Below, piece after piece: positions 1 to 64,000 of a stretch of DNA of 64,000 nt. The position numbers and the translations under genes are program-made. The DNA is taken from contig CASEYP010000020.1 of NCBI GenBank assembly GCA_949292185.1, positions 62,001 through 126,000 on the forward strand. Direction: 5' to 3'. Each line of letters starts with the position of its first letter. The stretch's first letter is position 1. The notes below the pieces were generated by a model. The model was not told where the DNA came from. It did not search any database and worked only from the letters and a program-made list of their open reading frames with translations. This DNA is from an uncultured bacterium (GTDB taxonomy: Bacteria; Cyanobacteriota; Vampirovibrionia; Gastranaerophilales; Gastranaerophilaceae).

Positions 1-536
1 TCATCTGCGATTAGTATTTCAGCATTACAAGCAAGAGCCATTGCAATAATTGCGCGCTGTTTCATACCTCCTGAAAATTCGTGCGGATAGTTTTTCAATC
101 TTGATTTTGCTGCAGGAATTTGAACCATATCAAATGCTTCGATTGCTTTTTTTATTGCTTCATCTCCTGATAGGCCTTGGTGAATTTTTATTATTTCTAA
201 TAATTGATCGCCAACAGTATAAAGCGGATTTAATGAAGTCATAGGATCTTGCGGTATTAGTGCAATTTTAGATCCTCTTATATGTTGCATTTCTTTTTGT
301 GATTTTTTTAGTAAATCTTCTCCATTATAAAAAATTTCGCCGGAGGTAATTTTAGCGGTTTTTGGAATTAGCTGTAGAATGCTCATAGCACTCATTGTTT
401 TACCACAACCGGATTCTCCGACAATAGATAACATTTTCCCTTGCTCTAATGAGAAAGATATGCCAAATAATGCAGGACGAAAGATGTCTTCACATTGAAA
501 TCCTAAATTTAAATTTTTAACTTCTAAAATTGTCAT
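1..536 (-). CDS. Oligopeptide/dipeptide ABC transporter ATP-binding protein (partial)
   Basis: This is the N-terminal 178 residues of an OppD/DppD-type ATPase that would power peptide or nickel import at the inner membrane. The frame reads from an ATG at 536 and is cut by the window edge inside Walker B. Visible motifs are Walker A (GESGCGKT, residues 40-47), the Q-loop (PQDPMTSLNP, about 95-104) and the ABC signature (FSGGMKQR, 154-161). The QDPMTSLNP wording is typical of the Opp/Dpp subfamily. No ribosome binding site precedes the ATG; instead TATAAT lies 8 nt upstream, which suggests a leaderless mRNA. Partner permease genes would lie to the left or elsewhere. The ATPase class is certain; the substrate is unknown. 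Confidence 0.9.
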   Translation of the reverse strand, partial: MTILEVKNLNLGFQCEDIFRPALFGISFSLEQGKMLSIVGESGCGKTMSAMSILQLIPKTAKITSGEIFYNGEDLLKKSQKEMQHIRGSKIALIPQDPMTSLNPLYTVGDQLLEIIKIHQGLSGDEAIKKAIEAFDMVQIPAAKSRLKNYPHEFSGGMKQRAIIAMALACNAEILIAD

Positions 537-593
537 TATAAATAATTATATTCTTTTTATTTTTTTTAGTAAATAGTTAATAAGATTATATTA

Positions 594-1211
594 TTATTCT
601 CTGACTTTATTTTCGTTTCCGTCGCGTAATCTTTTAATATTTTCACGGTGAAGATAAATAACATAAATTGCAGCAAGAAGTGCATAAACAATATATGCAA
701 TCGGAGCATTTAAAAACCACATAATTATAGGTGAAAGTGCAAGAGCAACAATTGAACCTAATGAAACATATTTAGAAATCCAAGTTACCACACCCCAAAT
801 TGCAGCAATAGTCAAACCTGCTTGCCAATTTAATGCAATTAATGTTCCAACTCCTGATGCTACAGATTTTCCACCGGTAAAGTTTAGGAATATAGATTTG
901 CTATGTCCGATGATAACACATACTGCAGCAACAACAGGCAATACTCCAAGATGATATAATGCTGTTGCTAAATGTGCGGTTAAAATAACAGGAATTGCAC
1001 CTTTTAAAGCGTCTAATATCATAACGATAAAGAACCATTTTTTACCCATAATTCTTTTTACATTAGTTGCTCCTGTTGAGCCTGAACCTAATGTTCTGAT
1101 ATCTTGACCTGTAAATAATTTAACAACTATATATCCTGTTGGTATAGATCCTATAAGATAAGATGATGCCATTACTAGTGCAAATTGTCTTAATATTTCT
1201 GTGTATTCCAT
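594..1211 (-). CDS. plsY: Glycerol-3-phosphate acyltransferase PlsY
   Basis: PlsY is an inner-membrane enzyme that moves an acyl group from acyl-phosphate to glycerol-3-phosphate, the first step of phosphatidic acid synthesis. At 205 residues it has the family's normal length, with several hydrophobic segments. The three conserved family motifs are visible: GSIPTGY near residue 21, GSGSTGATN near 42 (followed by DALKG), and the GHSKSIFLNFTGGKSVA block near 102-118. The ATG at 1211 has an AAGGA ribosome binding site a few bases upstream. It sits between the partial ABC gene and holB, both on the same strand. Confidence 0.95.
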   Translation of the reverse strand: MEYTEILRQFALVMASSYLIGSIPTGYIVVKLFTGQDIRTLGSGSTGATNVKRIMGKKWFFIVMILDALKGAIPVILTAHLATALYHLGVLPVVAAVCVIIGHSKSIFLNFTGGKSVASGVGTLIALNWQAGLTIAAIWGVVTWISKYVSLGSIVALALSPIIMWFLNAPIAYIVYALLAAIYVIYLHRENIKRLRDGNENKVRE

Positions 1212-1276
1212 AAATCCTTTTTCTCCGAAACTTTCAGCTTGTGTTAATTATAACATGTATGATTTTATTTTTGCAA

Positions 1277-2182
1277 TTATTTTAAAATAAGATTAAAACT
1301 TAAATTTTCAATTACTGTTTGCAAATTCATTGATGGGGTTAATGATAATTGGCGTTTTGCTTCTTCTACGTATTTTATATCTTTAGTTAATTTATAAAAT
1401 AATTGTTTATTAGAAGGATTAGCCTTTATTGTTGATAACATATAATTTTGTATTTGTTCCAAGATATTTTTCGGATCATTTTCTGTTGCAAGTTTGTATA
1501 AATTATTCTCAAAATCCAGAACATTATTTCTTTCAATTTGTGTATAATTTTTGATAAAATTTTCTACCAAATCATAGTTATAATTTTCTTCAATTTTTGA
1601 AGGTACAAAAAATGATTGTGATCTTGAAACTACTGTTGAAATTATATCTGAGCGATCATTTGTTAGAAAAATAAATGTTGTATTTTTTGGTGGTTCTTCA
1701 AAAGTTTTTAGTAAAGCATTTGAAGTTGCTTCAGGAAAATTTATTTGATTTAATGGCAGTAAATTTCCGTCTTCATCTCTGTCACAGAATATATAAACTC
1801 TATGATAATCACTTGTTATAGATAATTCATTTATAATTGCTTTTGCTTGATTTATGTTGATATTTTTTTTACCTTTTGTAGAATCTTCATCATCTGAAGG
1901 AGTTCCGCTTTCTTTAAAATCCAGTCTTGTATATATTTTTACGGCAGGGTGGGTTTGTTCTTTTATCCATCTGCAGTTTAGGCAATTACAATTTTGGGAT
2001 TTATCTTCTGTACAATTAAGTAATCTTGCAATCTCCAGTGCTAACTCACATTGAGTTTTTATATCCGGTCCCCAAAATAAAAGACAATGACTTATATTTT
2101 TATTTTCGTCAGTAATTCCTTTGGTAAAATAATTGATTAATTTAGGAAGTTTTGAGTTTATTTCACTATTGTAATATAGCAT
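1277..2182 (-). CDS. holB: DNA polymerase III subunit delta' (clamp loader)
   Basis: This AAA+ family protein should form the clamp loader with HolA and DnaX. A cysteine-rich zinc module (C-x8-C-x-C-x2-C, in the CTEDKSQNCNCLNC segment) precedes a block typical of delta' and DnaX: a QAKAIINELS segment, a YRVYIF-like strand and SNALLKTFEEPPKNTTFIFLT, with SRSQ as the sensor region. The P-loop position reads LFWGPDIKTQ and lacks the GKT signature, as expected for a non-hydrolysing delta' subunit. I place the start at the ATG at 2182 (301 residues), because GGGAGG lies just upstream; a TTG at 2200 is an in-frame alternative. It overlaps the 3' end of holA by about 17 bp, so the two are translationally coupled. 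Confidence 0.88.
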   Translation of the reverse strand: MLYYNSEINSKLPKLINYFTKGITDENKNISHCLLFWGPDIKTQCELALEIARLLNCTEDKSQNCNCLNCRWIKEQTHPAVKIYTRLDFKESGTPSDDEDSTKGKKNININQAKAIINELSITSDYHRVYIFCDRDEDGNLLPLNQINFPEATSNALLKTFEEPPKNTTFIFLTNDRSDIISTVVSRSQSFFVPSKIEENYNYDLVENFIKNYTQIERNNVLDFENNLYKLATENDPKNILEQIQNYMLSTIKANPSNKQLFYKLTKDIKYVEEAKRQLSLTPSMNLQTVIENLSFNLILK

Positions 2183-3137
2183 ATTCAACCTCCCTATCAA
2201 TATCTAATGTTGATTGACCTGATTTAATTTTATATTCTGCTGTAGTTAAATTTTGTTTTAATTTAACAAGATTTTTTAATGAAGTATTTTTTAATTTTCC
2301 GATTTCAAGTTTCACACGGTACGGGTGCATATTTATCATTTTTGCAATTTCATCGGCACTGTATTTTGATGAATTTGCTTTGATTTGAATTTTGCTATGC
2401 AATAAAGTGTGTAAAACTGATAGAATTTCAAGCGGATGTTTTTTTGTTAATAATTTTTGATATTCTTCTAGCGCTTTTGTTTTATTTTCACTTATAAGAT
2501 AATCTGCAAATATAAATAAATCTTCATTTGTTACACAAATTTCTTTTACCATTTCTTTGGTAATAGGTTTATCTCCCGCATAAATTTTCAGTTTTTCAAG
2601 TTCAGAATCTAACATTCGTAGGTTAGAGCCTATTTGAATTAATATATCTGAAACAACTGAATCTGAAATTTTTAAATCTTTTGTTTTTGCTCTTTGTTTT
2701 ATCCAACTTTCAAGTTCGGCAGTTTTGTAAGATGGAATTTGTACAAATTCTTTTGGATTATATTTTGCAAAAATTTTAAATATTTTTTTTCTTTTATCTA
2801 TCTTTTTTTGACTATCAGGAGGGATAAGTGCAGTAAATATTATGTCAAGATTTTCATTACAATTATCTAAAGCTTCTGTTAATTGTTTTAGTTGAGAATC
2901 ATCAAAACCATTTTCATCTGATTTTTTACCTGATAAATATGATAAACAATTTATTTCAAGAATCATTTTCCCAAACATCATAGGTTGCGTTCTTATTGCA
3001 GCTATCAGATCAGGAAATTTTGGGTTGTTGTAATATTTGTAGCTCATTTCTATGAAATTAGGATCAAGTTCTTTTTTGAACTTTTTAATTTCATTAGATA
3101 AACTAAATTCTTCATCCCCATAAAAAAAGTAAATCAT
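2166..3137 (-). CDS. holA: DNA polymerase III subunit delta (clamp loader)
   Basis: HolA opens the sliding clamp during DNA replication. The 323-residue protein has the family layout: an N-terminal IYFFYGDEEF strand-loop, a central region (SWIKQRAKTKDLKISDSVV, then GSNLRMLDSELEKLKIYAG) and an all-helical C-terminus. The segment with GSNLRMLDSELEKL is the most diagnostic. It is directly upstream of and overlapping holB on the same strand, a convincing functional pairing. TAAAAT ends 7 nt before the ATG at 3137, so this operon may also start as a leaderless message. Confidence 0.88.
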   Translation of the reverse strand: MIYFFYGDEEFSLSNEIKKFKKELDPNFIEMSYKYYNNPKFPDLIAAIRTQPMMFGKMILEINCLSYLSGKKSDENGFDDSQLKQLTEALDNCNENLDIIFTALIPPDSQKKIDKRKKIFKIFAKYNPKEFVQIPSYKTAELESWIKQRAKTKDLKISDSVVSDILIQIGSNLRMLDSELEKLKIYAGDKPITKEMVKEICVTNEDLFIFADYLISENKTKALEEYQKLLTKKHPLEILSVLHTLLHSKIQIKANSSKYSADEIAKMINMHPYRVKLEIGKLKNTSLKNLVKLKQNLTTAEYKIKSGQSTLDIDREVEYAILQ

Positions 3138-3178
3138 ATACTATATTTTATAGAAAAATTTATTTAATGTAAATAAGT

Positions 3179-3625
3179 TTAAGGGGTTTTTCTAAATTTA
3201 TTCCCAATCCAAACGAATGGTTTTTTGATGTATTTAAATACAGTTGAACCAAAGTTTTTCAAAGATGTTCCAATATTTTTCAAACTCGGCATTTTCAAGT
3301 TTTTAGGAAGATGAATTTTACCTTTTCTAAGTAAAATTGCACCAATTCCTGTGCCGATAATGGCTGTTAAAATTCCACCTAAAGCCCATTTTTTCCAGCT
3401 TGGATTTGATACCATTGCACTATCCGGTTTATGAAAACCATCTTGTGTTGGTTGTTCTTTCATTTTTGTGCCTTCAGGAAGTAATGAAATTTCGTTTGGC
3501 AAATGCTCTAATTGAGGATGTCCAACATATCTTGCAGGTTGATCAAGAAGGTATGCCGGTGCATCAAAATCTATTACTCCGCCTGAAGCTAAACTATCTA
3601 AAGCTAAAATCCAATCTGAAGACAT
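3179..3625 (-). CDS. Hypothetical protein with one membrane segment
   Basis: I do not recognise this 148-residue protein. It has an N-terminal acidic/neutral region of about 75 residues with no signal peptide. A clear hydrophobic glycine-rich segment (ALGGILTAIIGTGIGAIL, about 81-98) follows, and then a very basic C-terminal tail rich in lysine and phenylalanine (KNLKMPSLKNIGTSLKNFG). The layout suggests a single-pass membrane protein with a lysine-rich cytoplasmic tail. The ATG at 3625 has an AAAGGA ribosome binding site about 9 nt upstream. It is on the same strand as holA and the secreted-protein cluster, with gaps on both sides. Confidence 0.6.
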   Translation of the reverse strand: MSSDWILALDSLASGGVIDFDAPAYLLDQPARYVGHPQLEHLPNEISLLPEGTKMKEQPTQDGFHKPDSAMVSNPSWKKWALGGILTAIIGTGIGAILLRKGKIHLPKNLKMPSLKNIGTSLKNFGSTVFKYIKKPFVWIGNKFRKTP

Positions 3626-3711
3626 AAAAATATTCCTTTATATTTCACCTACATTTATATAAAGTATTTTTTGTCTAAAAAATTGCGTTATTGATAATTT
3701 TTTTTAACAAT

Positions 3712-4254
3712 TTATTGGTTTTGAGAGCAGGTACCAACACTGTAGTTCATCATTAATCTGTCATAAGAACTCATATCAGATGTGCTGAAATGACAGTTGG
3801 TTGTTCCACCATTTGTTACACAGTTATTTTTCCCGTCATGTTTCAAATATGCTGCGTGTAATGCGTACCTTTGTTCTTTTGTGAATTTGCAGTGTGTAAT
3901 GGTCTTTTCTTTTTTTCCTTGTTCTATCATTTGAGCTTGTGTCGGGATGTCAGATTCTTTTAGCTTATCTCCTGCAAATCCTTTCATAATTGTTATGAAG
4001 CCTTCATAAATTTTTGGGTCTGCAAAATTTGTATAACTGGAGATTTCAACTTCGCATCTGCCATCCGGTAATAATCCTTTAATAGTGTATTGATTGACTG
4101 TTGAGCCTTCTTTATTAACTGAACTCTCTTTGCAGGATTTAAGATTATTTATATATTCCTGTGGGGGTTCATTATTATTATTGGTTGTTGCAGCTATTAC
4201 TGTGCCAGCTAACATTAAGCTTAGTATACTAACAGATATAAGAAATTTTTTCAT
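3712..4254 (-). CDS. Secreted cysteine-containing hypothetical protein
   Basis: This 180-residue protein starts with a clear Sec signal peptide (MKKFLISVSILSLMLAGTVIA, cleavage probably after residue 21-22), followed by an Asn-rich linker. The mature part has six cysteines (positions 41, 67, 122, 145, 154, 176), an even number consistent with disulfides. It resembles the two neighbours upstream in style and position (short, secreted, the phrase DGRCEVE) but has fewer cysteines and cannot be aligned to them confidently. No function can be assigned. It is probably co-transcribed with the two eight-cysteine genes, since the gap is only 11 bp. Confidence 0.7.
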   Translation of the reverse strand: MKKFLISVSILSLMLAGTVIAATTNNNNEPPQEYINNLKSCKESSVNKEGSTVNQYTIKGLLPDGRCEVEISSYTNFADPKIYEGFITIMKGFAGDKLKESDIPTQAQMIEQGKKEKTITHCKFTKEQRYALHAAYLKHDGKNNCVTNGGTTNCHFSTSDMSSYDRLMMNYSVGTCSQNQ

Positions 4255-4265
4255 TATTTATTCTC

Positions 4266-4691
4266 CTATTTTCTCATTAAATGATCTTCCGCAAGTACAG
4301 CTGGTAAAGATGGGCATCTGCCATTTCTGGCATCGTCAAGAGCTTTATGTTCATATACGTTAACTTTGCATTTTACAATATATTGTTCTGGTCTACTGCC
4401 TAAACCAACTTCACAATGACCTTTCTCCGAGTATTGACAGCTATAATATTCTGGAGGTATAAATGTGCATCTATTGCTGTTTAGTTCCCTTTTTATATCA
4501 CTTAAATTAAGAAAGGAACATTCTGTCATAGCTTTACCTTTCCAATCAACATCTATGGCACAAATATTTTCCTTGCCATTATAATAATATGGACAGTTAT
4601 ATCTTCCGGGTTTAATTCTTTGTATATATGCATAAGCGCAGCATTGTAATAATATTAAACTAATGGCTAGTATTGTAAAAAATTTTTTCAT
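4266..4691 (-). CDS. Secreted eight-cysteine protein, paralogue A
   Basis: I chose the ATG at 4691 because an AGAGGAA ribosome binding site precedes it and a signal peptide follows at once (MKKFFTILAISLILLQCC...). The 141-residue product has mature cysteines at 33, 44, 58, 75, 85, 93, 108 and 126. The same eight cysteines with nearly the same spacing occur in the next gene, as do shared phrases such as GRYNCP/GKYKCP, YYSCQY, CEV and NGRCP/NGKCY. The two are tandem duplicates, probably disulfide-rich periplasmic or exported proteins. No known family is recognised. A longer in-frame start at 4772 would overlap the upstream gene and place the signal peptide internally, so I reject it. Confidence 0.75.
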   Translation of the reverse strand: MKKFFTILAISLILLQCCAYAYIQRIKPGRYNCPYYYNGKENICAIDVDWKGKAMTECSFLNLSDIKRELNSNRCTFIPPEYYSCQYSEKGHCEVGLGSRPEQYIVKCKVNVYEHKALDDARNGRCPSLPAVLAEDHLMRK

Positions 4692-4696
4692 AAATT

Positions 4697-5098
4697 TTAT
4701 TCCTCTAAATAGCATTTCCCATTTTGTGCTTGTTTTAAAACTTCTGAAGTCGGTGGTGTAGAACCCATACAAGTTATTCCGTGCCCTTCTTCTCTTAATG
4801 TTACTTCACAGGATCCTTGTTCATATTGACACGAATAATATTTACTTTTATCCGGCTCAAATGTGCATTTACCATTTTTTATATCATTGGCAATTGCCTT
4901 TTTGTCATCTGAACAATTTGAGAATGATCTTCCTCCGTGTTTGTATAACTCAACAACGCATATATTGGAATATTCTGTTTTTTGTTGCGGACATTTGTAT
5001 TTCCCAGATTTTATGCCTTCAAATTCATCCATTGAAATTGCAAAACCCAGATTAACGCTAAGTAATATGCCTAGTATAATTAAAAAACTCTTTTTCAT
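4697..5098 (-). CDS. Secreted eight-cysteine protein, paralogue B
   Basis: This is the tandem copy of the preceding feature, 133 residues from the ATG at 5098, with AGAGGGG as ribosome binding site and a signal peptide (MKKSFLIILGILLSVNLGFA). Its eight cysteines are at 36, 47, 62, 78, 90, 97, 110 and 129 and line up one for one with paralogue A. The gap between the two genes is 5 bp, so they are one operon. Function is unknown. The pattern suggests four disulfides. The VKOR-DsbA fusion at 42.9 kb in this window is a plausible oxidant, but that link is inference only. Confidence 0.75.
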   Translation of the reverse strand: MKKSFLIILGILLSVNLGFAISMDEFEGIKSGKYKCPQQKTEYSNICVVELYKHGGRSFSNCSDDKKAIANDIKNGKCTFEPDKSKYYSCQYEQGSCEVTLREEGHGITCMGSTPPTSEVLKQAQNGKCYLEE

Positions 5099-5212
5099 AA
5101 CCCCTCTTTTTTTTGAAAAGTATATCATTTTTTGTTAGGTTTGTAAATATAAGTTAATATTTAGAAGATTTTTATGATAGTATTTTTATATAAAACACAA
5201 GAGGAATTATAA

Positions 5213-6790
5213 ATGGACAAATATTATTTAACAACAGCGATTGATTATGTTAACGGTGCACCTCATATTGGGCACGCTTATGAAAAGATTTTGACAGATA
5301 TTATAGCAAGACATTATTCTCAAAGAACTGATAATATGTTTTTCTTAACAGGAACTGATGAACACGGTATTAAAATTCAAAAAACAGCAGCTGCTGCAGG
5401 AAAAACACCTAAGGAACTTTGTGATGAAAATTCTCAAAAATTTAAAGATGCTTGGAAAGCATTAGATATAAATTACAATAGATTTATTAGAACTACTGAT
5501 GAAGATCATGAAAAAGTTGTTCAAAAAATATTTAAAAAATTAGTTGATAAAGGTGATATTTATAAACACGAATATGAAGGTTTATATTGTTCAGGTTGTG
5601 AATGTTTCTTAAATCCTAAAGATTTAACAGAAGACGGTTTGTGCCCTGACCATTTGAAAAAACCTGAAGTTGTTAGTGAAGAAAATTATTTCTTCAAATT
5701 AACAAAGTATAAAGATGCTATTATGAAGCATATAAAAGAAAATCCTGAATTTATTGTTCCAAGTTTCAGAGCAAATGAAGTTCTAAATCAATTGGAAGAT
5801 ATTCAAGATATATCAGTTTCTCGTAACAAGGCAAATGTTGGTTGGGGAATTGATGTTTTGGATGATCCTGAACAATCTATTTATGTTTGGATTGATGCTT
5901 TATCAAACTATATTACTGCAATAGGTTATGATACAGAAAATCCTACAGAACAATTTAAAGCATTATGGCCTGCAGATGTTCATGTGATCGGAAAAGATAT
6001 TTTAAAATTTCATAGTATTTATTGGATTGCAATTTTAATGGCATTGGAATTACCTTTACCAAAACATATTTTTGCACATGGATGGATTACTATAGACGAA
6101 ACTAAGATGTCAAAATCATTAGGTAACGTTGTTTCTCCAACATCAGTATTAGAGCATTTTTCACTAGAACATCCTGATGCTTTCAGATATTATATGGCAA
6201 CTTCAGCACCTTGCGGTCGTGATGGTAATTATTCTGATCAAGACTTTAAAGAAAAAGTTAATGCTCATCTTGCAAATAGTATGGGTAACTTGTTGAATAG
6301 AAGTTTGTCAATGTTGGTAAAATATTTTGACGGTGAAGTTAAAGAGGAATTTTTGACAAATCGTTCTAAAGAAGCGGATAGTCTTTTGAGAACTGCTTTG
6401 GGTACAATCAAAATTGTCGAAAATCATTTTAATCATTTTGAAATTCAAGAAGCAGCTCAAGAAATTATTTCTATTGTAGATGCAGCAAATAAATTTGTAA
6501 CAGATAATGCACCTTGGACACTTGCAAAAGAAGGTAAGATGACAGAATGCGGTTCTGTATTAGTTTCTGTATTAGAAATTATGTGCATAATTTCATCTTT
6601 GATTTATCCATATTGTCCAAATATTGCAAAAGATATGGCAAAACAATTATCTTATGATTTATCTGTGAAACTTGATGATATTAAAATTGGGAATATTAAA
6701 GCAGGTAAATTGATTTCAAAAGAAGATATTCATCCTGTATTTTTAAGAGTGGATAGCGAATTGGCTGATAAATCTAAAGCTGCAAAATAA
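5213..6790 (+). CDS. metG: Methionyl-tRNA synthetase
   Basis: MetG charges tRNA-Met with methionine and is a class I synthetase. At 525 residues it is the short form without a C-terminal EMAP-type tRNA-binding domain. HIGH is at residues 18-21 and KMSKS at 298-302. The connective peptide has one zinc knuckle with ligands C126, C129, C144 and H147, the single-knuckle type with a His as last ligand. The start has an AGAGGAA ribosome binding site 7 nt upstream. It is divergent from the cysteine-rich secreted genes and followed by a hairpin before the hydrogenase operon. Confidence 0.97.
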   Translation: MDKYYLTTAIDYVNGAPHIGHAYEKILTDIIARHYSQRTDNMFFLTGTDEHGIKIQKTAAAAGKTPKELCDENSQKFKDAWKALDINYNRFIRTTDEDHEKVVQKIFKKLVDKGDIYKHEYEGLYCSGCECFLNPKDLTEDGLCPDHLKKPEVVSEENYFFKLTKYKDAIMKHIKENPEFIVPSFRANEVLNQLEDIQDISVSRNKANVGWGIDVLDDPEQSIYVWIDALSNYITAIGYDTENPTEQFKALWPADVHVIGKDILKFHSIYWIAILMALELPLPKHIFAHGWITIDETKMSKSLGNVVSPTSVLEHFSLEHPDAFRYYMATSAPCGRDGNYSDQDFKEKVNAHLANSMGNLLNRSLSMLVKYFDGEVKEEFLTNRSKEADSLLRTALGTIKIVENHFNHFEIQEAAQEIISIVDAANKFVTDNAPWTLAKEGKMTECGSVLVSVLEIMCIISSLIYPYCPNIAKDMAKQLSYDLSVKLDDIKIGNIKAGKLISKEDIHPVFLRVDSELADKSKAAK

Positions 6791-6823
6791 AATTTGCAAA
6801 ATTTAATATAAAAATAGGTAATA

Positions 6824-6852
6824 TAAGGGGTAAGATTTTATTTTACCCCTTA
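6824..6852 (+). terminator. Hairpin terminator after metG
   Basis: A perfect inverted repeat, TAAGGGGTAA / TTACCCCTTA, encloses a 9-nt AT-rich loop. No long T-run follows, so termination may be weak. It separates metG from the hydrogenase promoter. Confidence 0.6.
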
Positions 6853-6874
6853 ATACTTGCCTAAAATCTCAAGC

Positions 6875-6880
6875 TATAAT
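6875..6880 (+). promoter_or_regulatory. Probable -10 of the hydrogenase operon
   Basis: TATAAT lies about 31 nt before the first hydrogenase-operon ATG. It is the best -10 match between the metG terminator and the operon. The -35 is poor (TTAATA about 18 nt upstream), which would fit a regulated promoter. Confidence 0.4.
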
Positions 6881-6911
6881 AAAATTATCATATAGTAAAA
6901 GTGAGGAATAT

Positions 6912-7151
6912 ATGGCGAAGCATAATATAAAGGTTTGTATGGGTAGTTCGTGTTTTGCTCGTGGAAATCTTGATAATTTGAATTTTTTAGAAAATTATAT
7001 AAAAGAAAATAATCTGGAAGCGGAAATAGAATTAACAGGAGCATTATGTCAAGACAAGTGCAGTTCAGGACCAAATATTTATATTGATGATGTACTGTAT
7101 AATGAAGTAAATCCGGATAAGTTAGAAAATCTTTTAGAAAAATTACAATAA
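6912..7151 (+). CDS. Thioredoxin-like [2Fe-2S] ferredoxin (NuoE-like), hydrogenase-associated
   Basis: This 79-residue protein is a minimal NuoE/HydC-like thioredoxin-fold ferredoxin. It opens with VCMGSSCFARG (C-x4-C) and has a second pair in ALCQDKCSSGP (C-x3-C), the four-cysteine arrangement that binds a [2Fe-2S] cluster. GTGAGGA is the ribosome binding site. It is the first gene of the hydrogenase operon and lies 26 bp before the sensory H-cluster protein. The likely role is to pass electrons to or from it. A second paralogue precedes the other hydrogenase at 10.1 kb. Confidence 0.85.
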   Translation: MAKHNIKVCMGSSCFARGNLDNLNFLENYIKENNLEAEIELTGALCQDKCSSGPNIYIDDVLYNEVNPDKLENLLEKLQ

Positions 7152-7177
7152 GAAAAAATATATTTAGGGGTTAAAAA

Positions 7178-8899
7178 ATGAACAATCAATATCCAGTTTA
7201 TACTTTGGTAAATGAGTGCCACGATTGCTACAAATGTGTAAGAGAATGTCCTGTCAAGGCAATTAAAATAGAAAATAACCATGCATCCGTTATTCCGGAA
7301 AAATGTATATCTTGCGGAACTTGTGTAAAGGTTTGTCCTGCTAATGCTAAATGTGTAAGAAATGATTTAGAAAGAGTCAAAAATCTTCTAATTAGCGGGA
7401 AAGATGTATATGTTTCATTAGCGCCATCTTGGAGTGGAGTGTTTGAAATGTCTCCACAAAGAATGATTGCAATTTTGAAAAAACTTGGATTTAAGGATGT
7501 TTCAGAAACAGCATTAGGCGCTCAAGAAGTTTCTATTAGAACTGCCGAAATGCTCAATAGTATGGATAAAGGGTTGTTAATTTCAAGTGCTTGTCCTGTT
7601 ATTGTTGATTATATAAGATTATATAAACCCGAATTTACAAAATATATTACACCTATTGGTTCTCCTGCAAGAACGCATGCAAAAATTCTTAGAGAAGAAT
7701 ATGGAAATGATATTGCTATAGTCTTTATAGGCCCTTGTATCGGGAAAAAGAATGAAGCGGATGCACAAGATGGGCTTATTGATATATCTCTTACATTTGA
7801 AGAGTTAAAAATTTGGATTAATGACCAATTTCCTGATGTTTCACAAATTCAAAAAGATGACAGTTATGTGTTTGTGCCAAGAAGTGCTTATGAGGGTTCA
7901 TTGTATCCAATAGATGGTGGTATGAATGAAACTATTAAACGAATTGGTGTTAAAAAAGAAGTTCAGTTATTGGAAATTTGTTCAATTCCTGCATTTGAAA
8001 AAGCTTTGAATAATTTGGATCCTGAGAAAATCAACAGACCAATATTTGTCGAAGCTCTGGCATGTGAAGGCGGCTGTGTAGCTGGTCCTTGTATTTCAAC
8101 TGAAAAGGCAAGTATTAGTATAATTTCAGATGTTTTAGCTAAAGTAAAAGATAGACCTGTTATCCCTAAAAAGCCTGAGTATGTTGTGGAATATGATTAT
8201 AAGCCTTCTGGAGTTGCAGAATCAAAATATTCATTAGAAGAAATTACAAAAACTTTGAAAAAAATCGGTAAACATACAGTTGATGATGAATTAAATTGCG
8301 GGGGTTGCGGATATTCTTCTTGTAGAGAACTAGCTGTGGCACTTTTAGATGGTGTTGCTGAGCCTTCAATGTGCGTTTCTTATATGAGAAAAATTGCGAT
8401 GAGAAAGGCTGCTGCAATGTTACGTTGTATGCCTGCTGCAATGGTTATGGTCGATAATAATATGAATATTTTGGAAGCCAATGATAATTTTATGAGAATG
8501 TTTACCGGTGATATGTATGAAATATTCAAATCAAGACCTGATGGCTTAACAGGTGCTGCTATCGATAGAATTGTTGAATTTGCTGATATTTTTAAAACAA
8601 TTTTAAAAACAGGAAAAAGTCTTCATAAAGAACATTACGCAGTTGGTGACAGACTTTATGATATTAACGCATTTACTATTGAACCGAATGAAATAGTTGG
8701 TGCAATTATAAATGATGTTACTCAATCCGAAACTAACAGAGAAAAAATTTCAGAAAAAGCAAAAGAAGTTATATCAAAAAATATTTCTATTGTTCAAGAA
8801 ATTGCGTGTTTACTTGGCGAGCACATGGTTGAAACTGAAACATTATTAAATTCAATTGCAAATGATTATGATGATAAAACTGATGGGGATAAAAAATAA
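7178..8899 (+). CDS. Sensory [FeFe]-hydrogenase-like protein with PAS domain (group C, HydS-like)
   Basis: The domain order in 573 residues is: a two-cluster ferredoxin domain (C14, C17, C20, C24 and C43, C46, C49, C53), an H-cluster domain (about 75-325), a CGGCGYSSC [4Fe-4S] module (C374, C377, C382, C399) and a PAS domain (about 415-515). The four cysteines that would hold the H-cluster are present: C139 in SSACP, C187 in GPCIGK, and C296 and C300 in ALACEGGC. The cysteine normally before the first ligand, which relays protons in catalytic enzymes, is alanine (A138). That substitution and the PAS tail are hallmarks of the putative sensory hydrogenases. The stop codon overlaps the start of the phosphatase gene by 1 nt. 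I infer a redox or H2 sensor acting on that phosphatase. Confidence 0.88.
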   Translation: MNNQYPVYTLVNECHDCYKCVRECPVKAIKIENNHASVIPEKCISCGTCVKVCPANAKCVRNDLERVKNLLISGKDVYVSLAPSWSGVFEMSPQRMIAILKKLGFKDVSETALGAQEVSIRTAEMLNSMDKGLLISSACPVIVDYIRLYKPEFTKYITPIGSPARTHAKILREEYGNDIAIVFIGPCIGKKNEADAQDGLIDISLTFEELKIWINDQFPDVSQIQKDDSYVFVPRSAYEGSLYPIDGGMNETIKRIGVKKEVQLLEICSIPAFEKALNNLDPEKINRPIFVEALACEGGCVAGPCISTEKASISIISDVLAKVKDRPVIPKKPEYVVEYDYKPSGVAESKYSLEEITKTLKKIGKHTVDDELNCGGCGYSSCRELAVALLDGVAEPSMCVSYMRKIAMRKAAAMLRCMPAAMVMVDNNMNILEANDNFMRMFTGDMYEIFKSRPDGLTGAAIDRIVEFADIFKTILKTGKSLHKEHYAVGDRLYDINAFTIEPNEIVGAIINDVTQSETNREKISEKAKEVISKNISIVQEIACLLGEHMVETETLLNSIANDYDDKTDGDKK

Positions 8900-10065
8900 T
8901 GTTTATTGATATCGATTGTAGTCAGGTTAAAAAATATAATCAAAATGCTTTTGGTGATTATTTTGTTTCAAAAAGATATCCTGATGAAGCTAAATTGATT
9001 GCTGTATTATCAGACGGTTTAGGTAGTGGAATTAAGGCAAATATTTTATCTTGTATGACGGCAACTATGTTGTTAAGGTTTGTGGAAGGTGAGCAAATCC
9101 CGATACGAAAAGCCGCCGAAATTGTTATGAATTCACTTCCTGTTTGTAAAATTAGAAAAATAAGTTATTCTACATTTTCAGTTATAGATGTTGATGATGA
9201 TGGTTATGCAAAAATTGTAGAAGAAGGTAATCCTGAATTTATTTGGATAAAACACAATAACGAAGTTATGGCCCCTCATTATGATTTAATTCCGTCAAAG
9301 ACTTTTAAAAATAGATGTATGAAAAGTTATAAAATTCAACTTGAACTTGGGGATAGACTTATATTTTGTTCTGATGGGGTTACTCAAGCGGGGTTGGGTA
9401 ATGGAAGGTTAAAATTAGGCTTGAGAAGAGATGGTTTGATAAATTTGTTACAGGCAAAATTGGAAAAAGAACCGGATATATCAAGTTCAGAATTATCAGC
9501 TTATATAATTAGACAGGCTCAAAATATTGAAACAGACAGATTGCCAAAAGATGATATTTCAGCTTGTGTATTGTATTTTAGAGAGCCTAGAAGATCATTA
9601 GTTTTCACAGGGCCTCCGTTTAACCAAAAAAATGATGCTGAATACGCTCAAGCCTTTAAGGATTTTAATGGTAAAAAAGCAATATGTGGCGGAACAACAG
9701 CAAACTTAATTTCGAGAGAGTTAAACTTGCCAATAACAATGGATAAGGAAATTAGTATAGGTAAACTCCCGAGCTGTTCATATATGGAGGGTGTGGATTT
9801 GGTAACTGAGGGAATTTTAACTCTTACCGAAACTTTGGAATGTTTAGAGGCAGGGAATTTAGATATTGACAATGCTGCTGGAAAGCTGATAAAATTCTTA
9901 TTAGATAGCGATTGCATAAACTTTATGGTAGGTGCAAAGTTAAATCAGGCACATTATAATCCGGCATTACCTGTTGAAATAGAAATTAGAAAAAATATAA
10001 TAAAAAAAATGGCAACAGTATTGCAGGATAAATATTTTAAAAAAGTTAGTATACAATATATGTAG
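8899..10065 (+). CDS. SpoIIE-like PP2C Ser/Thr phosphatase of the hydrogenase operon
   Basis: The protein has 388 residues. Residues from about 1 to 240 are a PP2C domain of the SpoIIE/RsbU type: an early LSDGLGSGIKAN block, a central FCSDGVTQAG block and a KDDISACVLYF block supply the metal-binding aspartates. The roughly 150-residue C-terminal part (with CGGTTANLISREL and NFMVGAK) is a separate region I cannot name. Its start codon overlaps the stop of the sensory hydrogenase, implying tight coupling. PP2C genes beside PAS-bearing H-cluster proteins are a known association. The target phosphoprotein is not visible in this window. Confidence 0.82.
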   Translation: MFIDIDCSQVKKYNQNAFGDYFVSKRYPDEAKLIAVLSDGLGSGIKANILSCMTATMLLRFVEGEQIPIRKAAEIVMNSLPVCKIRKISYSTFSVIDVDDDGYAKIVEEGNPEFIWIKHNNEVMAPHYDLIPSKTFKNRCMKSYKIQLELGDRLIFCSDGVTQAGLGNGRLKLGLRRDGLINLLQAKLEKEPDISSSELSAYIIRQAQNIETDRLPKDDISACVLYFREPRRSLVFTGPPFNQKNDAEYAQAFKDFNGKKAICGGTTANLISRELNLPITMDKEISIGKLPSCSYMEGVDLVTEGILTLTETLECLEAGNLDIDNAAGKLIKFLLDSDCINFMVGAKLNQAHYNPALPVEIEIRKNIIKKMATVLQDKYFKKVSIQYM

Positions 10066-10098
10066 GTATAAAAATAAAAAACAGAAGAAAGGTAAAAA

Positions 10099-10359
10099 AT
10101 GGAAAAAGTTAGTGTTAAAGTATGTTTAGGAACAACTTGTTTTGTAATGGGTTCTGCAAACCTTCAAGAATTAATTGATATTGTGCCTCAAAAATATGGT
10201 GATAAGGTTGATGTATCAGGTGTACCTTGTCTAGGTTTATGCTCTACAGATTGGGAATTTTCAAAAGCACCTTATGTAAAGGTTGATGATGAAATTATCA
10301 AAGAGGCAACAGTAGAAAAAGTTATAAATGCAATCAATGAAAAGTTAGCGAAACAATAA
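10099..10359 (+). CDS. Thioredoxin-like [2Fe-2S] ferredoxin, second copy
   Basis: This 86-residue protein resembles the one at 6.9 kb: VCLGTTCFVMGS (C-x4-C) and PCLGLCS (C-x3-C) give the NuoE-type [2Fe-2S] ligand set. It is 20 bp upstream of the catalytic-type hydrogenase and is preceded by an AGAAAGG ribosome binding site. The likely role is an electron-transfer partner dedicated to that hydrogenase. No NuoF-like flavoprotein follows, so NAD coupling is not evident here. Confidence 0.84.
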   Translation: MEKVSVKVCLGTTCFVMGSANLQELIDIVPQKYGDKVDVSGVPCLGLCSTDWEFSKAPYVKVDDEIIKEATVEKVINAINEKLAKQ

Positions 10360-10379
10360 TAAGGAAAAGGATTAAAAGA

Positions 10380-11849
10380 ATGGCAATTAATACCCCTAAA
10401 CAAACATCTCATTTAAAAAGAGAAATACTTGTAAGACTAATTAAAGCATATTTAGGAAATAATTTTGAAGAAGATACAAGATTAATCCCATTTGATATGC
10501 GACCAAAAGGTAGTGAAGTTCCTTTCAGATGTTGTATTCATAAAGAAAGAGCAATATTGAGAGATAGAACAATCGCAGGTTTAGGTTTATCTATTGAAGA
10601 AGCTGATGATAGCGAATTGTTATCAACATTAGCTAAAAAAGCTCAAGATAGAACAGAACCTGAAGATAATCCATTGACAGTATTACAAACAGCTTGTAAA
10701 GGTTGTGTACCTTCAAGAATATATGTAACAGATTTATGTCAAGGTTGTGTAGCAAGACCTTGCGAGTCAGCATGTAAATTTGGTGCAATAAAGGTTGAAA
10801 ATGGAAAATCAACTATTGACCCTGCAAAATGTAAAAATTGTGGAATGTGTGCACAAGTTTGTCCATATCAAGCAATTGCAAAAATTATTGTACCTTGTGA
10901 AAATGCTTGTCCGGTTGGAGCAATCGCAAAAGATGATGAAGGTTTAGCTCATATCGATTTTGAAAAATGTATTTCTTGCGGAAAATGCGTAAGTGCTTGT
11001 CCGTTTGGTGCTGTACATGAAAAGAGTCAAATTATTGATATCTTGAAAGAAATGAAAGCTGGTAAAAAAGTTATTGCGATGGTTGCTCCTGCAATAATGG
11101 GTCAATTACCTTGCACTCCAAAACAATTAAAACAAGCAATAATGACATTAGGTTTTGCAGATGTAATTGAAGTTGCTGAAGGTGCAGATATTACAACTAA
11201 AAATGAGGCAGCTGAATTTGAAGAAAGAATGGAAAAAGGACAAGGATTTATGACAACATCTTGTTGTGCTGGTTATAATGAACTTGTTGATAAACATGTT
11301 CCTGAATTAAAACCATTCCGTTCAGATACAAAAACTCCTGCTTATTATACTGCAGAAATTGTTAAAAGAGATTATCCTGATGCAATTACAGTGTTCTTTA
11401 GCCCTTGTGTTGCTAAAAGACGTGAAGCTTTACAAAATCCTAAAATGGATTACGTATTGAACTTCGAAGAATTAGGTGCTTGGCTTATTGCTTTGAATGT
11501 TCAAGTTTCAACTTGTGATGAATCTGAATTTAGAAAAGAATCATCAGCTCAAGGTAGAAATTTTGCAAATACAGGTGGTGTAGCAGGTGCTGTTAATGCA
11601 TTGTTGGATGATGATAAGAAGGCTACTCCATACGTTGTTGACGGGTTGAATAAACAATCTATCAGAGATCTTAAAAAATTTGCTAAAAATGGTAAATGTG
11701 AACTTGGTAATTTGATAGAAGTTATGGCTTGTACCGGCGGATGTCTTGGCGGTTCAAGTACAATTAATGCTTATAAACCAGCATTGAAACAGTTGACAAA
11801 TTATGTAAAAGAAAGTCCTGAAATCAGAGATGTTGTTAAAGAAAAATAG
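10380..11849 (+). CDS. [FeFe]-hydrogenase, catalytic type (probably group B)
   Basis: This 489-residue enzyme should interconvert H2 with protons and electrons in the cytoplasm. The N-terminal 210 residues hold a distinctive cysteine-rich iron-sulfur region: CKGC near 106, CQGCVARPCESAC at 120-132, CKNCGMCAQVC at 151-161, CENAC at 173-177 and CISCGKCVSAC at 197-207. The H-cluster motifs follow: L1 TSCCAGY (C295 as proton-relay position, C296 as ligand), L2 SPCVAKR (C343) and L3 EVMACTGGC (C451, C455). All ligands and the relay cysteine are kept, unlike the sensory neighbour. The TSCCAGY form and the early cysteine set suggest group B, but I cannot run a phylogeny. Maturation genes hydE, hydF and hydG are not in the window. 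Confidence 0.88.
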   Translation: MAINTPKQTSHLKREILVRLIKAYLGNNFEEDTRLIPFDMRPKGSEVPFRCCIHKERAILRDRTIAGLGLSIEEADDSELLSTLAKKAQDRTEPEDNPLTVLQTACKGCVPSRIYVTDLCQGCVARPCESACKFGAIKVENGKSTIDPAKCKNCGMCAQVCPYQAIAKIIVPCENACPVGAIAKDDEGLAHIDFEKCISCGKCVSACPFGAVHEKSQIIDILKEMKAGKKVIAMVAPAIMGQLPCTPKQLKQAIMTLGFADVIEVAEGADITTKNEAAEFEERMEKGQGFMTTSCCAGYNELVDKHVPELKPFRSDTKTPAYYTAEIVKRDYPDAITVFFSPCVAKRREALQNPKMDYVLNFEELGAWLIALNVQVSTCDESEFRKESSAQGRNFANTGGVAGAVNALLDDDKKATPYVVDGLNKQSIRDLKKFAKNGKCELGNLIEVMACTGGCLGGSSTINAYKPALKQLTNYVKESPEIRDVVKEK

Positions 11850-11871
11850 TTAACAACTATAATAAAAAATA

Positions 11872-11911
11872 AAAAAAGGAAGAAAATTATTATAAATTTT
11901 CTTCCTTTTTT
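11872..11911 (+). terminator. Rho-independent terminator of the hydrogenase operon
   Basis: A 17-bp perfect stem (A-rich arm with GGAAG, T-rich arm with CTTCC, 11872-11888 and 11895-11911) has a 6-nt loop and ends in a T-run. It closes the operon 23 nt after the last stop codon. Confidence 0.9.
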
Positions 11912-12018
11912 GTTGTAAAACTTTTTCAGAATTGAAATCAATTTTGGGTTGATGTAATATTGAAATATATTTGATTAGAAGATAGTAGTATTTATCATAT
12001 AAAAGAGAGTGTGAATTT

Positions 12019-12678
12019 ATGAAAAAAGAACTTATTTTTTTAGGACCACCGGCATGCGGTAAAGGTACACAGACAACAAAACTTGCGCAATATTTAAATC
12101 TTCCGCATGTAGATACAGGTTCACTTTTGAGAGCTGAAATTAAAAACGGAACTCCTAATGGAATTATTGCAAAGAAATTTATTGATAAAGGTGAATTAGT
12201 TCCTGTTGATCTTGTTGCATCTATAATTAAAGATAGATTATCTCAAGATGATTGCAAAAACGGTTATATTTTGGATGGTTACCCAAGAAGTCTTGAACAA
12301 GCTGATATGTTGACCGGAATTAATGCTGAAATTAATGGTGATACTGAAGTAGATTTCAGAGCTATTTATTTTGATTTACATCAAGATATTTTGATTGCAA
12401 GAATTGTAAATCGTAGATCTTGTCCAAAATGTGGTGAGATTTATAATATCAAATTTAAGCCAACAAAAGTTGAGGGAATTTGTGACAAATGCGGTGCTGA
12501 ACTTGTTCAAAGAAAAGATGATAATGAAGAAATTGCAAAGGCAAGATTTGAAACTTATTTCCATGAAACTGCACCATTGATAGATTATTACAAAAATAAG
12601 GGCGTTTTAAAAACTATTAACGCTGACGGATCTATCGATGAAGTTTGGGAAAGACTTTTAAAAGTTATAAATGATTAA
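12019..12678 (+). CDS. adk: Adenylate kinase
   Basis: Adk converts ATP plus AMP to two ADP and sets the adenylate balance. The 219-residue product starts with the P-loop (GPPACGKGT, residues 9-17) and has the AMP-binding region (HVDTGSLLRAEI) and the YILDGYPRSLEQA block. The LID contains a zinc knuckle (C135, C138, C155, C158), as in many low-GC and anaerobic bacteria. A terminator lies upstream and another downstream, so it is a single-gene unit rather than part of the ribosomal operon. Confidence 0.97.
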   Translation: MKKELIFLGPPACGKGTQTTKLAQYLNLPHVDTGSLLRAEIKNGTPNGIIAKKFIDKGELVPVDLVASIIKDRLSQDDCKNGYILDGYPRSLEQADMLTGINAEINGDTEVDFRAIYFDLHQDILIARIVNRRSCPKCGEIYNIKFKPTKVEGICDKCGAELVQRKDDNEEIAKARFETYFHETAPLIDYYKNKGVLKTINADGSIDEVWERLLKVIND

Positions 12679-12706
12679 TTTATAATTTTTATATTAGATA
12701 AATTTG

Positions 12707-12741
12707 AAAAAAGGAACTCTAAATTTTAGGGTTCTTTTTTT
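12707..12741 (+). terminator. Rho-independent terminator after adk
   Basis: The stem GGAACTCTAAA / TTTAGGGTTC has one G-T pair and is flanked by A-tract and T-tract, with a T-run of 8 at the end. Confidence 0.88.
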
Positions 12742-12757
12742 TATTGAATTTAACAAA

Positions 12758-12785
12758 TTGAAATTTCTTAAAATATGATTATAAT
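12758..12785 (+). promoter_or_regulatory. Sigma-70 promoter for a leaderless ATPase mRNA
   Basis: TTGAAA (12758-12763), a 16-nt spacer and a perfect TATAAT (12780-12785) lie so that the start site falls at or next to the ATG at 12793, 7 nt after the -10. An upstream ATG at 12775 lies inside the promoter spacer and cannot be the start. Confidence 0.65.
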
Positions 12786-12792
12786 AACAATT

Positions 12793-14139
12793 ATGTCTGA
12801 TATTGATAAAAGTGAAATTGAAGAGATAAAACAACAAGTTAAAGAAAAACTTGATAAAACAGAATTATATACATATAGAGGTTCTGTTTCAAAACTTTTG
12901 GGTTTAACTGTAGAGGTTAAGTTACCAGGGTTAAAAGTTGGCGATCTTTGTTATATTGAAACTTATGATGGGAAACAGAAGCCTGCGGAAGTTCAAGCTT
13001 TTAAAGGTGAAGTTGCGCAATTATCATTACTTTTAGATGGAAGTGGTATCGGACAAGGAAGTTTAGTAACTTCAACGGGTCGTCCTATTACAATTCCGGT
13101 TGGGGATTTTTTATTGGGAAGATTGATTGACCCTTTGGGAAATCCAATTGATGGAAAACCTTTAGATACAACAGGCGCACTGTGGCGTCCTATTGAGGGA
13201 CCTCCTCCTGGACCATTTGAAAGACCAATTATTACGGAACAATTTTCAACGGGTGTTAGAGCTATTGATGGTTGTATGACAATGGGTTGCGGCCAGCGTT
13301 TGGGATTATTTGCAGGGTCTGGTGTTGGTAAAAGTACCTTGCTTGGTATGATTGCAAGAAATTCAGATGCTGATGTTAACGTTGTTGCACTAATCGGTGA
13401 ACGTGGTCGTGAAGTTAAGGAATTTGTTGAAGATTCTTTAGGTGAAGCCGGTATGGCAAAATCTGTTTTGGTTTGTTCAACAGGTGATCAGCCTCCATTG
13501 ATTAGACAAAAAGCACTTTTGTCAGCAACTGCTGTTTGTGAATATTTTAGAGATCAGGGTAAAAAAGTTTTCTTGATGACAGATACAGTTACTCGTTGCG
13601 CTATGGCAGGTCGTGAAGTTGGTTTGTCTTTGGGCGAGCCTCCTACTATGAAAGGTTATCCGCCATCAATTTTCTCTTGGCTTCAGAAAGTTTTAGAGCG
13701 TGCAGGTAATAGCCCGAAAGGTTCTATTACGGCTTTATATACAGTATTGATGGAAGGTGATGATATTTCAGATCCGATTGTTGATATTGTGCGTGGTATT
13801 GTTGATGGTCACATTTTCTTGTCAAGAAAAGTTGCCGAATCTAACCATTATCCTGCTATTGATGTTTTGGGTAGTATTTCACGTTTGATGAGTGCTATTG
13901 CAAGTCCTGAACATAAGCAAGCTGCTGCAAAATTAAGAACAATGCTTTCTTTATATAGAGAAAATAAGGACTTGATTGATGTTGGTATGTATCAGCCGGG
14001 TTCAAACCCAAGGTTGGATACTGCTATTGAAATGATGCCTAAAATTAATGCTTTCTTGCAACAAAGAACGTCAGAAAGTGTTACTATGGAAGGTACTATT
14101 AAACAACTTGTTGATATGATGCAGGGTGTTGATATCTAA
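12793..14139 (+). CDS. FliI/YscN-family secretion-type ATPase (orphan)
   Basis: This 448-residue protein belongs to the rotary ATPase family of flagellar and type III secretion motors. Walker A is GSGVGKST (175-182). The block from SLGEPPTMKGYPPSIFSWL to the LERAGNSPKGSITALYTVLMEGDD region is the FliI/YscN signature and rules out F1 alpha or beta subunits. An N-terminal beta-barrel domain precedes it. No other flagellar or secretion gene is nearby; the neighbours are adk and gyrB. It could serve a scattered flagellar set or another export apparatus. I chose the ATG at 12793 because the promoter places the transcript start there. Confidence 0.87.
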   Translation: MSDIDKSEIEEIKQQVKEKLDKTELYTYRGSVSKLLGLTVEVKLPGLKVGDLCYIETYDGKQKPAEVQAFKGEVAQLSLLLDGSGIGQGSLVTSTGRPITIPVGDFLLGRLIDPLGNPIDGKPLDTTGALWRPIEGPPPGPFERPIITEQFSTGVRAIDGCMTMGCGQRLGLFAGSGVGKSTLLGMIARNSDADVNVVALIGERGREVKEFVEDSLGEAGMAKSVLVCSTGDQPPLIRQKALLSATAVCEYFRDQGKKVFLMTDTVTRCAMAGREVGLSLGEPPTMKGYPPSIFSWLQKVLERAGNSPKGSITALYTVLMEGDDISDPIVDIVRGIVDGHIFLSRKVAESNHYPAIDVLGSISRLMSAIASPEHKQAAAKLRTMLSLYRENKDLIDVGMYQPGSNPRLDTAIEMMPKINAFLQQRTSESVTMEGTIKQLVDMMQGVDI

Positions 14140-14180
14140 ATATTTCTAAAACTTTACAGCAGGTTAATTTACGTAAATAA

Positions 14181-16796
<2,616 letters not shown>

Positions 16797-16829
16797 TTCA
16801 TTTGTATAAATAAGGATAAAAATATACTA

Positions 16830-16878
16830 AAAAAAAGGAAGTTCATTAAATTAAAATTTTGAACTTTCTTTTTTTTTG
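16830..16878 (+). terminator. Terminator after gyrB
   Basis: AAGTTCA and TTGAACTT arms lie within A-rich and T-rich flanks and end in nine T residues; the loop is AT-rich. Confidence 0.8.
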
Positions 16879-16900
16879 TGTGCGAGTTTTTAAATAAAAA

Positions 16901-16925
16901 AGGTTAGATATATTTTATCTAACCT
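16901..16925 (-). terminator. Terminator of the large FKG protein gene
   Basis: AGGTTAGATA / TATCTAACCT is a perfect 10-bp stem. On the minus strand it is followed by TTTTTTA, so it terminates the gene to its right. Confidence 0.82.
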
Positions 16926-16980
16926 GTGTAAATTTCTAAATTAACCGAATCATTATTAATAATTTATTTGTGTATAGAGT

Positions 16981-19398
16981 TTATTTGTTATTATTTTGTA
17001 CCATATCTTTTAAGGTATCATTTTTTTTGAATATTATATTTTTATTAGCTTCAATACTTGGAATATTAACGGCTGTTTGGTTTTGTTGTTGAGCCGGTTG
17101 ACTATTTCTTGGTGCAACTTCGTATGATTTTATTGAACGTTTACCGGTTAAGCGTTGCATAAAGTTGTAATATTTTTTCTTGAAACCTGTTGAATTGTTT
17201 TGTCTTGTTTCTTTTGCGATAAGTTCATCTCTTGTCATCTTCTTAATTGGTGTTCCTACAGATGTTCTTGTTAAGATTTCACCAAGAGTTGTATTTGTTA
17301 AGGTAATCCAGCTCATTCCAAGAAGTGATGAGTTGTATTGATTTCTGAAGGTTGAATTAAACAGGTCAATCAATAATGTTTGGTAGAACAATCTTGAACC
17401 TTCCTGTACAAATCTTTCTTTGAATTTTGTATCGGCACCTTCTTTATCATTACCGTTTGATTTTAACATTACCATATTGTAGTTATCAGTCATCAAGAAC
17501 CATATTGTAGCGATTGATGCTGCTGTTTTTGCTAAGTTTGATAATTCTGCATTTGATACGCTTGATAGTGAATCTACGTTAAATGCTTTTAATAAGTTTA
17601 CTTGGATATAATCTTCAAATTGTTTAGGACTTATCTTTTTATTAGCAAGAGCTTGAGCTTGTTTTGAAATTTTCTCGAAGCTGTTTGCTAGTGCTTGAAG
17701 ATCACTCATACCCTTTTTAGGCTTACTTTTTCTAAATACACTCATAAGTTTTTCGTCTATCATCCAATATGGAAGCGTAATTGTATTCCATAAGAATTTG
17801 AATGGTGCTATAACGAAGTTTACTAATGGTTTTACTTTTTTATCTTTTTCGCCTAAGTCTATGATGTTTTTGCCATCTACAGTTTTTAATGCAGATTTTC
17901 CAACTTGTTCATATTTATTTGCAAGTTTTTCAAATCCGTTTTCTCTAAGTGCTTTTACAACTTGATCAAATTTTTGTTCTTCAATTATATATTTTTGAGA
18001 AGTTAATGATTTGTATAAATCTGTAAATGGTCTATATAATACTTTCTTTTCAAAAGTAGATACTGCATTTTTTAAATTTAAACCGCCATCTATTTTATCA
18101 AGATTTAATTTATTATATTTGTCAGGATTTTTTACTTTTAGTTTTTCAAAATAATTCAATGCTGCACGTTTAACTGTAGGGATGTTTTTAAATCCTTTAA
18201 TACCATAACCTATTGCTAAGATTACAGCAGAAGCTTTCATTACTGTATCGAAAGATAGCAATGGTTTTTGTTGTTCTTTTTTCTCAGGTTTTGCGGTCTT
18301 ATTATCTTCTGATTTAAATGATAGAGGTTTAATTTTAGCCTCAGGATTATTTAATCTTTCATTTTCTTTTCTTGCTTGTTCTGGTGTTAATCTTGTAATA
18401 TGTTTACCGTTTGATAAACGAGAATACATTTCGGTTACTAGAACTGTTATACCTGTTGTAAGTACAATTCCGGCTTTTGATTTGTTGATGAATTTTTGGA
18501 ATGCACCCATTGTAATCAAGGTCAAGTAACCGCTTGTTAAAATTCTGCTAACTTCCTGTTTAAATCTGACTTTCTTTTCGTGATCAGCTGCCTTAGGGTC
18601 ATCATCCATCATTCTTGATAGGTTATAAGCATCTGTTGCTAAGAAAATTGCAGGAGGCAAACCTGATACTAATCTGTTTAATGCTCTTTCGTGTTTTGTA
18701 TCATAGTTGCCGGATTTTGGGTCAAACATTTTTAATGCACTTTGGAAAACGCTTGAATCCATTTTTGAATCTACATCTGCTGTAATTTTTGCAATTTCGT
18801 CTTTTGTTAAGTCAGCAACTTTTTTATTGGCGTTTTTTGCAAATGCTTCTTTTGCACTTGCAATTTTCATATCTCTATATGTAATTAAGCCTGTTAAAGA
18901 ATTTATTTTTGCATCAAGTTTAGAACGCTGTCTTATATTTTTAAATAAAGGTTTTTGTAAAACTCTTTCTGACCAACCTTTTAGTGCTGGAATTTTTCCT
19001 AATAATTCAATTATTCCGTTTAGCAAATCTCCAGGTAAAATCTTGAACGGATAAATTATACCGTCCCAAGCCAAATGAGGAATTGTTTTTTTGTTAATTA
19101 TTATATTATCTGCATTTTTTGGATCAATGGATATTAGCTTGCTTGCTTCATTTGCTCTTTTCCCTAATATATCTTCAAGCAATTCTCTTCCCATTTTTCC
19201 AAGATATTTATCTGAAAATTCCAAAAATTCTGATTTACTAAATGTTTTTAGTGGTTTATATAATCCTAAAGAAAGACCTTTAAAACTTAAATCTGAAGGA
19301 TTTGATTTTAAAGGTCTCTTAATATCTTTATTAATTTGTGAATATAAATCGGAATTTAAATTTGGATTTGAAATAGGGGCTTCGAAACTTGAAGACAT
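16981..19398 (-). CDS. Large FKG-motif protein with an internal duplication, unknown function
   Basis: I do not recognise this large basic protein. I choose the ATG at 19398 (805 residues) because AGGAG lies 5 nt upstream; an ATG at 19488 would add 30 residues without a ribosome binding site. Near the N-terminus is an SFKG motif (residues 38-41). The body contains two copies of one module. Shared landmarks are PFKIL/PFKFL, then FLATDAYN (about 252-259) and FLMTDNYN (about 634-641), followed by AD...K.RF.QE.SR, a hydrophobic T/L-rich stretch and a KHITRLTPEQ/TPIKKMTRDE end. Hydrophobic patches suggest membrane association. The gene at 55.4 kb shares the FKG start and a fragment like the duplicated module (FLAADND). 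It is probably a lineage-specific family. Confidence 0.72.
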   Translation of the reverse strand: MSSSFEAPISNPNLNSDLYSQINKDIKRPLKSNPSDLSFKGLSLGLYKPLKTFSKSEFLEFSDKYLGKMGRELLEDILGKRANEASKLISIDPKNADNIIINKKTIPHLAWDGIIYPFKILPGDLLNGIIELLGKIPALKGWSERVLQKPLFKNIRQRSKLDAKINSLTGLITYRDMKIASAKEAFAKNANKKVADLTKDEIAKITADVDSKMDSSVFQSALKMFDPKSGNYDTKHERALNRLVSGLPPAIFLATDAYNLSRMMDDDPKAADHEKKVRFKQEVSRILTSGYLTLITMGAFQKFINKSKAGIVLTTGITVLVTEMYSRLSNGKHITRLTPEQARKENERLNNPEAKIKPLSFKSEDNKTAKPEKKEQQKPLLSFDTVMKASAVILAIGYGIKGFKNIPTVKRAALNYFEKLKVKNPDKYNKLNLDKIDGGLNLKNAVSTFEKKVLYRPFTDLYKSLTSQKYIIEEQKFDQVVKALRENGFEKLANKYEQVGKSALKTVDGKNIIDLGEKDKKVKPLVNFVIAPFKFLWNTITLPYWMIDEKLMSVFRKSKPKKGMSDLQALANSFEKISKQAQALANKKISPKQFEDYIQVNLLKAFNVDSLSSVSNAELSNLAKTAASIATIWFLMTDNYNMVMLKSNGNDKEGADTKFKERFVQEGSRLFYQTLLIDLFNSTFRNQYNSSLLGMSWITLTNTTLGEILTRTSVGTPIKKMTRDELIAKETRQNNSTGFKKKYYNFMQRLTGKRSIKSYEVAPRNSQPAQQQNQTAVNIPSIEANKNIIFKKNDTLKDMVQNNNK

Positions 19399-19616
19399 GA
19401 ACTCCTGTTTTGGTCGTTGTTTGTCTATTCGAAATTTTGTCACACTATTTATTATCATTTCACACATCCCATTTTCATGTATTTTCATTCATACTAAAAC
19501 AAAACGCAAGATATTTTTGCTAAAATTTTACGTATTTTAACATTTGAATTTCATGTATTATAATTTATATAAAATATTTATATACAAAATAAAACGTTAT
19601 AGCTCATCCTAACTAT

Positions 19617-19645
19617 TTTACAAGTATTGAATTTTAGTGTATAAT
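19617..19645 (+). promoter_or_regulatory. fixCX promoter
   Basis: TTTACA (19617-19622), a 17-nt spacer and a perfect TATAAT (19640-19645) give a start about 13 nt before the ATG, with GAGAGAAG as ribosome binding site. Confidence 0.65.
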
Positions 19646-19664
19646 TGATGTTGAGAGAAGTTTT

Positions 19665-20963
19665 ATGTTAAAAAAGGAAAACAAAACAGAAGTTATAGTT
19701 GTCGGAGCAGGTCCTGGTGGTGTGGCTTGTGCAATTACGCTTGCCAGAGCCGGCAAAGAGGTTGTGCTAATTGAGCGCGGGTTATTTGCAGGAAGCAAAA
19801 ATGTTTTTGGTGGTGCGATTTATACCGAGGCAACTAAAGAAATTTTCCCAAATTTTGAACAGGAAGCTCCGCTAGAGCGTCGCAATATTGAGCATAATTA
19901 TTTAATCTTAGGAGAACAGGATTCTACAAGTATTTCATATAGAAAAGAAAGTAATTCAAGTTATAGCGTAATTAGAGGAAAATTTGACCGCTGGGCTGCA
20001 GAAGAGGCTAAAAAAGCAGGCGTTTACCTTGTTGAAGAAACTGTTGTAAGAGATTTGATTAAAGAAAAAGGTAAAGTTGTTGGTGTTAGAACAGAACTTG
20101 AAGAATTTTATGCTGATATTGTAATTTTAGCAGATGGTGTAAACTCACTTTTGGCAAAACAAATAGGTTTGAGAACTGATATTGAGACAAAAGATGTTGC
20201 GCTAAGTGTAAAAGAAGTTTTAACTTTAGATAAAGATGTGATAAATCAGCGTTTTAGAGTAAAAGATGACGAGGGTTCTATTGTAGAAATTTTTGGCGGT
20301 CCTATGCTTGGAATGCTTGGTTTAGGATTTATGTATACAAATACGGATTCTGTAACTATCGGACTTGGAATTACATTAAATGAACTTGCCGAAAATAATT
20401 ACAGACCTTTTGAAATGTTAGAAAGATTAAAACAACATCCTTCTATCGCACCTTTGATTGAGGGTGGAGTTTTGAAAGAATATTCGGCACATTTAATTCC
20501 TGAAGGCGGGTATAAAAAAATTCCTAAACTCTGTGATAATGGAGTTATGGTAGTTGGCGATGCTGCTATGCTTGTTAATAATCTTCATTGGGAAGGTACA
20601 AATCTTGCTATGATGAGTGGTAAGTTTGCTGCTGAAACTGCTATTATTGCTTTAGAAAAGGAAGATTATTCAAAGAAAACTTTATCAAAATATGAGAAAA
20701 AATTAAGGCAATCTTTTGTGTTGAAAGATATGAAAACTTATGAGTATCTTTTTGATGTTATGCATGAAAGAAAACAAGCATTTTTATCATATTATTTGAA
20801 AAAAATTAATGCATTTTTTGAAATGTTTACATCTGCAGATGGTGTTCCAAAACGTGAAAATTATTGGAAGTTTATAAAAAGTATTTTTACAGACAGAAGT
20901 ATTTTTGAGTTATTAAAAGACTTTTGGGCTGTAATAAGACTTTTGTGGAGTATTTTATTATGA
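19665..20963 (+). CDS. fixC: FixC-like electron transfer flavoprotein:quinone oxidoreductase
   Basis: This 432-residue FAD enzyme of the geranylgeranyl-reductase/FixC superfamily starts with the dinucleotide-binding fold (VVGAGPGGVACAITLARAGKEVVLIERG region). It later has the second FAD motif (GVMVVGDAAMLVNNLHWEGTNLAM). FixC and FixX normally accept electrons from the FixA/FixB flavoprotein and pass them to quinone or a bifurcation partner. The stop overlaps the fixX start as ATGA. No fixA or fixB homologue is in this window, so the electron donor must be encoded elsewhere or differ. Confidence 0.85.
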   Translation: MLKKENKTEVIVVGAGPGGVACAITLARAGKEVVLIERGLFAGSKNVFGGAIYTEATKEIFPNFEQEAPLERRNIEHNYLILGEQDSTSISYRKESNSSYSVIRGKFDRWAAEEAKKAGVYLVEETVVRDLIKEKGKVVGVRTELEEFYADIVILADGVNSLLAKQIGLRTDIETKDVALSVKEVLTLDKDVINQRFRVKDDEGSIVEIFGGPMLGMLGLGFMYTNTDSVTIGLGITLNELAENNYRPFEMLERLKQHPSIAPLIEGGVLKEYSAHLIPEGGYKKIPKLCDNGVMVVGDAAMLVNNLHWEGTNLAMMSGKFAAETAIIALEKEDYSKKTLSKYEKKLRQSFVLKDMKTYEYLFDVMHERKQAFLSYYLKKINAFFEMFTSADGVPKRENYWKFIKSIFTDRSIFELLKDFWAVIRLLWSILL

Positions 20964-21241
20964 ATATAGATATTGATAAAAAATTATATACATTAAAATA
21001 CTCACCGGATACAGAATCACATTTAAAACCTGACAAAGAACAATGCCGGTTATGTAAAAATAAAACTTGCGTATATATATGTCCTGCAAAAGTTTATGAG
21101 TGGAACGATGAAAAACAGGAGCTTATTGTAAATTATGAAAACTGTTTGGAATGCGGAGCATGCAGGATTGCTTGTGAAAGAAAATCAATTGATTGGCAGT
21201 ATCCTAAAGGTACAAAAGGAGTTACATTTAAACAAGGATAA
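20960..21241 (+). CDS. fixX: FixX-like ferredoxin
   Basis: This 93-residue ferredoxin-like protein has two cysteine clusters: CRLCKNKTCVYICP and CLECGACRIACERKSIDWQYP. The ending IDWQYPKG.KGVTFKQG is characteristic of FixX and of the C-terminal ferredoxin domain of ETF-quinone oxidoreductases. The first cluster has C-x2-C-x4-C-x3-C spacing, slightly altered from the classical pattern. I use the ATG at 20960, which overlaps the fixC stop codon, so translation is coupled. Confidence 0.87.
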   Translation: MNIDIDKKLYTLKYSPDTESHLKPDKEQCRLCKNKTCVYICPAKVYEWNDEKQELIVNYENCLECGACRIACERKSIDWQYPKGTKGVTFKQG

Positions 21242-21259
21242 TTATAAAGGAGAAGGCGT

Positions 21260-21637
21260 ATGAAAGAAGAATATTCTAACAAGTACAGACGTTGGTATGA
21301 TAAAGATCCGGTTTTGTCTGAGGCTGTTAAAACATTGGAAGAAACAGATGATCAAACTCAAATTCGTATTGCGCTAAATTTGATAAAAATTATTATCGAA
21401 CATAATATCGAAGATGAAAAATATGAAGCTGTAGATGATATTATTAGTGCTGTAGGTTCAGGATTAGACGATAACAGACGCGGTCGTTGGTATGATATTG
21501 ATACCACCCTTAGAACTGCAATGAATATGCTTCAAAACTGTCCGGCTGATACTCAAAAAGTTATTGCTAAAGAAATGGCACAGTTGGTAGTTAAAGAAAT
21601 TAAAAAAGATGAATCTGATGATGAGTCTGCTGAATAA
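21260..21637 (+). CDS. Small protein with duplicated WYD helical repeats, unknown function
   Basis: This 125-residue acidic, helical protein consists of two copies of a roughly 40-residue unit: residues 10-49 (RRWYDKDPVLSEAVKTLE...) and 75-113 (GRWYDIDTTLRTAMNML...). Shared positions are R-W-Y-D-x-D, a leucine two residues later, an amphipathic helix, a D-T/D-x-Q turn and a second helix ending with K-E/E-H. No signal peptide or membrane segment is visible. AAAGGAGAAGG is a strong ribosome binding site. It is 18 bp after fixX and closed by a terminator, so it belongs to the fixCX transcript. I do not recognise the family. Confidence 0.7.
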   Translation: MKEEYSNKYRRWYDKDPVLSEAVKTLEETDDQTQIRIALNLIKIIIEHNIEDEKYEAVDDIISAVGSGLDDNRRGRWYDIDTTLRTAMNMLQNCPADTQKVIAKEMAQLVVKEIKKDESDDESAE

Positions 21638-21647
21638 ATTTTAAATG

Positions 21648-21679
21648 AAAAAGGAGTTTAAAATAAACTCCTTTTTTTT
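21648..21679 (+). terminator. Terminator of the fixCX operon
   Basis: The stem AAAAAGGAGTTTA / TAAACTCCTTTTT has a 3-nt loop and ends in an 8-T run. Confidence 0.9.
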
Positions 21680-21732
21680 ATTCCTATATTTATAGGATAT
21701 CTGAATAGATATGTTTAAGTTATCATATAATT

Positions 21733-22059
21733 ATGGATATTTATGACCAAAACGAAGAAGATAAGCAATTAAAAGCTGTTGGGTTAGAGTTAATGTTTCT
21801 AACTCCCGAAAAATGTTCCTCTAAAGAAGGTATTACTGCTGTTGAATTGGCAAAATTGGTTGATCTTCCGCTAGAAGTTGTCAAGAAAAAACTAAGTATC
21901 TTAAAAGAAAAGGGCATTGTTCGAGTAAAAGGTATAAATCCTAAATATTGGAAATTTAATGAATATAATTTCCAAAGAATGGATGAAGATGATGAAATTT
22001 TCCTTTTATTATGCAGTTTTGATGATGTAGATTTTGATAAATATTTTTCATATAAATAA
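21733..22059 (+). CDS. Small winged-helix DNA-binding protein
   Basis: This 108-residue protein contains a helix-turn-helix of the ArsR/MarR-like winged type: GITAVELAKLVDLPLEVVKKKLSILKEKG (about 34-62), then a wing (IVRVKGINPKYWKFNEYN) and an acidic C-terminal tail. It is probably a transcriptional regulator with no effector domain. No ribosome binding site is visible before the ATG; TATCAT ends 6 nt upstream and a TATAAT overlaps the same region, so this may be another leaderless mRNA. The regulated genes are unknown; lysA-cdaA lies directly downstream. Confidence 0.7.
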   Translation: MDIYDQNEEDKQLKAVGLELMFLTPEKCSSKEGITAVELAKLVDLPLEVVKKKLSILKEKGIVRVKGINPKYWKFNEYNFQRMDEDDEIFLLLCSFDDVDFDKYFSYK

Positions 22060-22128
22060 AATTATTAGTATGAAAATATGTTTGGTTATGGTATTATAGA
22101 ATTGAGTTTATAATGTAAAGGAGTAGAG

Positions 22129-23460
22129 ATGACATCCAGCACCAATCAGTTTTTGAAACCTATTACAACTAAAGTGAATGATGCCGGAAATTTAGAAATC
22201 GGCGGATGTGATTTGGTTGAATTGGCTGATAAATACGGAACTCCTTTGTATGTTATTGACGAAAAAACTCTTCGTGCTGTTTGTAATGATTATAAAAATG
22301 CTTTTGCGAAATATCCTAAAACTCGTATGATGTACGCATCAAAGGCACTTTGTGTTTGTGCAATTTCAAAAATATTGAGTGAAGAAGGGTTTGGGTTTGA
22401 TACTGTTTCTGCCGGTGAAATTTATACTGTTTATAAAGCCGGTGTTGATATGAGTAATGTTTTATTTAACGGTAATAACAAGTCTTATGATGAATTGTCA
22501 TTGGCTTTAGATTTAGGTGTTGGTAGAATTTCCGTTGATAACTTTTTAGAACTTGCATTACTAAATGAAATTGCTCATAGTAAAAATAAAACTGTAGATA
22601 TTCTACTTAGAATAACTCCGGGGATTGAATGTCATACTCACGAATATATTCAAACAGGTCATTTGGATTCAAAATTTGGTTTTGATTTAACTCAGATTGA
22701 TGATGCTGTTGAATTAGTTTTGAATGAATATAAAAATTTGAAAATTCACGGGTTGCACGCACATATTGGTTCTCAAATTTTTGAAACAAGTATTTATCCT
22801 GATGAAATTGAAATTTTAGTTAGAGAACTTGCAAGATTAGACGAAAAGTTTGGTTTAAAACTTGATGAAATAAATATTGGTGGTGGTATTGGTGTTAAAT
22901 ATACAGAAAAAGATGTTCCTCCATCAATATATGATATAGGTTCGATTGTTATTCAAAAGCTTGAAGAAGCTGTAAAAAAATATAATGTTGATTATCCGAC
23001 TTTATTCTTAGAACCTGGAAGAAGTATTATTTCAACTTCCGGGGTAACATTGTATACGGTTGGAAGTTCAAAACAGGTTCCGCATGGTAAAAAATATGTT
23101 GCAGTAGACGGTGGTATGGCTGATAATCCTCGTCCTAGTATGTATCAGGCTGAATATGTTGCTGAAGTTGCTAATAAAAAAGATAATGCGGAAATGGAAA
23201 AAGTTACTGTTGCCGGTAGATTTTGTGAATCCGGTGATGTATTAATTCCTGAAATCGAATTACCAAAATTAGATGAAGGTGATATTTTATGCGTTTATAA
23301 TACCGGTGCATATAATTATTCAATGGCATCTAATTATAATAAAGTTTCAAAACCTGCAATGGTACTTGTAAATAATTCTCAATCTGATATTATTATCAAT
23401 AGAGAGACTCTTGATGATTTAATTGCAAATGAAGTAATTCCTGATAGGTTAGCAAAATGA
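22129..23460 (+). CDS. lysA: Diaminopimelate decarboxylase
   Basis: LysA removes CO2 from meso-diaminopimelate to give L-lysine, using PLP. The 443-residue protein has the PLP lysine in YASKA (K72), the ASGEI-equivalent VSAGEIYT, the HAHIGSQ segment, the glycine-rich GGGIGVKY, EPGRSI and the active-site CESGD block. The ribosome binding site is AAAGGAG, 8 nt before the ATG. Its last codons overlap the cdaA start (ATGA), so cell-wall/lysine precursor metabolism and c-di-AMP synthesis are co-expressed. Confidence 0.96.
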   Translation: MTSSTNQFLKPITTKVNDAGNLEIGGCDLVELADKYGTPLYVIDEKTLRAVCNDYKNAFAKYPKTRMMYASKALCVCAISKILSEEGFGFDTVSAGEIYTVYKAGVDMSNVLFNGNNKSYDELSLALDLGVGRISVDNFLELALLNEIAHSKNKTVDILLRITPGIECHTHEYIQTGHLDSKFGFDLTQIDDAVELVLNEYKNLKIHGLHAHIGSQIFETSIYPDEIEILVRELARLDEKFGLKLDEINIGGGIGVKYTEKDVPPSIYDIGSIVIQKLEEAVKKYNVDYPTLFLEPGRSIISTSGVTLYTVGSSKQVPHGKKYVAVDGGMADNPRPSMYQAEYVAEVANKKDNAEMEKVTVAGRFCESGDVLIPEIELPKLDEGDILCVYNTGAYNYSMASNYNKVSKPAMVLVNNSQSDIIINRETLDDLIANEVIPDRLAK

Positions 23461-24362
23461 TAGATGAGTTATTAATGTTGTTTCACAATTTTATAGGTAA
23501 TTGGCACCTTTACATTAAGGATACTTTCGGCTGGAAAAATATCTTTGAAATTTGTATTATCGCCGCAATATTAGTTGTGTTCTATCAGAAATTTATCAAA
23601 AATACCCATTCAGAAAAATTTGTAAAAGGTGCTTTTGTTTTGGTATTTTTGTGGATACTTAGTGAGATTTTAGTTGCAATTGATTTAACTATTTTAGGTG
23701 TATTTTTAAGGTCTATTGTTACTTTGATTGCATTAAGTTTAATCGTTATTTTCCAACCTGAACTTCGTAGATTTTTAGGTTATTTGGGTCAGGTGGATTT
23801 CTTTAAACGACTTTTTGAAAGTGAAAAGAAAAAACCTTCAAACAAATCTATTGATGTAATTAAAGAAATCATTGAAGCAGTTAAATATTTATCTAAAACA
23901 CATACAGGTGCATTGATAGTTTTCCAAAATGATTTGAGTAATACATATCATGATGTTGGAACAATGTTGAATGCTGATGTTTCAACAGAATTGTTGCTTA
24001 CAATTTTCCATGTAAATACTCCATTACACGATGGTGCTGTTGTAATAAGCGGTTCTAAAATAATTTCAGCAGGGGTATTGTTACCGTTAACAGATGATCC
24101 AAAGCTTAGTTGGAAATATGGTACACGCCATAGAGCAGCTATTGGAATGACAGAAACAAGTAATGCAGCTTGTCTTGTTGTATCTGAAGAGACAGGTGAT
24201 GTTTCTATTACTTTGGATGGTGCATTGAAAAAATATGATGATATCCCTACTTTAAAGGCTGATTTGGAAAATATTCTGGGTTATAAAAAAGCAGAACAAG
24301 TTGAAAAAAAATCTATTTTTAATTTAGAAAAATTAATCACCATAAAGAAGGACAAAGATTAG
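23457..24362 (+). CDS. cdaA: Diadenylate cyclase CdaA (c-di-AMP synthase)
   Basis: This 301-residue membrane enzyme condenses two ATP into cyclic di-AMP. Three hydrophobic segments occupy roughly residues 31-100. The DAC domain follows, with the catalytic DGA (PLHDGAVVI, 192-194) and RHR (GTRHRAAIG, 224-226). This is the CdaA/DacA layout. It overlaps lysA by 4 bp and abuts the YitT-family gene with no gap. Unlike Firmicutes, no CdaR or GlmM gene follows here. c-di-AMP usually controls potassium and osmotic balance and cell-wall stress. Confidence 0.94.
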   Translation: MIDELLMLFHNFIGNWHLYIKDTFGWKNIFEICIIAAILVVFYQKFIKNTHSEKFVKGAFVLVFLWILSEILVAIDLTILGVFLRSIVTLIALSLIVIFQPELRRFLGYLGQVDFFKRLFESEKKKPSNKSIDVIKEIIEAVKYLSKTHTGALIVFQNDLSNTYHDVGTMLNADVSTELLLTIFHVNTPLHDGAVVISGSKIISAGVLLPLTDDPKLSWKYGTRHRAAIGMTETSNAACLVVSEETGDVSITLDGALKKYDDIPTLKADLENILGYKKAEQVEKKSIFNLEKLITIKKDKD

Positions 24363-25229
24363 ATGCCAAAAGCTGTTGAGGGTTCAAAAAAAAGTAATAT
24401 CTTTTTAAAGTTTATAAAAAATATCTTTTTTATAACTTTTGGTGCTGTAGTTGCAGCATTTGCTTTGGAAACTTTTTTGGTATCAAATCAAATTATTGAT
24501 GGTGGAGTTATTGGTATTTCAATGATTATAAGCCATGTAACCAAGTGGAATTTGGGTTTGTTGGTAATTGTTTTAAACACTCCATTTATTATTTTAGCCT
24601 TTAGAAAAATGGGTAAGATGTTTGTTTTGCAGACAGCTTATGCAAATATAATTTTGGCTTTGGCACTGAATTTTTTCCAGCATTATAAAGTTACTGGGGA
24701 TTTACTTTTGGCAACTGTGTTTGGTGGAATTATTTTAGGAACAGGTGTCGGATTAATTTTGAAAAATGAAGCTTCATTAGATGGAACAGAAATTTTATCC
24801 CTTTTAGTTTCTAAAAAATTTGGATTTTCTGTCGGTGAATTTATAATGGGGATAAATATATTTATTTATCTTGTTGCAGGTAAAGTCTTTGGCTGGGAAA
24901 ATGCAATGTATTCCATTTTGACATATTTTATAGCGTCTAAGGTTATTGATGTTGTAATGGAAGGTTTGAACAGTTCTAAATCTGTCGAAATTATTAGTGA
25001 TGAGGCTGGTGCTATTGGTAATGCTTTGATTGAAAAATTAGATATAAGTGTTACTTATTTAAGAGGTATTGGCGGATATTCCGGACAAGATAAGGATATT
25101 ATTTATTGTGTAATTTCAAGATTGGAATTGCCTAAAATGCTTGAAATTATCAAAGAAATCGATCCAAGAGCATTTGTTGCAGTTGTTGATGTGCACGAAG
25201 CTTATGGCGGAAGATTTAAAAAACATTGA
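24363..25229 (+). CDS. YitT-family membrane protein (DUF2179 C-terminus)
   Basis: This 288-residue protein has a run of five to six hydrophobic segments from about residue 18 to 195. A soluble C-terminal domain follows (KSVEIISDEAGAIGNALIEKLDISVTYL region, ending DPRAFVAVVDVHEAYGGRF), which matches the YitT plus DUF2179 architecture. The start is 0 bp from the cdaA stop, so it is co-translated. The biochemical role of YitT proteins is not established. The position after cdaA hints at a membrane function linked to c-di-AMP, but that is inference. Confidence 0.85.
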   Translation: MPKAVEGSKKSNIFLKFIKNIFFITFGAVVAAFALETFLVSNQIIDGGVIGISMIISHVTKWNLGLLVIVLNTPFIILAFRKMGKMFVLQTAYANIILALALNFFQHYKVTGDLLLATVFGGIILGTGVGLILKNEASLDGTEILSLLVSKKFGFSVGEFIMGINIFIYLVAGKVFGWENAMYSILTYFIASKVIDVVMEGLNSSKSVEIISDEAGAIGNALIEKLDISVTYLRGIGGYSGQDKDIIYCVISRLELPKMLEIIKEIDPRAFVAVVDVHEAYGGRFKKH

Positions 25230-25300
25230 TGAATTTTAATAACTGGACAATTGTTTAAAAATATAATATACTTAGATTTAAGAAGAGGTAAAAAAAGAAT

Positions 25301-25648
25301 ATGGCAAAACATAATGATACAGTTCCTATAGAGGTTACTATTTTAACCGCAGATCACGATATTAAAGGCGTTGTTCATGTTTCTAAGTATACAAACACAA
25401 ATAGAGAACTGACTGATTTATTAAATGATAAAGAAAGAAGATTTTTAGCAGTTACAAATGCTGAAATTTATCCTCGTGGAGGAAATCAATCTCCTAGAAG
25501 ATATAATTTCTTAGAAATTCATATGGATTATGTTTTGATGGTTCATCCGACAACTCAAGCAGTATTTAGAGATTCAAGCAAGACTCAGGAAGATATTGCA
25601 AGGTTTAGAGATTTGAGATTGAAACTTAATCAAACAAAACCATTTTAG
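25301..25648 (+). CDS. Conserved-looking small hypothetical protein
   Basis: This 115-residue soluble protein starts with a beta-rich half (PIEVTILTADHDIKGVVHVS) and contains FLAVTNAEIYPRGGN and FLEIHMDYVLMVHPT segments. A charged helical tail ends in KPF. It has no signal peptide, cysteine or known catalytic motif. The shape resembles small beta-barrel proteins of unknown function found in bacteria, but I cannot assign a family. AAGAAGAGG is a plausible ribosome binding site. It is a separate unit, ended by a strong terminator. Confidence 0.65.
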   Translation: MAKHNDTVPIEVTILTADHDIKGVVHVSKYTNTNRELTDLLNDKERRFLAVTNAEIYPRGGNQSPRRYNFLEIHMDYVLMVHPTTQAVFRDSSKTQEDIARFRDLRLKLNQTKPF

Positions 25649-25656
25649 AATTAAAT

Positions 25657-25686
25657 AAAAAAGACCTGATTTTTCAGGTCTTTTTT
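25657..25686. terminator. Bidirectional terminator between convergent genes
   Basis: AAAAAAGACCTGA / TCAGGTCTTTTTT is a perfect stem with a 4-nt loop. A-run and T-run on either side let it work on both strands, and it lies between convergent genes. Confidence 0.9.
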
Positions 25687-25713
25687 ATTTTGTATGATTA
25701 TGTAATCTTATTT

Positions 25714-26376
25714 TTATCTTAAATCAGGGAAAAAGTATCTGATTCCATCATCAGAACGCCATCTTATGTATCCTGTCTTTGGGGTTCTATCAAGGTCCAT
25801 TACGCTTACTAATGCCCAGTTACCTCTTATTACATTTAAATTAATCTTTTGTGGATAATTCATAGTAGATATATTTTGGCCCAAATCATTAGTTTCTGAT
25901 TTTATATTTTTACAAGATTCAGGGCTTCCGTGAAGAAGCATTAAACCATATTTTTTCCCATAAGTATTATAAAAATTATTCCAAGTCATGAATTTGTATG
26001 GATCATCTTTCTTTATCCAGCCTGTAGCTTCTGTTGCATTGTTATAAACTATTTGTACCCAATCATCTGTATAATCAACTACATTTACAAGTGCAAGAGC
26101 TTTTTTCTCTATGAAGACTGCAAAAAATTTATCAAAACCGATTTCTTCCGGGAAAAATTCATTATTTCTATTCCATCTTACTCTGTATAGAATATGAGAA
26201 TTTTCGTCAGGTTCTTTGTATATTGTTATATCATCTCCTACTTGATACATTCCAATAGTTTGAGTATTTGTAATTGGAGAATTTGGAATTACATCTTTGG
26301 CAAAGATTTGGTTATTTATGCCAAATGTTATACAAGTCATTATTGCTATTGTGATGAGTAACAATATTTTTTTCAT
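25714..26376 (-). CDS. Secreted SH3-like domain protein
   Basis: This 220-residue protein has a signal peptide (MKKILLLITIAIMTCITFGI..., cleavage probably after IFA at about 27). The mature part has bacterial SH3-like features: DDITIYKEPDENSHILYRV, then DDWVQIVYNNATEATGWIK and a second weaker unit (GNWALVSVMDLDRTPKTGYIRW). Such domains often bind cell-wall peptides. It begins 4 bp after pheT with a GGGAG ribosome binding site that overlaps the pheT stop region, so it is co-transcribed with pheT. A functional link to pheT is not apparent. Confidence 0.7.
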   Translation of the reverse strand: MKKILLLITIAIMTCITFGINNQIFAKDVIPNSPITNTQTIGMYQVGDDITIYKEPDENSHILYRVRWNRNNEFFPEEIGFDKFFAVFIEKKALALVNVVDYTDDWVQIVYNNATEATGWIKKDDPYKFMTWNNFYNTYGKKYGLMLLHGSPESCKNIKSETNDLGQNISTMNYPQKINLNVIRGNWALVSVMDLDRTPKTGYIRWRSDDGIRYFFPDLR

Positions 26377-26380
26377 AGGT

Positions 26381-28861
26381 TTACTCCCTGAATGTTATTT
26401 GTGCATAGGCTTTTTGTAATTTTTCTCTTACAGATTGCATTTGTTGTTCAATTATTTCATCGGTTAAGGTAGCGTGTTCATCTTGCATTTTAATTCTGAA
26501 TGCTACGCTCTTAAAGCCTTCTTCGATATGTTCGCCTTGGTATACATCAAAGATTTCAGAACCTTTGTAGATATTTTGTTTAACTGCACTTTTAATAACT
26601 TTTGAAATATCATCTGATGATACATTATCGTTGATGATAAACGCTAAATCTCTTTTTACTTCCGGATATTGCGGAATATGTTTAAATCTTGGAACAGTTT
26701 CTTTTACAGCTGAGATTAGAGCATCTAAGTCAACTTTGAATAAAAATGCATCTTGATTAAGTTTTAATTTATCACGCAAAGTTGGATGAATTTGTCCAAA
26801 ATATCCGATTGGTTGAGGTTTTTTACCAAGAAGTAATATAACTGCGGTTTTGTATGGATGGAAGATTTTGTGAGTTTTAATTAATTCAGTTTCTTCCAAA
26901 GGTACAATTTTAATTCTTCTTGATACATCTAAATTATTGAACAGATTTTCTACAATACCTTTTACTGTGTAGAAGTCTGTTTGAGTTTTAATTTGCCATT
27001 TAGAATTTTGAACTTCGCCGGTTAAAACGCCTTCCAAAACTTGAGTTTCTTTTACGCCTGAGTGTTTTTCATCAGCTTCTGCAACTTTTAGATATGTTCT
27101 TCCGATTTCATAAGCCCAGAAATTCTTTTGACCATTATCAAAATTATATTTCATACAATTTAGAACACTTGCGGCTAAAGTTTGACGAAGCATTGAATAA
27201 TCTTCACTTGCAGCGTTTGCAACTTTTACTGCATTAGCATCATCGTATGGAATTTTGAATTTATCTAATAACGGTTTACCGATTAGTGAACTTGTTTGGA
27301 TTTCATTTAATCCTGATGATAACATCAATTCATGAACTCTTTTGATAATTTTTTCTGATAATGTAATTGTTGGAGTTTGAGATTTATTTGGAAGAGTTGG
27401 TGCAATTTTATCGTAACCGTTAATTCTTGCAATTTCTTCTATTAAATCAATTTCTCTTGTTACATCGTATGCTCTGAAACTTGGAACTAGGAATTTTGCA
27501 GCTGCATCATTTCCACCAAGTTTTTTAAATCCTAAGTTTTCTAAGATATTTATACATCTTTCTGGTGTAATTTCGCATCCTAAAATTCTTTTGATTTGAT
27601 TATATCTTAGGGTAATTTCTATAGGTTCTAATTTGTTATGACCATCTTCTACAACACCTTCAACTTCTGCATCAGCATATTCAACAAGTAATTGCATAGC
27701 TCTGATTAGCGCAGGTTTAACGGCTTCAATATCAATACCTCTTTCAAATCTTGCGCTTGCTTCACTTCTATAACCGGCACTTCTTGCAGATTTTCTGTTT
27801 GTTGCAGGTGTAAAATATGCGGCTTCTAAAGCAATAGATTTTGTATTGTCATCAATTTCAGAATTTTCTCCGCCAAATACACCGCCTAAGCAAACACCTT
27901 CTTTTTCTGTTGCGATTAGAACTGAGTCTGTTGTTAGAGTTCTTTCAACACCGTCTAGGGTTGTTAATTTTTCGCCATCAGTCGCTCTTCTTACACATAA
28001 GTAGCCGTTTAATTTGTCATAGTCAAATGCGTGTAATGGGCAGCCATATTCAAGCATTACATAGTTTGTAATATCAACTACGTTATTTATTGCTCTAACA
28101 CCTGAAGCAATTAAGCGTTTTTGCATCCAATCAGGTGATGGCTTAATTTTTATATTCTTAAGTACAGCTATAGAATAATATTTGCAAACATCTTTGTCTT
28201 TGATTTCAACTTTAAATTTGTCAGTTGTAAGATCTTTTGTGCATTCTATTTTGTTAGATTTTAGCGGAATATTAAATATTGCGCTTAATTCTCTTGCAAC
28301 ACCGATAACAGACATTTGATCACCACGGTTAGCTGTTGGTGCAACATCTAAAACTGTGTCTTTTTCAAATCCTAAAACGTCTTTTACATCTTGACCAATT
28401 TGAACATTTGGGAAAATTCTATTTAAAATTAGAATACCATCTTCTTGTTGATAACCTCTTTCCGCTACACCTAATTCATCAGCTGAACAAAGCATTCCTT
28501 GAGATTCAACTCCTCTTATAACAGCAGGAGTAAGAGTGAACATTTCACCTGTTTTTCTATCTAATACTTGAGAGCCAACGCTTGCGTAAGGTACAATCTG
28601 ACCTTCTTGAATGTTTTGTGCTCCGCAGACTACTGTTTTTTCGCCTGAACCTGTATTTACGGTTACAAGGTGTAGTCTGTCTGAATTTGGATGAGCATCA
28701 ATTTTGTCTATTTGAACTGTTTTGATGTTGGTAAACATTGGTTTAACATCTTCAATACCTTCAACTTCCAATCCGCTCATTGTAAGTTCGTGAGCTATTT
28801 GTGATGTTTCTATATTTGATAAATCTACGAATTCATTTAACCAATTTAAAGATACTTGCAT
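26381..28861 (-). CDS. pheT: Phenylalanyl-tRNA synthetase beta subunit
   Basis: PheT forms the alpha2-beta2 enzyme that charges tRNA-Phe. The 826-residue protein starts MQVSLNWLNEFVDLS and has the N-terminal tRNA-binding OB domain (IDKIDAHPNSDRLHL...VVCGAQNI). It then has the B3/B4 core (DVAPTANRGDQMSVIGVARELSAI, VDITNYVMLEYGCPLHAFDYDKL), the RFERGID block, and the C-terminal FDX-like domain (FKHIPQYPEVKRDLAFIINDNV). It is full length. The alpha subunit gene pheS is not adjacent, which is less common because pheS-pheT usually form an operon. Confidence 0.96.
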   Translation of the reverse strand: MQVSLNWLNEFVDLSNIETSQIAHELTMSGLEVEGIEDVKPMFTNIKTVQIDKIDAHPNSDRLHLVTVNTGSGEKTVVCGAQNIQEGQIVPYASVGSQVLDRKTGEMFTLTPAVIRGVESQGMLCSADELGVAERGYQQEDGILILNRIFPNVQIGQDVKDVLGFEKDTVLDVAPTANRGDQMSVIGVARELSAIFNIPLKSNKIECTKDLTTDKFKVEIKDKDVCKYYSIAVLKNIKIKPSPDWMQKRLIASGVRAINNVVDITNYVMLEYGCPLHAFDYDKLNGYLCVRRATDGEKLTTLDGVERTLTTDSVLIATEKEGVCLGGVFGGENSEIDDNTKSIALEAAYFTPATNRKSARSAGYRSEASARFERGIDIEAVKPALIRAMQLLVEYADAEVEGVVEDGHNKLEPIEITLRYNQIKRILGCEITPERCINILENLGFKKLGGNDAAAKFLVPSFRAYDVTREIDLIEEIARINGYDKIAPTLPNKSQTPTITLSEKIIKRVHELMLSSGLNEIQTSSLIGKPLLDKFKIPYDDANAVKVANAASEDYSMLRQTLAASVLNCMKYNFDNGQKNFWAYEIGRTYLKVAEADEKHSGVKETQVLEGVLTGEVQNSKWQIKTQTDFYTVKGIVENLFNNLDVSRRIKIVPLEETELIKTHKIFHPYKTAVILLLGKKPQPIGYFGQIHPTLRDKLKLNQDAFLFKVDLDALISAVKETVPRFKHIPQYPEVKRDLAFIINDNVSSDDISKVIKSAVKQNIYKGSEIFDVYQGEHIEEGFKSVAFRIKMQDEHATLTDEIIEQQMQSVREKLQKAYAQITFRE

Positions 28862-28993
28862 TTATTACTTCCCTCATTATATATATTAAATCTATGCCTA
28901 TATTTTATTACAAAAGAATTTGGATGTAAAATCTCAGTTTAAACGAATAATCTTATTAAAATTCACATATTTGATTTTATCATTTTTTTTGTG

Positions 28994-29014
28994 CTACCCT
29001 AAAGTTAAGGGTAG
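28994..29014 (+). promoter_or_regulatory. Hairpin overlapping the map ribosome binding site
   Basis: CTACCCT / AGGGTAG form a perfect 7-bp stem with a 7-nt loop immediately before the map ATG at 29024. The right arm is part of the only Shine-Dalgarno-like stretch (AGGGTAGGG), so folding would hide it. It could equally be an accidental repeat around an extended -10 element (TGCTACCCT). Confidence 0.35.
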
Positions 29015-29023
29015 GGAAAAATT

Positions 29024-29779
29024 ATGATTAATAGAAAATCAAGAGATGAAATTAAGAGGATGCGCCATGCAGGGCATATTGTTGCTCTTGTGCATCAAAA
29101 AATGAAAGAGGTTGTAGAACCTGGAATTTCTACAAAAGAATTAGATAATATAGCAATGCATATTATCAAAGAAAATCGTGCAATACCGACATTTTTAGGT
29201 TATGCAGGATTTCCGGCAAGTATTTGTACATCAATTAATGAGCAAGTCGTTCACGGAATTCCATCAGAGGATGTAATTTTAAAAGAGGGCGATATTATCG
29301 CTATTGATGTGGGAGCTACTTATGGCGGTATGGTTGGTGATAGTGCTTGGTCATATCGAGTAGGTAAAGTTTCAGATGAAGTTGATAAACTGATGAAGGT
29401 TACTGAAGAATCTTTATACGCCGGAATTGAACAAATGCGTCCTGGAAATGTATTGGATGATATTTCAAAAGCAATAGAAGCAGTTGCAAATCGTGAAGGT
29501 TATGGAATTGTTCGTCAATATGGTGGACACGGTGTAGGACACGAAATGCACGAAGATCCATTTTTGTTTAATTACAGCGTTGGAGATAATACTTTAATCA
29601 AACCAAATGTTGCTATTGCAATAGAACCAATGTTAAATTTGGGCGGTGATGATGTTGTTGTTTCACAAGAAGATGGTTGGACTGTTAGTACAAAAGACGG
29701 AAAACCTTCTGCTCACTTTGAACATACTGTTATCGCAACCGAAGATGGACCATTAATTACAACTCAATTAATGAAGTAG
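29024..29779 (+). CDS. map: Methionine aminopeptidase, type I
   Basis: Map removes the initiator methionine from nascent proteins and needs two divalent metals. The 251-residue protein has the type I pattern: CTSINEQVVHGIP, the two metal aspartates in AIDVGATYGGMVGDSAWSY, the histidine in GHGVGHEMHEDP, and glutamates in AIEPMLN and HFEHTV. There is no N-terminal zinc-finger or SH3 extension. It is followed 9 bp later by an RNase H-fold-like protein gene. Confidence 0.96.
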   Translation: MINRKSRDEIKRMRHAGHIVALVHQKMKEVVEPGISTKELDNIAMHIIKENRAIPTFLGYAGFPASICTSINEQVVHGIPSEDVILKEGDIIAIDVGATYGGMVGDSAWSYRVGKVSDEVDKLMKVTEESLYAGIEQMRPGNVLDDISKAIEAVANREGYGIVRQYGGHGVGHEMHEDPFLFNYSVGDNTLIKPNVAIAIEPMLNLGGDDVVVSQEDGWTVSTKDGKPSAHFEHTVIATEDGPLITTQLMK

Positions 29780-29788
29780 GAGATTTAG

Positions 29789-30448
29789 ATGAATTATTAT
29801 ATAGGTTTGTCTTTGGCATCAGGATCAAGTATGGATTCTGGAATTGCTGTTGTTGATGAGGATAATAAACTTATCCTGCTTGACAAACTTTATAAAATGA
29901 ATGATATAATTTTCTTTTTTGAAAATTTTCCATCACTTAAAAACTCTAAAATATGTGTTTCAGTACCTTCTGACAGAACGATGCTTGAGGGGAAATGGAG
30001 AATTTTGTCAAAGCCTTATCAATTGGTTTCTACAAATAAATTAATTCCAAATCGTGATAATTGGACTCAGCGTCATTCTAACAGAGGTTCTGAATATTTT
30101 AGGGAACTTAGTGAACGTGGAATTCAGGTTACTCGTTTTGATATTTATATGACAAGACAGAGTTTGCACTTGAATTCTTGTTACAAAGACAGATCCCCTG
30201 CGGATTGTAAATTTTTGCAACAGGCTTTGAAATATGAATGGGGATTTGAGGATTTGCCTGTTAATATGATTCCAATGTCTCATTTGGAAGCTATTTTGGG
30301 CGCTATGCTTGCAAAAGAATATGCTACTAATCCTGAAATGATTAATGTTATTTATAACTTTAGAGGGCTTGATGTTATCGATATAAAAGATAATCTCAAT
30401 GTTTCAACTGATGTTTATGATTTTGAAAAAACTCTTGGTGTTAAGTAA
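29789..30448 (+). CDS. Possible RNase H-fold protein (DUF429-like), unknown function
   Basis: This 219-residue soluble protein starts YIGLSLASGSSMDSGIAVVDEDNKLILLDKL, a strand-turn-strand like the opening of RNase H-fold nucleases and DUF429 proteins. It then has ICVSVPSDRTMLEG, a basic central part (RDNWTQRHSNRGSEYFRELSERG), and HLEAILGAMLAKEYAT, where an E and A-rich helix fits the C-terminal catalytic helix. The acidic residues D14/D18-like, E and D could bind metals, but I cannot confirm it. A GTAGGAG ribosome binding site and the 9-bp gap show co-transcription with map. Confidence 0.5.
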   Translation: MNYYIGLSLASGSSMDSGIAVVDEDNKLILLDKLYKMNDIIFFFENFPSLKNSKICVSVPSDRTMLEGKWRILSKPYQLVSTNKLIPNRDNWTQRHSNRGSEYFRELSERGIQVTRFDIYMTRQSLHLNSCYKDRSPADCKFLQQALKYEWGFEDLPVNMIPMSHLEAILGAMLAKEYATNPEMINVIYNFRGLDVIDIKDNLNVSTDVYDFEKTLGVK

Positions 30449-30474
30449 TATTTTGCATAATTAAGGTTATATAT

Positions 30475-30480
30475 TATAAT
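30475..30480 (+). promoter_or_regulatory. -10 element for a leaderless mRNA
   Basis: TATAAT ends exactly 7 nt before the ATG at 30488, which has no ribosome binding site. The spacing matches those at 12780-12785 and 36448-36453. Confidence 0.5.
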
Positions 30481-30487
30481 TGGTATT

Positions 30488-31696
30488 ATGATGTTTAAAG
30501 AAATTTTTGAAAATCTCAGTAGTCCTATATTGTATTATGTTGATAAATCCGGGAATTCTATATTTAGAAATTATAGCATTACGGGTTTAACAGGTTGTTT
30601 ATATAAAACTACAATACCAAAGGCTAATGCCGGTAAAGCATTGGAATATAGGTTTATGTTGGACGGGTATTTAAAATTAGCTTATATTCTTATACCTGTT
30701 ATTTTATATGTTATTTTTATCCATGTGAAATTTTCATTTTTCGGTTTGTTATTTTTTGAACTTTTATGGTTATTGTTGGTAAATGCTTGCAGGCTTTATT
30801 GTGCTTCTTTGTATAGAGATTTTCTGGTTCATACATTTGGGAAATTTGAATATGTTAAGTTTAATCCTAATATTCCACAACAGAAAAAAGATGAGTTTGC
30901 ATCATTCTTTAGGTCAAAAATAATTATTATCGGAATTGTTGTTTTATTATTTTTCCTTCCTGCATTTGTAATGCAATATACTATGAAGTTAACTCTTAAT
31001 GCAAAACGTAATTTTGCTCAAATGGTTAAACTTGCAGATGTGTATTTTTTAATTTATCCAAAATCTCAGAAAATATATGATATGCGAGCTTATGCAAAAG
31101 CTATGCAAAGAGATTATAAAGGTTCATTAAGTGATTATAAAAAAGTGCTGGATTTGTCAGGAAGTAATTTTGGCAAACAAGATTATGTAAGGTTTGCAAA
31201 CCTTTTATTTATGCAAAAGAAAGTGACAACCCCAACTGATGCTGTTGATGTATTTAATGAATATGTTACTAAAAAGGATTTATCAGTATTGGAAAATTCA
31301 CAAATGTTGTGGATTAAATCTATATTTAAGGTTGAAAATAATATTCCGGAAGGCATTATACAAGAATATAATGATTTGATCGATTCATTGGATTCAAAAG
31401 ATACAGATAATCAGTTTTATATTTCGTCTGATAAAGCATATATTTTATATTTAATGGGAGAATATGCTTCAGCTTTAGAAACTTATAATATTTTGATTTC
31501 CTATGCTCAAAGTAATTCCGAAAAATATGCAAAACAATTGAAGTCTTTGTACGCCGAAAGAGGTTTTACAAAACAACGTATGGGAGATAATGCAGGTGCA
31601 TCATTAGATTTTGCAATGTCGCAAATTCCTACTGCTGAGATATCAAGTTATGAACCTTCATATACAAATCAAGAATTTGTAGTGGATAAATTTTAA
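30488..31696 (+). CDS. Membrane protein with TPR-like C-terminal half
   Basis: This 402-residue protein has an N-terminal cytoplasmic segment, a long hydrophobic block (about 61-104: LAYILIPVILYVIFI... LLFFELLWLLLV) and another membrane span (about 139-161, IIIIGIVVLLFFLPAFVM). A soluble region with tetratricopeptide-like helices follows (YPKSQKIYDMRAYAKAMQRDYKGSLSDYKKVL, then SDKAYILYLMGEYASALETYNILI and SLYAERGFTKQRMGDNAGASLDF). TPRs normally bind partner proteins; no partner is visible. The start lacks a ribosome binding site but has TATAAT 7 nt upstream. Its 3' end overlaps the convergent tmk gene by 4 bp. Confidence 0.72.
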   Translation: MMFKEIFENLSSPILYYVDKSGNSIFRNYSITGLTGCLYKTTIPKANAGKALEYRFMLDGYLKLAYILIPVILYVIFIHVKFSFFGLLFFELLWLLLVNACRLYCASLYRDFLVHTFGKFEYVKFNPNIPQQKKDEFASFFRSKIIIIGIVVLLFFLPAFVMQYTMKLTLNAKRNFAQMVKLADVYFLIYPKSQKIYDMRAYAKAMQRDYKGSLSDYKKVLDLSGSNFGKQDYVRFANLLFMQKKVTTPTDAVDVFNEYVTKKDLSVLENSQMLWIKSIFKVENNIPEGIIQEYNDLIDSLDSKDTDNQFYISSDKAYILYLMGEYASALETYNILISYAQSNSEKYAKQLKSLYAERGFTKQRMGDNAGASLDFAMSQIPTAEISSYEPSYTNQEFVVDKF

Positions 31697-32307
31697 TTTA
31701 TATATTTATTTATAATATCTAAGACTTGTTTATGAACATCCTCAATGGACTTTGTAGAATCAACAACTTTTATTCTATCAGGTTCTTGTTTCGCAAGTTC
31801 TAAATATCCGTTCCTTACTCTGTTAAAAAATTCTATTCCGGAACTTTCCATTCTATCTTTATGGCTTCCAACTCTTTTCATCGAAGTTTCAATATCAACA
31901 TCAAAAACCAAAGTTAAATCCGGTTGTTTGCCTCCTGTTGCAAGGTTATTAAGAGTTTTGATTTGTTCAATATCCAAACCTCTTCCGTAACCTTGATATG
32001 CAACTGAGCTGTCTGTATGTCTGTCACAAAGAACAATTTTACCTTGTTTGATTGCAGGATTTACGATAACATCTACGTTTTGAGCTCTGTCAGCTAAAAA
32101 TAGAAAAGATTCACACCTATTTGAAACTTCTCCATCATAATTTAGCAGAATTTCTCTTATTTTTTCACCTAACCCTTTGCCTCCTGGTTCTCTTGTTAAA
32201 ACCACATCAAAATGTTTTTTAGTGAGATAATCTTTTAATAAATTGAGCTGTGTAGTCTTTCCACAACCGTCAGCACCTTCAAATGTTATAAATAAACCTT
32301 TTTGCAT
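31693..32307 (-). CDS. tmk: Thymidylate kinase
   Basis: Tmk phosphorylates dTMP to dTDP for DNA synthesis. The 204-residue protein has the P-loop (GADGCGKTT, residues 11-19), the TREPGG dTMP-binding motif and the DRHTDSSVAYQGYGRG LID/DR(Y/H) block. The usual DRY is DRH here, a conservative variant. The start has AAAGAGG a few bases upstream. rnpB and its terminator lie upstream on the same strand. Confidence 0.95.
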   Translation of the reverse strand: MQKGLFITFEGADGCGKTTQLNLLKDYLTKKHFDVVLTREPGGKGLGEKIREILLNYDGEVSNRCESFLFLADRAQNVDVIVNPAIKQGKIVLCDRHTDSSVAYQGYGRGLDIEQIKTLNNLATGGKQPDLTLVFDVDIETSMKRVGSHKDRMESSGIEFFNRVRNGYLELAKQEPDRIKVVDSTKSIEDVHKQVLDIINKYIN

Positions 32308-32341
32308 ACAAACCTCTTTTTGCCAAGTTTTATTATAACTT

Positions 32342-32379
32342 AAAAAAACGAACTTATGAAAATCATAAATTCGTTTTTA
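32342..32379 (-). terminator. Terminator of the RNase P RNA gene
   Basis: On the minus strand AAAAACGAATTTATGA / TCATAAGTTCGTTTTT forms a long stem with one G-T pair and ends in seven T residues, right after the rnpB 3' end. Confidence 0.82.
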
Positions 32380-32383
32380 AAAA

Positions 32384-32727
32384 AAAGCAGTCCGTAAGCC
32401 GTGTTCTGTTTATAGATAATCATCTGTCTGGTATTAGGATTGCTCCTAATCTCTAGCGATTTTTCTGAAGATGGCGAACAACCTTAACCTTCAATTCAAT
32501 CTTGCATCCGACTGGGGTTTACCTAGCTGATACCTTCCGATATCACTGGTGAAGCTCTTAACTCACCGTTGCACCATCGCCCGTAGTATAAAACCCGTTG
32601 GCAGTCTACATTTCTGTGGCACTATCCGCCGATTCACATCGCCCGGAGTTTCTCCGGCAGCCTGTTCTTGGATGCACGGACTTTCCTCACTTGAATGTTA
32701 CTTCAAGCGCGATTATCCGACTGCTTT
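32384..32727 (-). ncRNA. rnpB: RNase P RNA (class A)
   Basis: The catalytic RNA of RNase P trims the 5' leader of tRNA precursors. On the minus strand the hallmark GAGGAAAGTCC block (conserved region I) appears near the 5' end, and ACAGAACACGGCTTA (conserved region V) near the 3' end. The outer P1 helix pairs AAGCAGTC at the 5' end with GGACTGCTT at the 3' end. Length is about 344 nt. Other expected pieces include CGGAGAAACTCCGGGCGATG and GGGTAAACCCC-like segments. The 5' end directly abuts, and by P1 overlaps by 1-2 nt, the stop codon of the pseudopilin gene upstream. Confidence 0.95.
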
Positions 32728-33394
32728 AGTCATCTGTTAAACTCTTGTTGACTTTGACAGCTTCAATTGCCCATTTGTCTCCAGAGTCAATTTGGACTTT
32801 TCCGGTACCATATATTTTCATACGGAATCTGTCAAAACCTGTTTTTCTGCTAGTACAATTTCCGTCTGTACCGCTTTTAAATTCACCTGAATAAGAGTGT
32901 CCGTTACTGCAGTTTGGCTCATCACTACCGTTTACGTCTACTGTCAAATATGTAAAACCGCCATCAGTTCCGGTTGTTGTGAAGTTTGTACTTGTAAATA
33001 CCCAGTCCATACCGTCATCTGTGTTAAATACGGTTCCTGCACCTACGGCATCTTTACCAAGTTTGTCTAAAAACAATGTTCTGAATTTTGTATTTTGGTC
33101 GCCTCCGTTTATGTATGCTTCACCCCATTTTAGACAGTTAGCAGTACCAGCTCCGTCATCAAATCCGACCTTTTTATCTGTTATTGAAGATGTTTTATCA
33201 GGATAACAAGCTTCATCATTTATTAGTTCACTGACAATTGTTTGTACTGTGTAATATGCCCTTTTTGCCATAATCGTATTTTGGTTTGGTATTAAGTTGA
33301 ATATAACAGGCATTAATATCGCACAAAGAATACCAACAACTCCAAGAGCAACTAACAATTCTGTCAGTGTGAACGCATTATTTAATCTTTTCAT
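32726..33394 (-). CDS. Type II pseudopilin-like prepilin
   Basis: This 222-residue protein begins with a short basic leader and the prepilin signature: MKRLNNAFTLTELLVALG, with E at +5 after the predicted peptidase cleavage before F. A roughly 22-residue hydrophobic helix (VVGILCAILMPVIFNL) follows. The C-terminal domain is glycine and threonine rich with cysteines (CYP, NCLKWG, NCSNGH, NCTSR) that can form disulfides. Such minor pilins or pseudopilins assemble in type IV pilus or type II secretion fibres and are abundant in Gastranaerophilales. No assembly ATPase or platform protein lies nearby. Confidence 0.88.
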   Translation of the reverse strand: MKRLNNAFTLTELLVALGVVGILCAILMPVIFNLIPNQNTIMAKRAYYTVQTIVSELINDEACYPDKTSSITDKKVGFDDGAGTANCLKWGEAYINGGDQNTKFRTLFLDKLGKDAVGAGTVFNTDDGMDWVFTSTNFTTTGTDGGFTYLTVDVNGSDEPNCSNGHSYSGEFKSGTDGNCTSRKTGFDRFRMKIYGTGKVQIDSGDKWAIEAVKVNKSLTDD

Positions 33395-33663
33395 CTCAAA
33401 ATCCTCAACTCTATAAACACAGTATATTCTTAATTATACCATAGGTTCTTGTAATTTTCAACATAATGTGTTATTATGGTAGTAGTAGCAGTTTAAATAA
33501 GAGGTTCTATAATATTGCGGATTGTAAAAATTTTGTTCACATGGTAGCAAAATAATCCGTTCAGATGAGTTAATAACATATCGCACATTCTATAATGTGT
33601 ATGGAAAAATTAAACACGGATATTTGGATAAATCATTCCAAAAAGTAGTAAAGGTTAGAAACT

Positions 33664-34068
33664 ATGGTCGATAACAGATCTGCCGGTTTCTTTGGTATAG
33701 GTGGCTCTTTTAATTTTAAGAGTGGTGATATATCAGGAACGGCGGCAAAATTATCAGATGATAAAATGGGACAAGGCGGCGAGTATTTTTCACAAAGACA
33801 CGCTGAAGAAGAGCCTGCTCCTCAAACTAATCAATATATGGATCAAAGTGCTGTATTAAGAGCTACTTTGAATTCTCTTGCTATGATGAATGTTGCGAAT
33901 GTTTTGAATGCTAAAAAGCGTAAACCTGTTGTTGATGAAGAAGAAAAAATTGCGGATGATTTAAAGGAATTGTTAAGAATTAAAAAGCAACAAAATCAGT
34001 CTAAGCAAAATCAACAGCAAAATCAGGATAATGATCAAGAAAATCCTGTATTCGAAGATGATGAATAA
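33664..34068 (+). CDS. Hypothetical protein with glutamine/asparagine-rich tail
   Basis: This 134-residue protein of unknown function has no membrane segment. The N-terminus is glycine rich (SAGFFGIGGSFNFKSGD). The middle holds a short helix (QSAVLRATLNSLAMMNVANVLNA), then a charged helix (EEEKIADDLKELLRIKKQQ) and a low-complexity Q/N/D tail of about 25 residues. AAAGG lies about 9 nt before the ATG. The roughly 270-bp gap upstream holds two possible -10 hexamers (33512 and 33591 regions) and a CGGATT/AATCCG inverted repeat, so a leader may exist. No family recognised. Confidence 0.6.
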   Translation: MVDNRSAGFFGIGGSFNFKSGDISGTAAKLSDDKMGQGGEYFSQRHAEEEPAPQTNQYMDQSAVLRATLNSLAMMNVANVLNAKKRKPVVDEEEKIADDLKELLRIKKQQNQSKQNQQQNQDNDQENPVFEDDE

Positions 34069-34182
34069 GTTTTGAGTTTAGATTTTTTCTTTTTATGTAA
34101 ATTCCTTAATTTGGACTATTGAACTTTGTCGGTTTGTGTAGTTTAATGTGTTTAGGTCAGATTTACTTAGGAATAGTTGCTT

Positions 34183-35136
34183 ATGTTAGAAATTACAAAG
34201 ACACAGGAAAATGGCTCCTTGCAAAAATTGAATTTGAATGAAGCTGTTTCAGGTTCCTGGTTTAATCTGATTAATCCGACACATGAAGAAATTCAACAAG
34301 TGTCTTTGGTTTTAGGATTGGATGAAAGTTTTTTAAATAACTCATTAGACGCGGATGAGTTATCACGTATGGATTTTGAGGACGGTAATTTGCTTGTCAT
34401 CACTAACGTTCCTGTTATGGATGATGAGGGTAATTTTGATACTTTGCCGTTAGGTTTAATTTTTACTCCTGAAAGCTTTATTACGGTTTGTTCTCACGAA
34501 AATAAGATTATTAATTCGTTTAATGAAGATACTGCAAAATTCTTTGATACTCGTCATAAAGCGAATTTTATGCTTAACATTTTGTTTAGAGCTGCAAAAT
34601 TTTATTTGAGGTACTTAAATATAATAAATAAGCAAACTGAAAACATTGAAGATTCTTTGAAAAAGACAACAAACAATAAGGCTTTATTTCAGTTGATGGA
34701 AATTCAGAAATCTTTGGTATATTTTACAACAGCATTAAAAGATAATCAGCTTGTGTTGCAAAAGTTGTTGAGAATGGTTAATACTCCGGCATTACAGACA
34801 ATTTTAAAGTTTACGGAAGACGATATTGATATGTTGGAAGATGTAATCATTGAAAACAAACAGGCTGCAGAGATGGTTGAAATGCACAGAACAATTCTTG
34901 AAAGTATGATGGATTGTATGGCTTCAATTATTAATAACAACTTGAACCTTGTTATGAAATTTTTGGCTGCAATTACGATTATCATGTCTATACCTACTGT
35001 AATAGGTAGTTTCTGGGGAATGAATGTTCCTGTACCGTTTAGTCATACTCATTACGGATTTTCGATTGTAATATTAATTTCTGTTTTTGCTACTTGTATT
35101 GTGGCAATATTCTTTAATAGAAAAGGTATGTTCTAA
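34183..35136 (+). CDS. corA: CorA-family magnesium/divalent cation transporter
   Basis: CorA forms a pentameric inner-membrane Mg2+ channel. The 317-residue protein has a soluble N-terminal domain with long helices. The two C-terminal membrane helices flank the signature WGMNVPVPF, where the GMN motif forms the selectivity loop (TVIGSFWGMNVP). I use the ATG at 34183 with AGGAA 9 nt upstream; a TTG two codons earlier is too close to that site. It is followed after 3 bp by an EamA-type transporter gene. Confidence 0.9.
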   Translation: MLEITKTQENGSLQKLNLNEAVSGSWFNLINPTHEEIQQVSLVLGLDESFLNNSLDADELSRMDFEDGNLLVITNVPVMDDEGNFDTLPLGLIFTPESFITVCSHENKIINSFNEDTAKFFDTRHKANFMLNILFRAAKFYLRYLNIINKQTENIEDSLKKTTNNKALFQLMEIQKSLVYFTTALKDNQLVLQKLLRMVNTPALQTILKFTEDDIDMLEDVIIENKQAAEMVEMHRTILESMMDCMASIINNNLNLVMKFLAAITIIMSIPTVIGSFWGMNVPVPFSHTHYGFSIVILISVFATCIVAIFFNRKGMF

Positions 35137-35139
35137 TTT

Positions 35140-35991
35140 ATGTTACTTTCTATTGGCGCATTGTTGGCTAGGATTTTGTCTAATCCTATGGCAAATGTTT
35201 TGCAAAAAAAGTTGTCGCAGGATAATTCTGCTATTTTAATTAACTTGTATTCATATTTGTTTTTGAGTTTGTTTTGTACTTACCCGGCATTGCAAAACAA
35301 TTGGCATTATGGATTAAATTATTGGGGGTATGTCGCTTTAGCAGGAATTTTATGCACTTTGGGATCTATTTGCTTAATAAAAGCTTTGCAGTGTGGTGAA
35401 ATGTCCTTGTTAGGGCCTATAAATTCTTATAAATGTATAGTGGGATTGGTTTTAGGGTTTGTAATGTTGGGCGAAATACCTTCTGTTGCGGGACTTTTGG
35501 GTGTAATTTTGATAATATTTGGCAGTCGGTTTATTTTTGATACCGTTGCTGAGGGGTTTACATTCAAGCTATTTAAGCGAAAAGACGTACTTTTAAGATT
35601 TTGTGCATTAATTTTTAGCGGGTGCGAAGCTGTCGTTTTAAAAAAGATTATTTTGATGTCTTCCGTTATGGAAAGTTTTATTTTATGGTGCTTTTCGGGA
35701 TTTGTTTTTACATTAGTATTGTTATTTTTGTATCGGGTAAAATTTAGGGTCTTTAATAAAAAAGATTTTGGTGGATGCTTTGGTATTGCATTATGTTTAG
35801 GGGTTATGCAATTATCTACAAATATTGTTTTTGAGCATTTGAATGTTGGTTTATCATTGGCATTGTTTCAATTATCAAGTGTTGTGGCTGTAATTTTTGG
35901 GTATAAAGTTTTTCATGAAGCAAATATTTGGAAAAAACTTTTAGGTTCTGCAATTATGATTTTGGGCAGTTGTTTTATTTTGATAAAATAG
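35140..35991 (+). CDS. EamA/DMT-superfamily transporter
   Basis: This 283-residue protein is hydrophobic throughout, with about ten predicted membrane helices in two similar halves (the EamA duplication). The first half ends with a SLLGPINSYKCIVGLVLGFVMLGE block and the second with SLALFQLSSVVAVIFGYKVFHE; these are equivalent positions in the two repeats. Such proteins move metabolites such as amino acids or sugars out of or into the cell; the substrate is unknown. It begins 3 bp after corA and is convergent, with zero gap, with the YkgJ-type gene. Confidence 0.85.
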   Translation: MLLSIGALLARILSNPMANVLQKKLSQDNSAILINLYSYLFLSLFCTYPALQNNWHYGLNYWGYVALAGILCTLGSICLIKALQCGEMSLLGPINSYKCIVGLVLGFVMLGEIPSVAGLLGVILIIFGSRFIFDTVAEGFTFKLFKRKDVLLRFCALIFSGCEAVVLKKIILMSSVMESFILWCFSGFVFTLVLLFLYRVKFRVFNKKDFGGCFGIALCLGVMQLSTNIVFEHLNVGLSLALFQLSSVVAVIFGYKVFHEANIWKKLLGSAIMILGSCFILIK

Positions 35992-36381
35992 TTATTTAAG
36001 ATAGTCTTTGAAATTTTTTATATGAACTGTATATCCGCAGCCTTCGTGGAGTTTCCCTGGGTAGGAAATTCTTTTGGCAGGGTATTTTCTGCACATTCTT
36101 GGACGGTGTTTATAGTCTGAGCATAGACCTTCCGGGGTAACAAGTTTGCAAGCAAATATTAAGTTGCCTTGTTCATCTTTGCCTTTTATATAAAATCTTT
36201 TGTAGGTGGGGAATATGGTTTGCATTATTTTGAATTCTTTTTCGGTGTAGGTGTCAACGCTGTACATATAATTGCAGCATTTGCCGCATTTTTTACATTC
36301 CCCAGTTATTTCGTAGGTTAAGTGTTCCGGAACAAAATATGATAATGCTTCATAAATTATTGATTTTATAAGGTCTAGCAT
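35992..36381 (-). CDS. YkgJ-family cysteine-cluster protein
   Basis: This 129-residue protein has the YkgJ (CxxCxxCC) pattern: CKKCGKCCNY near residue 32, a later CKLV...LCSDY pair, and RPRMCRKYPA with a final GCGY. The family is predicted to bind zinc or an iron-sulfur cluster through about eight cysteines. The reaction is not established. It shares its 3' end with the convergent EamA transporter gene. Confidence 0.85.
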   Translation of the reverse strand: MLDLIKSIIYEALSYFVPEHLTYEITGECKKCGKCCNYMYSVDTYTEKEFKIMQTIFPTYKRFYIKGKDEQGNLIFACKLVTPEGLCSDYKHRPRMCRKYPAKRISYPGKLHEGCGYTVHIKNFKDYLK

Positions 36382-36447
36382 TCTATAAATCTATTACAAA
36401 AATACATAAAACAAAATAACATAATTTTATAATAGTTAACTTTGTTG

Positions 36448-36453
36448 TATAAT
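36448..36453 (+). promoter_or_regulatory. -10 element for a leaderless mlaD-like mRNA
   Basis: TATAAT ends 7 nt before the ATG at 36461. No ribosome binding site is present. Same spacing as at 12780 and 30475. Confidence 0.55.
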
Positions 36454-36460
36454 ATTGACT

Positions 36461-37081
36461 ATGAAAGTTTTTGGTAATATCAGAGTATATGCGTGGATTG
36501 AGTTTGTTATATGGCTCTTTATTGTTGCATTTATTGTTTTAGGGTTCAGATATTATCATTACCAAAATCAAAAACAGTATAAAAATTATCAGATCTTTAT
36601 GGAAGATGTAGATGGACTTATTGTTGGATCTCCGGTTAAGTTTTTGGGGGTTCAAATTGGGTATGTTAAAAAAATTCAGGTTTTATCTACAGATGTTTAT
36701 ATCAAATTTGTAATTACTCAGAAAAATTTGGCATTGCCGGCAGGTTCTGTGGCAACGGTTGAAGCTTCTGGACTCGGTGGTTCTAAAGCATTAGAGATTT
36801 ATCCTCCTAAAGATAATTCAAAAACTGATAAAATTATTGTTTCTAAAGATCCGACAAGATTAAGCAAAGTTATGTGGTTGTTTGATAGTATATTCAAGGA
36901 AATCGATTCTATTGTATCAACATTGGGCCATGCTGCAGGTCAGTTTGAATTTACTTCGGAAGGTAAGATTCCAAATAATGTTGTTACTCCTGTTGAAGCA
37001 ACTGAAAGTCTTAAACAGGTTGATAAATCAGTTGAAAATATTATGGAAACCAAAAATAAATTTATGGATAATTTCAGATAA
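36461..37081 (+). CDS. MlaD/Mce-domain lipid transport protein
   Basis: This 206-residue protein has an N-terminal membrane anchor (about 8-28, WIEFVIWLFIVAFIVLGF) and one Mce domain. The domain contains EDVDGLIVGSPVKFLGVQIGYVKKIQVL and a VATVEASGLGGSKALEIYPP region. The C-terminus is helical. MlaD-type proteins form periplasmic hexamers that carry phospholipids between membranes with MlaE and MlaF partners. Those partners are not adjacent, so this is an orphan. A TTG two codons upstream lies inside the 7-nt promoter gap and is rejected. Confidence 0.87.
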   Translation: MKVFGNIRVYAWIEFVIWLFIVAFIVLGFRYYHYQNQKQYKNYQIFMEDVDGLIVGSPVKFLGVQIGYVKKIQVLSTDVYIKFVITQKNLALPAGSVATVEASGLGGSKALEIYPPKDNSKTDKIIVSKDPTRLSKVMWLFDSIFKEIDSIVSTLGHAAGQFEFTSEGKIPNNVVTPVEATESLKQVDKSVENIMETKNKFMDNFR

Positions 37082-37099
37082 AAGTTTGGGGGAGAAAGT

Positions 37100-37750
37100 A
37101 TGAATAATGACAAGGTAAGAGTTATTAACAATCCTGTGGTACTTTTAAATCTTTGTACAATGAGGGATAAAAATACTGATAGTCAGGGGGTCAGAATTGC
37201 AACAAGAAAAATTACAAGATGCTTGTTGTACGAAGCTGCTAAAAATCTTCCGCTTGTTGAATGTGAAGTTACTACTCCTTTAACTACATTTAAAGCTAAG
37301 ACAGTTGATCCTGATATTAATTTAATCATTTCCCCAATATTAAGAGCTGGTTTAATTTTTACTGATGAAGCTATTGATATTCTTCCGCAAGCAACAATTA
37401 GACATATCGGGATGTATAGGGATGAAAAAACTTTAAAACCAGTTTGGTATTACAACAAGGTTCCTATGGAAATTGATAATCCAGAAAAATTCTATATTTA
37501 TATTACAGATCCGATGCTTGCTACAGGTAATTCTTTACTTGCCGCTATTGATTTGTACGCAGGAAAAGGGATTCCTATTAAAAATATAAAATGTGTATGT
37601 ATTATCGCTGCACCTCAGGGTATTGAAAATATTCAAAGCCACTATCCGGAGATTGAAATAATTACAGCGGCTGTGGATGATCATTTGAATGAAAAAGGTT
37701 ATATAGTTCCTGGCATGGGCGATGCTGGGGATAGAATTTTTAATACATAG
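37100..37750 (+). CDS. upp: Uracil phosphoribosyltransferase
   Basis: Upp makes UMP from uracil and PRPP (pyrimidine salvage). The 216-residue protein has the RKITRCLLYEAAKNLP region, the ISPILRAGLIFTDEAI block and the PRPP-binding ITDPMLATGNSLLAAI motif. The uracil-binding end PGMGDAGDRIFNT follows; the common form ends in GDAGDR. GGGGGAGA is the ribosome binding site. It lies 18 bp after the MlaD-like gene and ends in a strong terminator. Confidence 0.96.
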   Translation: MNNDKVRVINNPVVLLNLCTMRDKNTDSQGVRIATRKITRCLLYEAAKNLPLVECEVTTPLTTFKAKTVDPDINLIISPILRAGLIFTDEAIDILPQATIRHIGMYRDEKTLKPVWYYNKVPMEIDNPEKFYIYITDPMLATGNSLLAAIDLYAGKGIPIKNIKCVCIIAAPQGIENIQSHYPEIEIITAAVDDHLNEKGYIVPGMGDAGDRIFNT

Positions 37751-37784
37751 TATTAATTATGTAAATTTTTATTAATTTTAATAG

Positions 37785-37825
37785 CGGCAAATGCTAAAGT
37801 TTATTTTAGCATTTGCCGTTAATTT
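37785..37825 (+). terminator. Terminator after upp
   Basis: CGGCAAATGCTAAA / TTTAGCATTTGCCG is a perfect 14-bp stem with a 6-nt loop and a TTAATTTTT tail. Confidence 0.85.
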
Positions 37826-37860
37826 TTGTGTGTAAAAGTATATTCTATGGAGAAAATATA

Positions 37861-40035
37861 ATGTCAGGTAGTGTTAATACAGTTGATGCAGTTGAGAGTA
37901 ATAATAATAATATTCAGCAAAATAGACCTAGTCAAATTGTTGTAAAAAGTGGTGAGTCTTTGTCTTCTATTGCAAAGAAATTTGGAATGTCTACTAAACA
38001 ATTTATGCAATGGACAGGTTTAAAAAAATCTCAATTAAACGCCGGACAAAAAATTAATCTTCCTAGTGCTGAAATTCCAAAAGGTAAAGGAATTCTCGCC
38101 TTGGTTAAGGCAAATAATATGACGATGGAAGAATTTGGCAGGTTAAATAATTTGCCAAAGCCTTATAAAGATTATAAAGCAAGGGCAGGTGAAAGATTTT
38201 ATGTAATCAAGCATTCAACATCAGCTGCTGTTGGTTCTTCTCCTGCTCAAAAAAAGTCTGTTCAAAAATCTAAATCTTCAACACAAAATTCTAAAACTTC
38301 AAAACCTGTTTCTCGTAGTGCTGCAAATAAAGCAAAATGGGGTTCTTCATATTCTCCAAATGAAATTGCAACTAATTTATATCAAAAATCTTGTGATTAT
38401 TATGGTGCTGTTGGCAAACCTGATTTTGATGCTTTAGTAAATGAGATTAATCCAAAAAATGTTTCTGAAGTTTGGAAAACATATAAGCAAAATCCTAAAA
38501 ATGAAGATCACGAAAGTTTAATAAATACAATTACAAGCGAAGTTCGCAGTGATAAAGACAAACGTAAAGCAGCAGTGATAAAGGTTTATGATGCTGTGGC
38601 AAAAAGATATGGTACTCCTGTATCTGTTAAAAAAGGTTTTGTTAACGAATTGAATGAGCAATTTGATTCTTGGGGTATGGTAAGTACTAAAAAATTAGAT
38701 GAAACTATTAACAGAATGATGGCTTCCCCAAAAGAATTAGCAGCAAAAATGGAAAATGATATTGATAGTAAAACTTCTGCTGTTGGTAAAGAATCTTTTA
38801 ATGAATTATTGGCCATGGTAAATCCAAGAAATGCCGCACAAGTAATAAAAGCTTATGATGATTTGCATACAGGCGAATCTTTGATAAATGGAATAACAAG
38901 TGAAATTGGAAGCAGTAAGCAATCCAGAAAAAATGCGGTAATGCATATATATAATTCTTTGGCAATTCAAAAAGGTGCTAATACCTCAGCTAAAAAAGCT
39001 TTTGAGCAAGAATTAAATAGTCAGTTTAATTCTTTTGGAATGGTTGATACTGAAAATCTTGATAATATGATTAATAATTTGATTTCCAGAAAATCAAAAT
39101 CTGTAAAAGTTAAACCTTCAAAAACCTCTGCCAAATCAGGAACGACTAAGGTAAGTGGAAATAAAATTAAATTCCCTGATAATCCTGAAGCAAAAACTCC
39201 TGAACAATGGCGCAAAGGTGCAATTGCAGGTTCTTCAAATGATGCAATAGATCAATATAAGATTTTTTGTCAAAAAAATGGTATAAAATTTAATAAAGAT
39301 GATTTGGATTTGGGTCCATTAAATAGAATACCGGAGCCTATTGCTAAAAATGGGAAAATTGTAGCAGGAATTTCTCCTGTTTTGAAACCAACAACAAAAC
39401 CAAATGGTAAAGTTGTTATCTTAAATCCTGGCCATGGTGCGTATAATCCTAATAGTGGGGCATTTGATCCAGGTTCATTTAGTTTTATAAAAAAATCTAA
39501 TGGCAAATATGCACCTTTATTAGAAGGTGATAAAATGGTGGATTATGCAGAAAAAGCCGCGGATAAGTTGCGCTCAGAAGGTTATGCCGTTGTTATTATA
39601 ACTGGACATGTAAAAACTTTTTCTCAGCAAGATAGTGTATCCAAATTGATAAATGATATTGCAAGTGGAAAACTTACAAATCAAAAATATGATAAGAAAA
39701 ATATTGCTTTGATTTCACTTCACGCAGATTCTGATCCTGGAGAATCAGGAACAGGAGTTTGTTATAATCCGGGTTTTCAGGATGATACAAAACTTGCAAA
39801 TACTCTAAATTCAGCTTTTCTTGAAGATAATTGGATAAAATCAGATACTCATGAACGAGTTTGGGGTAAAAATGGTATCCAAGTCCTTCGCCAAAGTGAA
39901 GGTAATCCTTCTGTTTTGGTTGAAGTTGAATATGTTAATGGTTCTAAAAGTAAAAATTTAGATTCATCGGCTTTTCAAGGCAGATTTTTGGATAAGCTAA
40001 CAGTTGGATTAAATAGATATTTCGGATTGCAATAA
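37861..40035 (+). CDS. LysM N-acetylmuramoyl-L-alanine amidase with two 120-residue repeats
   Basis: This 724-residue protein should cut the peptide from peptidoglycan glycan strands. A LysM domain (about 25-67) is followed by a degenerate second unit and a Ser/Lys-rich linker. Two tandem repeats of about 120 residues (166-287 and 289-407) share NPKNVSEV/NPRNAAQV, ESLIN.ITSE and FDSWGMV/FNSFGMV. The C-terminal Amidase_3 domain (516-722) keeps its zinc ligands and catalytic glutamate: NPGHG, LLEGDKMVDY, LISLHAD and LVEVEYV. The ATG at 37861 follows GGAGAA. There is no signal peptide, which is odd for a cell-wall enzyme. A lysozyme gene follows 14 bp later. Confidence 0.88.
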   Translation: MSGSVNTVDAVESNNNNIQQNRPSQIVVKSGESLSSIAKKFGMSTKQFMQWTGLKKSQLNAGQKINLPSAEIPKGKGILALVKANNMTMEEFGRLNNLPKPYKDYKARAGERFYVIKHSTSAAVGSSPAQKKSVQKSKSSTQNSKTSKPVSRSAANKAKWGSSYSPNEIATNLYQKSCDYYGAVGKPDFDALVNEINPKNVSEVWKTYKQNPKNEDHESLINTITSEVRSDKDKRKAAVIKVYDAVAKRYGTPVSVKKGFVNELNEQFDSWGMVSTKKLDETINRMMASPKELAAKMENDIDSKTSAVGKESFNELLAMVNPRNAAQVIKAYDDLHTGESLINGITSEIGSSKQSRKNAVMHIYNSLAIQKGANTSAKKAFEQELNSQFNSFGMVDTENLDNMINNLISRKSKSVKVKPSKTSAKSGTTKVSGNKIKFPDNPEAKTPEQWRKGAIAGSSNDAIDQYKIFCQKNGIKFNKDDLDLGPLNRIPEPIAKNGKIVAGISPVLKPTTKPNGKVVILNPGHGAYNPNSGAFDPGSFSFIKKSNGKYAPLLEGDKMVDYAEKAADKLRSEGYAVVIITGHVKTFSQQDSVSKLINDIASGKLTNQKYDKKNIALISLHADSDPGESGTGVCYNPGFQDDTKLANTLNSAFLEDNWIKSDTHERVWGKNGIQVLRQSEGNPSVLVEVEYVNGSKSKNLDSSAFQGRFLDKLTVGLNRYFGLQ

Positions 40036-40049
40036 AGGATTTTGAAATT

Positions 40050-41114
40050 ATGGAATATATTACTCAATTATGGAACTATTTTAAAGTAAATATTTTGGGA
40101 ATGGCTCCCGAAACTAAAAAAGTAACTAAAACAAATTCTAAGCAGCCAATATTAAACAAATATAATAAGGCTAAACGTCCTAATGAAATTAAAATGGTTA
40201 ATGATATATCAGATGCTCAAATTCAAGCAAATATGGTTCGTGCAAAATATCTACAAATTACAAAACATGGTAATCATAAAATTCAAAAAGGTGAAAATGT
40301 TGCGACAATTGCTAAAAAGTACGGAGTTGAAGAAGCTAGTATTTTAATGGCAAACAGGTTGACTAAGGATTCTGCTAAAAGTCTTCAAATTGGTCAAGTT
40401 TTAAAAATTCCAAATTCAAGAAAAGCCAAAAATGTAAGATCATTAAATGATATAGCAAAATCACTTGGCGTAAGTGTAGATTTTATAAGAAGATTAAAAA
40501 CAGTAGAAGATAATAAAAAACTTTCAATGAATCAGTTTCATAATACACCTTATGATGATGGGCTTGGTAACCCTACGATTGGTATTGGACATCTTATAAG
40601 AAAAGGTGATCCTAAAAGCCTTTCTAACGCTCAAGTTTGTGAATTATGTGCAAATGATTTATTGAAAGTTGAAGAAAATCTTTTTGCATTACTTGGCGGT
40701 AAGCAAAAATATGATAGACTTCCAACTGGAATAAAAGAAGCTTTACTTGATATGGGTTTTAATAAAGGTACAGGTAGTATTAAAAATACACCGGGGCTTT
40801 TATATTGTCTTAAAATCGGTAAATATGAGGCTGCAATAAATAAATTCACTAATGTTAAATCTGAAGCAACCGGTGAAGAAATGGCCGGTTTATGTAAAAG
40901 AAGACTATTCGATATTTCTCTTGGTATGAAAATATATAATGGTAAAATACCAAAAAGTAATCTAAATACTGCTCAACAAATTTACAATAAGGGCGTAGCT
41001 CTTCTACGTGCTGAATGTAAACGCAAGAATAAAAATTTCCAAGATCAATTAGTTGGATTTAATAATGATGTCAAAAGTTACCTTGGTAATAAAATAAAAT
41101 TTATAACAAAGTAA
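40050..41114 (+). CDS. LysM-containing T4-type lysozyme (GH24)
   Basis: This 354-residue protein is predicted to cut the peptidoglycan glycan backbone. A LysM domain (about 75-121) precedes a GH24 domain (about 147-300). The GH24 motifs fit T4 lysozyme: a glutamate in LKTVEDNKKL (E153), then YDDGLGNPTIGIGH with the aspartate and threonine of the catalytic triad (D169/D170, T176). Later come ALLDMGFNKGTG and CKRRLFD. No signal peptide is visible. It is paired with the amidase upstream. GH24 enzymes are typical of phages and some effectors, but no other phage gene is present. Its 3' end overlaps the convergent asparaginase gene by 14 bp. Confidence 0.85.
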   Translation: MEYITQLWNYFKVNILGMAPETKKVTKTNSKQPILNKYNKAKRPNEIKMVNDISDAQIQANMVRAKYLQITKHGNHKIQKGENVATIAKKYGVEEASILMANRLTKDSAKSLQIGQVLKIPNSRKAKNVRSLNDIAKSLGVSVDFIRRLKTVEDNKKLSMNQFHNTPYDDGLGNPTIGIGHLIRKGDPKSLSNAQVCELCANDLLKVEENLFALLGGKQKYDRLPTGIKEALLDMGFNKGTGSIKNTPGLLYCLKIGKYEAAINKFTNVKSEATGEEMAGLCKRRLFDISLGMKIYNGKIPKSNLNTAQQIYNKGVALLRAECKRKNKNFQDQLVGFNNDVKSYLGNKIKFITK

Positions 41115-42057
41115 TTACATCACCTATTTTTTCATGTTGATTTGTTTCAATATTGTGAGAAAGTTCGATTTCTCCCCATTTTAAATTATTGATTAAATCA
41201 ACAGTTACAAATTCTCTTGCTTTCATATCGGCATCGCAGATTTTTACAATAAAAGCTTCTTCAAGTTCAGTGTTAACAACAATGCATAAACCTGAAGCAC
41301 CGACTTTTGCAACAAGATTTTTTGTATTTTCGATAATCTTTGTATCTGTTCGGTTTTCACCACCTATTATGTATGGGTGATTTAAAAATGCATTTTTAAT
41401 TTTTTCATATTTTGGATCACAGAATAGATTTAAGTATCCTTTTACCATATTTTTTAATGGCATAGAATGTACCGGAACTCCACATCCGTCTTTTGTTATA
41501 GGATATTGAGTTTTGACTTCGCACAATTCATATATTTTCTTTTTAATTGCTTGTTGTAGCGGATGGTTTATATCATCGTAATTTTCTATATCCCAATTAT
41601 TGATTTTACATAAGCCAAGCATCATTGCATGTTTTCCTGAGCAGTTGTTATGCAATACTGTAGGCTGTTGTCCGCTTAGTAATAATTCATTTTGCGCTGT
41701 TTGTGAAATCGGTTGATGATCTCCACATTTTAGCTTTTCTACAGGTATTTCAAATTTGTCTAACAATCTTTTTACGATATCAACGTGAACTTTTTCACCG
41801 GCATGTGATGCTGCGCAAACGGCAATTTCTTCTTCTGTTAAATCAAATTTTTTATCAAGTTCATAGTCTATAATTAGCGATGCTTGCAATGGTTTTTCAC
41901 AAGAACGCATGTAAAATGGATAATGTTTATCTTCTCCAAGTTGTTCTATTGTATGAACTTTGTCACACTTGATTACATAACCAAAATGTTCTTCTTCTAT
42001 TAAGCCATCTCTATTATATACAACTAATTTTGCCGGTTCTGTTTCTTTATTCATCAT
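41101..42057 (-). CDS. Asparaginase (PF06089-type)
   Basis: This 318-residue protein matches the asparaginase family typified by Rhizobium AnsA-type enzymes rather than E. coli AnsA/B. Visible blocks are MRSCEKPLQASLI, ICAASHAGE-like AVCAASHAGEKVH, GDHQP, LHNNCSGKHAMMLGLC, DGCGVPVHSMPL and GGENRTDTKII. It should hydrolyse asparagine to aspartate and ammonia. The first codons (tandem ATGs at 42057 and 42054) overlap the 3' end of the upstream gene by 11 bp, so the two are coupled. Confidence 0.87.
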   Translation of the reverse strand: MMNKETEPAKLVVYNRDGLIEEEHFGYVIKCDKVHTIEQLGEDKHYPFYMRSCEKPLQASLIIDYELDKKFDLTEEEIAVCAASHAGEKVHVDIVKRLLDKFEIPVEKLKCGDHQPISQTAQNELLLSGQQPTVLHNNCSGKHAMMLGLCKINNWDIENYDDINHPLQQAIKKKIYELCEVKTQYPITKDGCGVPVHSMPLKNMVKGYLNLFCDPKYEKIKNAFLNHPYIIGGENRTDTKIIENTKNLVAKVGASGLCIVVNTELEEAFIVKICDADMKAREFVTVDLINNLKWGEIELSHNIETNQHEKIGDVITLL

Positions 42058-42802
42058 CTTTCTTCACCATTGTTAATAACTGTTCTAAACGCGATTTTAA
42101 TTTTGTATTCTCATTTTTGAGATCTTCTATTTGTTTTTTATAACTGTCTATTTCATTTGAATATTCTTGTGTAATTTTTGGAACTTCATTATGATCAAGT
42201 ATAAATCTTTTTTTAGCCTCTTCTTTTATATGAATAACTGTGTCTAATTGTTTTTGAGTAATTAAACCTAAATCAATTAGGTATTGACCGAATTTTTTAT
42301 GATGAGTATCATTTTCTTTAGTTTTAATTGCAGTATCAAGTTCGTTTTCTGAAATTATACCATCTTTTACAAAATATTCACCTGTTCTATATTTACCGGC
42401 TAAAAATCCTGCAATATTTAATATTTGTGAGTTATCAGGAAGTTCAAAATACCCTTCATCTACACAAAATAGAAAATATCCTGCAATTTCTTCCATTGAC
42501 ATATATGTATTTAATATCATTTCAGAAATACTGCAATCATTATCACTTGCATCCAGTATATTGTAGATATTTGTGTCAAAACCTGATTTTTTGAAATCCA
42601 GTTCACATCTGCCTTTGTATGTAAGTATAGGTTTATAAGTTGCAAATGTATACGCAAGCTGGTTATCTTTATCAATGTCTTCGGAAAGCTTAATATAGAT
42701 AATTTCTTTTATCCATCCCGGAAATCCGGAAATTTTATTTAAAAATTGTGTTAGGAAATTCCGTTTCAATTTTTTACCCCTTGAGTTTCTACATTTTATC
42801 AT
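42047..42802 (-). CDS. Protein with doubled GspE-N-like motif and coiled-coil tail
   Basis: This 251-residue soluble protein has a central part with two copies of a motif like the N-terminal domain of GspE/PilB ATPases: TGEYFVKDGIISENELD and FGQYLIDLGLITQKQLD. Both fit the [FL]G.[YLI]L...G.I(T/S)..[EQ]L pattern. A C-terminal coiled coil follows (KKQIEDLKNENTKLKSRLEQLL). In some systems this domain binds cyclic dinucleotides or partner proteins. No ATPase domain is present. It overlaps the asparaginase gene by 11 bp. Function unknown; a regulatory or scaffold role is inferred. Confidence 0.6.
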   Translation of the reverse strand: MIKCRNSRGKKLKRNFLTQFLNKISGFPGWIKEIIYIKLSEDIDKDNQLAYTFATYKPILTYKGRCELDFKKSGFDTNIYNILDASDNDCSISEMILNTYMSMEEIAGYFLFCVDEGYFELPDNSQILNIAGFLAGKYRTGEYFVKDGIISENELDTAIKTKENDTHHKKFGQYLIDLGLITQKQLDTVIHIKEEAKKRFILDHNEVPKITQEYSNEIDSYKKQIEDLKNENTKLKSRLEQLLTMVKKDDE

Positions 42803-42904
42803 TAATTATTTTTTTCTTCAACTTTTTTAGTTGTTAAGTTAGTTGATTAATTTATCGTGAAAATGTAATATTATATATAGAAGAAGAAAATGGAGAGAAA
42901 TATT

Positions 42905-44131
42905 ATGGAAGACGATAAACTTCAACTAAAAAAAACAATATTAATAGGAATACTTCTTTTTATAGGAATAATAGTTACTATTGATTTGGCTTATATTTAT
43001 TATCAAGCTAACTTTAATGAATATGCATTACCAAGTTTTTGCTCTGTTAGTGATTTTATTGATTGCGATGGCGTTGCAAAAACTACGGAATCTCAATTCT
43101 TTGGGGTTCCATTAGCTTATTGGGGTATATTTTTATACTCATTTATCACAATGTTGTTATGTGTTGATAAGTTAAAGAAAGTGCCGTTTTTAAAATTTTT
43201 AGAAGTTTTTAAAAATAAATTTCACTATATTGCATCATTGGGATTGATTTCTTTTATCATTTCAATGAGTTTGTTATGTGTAAGTTTATTTGGTATACAT
43301 AAATTATGTATAATGTGTGCTTTTACATATCTTCTTAATTTATGTATAGGTATTGTTGCAGTTGTCGGGATAAAAGGTAATTTCTGGGGAGCAATAAAAC
43401 AAAGTTGGTTTGATTTTTTAGATGCTCTAAAACCTGTTCCTTATAGAATTGCATTTATTGTTGTTATGGTTTGTGCTTTTAGTTTCTTATCTTGGGCTTA
43501 TGTTAGTGCAAAATTTTCACCTGCTTTGAAATTTAAACGTGAATATGGTGCATTTGTTAATGCTAAGGCAACTCAATATGGAACAAAAGGTAATGTTTTA
43601 GGTTCTGATGCTACTGATGCTGTAGTTTTAGAAATTTATTCTGATTATATGTGCCCAATGTGTCATGCTTGCAATAATATGTTAAATGCAGTTGTTGCAG
43701 ATTTTAAAAATCTTAGAATTGAACCTCATAGTATGCCGTTAGATACTTCTTGTAATAAATATTTGAAACAAGAGTTTCACCATGGATCTTGTACAATGGC
43801 TCAATATGCAGAAGCTGCCCGTATGCAAGGTAAATTCTGGGAAGTTAACAATTTGTTCTTTGAGAAAAAACCGGCTACAGAAGATGAGGTTATCTCTGTA
43901 TTGAAAGAAGCGAATTATGGGCTTGATATGGATAAGTTGAAAAAAGATGCTCATAGTAAGGTTGTTAATGATATGATACAAAAAGATATCAAGTATGCTA
44001 TTGATAAAGGTCAATTTGGAACACCTTCAATGAAACTTGGAGATGATTTCGAGATGGGTATGAAAGGGTATCATAATTTAAAGAAATGGATTAAGGAACA
44101 TGGTGGCGAACCAGAACATAAATTCTTCTAA
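42905..44131 (+). CDS. VKOR-DsbA fusion (disulfide bond formation)
   Basis: This fusion carries the electron acceptor and the oxidant for protein disulfide formation in one chain. From the ATG at 42905 (GGAGAG 7 nt upstream; an ATG at 42890 is an alternative) it has 408 residues. The membrane VKOR half has the loop cysteines C46 and C54 (FCSVSDFIDCDG), the GVPLAYWG block and the active site CIMC (135-138). A last membrane helix (about 181-199) leads to a periplasmic thioredoxin domain with CPMC (250-253) and the cis-proline region GTPSMKL. Such fusions are typical of Cyanobacteria. The queH start overlaps its last 32 bp. Confidence 0.93.
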   Translation: MEDDKLQLKKTILIGILLFIGIIVTIDLAYIYYQANFNEYALPSFCSVSDFIDCDGVAKTTESQFFGVPLAYWGIFLYSFITMLLCVDKLKKVPFLKFLEVFKNKFHYIASLGLISFIISMSLLCVSLFGIHKLCIMCAFTYLLNLCIGIVAVVGIKGNFWGAIKQSWFDFLDALKPVPYRIAFIVVMVCAFSFLSWAYVSAKFSPALKFKREYGAFVNAKATQYGTKGNVLGSDATDAVVLEIYSDYMCPMCHACNNMLNAVVADFKNLRIEPHSMPLDTSCNKYLKQEFHHGSCTMAQYAEAARMQGKFWEVNNLFFEKKPATEDEVISVLKEANYGLDMDKLKKDAHSKVVNDMIQKDIKYAIDKGQFGTPSMKLGDDFEMGMKGYHNLKKWIKEHGGEPEHKFF

Positions 44132-44663
44132 GAAAATTTTATTACACGCTTGTTGTGGTATATGTTCGGCTTATCCCATATCTTATTTAAAAGATATGGG
44201 ATATTCCGTTGTTGTATATTTTTATAATCCTAATATTTTCCCTGTTGAAGAATATCAAAAACGTCTGGATGCAGAAAAAACTTTGTGTGAACATTTTGGG
44301 TGTGAGCTTATAGAAGGAAAATATGAACCTGATAAGTATTATGATTATGTGAAAGGTTATGAAAATGAACCTGAAAAAGGTTTAAGATGTGATAAATGTT
44401 TTGAATTGAGATTATCTTCAGCAGCTGAGGTTGCTAAAGATTTAAATATTCCGATATTTACGACTTCTATGGTGATTAGTCCTCATAAAAATTATGAAAA
44501 GTTAACTGCTATTGGGAATAAAATAGCACAAATTTATAATTTAGAGTATTTATCTACAAATTTTAGAAAGCAAGATGGATTTTTAAAAACTAATAATATT
44601 TCTCGTTCATTGAATTTATATAGGCAGAATTATTGTGGTTGTAAATTTGCTATGAAAAAATAG
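44100..44663 (+). CDS. queH: Epoxyqueuosine reductase QueH
   Basis: QueH carries out the last step of queuosine synthesis in tRNA, reducing epoxyqueuosine with a metal or iron-sulfur centre. The 187-residue protein has the family signature LLHACCGICSAYPI, then a CDKCFELRL pair, TTSMVISPHKN, and the ending QNYCGCKFA. The start ATG at 44100 has AAGGA upstream and overlaps the VKOR-DsbA 3' end by 32 bp. The overlap suggests co-translation rather than a functional link. Confidence 0.93.
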   Translation: MVANQNINSSKKILLHACCGICSAYPISYLKDMGYSVVVYFYNPNIFPVEEYQKRLDAEKTLCEHFGCELIEGKYEPDKYYDYVKGYENEPEKGLRCDKCFELRLSSAAEVAKDLNIPIFTTSMVISPHKNYEKLTAIGNKIAQIYNLEYLSTNFRKQDGFLKTNNISRSLNLYRQNYCGCKFAMKK

Positions 44664-44766
44664 GAATATCCTCCGTTTGTATTATGACGTCAAAATTATA
44701 ATATCATATAATATTTTTGACAAATAAGATATTTTTATTAAAAAGGAATCTAAAGAGGATAGAAGA

Positions 44767-46020
44767 ATGAAGAATCGAATAGGATTATTAATAGCAGCAG
44801 TTATGGTATTGGGAACAGTATCATCAGTAGCATATGGATTTACAAATCCGTTAAAGAGTTATGATTTATATGCTGATACTCATCCTGGAGAGGCAAGTTC
44901 ATCTTCAGGTACTAATGCTTTAGTCCCTACTATAGCACCGCCTACATCACCTGTATCTTCTATGGCCGATAATAGTTCCGAATCTGCTGAACCACAAGAA
45001 AAGGGACGAAATGAAAAATTAAGAGATTCTTCAAGACAGGTTTATTCAGATCAAAACTCAACTCCGGCGTGGGAAGAGGGTCCTTCATATTACAGTAATC
45101 CATCTTTAAACAGCATTATTGAAAAGTATCGTAAGAGTGATTTTGCAGGTTGTATGCAAGAATGTGTTTCTTATGTAAGAAAATATCCTAATGATACGTT
45201 AGGTTATTATTACCTTGCTATGTCATACACAAAAGTTGATCAAAAGGATAATGCAATAAGAGCTTATGAAAAAGTTATAGCTCTGAATGATAATCCTATG
45301 ATTGTAAAATATGCTACAAATGGAAGAAATTGCATTTTAGGTAATGAAAATGAAGAGTGTTTCCCAAATGTAAACGAACCGGAATTAGTATATCCTTATG
45401 CTAATATCGTAAATACAGATTTAACACCTGTTGATCCTCAAACTTTGGTTAATCAAAATCTTGCTAAGTTAAGAAATAAATTGTCTCCACAAATTGAAGA
45501 ATCTGAGGACGAAGCTAATAGCAATCCGAAAGATGAAAAAGATAAGGATAAAATTGTACTTCCATTTGGTCAACAAGATGCAGAACTTGATAAGTTTATT
45601 AATGCACCATACGGAAATGGTTTATCTCCTAAGTTAAATAATGAATATAAACAAATTCAGTTAAGAAAAATTCAAAGTACAATCAATACCGGGGAAGATT
45701 CACCGGAAAAAGATTCAAGAGAATTGAAATTTATTCAAAAATTTGATAATCAAAAATCTGAATTAGATACAATTAAATTAGCTTATGATAGTACATCTCC
45801 AACTTTGAATGATATTACAAAAGATCCTCAATATATTCAAAATAAACAAGCAATAGATGAGTTAAATCTTTTGTTGGGTAAAGATTCATCACAAAGCGGT
45901 ACAGATATGATGGATTTAATTCCTTATATGACAGATTCAGAAAATAAAAAGCAGAATTTATCACCTGAAGTTATCCAAGCTATGATGATGAAATCAATGA
46001 TGGGTGATTTGAACTTATAA
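44767..46020 (+). CDS. Secreted TPR-containing hypothetical protein
   Basis: This 417-residue protein has a signal peptide (MKNRIGLLIAAVMVLGTVSSVAYG). A Ser/Pro-rich linker, a tetratricopeptide region (about 110-180: CMQECVSYVRKYPNDTLGYYYLAMSYTKVDQKDNAIRAYEKV) and a long charged, probably disordered C-terminal half follow. The end is methionine rich (IQAMMMKSMMGDLNL). TPR repeats suggest protein binding in the periplasm. GAGGATAGAAG serves as ribosome binding site. The next gene is 19 bp downstream and is also TPR-like. Confidence 0.65.
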   Translation: MKNRIGLLIAAVMVLGTVSSVAYGFTNPLKSYDLYADTHPGEASSSSGTNALVPTIAPPTSPVSSMADNSSESAEPQEKGRNEKLRDSSRQVYSDQNSTPAWEEGPSYYSNPSLNSIIEKYRKSDFAGCMQECVSYVRKYPNDTLGYYYLAMSYTKVDQKDNAIRAYEKVIALNDNPMIVKYATNGRNCILGNENEECFPNVNEPELVYPYANIVNTDLTPVDPQTLVNQNLAKLRNKLSPQIEESEDEANSNPKDEKDKDKIVLPFGQQDAELDKFINAPYGNGLSPKLNNEYKQIQLRKIQSTINTGEDSPEKDSRELKFIQKFDNQKSELDTIKLAYDSTSPTLNDITKDPQYIQNKQAIDELNLLLGKDSSQSGTDMMDLIPYMTDSENKKQNLSPEVIQAMMMKSMMGDLNL

Positions 46021-46039
46021 TTTGTATCGGTAATTTTAT

Positions 46040-46630
46040 ATGATATCAGATTATGAAAAGGTAAAACAAGACTTTTTCTCAGGTAGAATAAAAGGTTGCA
46101 GAGCGTTTTTTGAAAATAACCATTATTATACGGAAGCCGGGTATTGTTGTATAATTTTGGATAATTTTGCAAAGGCAGAAGAATTGTTTTCAAAGGTTAA
46201 GGATATCGATACGAGAGCTAGTTGGGGGCTTGTTTTATTACAAATCCTCAGGGGAAATATTGTAACTTTTCCTACTTATTTTCAAATAAGAAATTTTTTG
46301 GAAATTGATTTAAATATTCTTATTTCTTATTGTAAGGGTGATTATGTTGAAAAGGTTATAAAATTTGCAGATTTTATGGCTTATTATAATCCTGAAACTT
46401 ATAAGTTTATCGGTCGTGTATTTTGGGCAAATAATTTGATGAATGCATCAATGTTTTTTTTAAGACGTGCAAAGGATAAATTTTATCAGGATCCTGAATT
46501 ACATTATTTGCTAGCTTATATATATTATCAGGATAAAAATTTTGAATTGTGTAAAAAATATCTGGATTCTTGTCTTTCAATTTTACCTGAATATAATCCT
46601 GCTAAAAAATTATCATTATTAGTTAAATAA
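46040..46630 (+). CDS. TPR-like hypothetical protein
   Basis: This 196-residue soluble helical protein has weak TPR-like repeats (ENNHYYTEAGYCCIILDNFAKAEELF, then SMFFLRRAKDKFYQDPELHYLLAYIYYQDKNFELCKKYLDSCL). It lacks a signal peptide and a convincing ribosome binding site. It lies 19 bp behind the secreted TPR gene and is likely co-transcribed. No family recognised. Confidence 0.6.
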   Translation: MISDYEKVKQDFFSGRIKGCRAFFENNHYYTEAGYCCIILDNFAKAEELFSKVKDIDTRASWGLVLLQILRGNIVTFPTYFQIRNFLEIDLNILISYCKGDYVEKVIKFADFMAYYNPETYKFIGRVFWANNLMNASMFFLRRAKDKFYQDPELHYLLAYIYYQDKNFELCKKYLDSCLSILPEYNPAKKLSLLVK

Positions 46631-46681
46631 ATATTTTATTAAATATTCACTTATAATTAATTTTCATGTTAGTATAATTTT

Positions 46682-48010
46682 ATGAAAAGGAAACCAATAG
46701 TTGCAATAGTAGGAAGACCAAATGTAGGAAAATCTACATTTGTAAATCGTCTTGTGGGTGCAAGACATTCTATTGTGGATGATTTACCTGGGGTTACAAG
46801 AGATAGGATTTATTTTGATGTTGAATGGCAAAATAAAGCATTTACTGTTATTGATACAGGTGGAATTATTCCTGGTGATGATGATGATATTATGGTTTCT
46901 ATTTTTGATCAAGCAAAGTTAGCTTGCGAAGAAGCTGATAAAATTATTTTTCTTGTTGATGGGCAAGACGGAATAAATCCTGTTGATTATGATATTGCAA
47001 ATATTTTAAGACAATCAGGAAAACCTGTTTTTGTCGCTGTTAACAAGTGTGATAATAAAGATTCACTTATGATGATTAGTGATTTTTATGCACTTGCATT
47101 GGGTGATCCTATTGGAATTTCAGCTTTGCATGGATCAGGTGGAGTTGGTGATCTTTTGGAAGTTGTTACTGATGATTTTGAAATTCTTGAAGATGACGAA
47201 AAAGATAATCATATTAAAATTGCAATAGTTGGACGTCCAAATGCAGGGAAATCATCTATTGTAAATTCTTTATTAAATGCTCAAAGGGTTATTGTTTCTG
47301 ATGTATCAGGAACAACAAGAGATAGTATTGATAGTTATATTACATATAATGATAAAGAATTTATTATTGTAGATACTGCAGGTATAAGAAAAAAATCTAA
47401 AGTTGATTATGGTGTTGAAAAATTTGCCGTAGATAGAGCTATACGTTCGATTAGAGATTGCGATATTGCAGTTTTGGTTATTGATGCTAAGGAAGGCATT
47501 TCTGATCAAGATAAAAAGATTGCATCTATGGTTACGGAAGCTGGAAAAGGTTTGATTGTTGCAATTAATAAATGGGATTTGATTGATGATAAAAATTCTA
47601 CAACGATAAATAAATTTGAAAAAGAATTGTCTGCGGATATTCCATTTTTGAATTTTGCACCAAAGATTTTTATTAGTGCTCTTACAAAGCAACGTTTAAA
47701 TCAGATTTTTGATAAGAGTGTTGATGTTTATGAACAATGTATTAAGAGAGTTTCTACAGGCTTATTAAACAAAGTTGTATCAGAAGCTTATGCACTTAAT
47801 CCTCCAACAAGTTTTAAGGGTAAAAAATTAAAAATATATTACGTTACTCAAGCTAAAACTCAACCTCCAACATTTATTCTTTTTGTTAATAGCGAAGAGT
47901 TATTAAAAGATAGTTATAAAAGATATTTGGAAAATAAATTGAGAGAAGCTTTTGGATTTTTTGGTACTCCTATAAGAATATCTGTTAGAGAACGAAAAGA
48001 TAAAAAATAA
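46682..48010 (+). CDS. der: GTPase Der (EngA), ribosome assembly
   Basis: Der is a double-GTPase needed for 50S ribosome maturation. The 442-residue protein has two G domains, each with a P-loop (GRPNVGKS at 11-18; GRPNAGKS near 184), a DTGG/DTAG switch II and an NKCD/NKWD base-recognition motif. The C-terminal KH-like domain has KKLKIYYVTQAKTQPPTFILFVN. It is complete and of normal length. A TATAAT ends only 3 nt before the ATG, so it cannot serve this ATG as a leaderless promoter; the true promoter is further upstream or in the TPR operon. Confidence 0.96.
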   Translation: MKRKPIVAIVGRPNVGKSTFVNRLVGARHSIVDDLPGVTRDRIYFDVEWQNKAFTVIDTGGIIPGDDDDIMVSIFDQAKLACEEADKIIFLVDGQDGINPVDYDIANILRQSGKPVFVAVNKCDNKDSLMMISDFYALALGDPIGISALHGSGGVGDLLEVVTDDFEILEDDEKDNHIKIAIVGRPNAGKSSIVNSLLNAQRVIVSDVSGTTRDSIDSYITYNDKEFIIVDTAGIRKKSKVDYGVEKFAVDRAIRSIRDCDIAVLVIDAKEGISDQDKKIASMVTEAGKGLIVAINKWDLIDDKNSTTINKFEKELSADIPFLNFAPKIFISALTKQRLNQIFDKSVDVYEQCIKRVSTGLLNKVVSEAYALNPPTSFKGKKLKIYYVTQAKTQPPTFILFVNSEELLKDSYKRYLENKLREAFGFFGTPIRISVRERKDKK

Positions 48011-48032
48011 TTATTTTTTATTTTATTTTCTA

Positions 48033-48959
48033 TTAATCGTTATTATATTGATTTAGGGTTTCGTTTATTAGTTGAATCATTTTTTCGCGTAATGGTTTTG
48101 GAGATATAATTTCGCAATTAAAAGAGTATCTCATTAGTCTTTGTAATAATTTATCAAAAGGTTCACCACTATTTATTACAATTAATTCTCCATTATCATT
48201 TATGCCGTCTGTGTGTTCTCCGGGTTTTAGTTTATATGTTTTTGCAAGTCTGTTTTTTAATTTGTAGACAACAGTTGTTGTCATTTCTATTGATTTTGCA
48301 ATCTGCGGAAGCTTTGCGATTGATAGAATGTTTGTTATTGGAATTTCTCGATTTTGACGAGCTATTGTATCATAAACTTTTAGGTATGCTGTTTTTGTGT
48401 CATATAAAACTTCTTGCGCTGTACATTTACATTTTGTTTCTTTACCTTTTTCAAGATATAAAATATTTAGGATAAAACCTTCTTTGCATATTGCTTCACA
48501 TTGTCTAACTTGTTCTTTTATACTTGAATAATAAAATGAAAAATCATAATTTTGATTTTGTTCAAAATTATTTAAGGTATTCCTATCTTTATTATTCATT
48601 CTGAATTTTACGGAATTTAGAAATTTTTGCACTTCGCTTTTTACATCTTCTTCCGGAAAATCTTTAATAGTATTTGTTAAAATACTTATAGCTTTTAAAT
48701 CATCTATTGTAAAATCCATTGAGTATAAACTACTTTGTAATTTATACTTATTATTTTCTTTTACAACTTTTATACCGAATACTTTTAGGGCATTCATGTT
48801 TTTATTTAATATAACTTGAATATTATTTGTGGATTGGTCAGATAGTTCATCTTTAAAAATTTCTATCACAGATTGATAATCTGCTTTATCTTCATATAGC
48901 AGTTTCAAAAGTTGAAAAATTTTTAAACATCCTTCGTTTAATTTTCCACTACCCTTCAA
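48033..48959 (-). CDS. WYL-domain transcriptional regulator, second of a tandem pair
   Basis: This 308-residue protein has an N-terminal helix-turn-helix-like region (IFQLLKLLYEDKADYQSVIEIF...) and a WYL-like beta domain in the C-terminal half (FILNILYLEKGKETKCKCTAQEVLYDTKTAYLKVYDTIARQNREIPITNI). The first codon is probably TTG at 48959, with AAGGA 4 nt before it; no in-frame ATG occurs for 54 codons. It overlaps the upstream WYL gene by 11 bp. WYL proteins often sense nucleic acids or nucleotides and can control defence or DNA-damage genes. The target is unknown. Confidence 0.78.
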   Translation of the reverse strand: MKGSGKLNEGCLKIFQLLKLLYEDKADYQSVIEIFKDELSDQSTNNIQVILNKNMNALKVFGIKVVKENNKYKLQSSLYSMDFTIDDLKAISILTNTIKDFPEEDVKSEVQKFLNSVKFRMNNKDRNTLNNFEQNQNYDFSFYYSSIKEQVRQCEAICKEGFILNILYLEKGKETKCKCTAQEVLYDTKTAYLKVYDTIARQNREIPITNILSIAKLPQIAKSIEMTTTVVYKLKNRLAKTYKLKPGEHTDGINDNGELIVINSGEPFDKLLQRLMRYSFNCEIISPKPLREKMIQLINETLNQYNND

Positions 48960-49890
48960 TGTATCCTTCTTTCATTTTTTTCAAATTTGTTATAACTTCA
49001 GATTTTATATTTTCGGGATATAAAACTTTGCATTTGTTTGATAAAAACATTATTCTTTGTATAATTTCAAATTTATTTTTTGATGTTAATTCTATCGTTA
49101 TTTTATTTTTATTTTGTTTAATGATTTTTTCATTTTCAAGTAATTCAAATTTTTCATTTTTATCTTGGGTATATTCATATCCTACAATGATTTCAGGAAC
49201 TTCTAGTGTTTTATTATGAATATTAATACTTATTATTTTTTCTATTTTATTTACTAAAAAACTTGAATAGTTTTTATGCTCTGAACTGTAACCGTATAGA
49301 TATAACTTACCGTTAGTTATTGATAATTTATCAGCCAAAACTGTAATATTTTTTTCGCCTGAAATATCTGATTTATAATAAATTGTTATTTCTGAATTGT
49401 TGTGGGTGCAATTCATTAAATTTTCAATAAGTTTTGGATCTATATTATGAAGTGGTGAAATTTGTGCTAGTTTTGTTTTTAAATCTTGATTTGTAATATA
49501 TTTTGAAAAATTATCAAAAAATTTCTGTAGTGCAATAAGGTCAGAAACTTCTATAGATTGAGAAATTGCTTTATAAATTTTGATAATACTTTCGGTTTGT
49601 TTATCATCAATATTTAATACAAAAGGATGTGAACTTATTGAATATTTTGTTACTCCATCTTTATAAGATCTTTCTATTTTACAACCAATTTTTTTTAGTG
49701 ATTTTAAATATATTCTTAAAGTATCTTTTGAAATATTTTCGTGTAAATATTCGTGATTTCTAAAACTTTCTTGTAATTCTTCATAGGATTTTGGGCCTGT
49801 TGTAAGTAATGAAAATAAAAGTATAGACTTAAATCCCGTGAATGACATAAGGTTATATGTTATTGTATTTGTTTTTAAAAATTCTTTCAT
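48949..49890 (-). CDS. WYL-domain transcriptional regulator, first of a tandem pair
   Basis: This 313-residue protein has a DeoR-like winged helix at the N-terminus (SILLFSLLTTGPKSYEELQESF...ISKDTLRIYLKSLKKIGCKIER) and a WYL domain (NSEITIYYKSDISGEKNITVLADKLSITNGKLYLYGYSSEHKNYSSFLVNKIEKI). A WCX-like end follows. It is distantly similar to the gene it overlaps, so the pair arose by duplication and may form a heterodimer. AGAGAT is a weak ribosome binding site. The operon faces away from the structured intergenic region at 50.2 kb. Confidence 0.82.
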   Translation of the reverse strand: MKEFLKTNTITYNLMSFTGFKSILLFSLLTTGPKSYEELQESFRNHEYLHENISKDTLRIYLKSLKKIGCKIERSYKDGVTKYSISSHPFVLNIDDKQTESIIKIYKAISQSIEVSDLIALQKFFDNFSKYITNQDLKTKLAQISPLHNIDPKLIENLMNCTHNNSEITIYYKSDISGEKNITVLADKLSITNGKLYLYGYSSEHKNYSSFLVNKIEKIISINIHNKTLEVPEIIVGYEYTQDKNEKFELLENEKIIKQNKNKITIELTSKNKFEIIQRIMFLSNKCKVLYPENIKSEVITNLKKMKEGYIEG

Positions 49891-50124
49891 GATAAATCTC
49901 TTATTTATTTAAATTACAGTCTAACATAAATTAAAAATATTAGCTAATTTTATTTAAAATCATGCTTTTAAATTTTAACTGTAATTTTGTATTGTCAAAT
50001 AAAAATTATAAAAACTTTTACAGTATTTCATTAAATTTTCTTCATTAAGAATTAATAACACGAATTTTTTCTTACGAAATCAAGGGGCATGGTCAAATGT
50101 AAAAAAATAATAATTTTTTTTTAC
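49891..50124. other. AT-rich divergent intergenic stretch
   Basis: This is the left part of a 599-bp gap between the WYL operon and anmK. It is very AT-rich and must hold the WYL promoter on the minus strand, but I could not pick one with confidence. No coding frame is supported. The right part carries the structured transcript described separately. Confidence 0.5.
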
Positions 50125-50153
50125 TTGTAATCATGCAAAATTAGGACTACATT
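50125..50153 (+). promoter_or_regulatory. Promoter of the structured intergenic transcript
   Basis: TTGTAA (50125-50130), a 17-nt spacer and TACATT (50148-50153) predict a start near 50160. Confidence 0.45.
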
Positions 50154-50271
50154 AGAATACATAAGAAAGCCGAATTAAAAATCACCGGCTACCAGAAATG
50201 TGGAAGGGATGATTATCAAACAGATAATCAAGTATGAATAAAAATTTAGTTGGACGATAGAAATAGAGGTG

Positions 50272-50325
50272 ATGGCGAAGAAGTCCAAAAGGGAAAAGAG
50301 ATTATTGAGGTACAGTTTACTGTAG
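50272..50325 (+). CDS. Possible 17-residue basic peptide inside the structured transcript
   Basis: The ATG at 50272 is preceded by AGAGGTG and opens 17 codons for a strongly basic peptide (MAKKSKREKRLLRYSLL) before TAG. The frame overlaps the TTGGAC/GTCCAA hairpin. The start resembles ribosomal protein S14 by chance or by descent, but it is far too short to be one. It could be a leader peptide used in attenuation. Evidence is limited to the ribosome binding site and composition. Confidence 0.25.
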   Translation: MAKKSKREKRLLRYSLL

Positions 50326-50444
50326 ATTAGGGATATTTTATTTAGTTTACATCTGAAAGTTTAAAATATATCTAGTTTATTTTTGGGAGATAACTAAAAG
50401 ACTTTTAGAAGAGAGTTAGTAAGGATAGTTGTAAACTTTTAACT

Positions 50445-50475
50445 AGCTTGCACTTGCATAAGTGTAAGCTTTTTT
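50445..50475 (+). terminator. Terminator before anmK
   Basis: AGCTTGCACTT / AAGTGTAAGCT is an 11-bp stem with one G-T pair, a GCAT loop and a T-run. It ends 14 nt before the anmK start, so transcription from upstream would stop before anmK. Confidence 0.88.
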
Positions 50476-50489
50476 ATATTATTTAATTG

Positions 50490-51623
50490 ATGGAGAGTTT
50501 GGAATCAAAAAAAGTTATAGCATTAATGTCAGGTACATCTTGCGATAGTATTGATGCGGGTTATTGTGAAGTTTTGCCTGATAGAAGTGTTAAATTAATT
50601 CAGGGAATAAATTATAAATACCCTGAACATATTAGAGCAAAAATATTTCAATTATTTAGATCAGAAGCATCTATTAAAGATATTTGTCAAATGAATTTTG
50701 CTATTGGTAAATGTTTTGCTGATGCTGCAAATGTATTAATTTCTGAGTTTGGAAAACCTGATTTTATATCAAGTCATGGTCAAACTATTTATCATTATCC
50801 TTTTGATGAAAAAATAGATAATATAAATTTAAAAAGTACATTACAAATTGGTGAAAGTTCTGTAATTGCACAAAATACTGGTTGTACTGTTATATCAAAT
50901 TTTAGAGAAGCTGATATGGCACAAAATGGTCAGGGTGCACCTTTAGTTTGTTTTGCTGATGAAGCTTGGTTTAAACATAAAGGTAAAAATTTTGCCATCC
51001 AAAATATTGGTGGAATTTCTAATGTTACTGTTGTGTCAGCTGATTTTGATACATTTGGATTTGATACGGGGCTTGGAAATATTATGATTGATTATTGTAT
51101 GAATAAATATTTTTCCAAACCTTATGATAAAGATGGAGAAATTGCTTCTCAAGGTATTATTTCTGATAGTTGGTTAGAATGTTTATTATCAGATGAATAT
51201 TATTTTATGGATCCTCCAAAATCTACAGGTAGAGAATATTTTTCAAATAAATATATTGAAAATGTTTTAAAATTTGCACCGGAAGATCCAAAAGATATTA
51301 TTGCAACTGTAACAGCTCTAACAGCCAAAACAATAGCGCAAAGTTATGAACGCTTTATTTATCCTAATGTTGGTATTCATGAGGCTGTAATTTGTGGCGG
51401 AGGGGCTTATAATAAAACATTAATGAAAATGTTGAGAGGATATTTACCAAAGCATATTGATTTAACAACTTGTGAAGATTATGGAATATCTAATAATTTT
51501 AAAGAAGTAATGGCATTTGCACTTTTGGGATACTGCACATATTACAATATCCCAAATAATCTTCCGTGTTGCACAGGTGCTAATAAGCGTGTTGTAATGG
51601 GTAAAATTACCCCAGCATATTAA
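50490..51623 (+). CDS. anmK: Anhydro-N-acetylmuramic acid kinase
   Basis: AnmK opens and phosphorylates anhydro-MurNAc released from the cell wall, feeding peptidoglycan recycling. The 377-residue protein has the family blocks ALMSGTSCDSIDAGY, SSHGQTIYHYP, TLQIGESSVIAQNTG, NFREADMAQNGQGAPLV, QNIGGISNVTVV, DTGLGNIMIDY and VICGGGAYN. I use the ATG at 50490; a TTG one codon upstream is possible. No ribosome binding site is present. TATATT lies 9 nt before the ATG, immediately after the upstream terminator, so it may be leaderless or nearly so. Confidence 0.95.
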   Translation: MESLESKKVIALMSGTSCDSIDAGYCEVLPDRSVKLIQGINYKYPEHIRAKIFQLFRSEASIKDICQMNFAIGKCFADAANVLISEFGKPDFISSHGQTIYHYPFDEKIDNINLKSTLQIGESSVIAQNTGCTVISNFREADMAQNGQGAPLVCFADEAWFKHKGKNFAIQNIGGISNVTVVSADFDTFGFDTGLGNIMIDYCMNKYFSKPYDKDGEIASQGIISDSWLECLLSDEYYFMDPPKSTGREYFSNKYIENVLKFAPEDPKDIIATVTALTAKTIAQSYERFIYPNVGIHEAVICGGGAYNKTLMKMLRGYLPKHIDLTTCEDYGISNNFKEVMAFALLGYCTYYNIPNNLPCCTGANKRVVMGKITPAY

Positions 51624-51653
51624 AAGTTATAATCAACAATAAATAAAAAACTA

Positions 51654-52151
51654 TTATGCTTTAGATTTGTGAAGAACAACTTTACCTGTTTTTAAAGTTT
51701 CAGGCACATTTATAACTCTTTGATTGCTGCTTCCAACCCAAGGAATATTATTGTCATTTAAAGCTTTAACAAATCTTCCGTCAGCTAAAACATCTGCGTA
51801 TTTCATTGCTTCTTCGTCTTTAACATCTTCCCAAAGAAATCCGGTATATACCCAAACTGTTTTATCAGGACAAACTTCCTTGCATTTTTTCATCAGTCTG
51901 AAAACTTCACTTCTATTAAACGGATGAAGAGGATCTCCTCCGCTAAAAGTTATACCTGAACAATGAGGTTGTTTTAAGGCTTCCAATAGTTCTTCTTCAG
52001 CTGCCTTATCAAATGGTAAGCCTCCTGCCAAATCCCAAGTTATAGGGTTTTGACAACCTTCACAATGGTGTGTACATCCTGCAACCCATAAAACTACTCT
52101 TAGACCGTCGCCATTTAACATGTCGTCTTTTGTTATATTATGATAATTCAT
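51654..52151 (-). CDS. nrdG: Anaerobic ribonucleotide reductase activating protein
   Basis: NrdG is a radical SAM enzyme that installs the glycyl radical on NrdD. The 165-residue protein has the radical SAM cluster motif in VAGCTHHCEGCQNP (C-x3-C-x2-C) and the GGDPLHP block for S-adenosylmethionine binding. It starts 2 bp after the nrdD stop on the same strand, so the pair is one operon under the cobalamin riboswitch. Confidence 0.95.
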   Translation of the reverse strand: MNYHNITKDDMLNGDGLRVVLWVAGCTHHCEGCQNPITWDLAGGLPFDKAAEEELLEALKQPHCSGITFSGGDPLHPFNRSEVFRLMKKCKEVCPDKTVWVYTGFLWEDVKDEEAMKYADVLADGRFVKALNDNNIPWVGSSNQRVINVPETLKTGKVVLHKSKA

Positions 52152-52153
52152 TT

Positions 52154-54415
52154 TTACATACTCACTCTGTCTTTAATTTCTTCCATTTTAGCTTCATTTA
52201 AACGTGTATCACCATTTACACGTGAGTATGATAAATAACCATTCATACGATCTATTTTTGTAAGGTTTCTGCTTCCACATTTTGGACATACATCCATTGA
52301 CAATTCTTGGTGTCCGCAATCATCACAATATGCTAATGATAAATTTACACCTTCGTAAAATCCTTTATCCATTGCTCTTTTAATAAGTGTTTTTATTGCA
52401 TCTACATTATAAGATATAGGATATTTTACATATTGAATTTTACCGCCATTGAATAAATCCCAGAATCTATTTTCCAAATCTTGTTTTTGAATTGGTGTAA
52501 TATCTTCTGCAACGTGGCAGTGGAAACTATTTGATACATAGCCTCTATCAGAAACTTTTTCTTTTATTCCGTATTTTTTTCTAAATTGTTTAACTTGTAA
52601 TCCGCAAAGATTTTCAGCAGGCGTTCCATATATTGCGTATAAGTTTCCGTCTTCTTCTTTGAATTGGTTAACTTTTTGATTAATATATGACATAACTTCT
52701 ACTGCAAATTCGCCATCTTCAACTAAAGATTTTCCATTATAAAGTTCTTGAAGTTCATTTAATGCGGTAATACCAAATGAAGCTGTTGCTGATTTTAATA
52801 ATGGTTTAATTTTATCAGATGGTTTTAAATGTCCGCCGTAAAATCCGCCTTCGCAATATGCTAAAGGATTTACTGAAGCTTTCATTTCGCCTAAATATTC
52901 ATAAGTTCTTATATGAATTTTTCTGATAAGTTCCAAATAATAATCTAAAACTTCATAAAAATCTTTACTTTCTTGTCTTGCTTTAGCCAAAATCATTGGT
53001 AAGTGTAAACTTACTGCACCGATATTAAATCTTCCGACAAAAATTGGTTGATCATTATCATCGGCAGGTTTCATTCCGCCTCTTTCAAACCAAGGTGATA
53101 AAAATGCTCTGCAACCCATTGGGGAAATTACTTTTTTATATTTTTTATAAATACTTGCAACATATCCGTCACCTGTTAATGATAACCAATCCGGATACAT
53201 TGTTTTTCTTGAGCATTCAACACCTGCTTCAAATAAATCTTCTAATTCTTTTCCTTTTCCATGAAGATTTTCGTCATATAAAAATACAATTTTAGGGAAT
53301 AATACAGGTTTTTTATTTTCTTTTTTACCTTGACCTTTAGCATGAACTTTTAACATAGTTAAAGATGCCATTTTTTCAAATTCACCTGTACCAAGACCGA
53401 TTGTCATTGTGATAAATGGATAATCACCTCTTGAAGATGCTACTGTGTTGAATTTGTATTCCCAACCTTGGAAACCTTGTTCAAAATCGTTTTGAACATC
53501 TTTTAAGGCTTCTTTTCTTGCATCTTCAAATGATAAACCCATACATAAATATCTGTCATATTGTTTTTCATAAGATTTTTGAGCATAAGGTGCTAAAATT
53601 TTATCAACTTCAGGAACTGTAAATCCGCCATATTGTTGGCTTGCTGCTGCCATAACAATATCACCGATTACATCAAATGCAACGTCTAAAGTTTTAGGTT
53701 CGTTATACCATAAGTTACCCATTTCAAAGCCGCCTTTTAAAACTTCTGCAACATTGAATAAGCAACAATTCATTGTATCGCGACGTGCTGACATATCATG
53801 AATATAGATATAACCTTCTCTAATTGCTTGTAAATCTTCTACTGTTAAAAAGAATTTTTTGTATAATTCTTTATTTAACTGATTGAATATTAATGAACGT
53901 TTTGTTGATACTAATGCTGAATCAGAGTTAGAATTTTCTTTATCGCCAATATACATAATTTTTTGGCTTTCTTGATATACTTTGTCAAGCATAGCAACAA
54001 AATCTGTTTTATAGTTTCTGTAATTTCTATAACTTTGAGCAACAAGCGGATTAATATTTTCCAAAGCTCTTTCTACAATGTTATGTATTTCTAAAATACT
54101 TACTTCATTTTTTTGTAAGTCGTTAACATTTTTATTTACGAAATCACATATTCTTTTTAAATCTTCTTCTGAAAATGTAACAAGCATTCTTGCTGCAGAT
54201 TTTTTTACAGCTTCCACAACTTTTTGTACATTAAATTTTTCTCTGGTACCGTCTTTTTTTACGATGCATACATTTTCTAATTTTGAAGCACTTTCTATTA
54301 CTTGTTTTGCAAACATAGCATTAGATTCGTGTACTCTTTTGATAATGTCATTTACATGTGAATTGGATATACCAACTACATTCTCTTTCCCATTCTGATT
54401 AACCGCATTTTGCAT
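52154..54415 (-). CDS. nrdD: Anaerobic (class III) ribonucleoside-triphosphate reductase
   Basis: NrdD reduces ribonucleotides to deoxyribonucleotides under anaerobic conditions using a glycyl radical. The 753-residue protein has an N-terminal ATP-cone (CIVKKDGTREKFNVQKVVEAVKKSA), the catalytic body (YIHDMSARRDTMNCCLF, then PLAYCEGGFYGG) and a C-terminal zinc site (CDDCGHQELSMDVCPKCGSRNL). The glycyl-radical loop RMNGYLSYSR follows. AGGAG is 10 nt before the ATG. The leader holds a cobalamin riboswitch, which is unusual because the enzyme itself does not use B12. nrdG follows directly. Confidence 0.95.
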   Translation of the reverse strand: MQNAVNQNGKENVVGISNSHVNDIIKRVHESNAMFAKQVIESASKLENVCIVKKDGTREKFNVQKVVEAVKKSAARMLVTFSEEDLKRICDFVNKNVNDLQKNEVSILEIHNIVERALENINPLVAQSYRNYRNYKTDFVAMLDKVYQESQKIMYIGDKENSNSDSALVSTKRSLIFNQLNKELYKKFFLTVEDLQAIREGYIYIHDMSARRDTMNCCLFNVAEVLKGGFEMGNLWYNEPKTLDVAFDVIGDIVMAAASQQYGGFTVPEVDKILAPYAQKSYEKQYDRYLCMGLSFEDARKEALKDVQNDFEQGFQGWEYKFNTVASSRGDYPFITMTIGLGTGEFEKMASLTMLKVHAKGQGKKENKKPVLFPKIVFLYDENLHGKGKELEDLFEAGVECSRKTMYPDWLSLTGDGYVASIYKKYKKVISPMGCRAFLSPWFERGGMKPADDNDQPIFVGRFNIGAVSLHLPMILAKARQESKDFYEVLDYYLELIRKIHIRTYEYLGEMKASVNPLAYCEGGFYGGHLKPSDKIKPLLKSATASFGITALNELQELYNGKSLVEDGEFAVEVMSYINQKVNQFKEEDGNLYAIYGTPAENLCGLQVKQFRKKYGIKEKVSDRGYVSNSFHCHVAEDITPIQKQDLENRFWDLFNGGKIQYVKYPISYNVDAIKTLIKRAMDKGFYEGVNLSLAYCDDCGHQELSMDVCPKCGSRNLTKIDRMNGYLSYSRVNGDTRLNEAKMEEIKDRVSM

Positions 54416-54451
54416 AATAAAATCTCCTCAGTCTCGTAAGTCATGCTCTCA

Positions 54452-54527
54452 TTAAGTATTCCGACTTTCACGGTTGCGGACCAGTGAGGGACTTTCACCC
54501 TTACTTCCCTTAATCTCTATTCAATTA
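54452..54527 (-). promoter_or_regulatory. Cobalamin (B12) riboswitch upstream of nrdD
   Basis: On the minus strand the leader contains AAGGGAAGTAAGGGTGAAAG, then TCCCTCACTGGTCCGCAACC and GTGAAAGTCGGAATAC. These match the B12-box core of cobalamin riboswitches (GGGAA, GGTGAAA-TCC, CCGCAAC, GUC-GGAUAC) in order and spacing. ATTAAG (54515-54510) pairs with CTTAAT (54457-54452) to close the core. It is a compact form. Between the core and the ATG lie AGGAG and an ATTTT/AAAAT pair around the start codon, so translation could be the controlled step. By known logic it should lower nrdDG expression when B12 is present. Confidence 0.9.
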
Positions 54528-54533
54528 TTTTAT
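54528..54533 (-). promoter_or_regulatory. -10 element of the nrdDG transcript
   Basis: TAAAAT on the minus strand lies just upstream of the riboswitch core and predicts a start near 54521. The -35 is weak (ATTAAT about 17 nt further upstream). Confidence 0.4.
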
Positions 54534-54747
54534 CATAAATGACTTTAAAAATTAATATTTATTCGAAAAAATAAATCCATTGACGGATGGTTTTCGTAAT
54601 GTATTGAAATATTTGTTAATCCGTTTTTTGGAAAATGAATAATAACAAGAGTCATGCAAGATGCAAGTTTTTATTTTAAATATTAAATCATGATAAGAAG
54701 GATTAACATTTGTAAATCTTACACTAAATTAAAAATAAAAGAGAATT
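54534..54747. other. Spacer between nrdD leader and the rubredoxin-fusion gene
   Basis: About 214 bp of AT-rich sequence. I saw a CCAT/ATGG palindrome around 54574 but no NrdR-type box, no clear terminator and no supported coding frame. Confidence 0.4.
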
Positions 54748-55383
54748 TTATCTAATTTTTACAAAATAGTCTTTTCCTTTTTTGCAAACTGGGCAGACAA
54801 ATGTATCAGGTTCTTTTGTTAGATCACCTTCATAAACGTATCCGCAAATTTTGCATTTGTATGCAGGACCTTTGTTTGAAGTTGTTGTTTCTTCTATGTA
54901 TGTTGGTGCATTTTTAGGACTTGTTCCTTTTCTTACGGCATGATAATAAGCGTAAGTCATGGGAATTTGATTATGCAGCATTTCACCATCTATAATTTTC
55001 CCAAGAAAAACCGTATGAGTTTCTGTTTCCATTTTGTCTACAAGTTCGCAGATAATGTAGCCTACTGAATTTTCTATTACATCTATTCCATCTACGGTAA
55101 CTTTTTTTATATTTTCAAATTTGTTTATATTTTGTCCTGTTTGAAATCCGAATATTGGAATTATATTTTCATCAGAGTCTACTCCAAGTATTGAGATTGC
55201 AAATTTTTTGTATTTATTGATACATTCATTTGTGTAGTTGTGGTGATTTATACTAACTGCGATTGTATCGTATGTAATTTGCATTAGGCTATTTGCGATA
55301 CAGCCTGTGGATTTTTCATCACCGTTTGGTGTTGATACTACATAAACTCCGTATGATAAATTCTTTAGTACATTAACATCCAT
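54748..55383 (-). CDS. Flavin reductase-like protein fused to rubredoxin
   Basis: This 211-residue protein has an N-terminal flavin-reductase/flavoredoxin domain (YGVYVVSTPNGDEKSTGCIANSLMQIT, then FGFQTGQNINKF) that should bind FMN. A C-terminal rubredoxin domain holds its iron through CKICGYVYEG and CPVCKKGKDYF. The rubredoxin is the short form without the usual DPxxGDP insert. Comparable fusions (high-molecular-weight rubredoxin) pass electrons from NAD(P)H to diiron or flavodiiron proteins that remove O2 or NO. That fits an anaerobe's oxygen defence. It is a single-gene unit. Confidence 0.87.
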   Translation of the reverse strand: MDVNVLKNLSYGVYVVSTPNGDEKSTGCIANSLMQITYDTIAVSINHHNYTNECINKYKKFAISILGVDSDENIIPIFGFQTGQNINKFENIKKVTVDGIDVIENSVGYIICELVDKMETETHTVFLGKIIDGEMLHNQIPMTYAYYHAVRKGTSPKNAPTYIEETTTSNKGPAYKCKICGYVYEGDLTKEPDTFVCPVCKKGKDYFVKIR

Positions 55384-55447
55384 ATAAACTTAAATCCTAT
55401 TTTTTTGTCTGCTAATTATATTATAACATTTTTGTTTAACAATTTCA

Positions 55448-57001
55448 TTAGCTTACAGTTTGAGGAGTTGGAGGATTTTGTTTTTTGCTTCTATGTTTTG
55501 TTAATTTATCATTTACCATAGGTAATATATAGCCAAGAACTATTCCTGAATATAATAAACCTGAAGCATGTGCTACATTTAGTTTCCACATATTTGCTTT
55601 TGCAAAAGATTTTCCTTTTGCAGCAATTTCAGCGTGTGTTTTTAGATGTAAGTCATTTAACCAATGTTTTACACCTTTGCCTTCTTTTGTAATATTAAAT
55701 AAGTTTTTGCGATCTTTATCAAGAAGATTAGCTACACCTTTTGCTGCAAAACCGCCAAATACAAGCCAGTTTAAGAATCCAAAGTAATCTCTTGTTACTG
55801 ATTCTCTTAATTCGGTATCATTATCTGCTGCTAAAAATCTTCCAACGATAGTTGATGCATAAACAGTTTTAATTGCATTACCACTTGTAATCGGGCTTGT
55901 AAATTGAAGTTTTTTCACAAAATCTTTTGGATTTTTTACTCGCATTACGCCTATTACCATTGCAACCATGCCGGCACTTGCCAAAAGTTTTTTGAACCAT
56001 AAGTTTTTGCTTTTTGCAGCTTGTTGGTTTGTTGGTTTATCGTTATAATCTACGTCGCCAACGAATCCTTTTTTACCTGTTCTTTTTTCTGTTAATTTTC
56101 TGTTTAATCTTTGGTTTGTTAAGCCTAGGGCTGATGCTATAATTAGAGAACCAAAGATTTTAATTTTATTTAGTTTTGCTACTTTTTGGAGAGCTTTTTC
56201 TAAGTTGACATTTGGATTATTGAAAATGTCTTTTCCCATGTCGTAGGTATCACGTAAGATAAATTCTAACTTTTCTGACCATTTTGCATCATGTAATTCA
56301 ACATGTAAATCTCGGTTAGCACCAAGTGCATTTGTAATTCTACCTTCCATGATTTTTAAGATATTTTTCTTATCTCTTTTAGAAATACTTTTATCTTCTA
56401 TGATTTGGGTAAATGTATTAATTATTCCGTCTTTTGTTTTTAATGAATCTTTTATGTTTTTGTATTTTGTGTCATCCCATTTTAGTCTATCCCAAGCTTT
56501 TTCATCTTCCCATTCTATTTTGTCCCATTCAATGTCTTTGAAATTATTTAATTTGTTGCCATCTTGTCCTTTTAAGCTTTCAAATACATTTGTAACATAT
56601 TTATGTACGTTATTATCTGAATCTTCCCAGGCATGATTTAGAACTTTTATTGAATCATCGCTATACCAAGTATTAGGATTAATTTTTACATCAGGCATGA
56701 TTTTTTTGCTCATTAAATGAGATAATCCAAGTGCAATTAATCCGGCAGATAGGCAGTTAATAAAAGTTCCGCTTATTTCTCTAAAAAATGTTTCAAATCC
56801 TGCTTCTTTATTTCTGTGGTGGTAATCGTAATAAGATCTTGGGGTAACCATTGCTCCTAAGTCGATTAAAACGGCATTTGCCATATCATTTGTATCAAGT
56901 GTTCTTAATGCGCTTGTTACTACTCCGTCTAGTGCTCCTTTAAATTGAGGTTGATGATTTCTTCTTGCTTGTACATCATAATTGTTGATAGTTAGGTTCA
57001 T
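55448..57001 (-). CDS. FKG-motif membrane-associated protein, unknown function
   Basis: I start this protein at the ATG at 57001 (517 residues), with GGAG 7 nt upstream; a longer frame to 57061 runs through a terminator hairpin and is rejected. It begins MNLTINNYDVQARRNHQPQFKG, with the FKG tripeptide at 23-25 as in the large protein at 17 kb. Hydrophobic helices occur near 70-90, 280-300, 340-360 and 470-490, with charged segments between. A central run of repeated tryptophans (IEWDKIEWEDEKAWDRLKWDD) is notable. FLAADNDTELRESVTRDYFGF resembles the duplicated module of the 17-kb protein. No function is known. Confidence 0.7.
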   Translation of the reverse strand: MNLTINNYDVQARRNHQPQFKGALDGVVTSALRTLDTNDMANAVLIDLGAMVTPRSYYDYHHRNKEAGFETFFREISGTFINCLSAGLIALGLSHLMSKKIMPDVKINPNTWYSDDSIKVLNHAWEDSDNNVHKYVTNVFESLKGQDGNKLNNFKDIEWDKIEWEDEKAWDRLKWDDTKYKNIKDSLKTKDGIINTFTQIIEDKSISKRDKKNILKIMEGRITNALGANRDLHVELHDAKWSEKLEFILRDTYDMGKDIFNNPNVNLEKALQKVAKLNKIKIFGSLIIASALGLTNQRLNRKLTEKRTGKKGFVGDVDYNDKPTNQQAAKSKNLWFKKLLASAGMVAMVIGVMRVKNPKDFVKKLQFTSPITSGNAIKTVYASTIVGRFLAADNDTELRESVTRDYFGFLNWLVFGGFAAKGVANLLDKDRKNLFNITKEGKGVKHWLNDLHLKTHAEIAAKGKSFAKANMWKLNVAHASGLLYSGIVLGYILPMVNDKLTKHRSKKQNPPTPQTVS

Positions 57002-57026
57002 TATAATCTCCATAAAAATATTAAAA

Positions 57027-57062
57027 ACAAAAATGCGGTCCCAATTATATCGGGACCGCATT
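57027..57062 (-). terminator. Terminator of the mini-gene transcript
   Basis: On the minus strand AATGCGGTCCC / GGGACCGCATT is an 11-bp perfect GC-rich stem with a 9-nt loop and a TTTTTGTTTTT tail. It is the strongest terminator in the window and lies just upstream of the FKG gene start. Confidence 0.93.
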
Positions 57063-57093
57063 CAAATAAAATCTGGTTTAAATTGTATAATTA

Positions 57094-57183
57094 CTAAAAA
57101 TTACACACGCTCAAACTGCCAAGTCCCGATTGTATGAACTTGGAGGAGGAGGATGTATTATTTTTAGCAAATAGATTTATCAT
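57094..57183 (-). CDS. Mini-gene encoding a 29-residue peptide
   Basis: This short gene has all parts of an independent unit. TTGACA (57241-57236), an 18-nt spacer and TATTAT (57217-57212) form the promoter, AAGGA lies 7 nt before the ATG, and a GC-rich terminator follows. The 29-residue product starts MINLFAKNN, has four serines in a row, and ends GSLSVCNF with a single cysteine three residues from the end. It has no hydrophobic signal helix. It could be a signalling or modified peptide, a toxin-like peptide, or the frame could be incidental in a small RNA of about 180 nt. No family recognised. Confidence 0.5.
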   Translation of the reverse strand: MINLFAKNNTSSSSKFIQSGLGSLSVCNF

Positions 57184-57211
57184 TATTTTCCTTACTTTTG
57201 TTACAAGTATA

Positions 57212-57241
57212 ATAATACCCAAAAAAGAAAAAATTTGTCAA
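57212..57241 (-). promoter_or_regulatory. Promoter of the mini-gene
   Basis: A perfect TTGACA -35 and TATTAT -10 with an 18-nt spacer on the minus strand, inside the 266-bp gap between the SNF2 gene and the FKG gene. Predicted start near 57205. Confidence 0.6.
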
Positions 57242-57268
57242 GGTGTGAACTTTTTTTAATTTAAATTT

Positions 57269-60244
57269 TTATGCGGACAAAGTAAATATTTCGTAAATTT
57301 CTTCGTCTGAAAGTTCTGTAATAATCTTTTCGCCTTCGTAAACAGCTAAGTCTGCTAATTCTTTTTTAGATTTCAGCATTTCATCAATTTTTTCTTCAAA
57401 GGTACCTAACGTAATCATTCTATGAACCATTACGTTCTTATCTTGACCGATACGATAAGTTCTATCTGTTGCTTGATCTTCAACAGCAGGATTCCACCAC
57501 AAGTCGTAGTGAATAACATTTGTTGCTTTTGTTAAGTTCAAACCTGTTCCACCTGCTTTTAATGATAATATCATTATCTTAGATTCATCATCAGTTTGGA
57601 ATTTTTCGATTAAGTTTTCTCTTTGAGAAACTGTTAAGCTTCCGTGGAAGAATAGAGGGTCTGTGTTACATTCTTGAGAAATTACTTTGCATAAAATGTC
57701 GCCCATTTCTTTATATTGAGTAAAGATAAGTGTCTTTTCTCCATTATCAAGAATGCTTTGTAATAAATCTAAGCATTTTTCAAGTTTACCTGACATTTCT
57801 CTGCCCATTTCACCTGATTTTAAGAATTGATATGGGTGGTTGCAGATTTGTTTTAGAGCAGTAATAAGTTTGAAGATATTTCCTCGTCTGTTAACTCCGG
57901 TAAATCCGCTTATTTTTGCCATCATTTCGTTTAATGTCTTTTCATATAATACTGCCTGCATCTTAGATAAGTAACAGTATTCGTTCAATACCATCTTTTC
58001 AGGTAAGTCTGAGATTACGTGCTTATCAGTTTTTAATCTCCTTAATACGAATGGTGAAATTGACATTCTAAGTTTATTTGCTCTTGAATTTTCTTTAAAT
58101 CTTTCAATAGGTATTGCATAACTCTTTTGGAATTCTCTAAGTGAACCAAGATAACCTTTGTTGATAAAATCAAATATACTCCATAATTCGGTTAATCTGT
58201 TTTCTACAGGAGTACCTGTCATTGCAATTTTTACATCTGATTTTAGAAGTTTTATTGCTAATGTTTGAGCGGTATCAGGGTTTTTGATATTTTGAGCTTC
58301 ATCAACAATAATTACGCTCCAAGAATGTTTCTTTAACTCTTCAACATCAATTCTCATAATTGCGTAAGTTGTTAGAATTACATCGTGTTCAACATCAAGT
58401 TTTCTATCTGCACCGTGATATATTACGGCATCAAGGGTTGGTGCAAACATTTGTAATTCTTTCATCCAGTTACCCATAAGTGTTGTTGGGCATATTACTA
58501 ATACAGGTTTTTTAAGTTTGCCTTCTTCTTTCATTTTTAGAAGTAAGCTTATAACCTGAATAGTTTTACCTAATCCCATATCATCTGCCATACAAGCTCC
58601 AAAGCCTTTTGAAACATTTGTCCATAACCATTTTAAACCGACTTCTTGGTATGGTCTTAATTCTCCGTTCAAAGTTTTTGGAACACTAACATCAACAGGT
58701 TTTGTGAAATCTGATAGAACTCTTGCAAATGCTGCATCATAATCAAAATCATATTGTTCAAATTGTCCTGATAGTGATGCGTGGATAAGTTCCATTCTGG
58801 ACATTGATTTAAGATTTGATTTTGCAATTTGTTCAAAAATCTTTTTACTTTCTTCTTGGTCAATCAAAACATATTTATTTTTGTATTTGATAAGTCCATT
58901 ATTGGTTTCAAGAAGTTTTTTGTATTCTTCAATAGAAATTCTTTCATCACCCAAAGCAATTTCGTATGAAAAATCTAATATATCATCAAGTAAAATCTTA
59001 GAAGATGATGTATTATTGATTAAATCTGCCAAATTTTGTGATCTTGAAGCTTTAACTTTTGCATTAATAGAGGCTCTTGGGATTATGATATTTGCAAGTT
59101 CTTTTGGTAATATAACTTCAATTTGAGCTTTTTGAAGATAATATGCAGTTTGTGTAATGATTTTATAAACTTCATTCAAATTCAAATCAAGATAAAGTTT
59201 ATCTTCATCTTCAAATAGATTTTCCAATTCAGGCATATAACGAAGAGCATAATTTAATTGTTTTTCTACAATTCTTGAAATATCTGAAGCTTTAGCTCCA
59301 AATACATCTTCATCTGTGTATAATTTGTCAATTAAAACGCTTTCATTAGTTTTTCTGTTTTTAATATAGACTTTGAGTCTAAATAATTCATCTTCAATTT
59401 TTTCAATTTTAAAGTATGGAATAACGTCATATTTACCCAAATATAGTTCATCGAACCATTGGGCAAAGCTTTCTGCAATATCTTTACCTTTTAATACTGC
59501 TCTTTGTTCTAAATCTTTTAATAGATAAGTTCCGGATTTAACATCTTTAAATCTATACATTTTAATACCCAAGAACTTATAGATAACATAATTTAAATAT
59601 GTGTAAATAAATTCATAAACGAAATCTTTAGGCTTTTCACCTTCTATGAATAAATCATCAGGCATACATTCTTCGAACTGATTAATAATTCTAGCCATTT
59701 TTTGGTTATTTATAATTGGTTCATAGACAATTCTAAACATTTGCCCGTAGCGTTTAACTGTAGGGATGAAATACAATTTTTCAATAAGCTTCATAACAAA
59801 GTAAGTTAGCTTATTAAGGTAAATAAATGTTGGGGATAAATCTGCCAAATCAACAATATTTCCAAATCCTCCAAAATAATCCATAACCAAATCCCAAGCC
59901 ATAAAGTAACCAACCTTATCGCCAAGAACACTTGATTTAAATCTAAATAATGAACCTTTAGATTTTAGATAATATTGGAAATTGTTAGTCGGCGTAACAA
60001 AGAATGATAATTTGCCGCCTTTATTTATTAAATAGAAGTTAGTATTACGAGTTGGAGCATTAGGGCTTAAAAAGACTCCTGCAAATTCATCTTCAATGAT
60101 TTGATAAATCATACTTAATGTGTAGCGGAAATCTTTATTTTTAAAGTATTCAGGGTTTTCGCTTAAATTAAAAAACAATTCATCAACGTTATTCTTTTTA
60201 AACGAAAAATCTATATCTAAATTTTCTATTTTATTATCACTCAT
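57269..60244 (-). CDS. SNF2-family DNA-dependent ATPase/helicase
   Basis: This 991-residue protein has a C-terminal SNF2 motor of two RecA-like lobes. Walker A is DDMGLGKT in GACMADDMGLGKTIQVISLL, motif II is DEAQ (IIVDEAQNIKN), motif III is MTGTPVENRL, and lobe two carries LSLKAGGTGLNLTKA and QATDRTYRIGQDK. The N-terminal half (about 1-500) fits the bacterial SNF2-associated region (RapA/HepA-like) and gives no catalytic motif I can name. It probably remodels protein-DNA complexes or recycles RNA polymerase. A terminator separates it from gpmI. Confidence 0.92.
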   Translation of the reverse strand: MSDNKIENLDIDFSFKKNNVDELFFNLSENPEYFKNKDFRYTLSMIYQIIEDEFAGVFLSPNAPTRNTNFYLINKGGKLSFFVTPTNNFQYYLKSKGSLFRFKSSVLGDKVGYFMAWDLVMDYFGGFGNIVDLADLSPTFIYLNKLTYFVMKLIEKLYFIPTVKRYGQMFRIVYEPIINNQKMARIINQFEECMPDDLFIEGEKPKDFVYEFIYTYLNYVIYKFLGIKMYRFKDVKSGTYLLKDLEQRAVLKGKDIAESFAQWFDELYLGKYDVIPYFKIEKIEDELFRLKVYIKNRKTNESVLIDKLYTDEDVFGAKASDISRIVEKQLNYALRYMPELENLFEDEDKLYLDLNLNEVYKIITQTAYYLQKAQIEVILPKELANIIIPRASINAKVKASRSQNLADLINNTSSSKILLDDILDFSYEIALGDERISIEEYKKLLETNNGLIKYKNKYVLIDQEESKKIFEQIAKSNLKSMSRMELIHASLSGQFEQYDFDYDAAFARVLSDFTKPVDVSVPKTLNGELRPYQEVGLKWLWTNVSKGFGACMADDMGLGKTIQVISLLLKMKEEGKLKKPVLVICPTTLMGNWMKELQMFAPTLDAVIYHGADRKLDVEHDVILTTYAIMRIDVEELKKHSWSVIIVDEAQNIKNPDTAQTLAIKLLKSDVKIAMTGTPVENRLTELWSIFDFINKGYLGSLREFQKSYAIPIERFKENSRANKLRMSISPFVLRRLKTDKHVISDLPEKMVLNEYCYLSKMQAVLYEKTLNEMMAKISGFTGVNRRGNIFKLITALKQICNHPYQFLKSGEMGREMSGKLEKCLDLLQSILDNGEKTLIFTQYKEMGDILCKVISQECNTDPLFFHGSLTVSQRENLIEKFQTDDESKIMILSLKAGGTGLNLTKATNVIHYDLWWNPAVEDQATDRTYRIGQDKNVMVHRMITLGTFEEKIDEMLKSKKELADLAVYEGEKIITELSDEEIYEIFTLSA

Positions 60245-60280
60245 AATTTTCTCTTACTAACTTATATTTCTAACCTTGTA

Positions 60281-60310
60281 AAAAGGTCAGGCTAAAGAGC
60301 CTAACCTTTT
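60281..60310 (-). terminator. Terminator of gpmI
   Basis: AAAAGGTCAGGCT / AGCCTAACCTTTT stem with one mismatch and a 4-nt loop; on the minus strand a T5 run follows. Confidence 0.78.
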
Positions 60311-60321
60311 ATTAAAATGAA

Positions 60322-61848
60322 TTATTTAATTAATGACTTTCCGGTCATTTCTTTAGGTTGAGTTATACCCAACAACTGTAAAACAGTTGGTGCAACATCA
60401 CATAAAGCTCCGGTTTCTCTTAAGCTCATATCTTTAGGGGCATTGATAAGAACAAATGGAACATCATTTGTAGTGTGAGCTGTGTGAGGTTTTCCTGTAG
60501 CTTCGTCAACCATTTCTTCTGAATTTCCGTGATCAGCAGTTAATAGCATAACCACATCATGTGATTTGCAAGCATTAGCAATTTTACCAACGCATTCATC
60601 AACGACTTTGCAAGCTTTTGTAGCAGCTTCAATAACTCCTGTATGACCAACCATATCAGGGTTTGCAAAGTTTACTAAAATGAATTGATATTTCTCATCA
60701 TCAATAGCTTTTAATACGTTGTCGCAAACTTCTTTAGCACTCATTTCAGGTTGCATATCATAAGTTGCAACTTTTGGAGATGGAACAAGAACTCTTGTTT
60801 CGTGAGGTTGAGGAGCATCAATTCCACCGTTAAAGAAGAATGTAACGTGAGCATATTTTTCAGTTTCGGCTGTTCTGAATTGATTTATTCCGTTAGCTTC
60901 CAAAACATCACCTAAGATATTCACTAATTTTTCTTTAGGGAATGCTACAGGGAATGTGAATGTAGCTTCATAACTTGTCATTGTAGTGTAAAGAATGTTT
61001 TTAAGAACTTTCTTTCTCTTAAATCCGTCAAAATCAGCAAAGTTGATAGCTTTTGTAATTTCTCTTGCTCTATCAGGACGATAGTTAAAGAAAATTATAG
61101 AATCGTTGTCGTGAATTCTTGATTCTTCACCGCCGATAACAGTCGGAAGTACAAATTCATCAGTTTCACCTTTTGCGTAAGATTGTTTAACACCTTCGAT
61201 AGCAGAAGAAGCTTTTTCACCTTCACCTAACAACAATGCGTTATAACCTTTTTCAACTCTATCCCAACGATTATCTCTGTCCATAATGTAATAACGACCG
61301 ATAATTGTTGCAATAGGTGGAAGTTTATATTCTTTTAATTCATCTTCAATAACTTGTAAATATTCACAAGCACTGGCAGGTGGCGTATCTCTTCCGTCTA
61401 AGAATGCGTGTACATATACTTTAGTTAAACCGTTATCTGCAGCCATTTTTATTAAGGCTTCCAAATGTTCAAGTGAAGAGTGAACTCCGCCTGTTGAAAC
61501 TAAGCCGTATAAATGTAATGCTGAGTTATGTTTTTTAGCATGTTCGATTGCAGCCAAGAATTTTTCATTTTTGAAGAATGAACCGTCTTTTATTGCGTTG
61601 TTGATTTTAGATAGATCTTGGTAAACAATTCTTCCTGCACCTAAGTTCAAGTGTCCAACTTCAGAATTACCCATTTGCCCTTCCGGTAAACCAACATATT
61701 CACCTTCAGCTTTAATTTTAATAAATTTCCCTTCATGTTCTAATTCAGGAACATTAATAGGATGAGCTAACTTTGTAGCATCATATTTATCAGATCCGGT
61801 TGAAATTCCCCAGCCGTCCATAATACATAGCAAAACTCTTTTAGCCAT
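60322..61848 (-). CDS. gpmI: Phosphoglycerate mutase, 2,3-bisphosphoglycerate-independent
   Basis: GpmI interconverts 3- and 2-phosphoglycerate in glycolysis using two manganese ions. The 508-residue protein has the metal site DGWG at the start, the nucleophilic serine in MGNSEVGHLNLGAGR, HAFLDGRDTPP, GRYYIMDRDNRWDR, and the second metal motifs NFANPDMVGHTG and TADHGNSEEM. It is complete. TATAAT on the minus strand at 61925-61920 gives it its own promoter, with GAAGGGA as ribosome binding site. Confidence 0.96.
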   Translation of the reverse strand: MAKRVLLCIMDGWGISTGSDKYDATKLAHPINVPELEHEGKFIKIKAEGEYVGLPEGQMGNSEVGHLNLGAGRIVYQDLSKINNAIKDGSFFKNEKFLAAIEHAKKHNSALHLYGLVSTGGVHSSLEHLEALIKMAADNGLTKVYVHAFLDGRDTPPASACEYLQVIEDELKEYKLPPIATIIGRYYIMDRDNRWDRVEKGYNALLLGEGEKASSAIEGVKQSYAKGETDEFVLPTVIGGEESRIHDNDSIIFFNYRPDRAREITKAINFADFDGFKRKKVLKNILYTTMTSYEATFTFPVAFPKEKLVNILGDVLEANGINQFRTAETEKYAHVTFFFNGGIDAPQPHETRVLVPSPKVATYDMQPEMSAKEVCDNVLKAIDDEKYQFILVNFANPDMVGHTGVIEAATKACKVVDECVGKIANACKSHDVVMLLTADHGNSEEMVDEATGKPHTAHTTNDVPFVLINAPKDMSLRETGALCDVAPTVLQLLGITQPKEMTGKSLIK

Positions 61849-62233
61849 ATTTAATCCCTTCTTTCTATCTATATACTAGCGAAATTTTAGCAAGAACATG
61901 TTTTTTTTTCAATGGGGCGATTATAGCGAAAATAACATTTTAAACTTGAAAAATTTGCAAAAAAAAGCTTCTTGTGAAAGAAGCTCCTTGGAATTTTTTA
62001 CAATTCCTCGTGTAAAAGATTAGTAGGTAGAAAGTAGAAGGTAGTAATGTATATATAAAAAGCATTTATATATCATTTGTATATATCTATAAAGTATTTT
62101 TTATATATCAAATTGCCATATTGCAGATACATGTTTACAAATATTTACATACACTTATAAATGTTGTGTAAGTGCTGTAAAAGTTGAAAAAAAACTTATA
62201 TTCTACTATAATCAAGCAAGAAATGAGGAAATT
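61849..62233. other. Divergent intergenic region between gpmI and coaD
   Basis: This 385-bp gap contains the gpmI promoter (minus strand, -10 at 61920-61925), a minus-strand hairpin terminator at 61959-61985, a second hairpin GGAATT/AATTCC at 61990-62007, and a very AT-rich stretch at 62045-62110 with several TATATA runs. The coaD leader with GAGGA is at the right end. No protein frame is supported. Confidence 0.55.
61959..61985 (-). terminator. Minus-strand terminator upstream of the gpmI promoter
   Basis: AGCTTCTT / AAGAAGCT is a perfect 8-bp stem with a GTGA loop on the plus strand; on the minus strand it is followed by seven or more T residues. It lies upstream of the gpmI -10, so it ends some other minus-strand transcript, perhaps a small RNA that starts within 62010-62230. 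Confidence 0.65.
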
Positions 62234-62707
62234 ATGAAAATTGCAATATATCCGGGTAGCTTTGACCCGATAACAAAAGGACATTTAGATATTTTAAAAA
62301 GTGCTGCAAGTATTTTTGACAAAGTTATTATTGCAGTTGCTCATAATGGTGAAAAAAAAGGTTTTTTAACAGTTGATGAAAGGGTTGAACTTATTAAAAA
62401 AAGTATTCCGCACTTGAGTAACGTTGAGGTGGATGCGTTTGAGGGTTTGACTATTGAATATGCAAAAAAACGTGGGGCAGAAGTTTTGATTAGAGGACTT
62501 CGTGCTGTTTCAGATTTTGAATATGAAATGCAGTTATCTCAAACAAACAGCGCGCTGTGCGAAGATATTAAAACTGTATTCTTAATCACAAAACCTAAAT
62601 ATAACTTTATATCTTCAAGCACAATTAAGGAAATACTTGCTAACGGCGGAGATATTTCAAAATTCGTCCCCGAAGCAGTAAATATCTATCTAAAAGAAAG
62701 GAAATAA
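62234..62707 (+). CDS. coaD: Phosphopantetheine adenylyltransferase
   Basis: CoaD makes dephospho-CoA from 4'-phosphopantetheine and ATP, the penultimate step of coenzyme A synthesis. The 157-residue protein has the nucleotidyltransferase motif YPGSFDPITKGHLDI, the RGLRAVSDFEYEMQ block and the FISSSTIKE end. GAGGA is the ribosome binding site. The next gene starts with no gap after its stop codon. Confidence 0.96.
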   Translation: MKIAIYPGSFDPITKGHLDILKSAASIFDKVIIAVAHNGEKKGFLTVDERVELIKKSIPHLSNVEVDAFEGLTIEYAKKRGAEVLIRGLRAVSDFEYEMQLSQTNSALCEDIKTVFLITKPKYNFISSSTIKEILANGGDISKFVPEAVNIYLKERK

Positions 62708-63097
62708 ATGCAATTTAGAACAAAAAAAATTATACAAGAGCTTGAAAATAAAATAGAAAAAAGTTATTCTTTACCTATTTTCAGAGGATACGTTGCCGTT
62801 AACAAAAGAGGATTAGAAAAACTTCTTGATGAAATGTATGCAACTTTACCTGTTGATATTCAAGTAGCAAGACAATACCTGAAAAATAGCAGTATAGAAT
62901 TAAAGAGAAACCAGCAAAATAGCAATAAAGCAAGTTTATATGATTACCTGAAAAAATTTGAGATAATTATTGAAGAAACTTTGAGTGTAGCATCCTATGT
63001 CATATTAAATATTCGTGAAATTGAAGAATTACTTGATAAAATGTATGAAACTATTCCGGATGAAATAGTAGAAGTTGAAACCTTAAGCAACAAATAA
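62708..63097 (+). CDS. Hypothetical protein with duplicated Y-x-x-[LI]-P motif
   Basis: This 129-residue protein has no signal or membrane segment. It contains two copies of one element, VNKRGLEKLLDEMYATLPVDI (about 30-50) and LNIREIEELLDKMYETIPDEI (about 97-117), each preceded by a hydrophobic SYV/GYV segment. A third copy is in the next gene. AAAGG, inside the end of coaD, is the ribosome binding site, so it is co-translated with coaD. The pattern recalls short helical segments of DivIVA-type proteins, but I do not assign it. Confidence 0.62.
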   Translation: MQFRTKKIIQELENKIEKSYSLPIFRGYVAVNKRGLEKLLDEMYATLPVDIQVARQYLKNSSIELKRNQQNSNKASLYDYLKKFEIIIEETLSVASYVILNIREIEELLDKMYETIPDEIVEVETLSNK

Positions 63098-63206
63098 TAA
63101 AACATGTTAACATATGTAATTACATAGAAAGATAATATTTGACAATTAAAAAGTGCTTATGTAATATATATAATATAACATGTGAAAGGGATAAGGGATA
63201 CTAGAG

Positions 63207-63770
63207 ATGCCACAAAACGGAGTGTATGATTTACTAAAGATGTTAGAAATATCCTTGGATGAAGGGTATTCTGTATTAAAGTACACTGTAGTAAACAAAA
63301 GAGAAATAGAAACTTTAATTGATAGAATATATGCAGCTTTACCTGTTGAAGTTCAAGAGGCAAGATTGTTTTTGAAAAGAAAAGAAGAATTGCAAAATGA
63401 AGCTCAACAAAAAGCTAACAAAATTATACAAGATGCTCAGGCTGAAGCAGACAGAAAACTTTCTGAATCAGATCAAATTAAAGCTATTGAGCGTGAAGGT
63501 ATAAGAATAAAGAATGAAGTAGTTGAAGATTGTGAAAAAATTAAGCATATTGCATTGCAAGATGCTGAAAATATCAGACTTCAAGCTACAGATGAGGCTA
63601 TGAAAATCAGAGAAGGCGCTGAATTATATGCAGAGCAAGTTCTTACAAGTTTGGAAGGCAATTTGACGCAATTACAACAAGTTGTTAAAAACGGTCAAAT
63701 TTATATGGAACAGTTAAGAACAGATTCAATAGGTAAATACCCTTCTCAAACAACAGCTCCTCGCAATTAG
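63207..63770 (+). CDS. Coiled-coil protein, DivIVA/ATP-synthase-b-like tail
   Basis: This 187-residue protein starts with the same element as the gene before it (VNKREIETLIDRIYAALPVEV, about 31-51). It continues as a long alanine/glutamate-rich coiled coil (about 60-160: EELQNEAQQKANKIIQDAQAEADRKL...). The shape resembles DivIVA and cyanobacterial Cdv3-like division or polarity proteins, and more loosely an ATP-synthase b stalk without its membrane helix. AAGGGATAAGGGA precedes the ATG. A role in cell division or envelope organisation is an inference. A terminator follows. Confidence 0.68.
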   Translation: MPQNGVYDLLKMLEISLDEGYSVLKYTVVNKREIETLIDRIYAALPVEVQEARLFLKRKEELQNEAQQKANKIIQDAQAEADRKLSESDQIKAIEREGIRIKNEVVEDCEKIKHIALQDAENIRLQATDEAMKIREGAELYAEQVLTSLEGNLTQLQQVVKNGQIYMEQLRTDSIGKYPSQTTAPRN

Positions 63771-63789
63771 TTAAAAAGGAATTAATAGT

Positions 63790-63825
63790 AAAAAGACACC
63801 CTTTGTTTAGGGTGTCTTTTTCTGT
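63790..63825 (+). terminator. Terminator after the coiled-coil gene
   Basis: AAAAAGACACCCT / AGGGTGTCTTTTT stem with a 6-nt loop and T5. Confidence 0.92.
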
Positions 63826-63902
63826 CAAAAATGTAGTATTTGTTTACAATTAGTTTGCAATTTATTTTGTTTGGTATAGAATAAAACTATAAGCCGAAAA
63901 AG

Positions 63903-63929
63903 ATAGAATGTGTAATGTTCACATTCTAT
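63903..63929 (+). promoter_or_regulatory. Hairpin in the leader of the last gene
   Basis: ATAGAATGTG / CACATTCTAT is a perfect 10-bp stem with a 7-nt loop, 53 nt before the final ATG. It may be an mRNA-stabilising or regulatory hairpin; only two or three T residues follow, so a terminator is unlikely. Confidence 0.4.
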
Positions 63930-63981
63930 TTTAAATAGGAGACAAGTGAATAAAATAAAATAATAGAAGGAAATAAAAACA

Positions 63982-64000
63982 ATGGGTATCAAAGGAAAAA
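63982..64000 (+). CDS. Start of a gene cut by the window edge
   Basis: An ATG at 63982 follows a GAAGGA ribosome binding site and opens a frame (MGIKGK...) that runs off the window. Too little is present to identify the product. Confidence 0.5.

Follow-up and report, generated by a model that had tools for sequence, protein, structure and literature searches.

The nrdDG leader described here raises the question of why genes for a ribonucleotide reductase (RNR) that needs no B12 should be preceded by a B12-type riboswitch. The locus lies in a 64 kb stretch of DNA from a member of the Gastranaerophilales, which was analysed as a whole and is referred to below as the window. Our preferred answer, to which we give a probability of roughly 78%, is that enough cobalamin in the cell would turn off nrdDG translation through an AdoCbl-II riboswitch in the leader, that the AdoCbl-dependent class II enzyme NrdJ would then supply the deoxynucleotides (dNTPs), and that nrdDG translation would be released once B12 is depleted. 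The ligand, the direction of switching and the effect on protein levels are what we infer here; the presence of the riboswitch is observed. The interpretation given in a preliminary description of this DNA, a nutrient-based choice between two RNRs, is supported overall.

The genes are those of a class III glycyl-radical RNR, as had been proposed. NrdD matches TIGR02487 with 585 bits (1.7e-175) as well as PF13597 and PF03477, and aligns with the solved NrdD 1h78 at E 2.5e-81, while NrdG, encoded after a gap of 2 bases, matches TIGR02491 with 180 bits (3.2e-53). An NrdD equivalog with the glycyl-radical motif is hence found next to an NrdG with the CX3CX2C motif (Table 1). The gene immediately before the nrdD leader, also on the minus strand (window 54748-55383), encodes a fusion of a flavin-reductase domain with a rubredoxin-like domain.

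Table 1. Features of the nrdDG locus, in window coordinates
Feature	Coordinates	Strand	Basis
nrdG, radical-SAM activase (CTHHCEGC)	51654..52151	-	TIGR02491 3.2e-53
nrdD, class III anaerobic ribonucleoside-triphosphate reductase with ATP cone and RMNGYL glycyl-radical motif	52154..54415	-	TIGR02487, PF13597, PF03477
Shine-Dalgarno GAGGAG, first three bases within P13	54424..54429	-	read directly from sequence
P13 hairpin CUUA[CGAGAC]UGAG, loop L13 at 54436-54431	54427..54440	-	covariation in 17 nrdD leaders
AdoCbl-II (Cbl-II type) riboswitch aptamer	54449..54527	-	RF01689 above gathering score; lineage model; covariation
L5 loop (GUCCG), 5' partner of the kissing loop	54477..54481	-	GUC complementary to L13 GAC
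Extended -10-like motif TATGATAAAAT, likely promoter, just upstream of the aptamer	54527..54537	-	putative; conservation judged by eye

A cmscan search of the whole window places a match to the AdoCbl-II family (RF01689) at 54527-54449 on the minus strand, with 38.5 bits (gathering score 36.5; E 1.3e-5 for 64 kb and 4227 families; E 8.4e-8 when the model is run alone on 400 bases). It is the sole cobalamin-clan match in the window. The only other Rfam match there is a class A RNase P RNA (window 32379-32728, minus). The preliminary description had placed a B12-type riboswitch in the nrdDG leader, which this match to a cobalamin-clan family above its gathering score bears out, and the span that it gave, 54416-54533, includes the aptamer as well as the expression platform and ends immediately before the nrdD ATG (54415). 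Its assignment of the element to the Cobalamin family held in part: the element belongs to the cobalamin clan, but the canonical RF00174 stays below threshold at the same place (25.2 versus 31.5 bits), and the element is of the short AdoCbl-II type rather than of the large canonical Cobalamin family. A lineage covariance model, for which 30 elements from this order were used, gives it 73.6 bits (E about 1e-21), a score that is not fully independent because the nrdDG leader element is among the 30 training sequences.

Comparison with relatives supports the predicted aptamer structure. Across 56 distinct sequences, 90.2% of the structure cells in P3-P6 are paired, against 78.7% after shuffling, changes on both sides occur in 8 of 14 pairs, with some in each of P3, P4, P5 and P6, and the covariation score is matched by 0 of 500 shuffles and far poorer for slid structures; because it was fitted to the structure of the model, the alignment is biased towards that structure, and its sequences are related. 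The P3-P6 four-way junction, with covariation, is that of an AdoCbl-II element, and such an element precedes nrdD in further Gastranaerophilales genomes as well. The AdoCbl-II riboswitch before nrdDG is therefore confirmed as real.

Repression by B12 makes sense if a B12-dependent RNR is available in the same cell, and a class II NrdJ elsewhere in the genome had been predicted. The host genome (1.89 Mb, 96.7% complete) encodes a single PF02867 protein, a full-length NrdJ scoring above the cut-offs of both TIGR02504 (742 bits, cut-off 400) and NF006417 (996, cut-off 961). This protein likewise exceeds the cut-off of the class I model TIGR02506 (414, cut-off 341), with a score far below that for TIGR02504. 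Its C-terminus, KCPECG...CFICLNCGYSGC, reads as an NrdJ-type Cys/zinc motif, and its nearest solved protein is the B12-dependent RNR 1xje (5e-126), which we take to be the Thermotoga maritima enzyme. The PF02867 search of the host genome returned no second NrdA/J-type large subunit, including none of class I; with NrdJ as the sole PF02867 match, the choice of RNR is one between class II and class III, that is, between two anaerobic enzymes, as the preliminary description had it. A B12-dependent isozyme hence stands alongside a riboswitch-controlled, B12-independent one in the same genome. Two CobA/BtuR adenosyltransferases are also encoded, and the cell is therefore probably able to convert imported corrinoid to AdoCbl. 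At the Pfam cut-off, the host genome yielded no protein with a B12-binding domain, and hence neither a MetH nor a mutase of this kind. B12 uptake or synthesis genes, to which the preliminary description had also pointed, did not emerge: the markers PF01032 (BtuC-type/FecCD permease), PF02361 (CbiQ-type ECF T component) and PF02654 (CobS) gave no match in the host genome. The host thus has NrdJ and two CobA/BtuR proteins, yet no detected BtuC-type permease, CbiQ-type ECF T component or CobS.

Arrangements of this kind have precedents. In 2004, Desulfovibrio vulgaris and Desulfuromonas were reported to carry B12 elements on nrdDG as well as an nrdJ gene, and B12 was proposed to repress the isozyme that does not require it (PMC545781). 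Both share with the present case a B12 riboswitch on nrdDG and an NrdJ in the same genome, whereas here the lineage is the Gastranaerophilales, the riboswitch is of the short AdoCbl-II type and two types of NrdD carry it. For Propionibacterium (Cutibacterium) acnes, cobalamin riboswitches on nrdDG and nrdAB, and none on nrdJ, were described in 2013 and the same logic was proposed (PMC3848588); the riboswitch in the nrdDG leader and its absence from nrdJ are common to both organisms, but P. acnes has three RNR classes, while no class I large subunit was found here. In Caulobacter, reporters showed that B12 turns off translation of the B12-independent isozyme encoded by metE (PMC6538847), a shut-off like that proposed here, acting there on methionine synthase and here on RNR.

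How the element would act on nrdDG is suggested by the sequence between the aptamer and the start codon. The aptamer is followed by the P13 hairpin, to whose loop L5 (GUCCG) is complementary. Native L5-L13 pairing scores 430, compared with 311 +/- 19 for shuffled pairs and reached by 0 of 300 shuffles (57 leaders with several targets), a result that is indicative only, as downstream segments were shuffled among leaders that are related. In 17 nrdD leaders, 92.9% of the P13 cells are paired, against 80.8% when shuffled, and at two positions both partners of the pair have changed; the variants include CUUA/UGAG, UAUUA/UAAUA and CUUUA/UGGAG. The complementarity and the covariation of P13 correspond to the L5-L13 kissing loop and expression-platform hairpin of AdoCbl-II riboswitches. 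The 3' strand of P13 enters the Shine-Dalgarno sequence (SD) GAGGAG, which is separated by 8 bases from the nrdD ATG at 54415. We found no terminator-like site in the nrdD leader, and because P13 enters the SD and no terminator was found, a B12-dependent shut-off of translation is most likely. Ligand bound at the P3-P6 junction would stabilise the L5-L13 kissing loop and P13, and the stabilised P13 would run into the SD. The env8 Cbl riboswitch represses translation through P13, the ribosome-binding site (RBS) and a kissing loop (PMC10907184), and the two share a translational platform in which a P13 hairpin carries or touches the RBS and an L5-L13 kissing loop forms; they differ in their target genes and in that the RBS begins in the P13 3' strand here and lies in the P13 loop in env8. 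Because the platform resembles that of env8, in which ligand-stabilised docking hides the RBS, we regard repression of translation by B12 as the reading with the best support, and the structure suggests that nrdDG expression falls with B12. The -10-like motif upstream reads roughly TGnTAnAAT in close nrdD leaders, judged by eye, even where the aptamer core has been lost; a consensus scan of the leader did not pick it up. Unconstrained folding of the single nrdD leader gave no excess stability (z 0.53) and did not bring out the repressing structure.

The switch could instead work in the opposite direction, with the 3' strand of P4 (CCCUCA) masking the SD (UGAGGAG) until P4, formed with ligand, frees it, so that B12 would raise nrdDG expression. 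These two segments do pair in the ligand-free minimum-energy fold, and a single activating corrinoid riboswitch is known (PMC10653944). However, by eye the complementarity to the SD is dropped or weakened in the leaders L092 (CCAUC), L133 (CCCAC) and L138/L067 (CCUUC), so the pairing is probably incidental, whereas P4 itself covaries and P13 stays paired. Activation would also turn on a B12-independent enzyme when B12 is plentiful, contrary to the precedents, and we consider it improbable.

The distribution of the switch among relatives bears on its role. Two NrdD types occur in the genus, and in most of 40 genomes a single NrdD was detected. The window's type scores ~385 bits against PF13597 and the other, a PRK08270 type paired with NrdG2, reaches ~685 bits; within this one genus the AdoCbl-II switch precedes both. 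The P5-P6 core is gone from the nrdD leaders L041, L042, L043, L047, L049, L134, L142, L147, L145 and L141, and core-less leaders of the window's NrdD type still have the promoter-like motif and the SD, as well as some of the 5' sequence. The lineage model gives only 17-21 bits to L041, L134, L142 and L137/L139, and the core-less leaders outside this scored set, judged by eye, are probably decayed riboswitches too. NrdJ is kept in L041, L042 and L043, where the core has been lost; riboswitch control therefore appears dispensable, since several close relatives with NrdJ no longer have the aptamer core. In 50 named genomes, NrdJ accompanies 9 of 10 nrdD loci of the window's type that have an intact switch and 7 of 40 loci without one (raw Fisher p 3.9e-5, on related rows); after correction for ancestry on the NrdD tree, which leaves only 2-3 informative pairs, nearly all in the expected direction, the link is not significant. 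An intact switch also occurs in a 1.2 Mb bin in which NrdJ was not detected (L102). A rule by which the nrdD switch is lost together with NrdJ fails, as L041-L043 keep NrdJ and the ancestry-corrected test is not significant.

Some relatives depart from this pattern in other ways. In L121, L122, L125 and L126, the riboswitch upstream of nrdD has ~50 additional bases in the P6 loop. The nrdD leaders of L029, L094, L102 and L148 are longer, with the SD well past L13 and beside a hairpin-like segment that possibly masks it, and could represent a different expression platform; a simple terminator scan of the L094 leader found nothing. Eight genomes in which no full-length NrdJ is present (G304, G305, G307, G311, G313, G316, G317 and G318) contain an open frame of 410-455 residues that weakly matches parts of the RNR barrel family.

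A real riboswitch might also have another role, either by sensing another corrinoid or upper-ligand form or by weak tuning of nrdDG while oxygen or NrdR dominates. The Rfam name is no proof of selectivity for AdoCbl, cobalamin riboswitches accept many corrinoids (PMC9600662), and close relatives in which NrdJ persists show decayed aptamer cores; against this, the core is strongly conserved across many leaders and has been kept on two types of NrdD, and we regard such a role as unlikely. That the resemblance to AdoCbl-II is due to chance or non-functional is scarcely credible, although the Rfam match is only 2 bits over the gathering score, for the covariation, the same position before nrdD across many genomes and the E-value of about 1e-21 from the lineage model, with the element among its 30 sequences, speak against it, and the comparative data effectively refute it.

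Repression of nrdDG by B12 would be one use of a widespread element, as 262 of 286 genomes of the order contain an AdoCbl-II match. At 25 of the 30 best loci in the order, the gene downstream is one that we call cph; its product has 235 residues and an invariant CPHG...CP.C motif. The gene is followed by a conserved ~500-residue protein with two to four hydrophobic stretches in 20 of 20 loci examined downstream, and a third small gene is present in 13 of these 20. The host genome has two AdoCbl-II elements, the one in the nrdDG leader and one other, and none on NrdJ. The second precedes a cph operon (L005 4791-7685, contig C19), which encodes the CPHG...CP.C protein, a 500-residue membrane-like protein and a 172-residue protein, and whose leader contains a terminator-like hairpin. 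In a sister family (G013, L170), AdoCbl-II precedes genes for a TonB receptor, a FecCD permease, an ABC ATPase and a periplasmic binding protein, and judging from these components the G013 operon is btuBCDF-like. Because the sister family has this operon at that place and the host has no detected FecCD, ECF T component or CobS, cph is a candidate substitute for B12 uptake, a reading drawn from position and from these absences in one nearly complete genome. Profile searches against Pfam and the PDB gave only weak, coiled-coil-type matches for the first cph-operon protein, and the predicted structures of the operon's proteins are of low confidence (pLDDT 59 and 64). Hence, we tentatively propose, while considering it rather doubtful, that the AdoCbl-II family of the order mainly controls a new operon for B12 acquisition or handling, cph, which substitutes for btuBCDF, and that the nrdD switch is one member of this family.

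In a partial literature search, we found no publication on an AdoCbl-II switch before nrdDG in the Gastranaerophilales. The logic of switching is already known; the new elements are the lineage, the core-less leaders and the occurrence of the switch before both types of NrdD in a single genus. With repression by B12 as the preferred reading, nutrient-based RNR switching would extend to a cyanobacteria-related gut lineage without a detected oxygen-requiring class I enzyme, in which the switch is found on two types of NrdD and appears to have decayed at the same position in relatives. Its sister riboswitches point to the cph operon, which may explain the B12 supply of the Gastranaerophilales.
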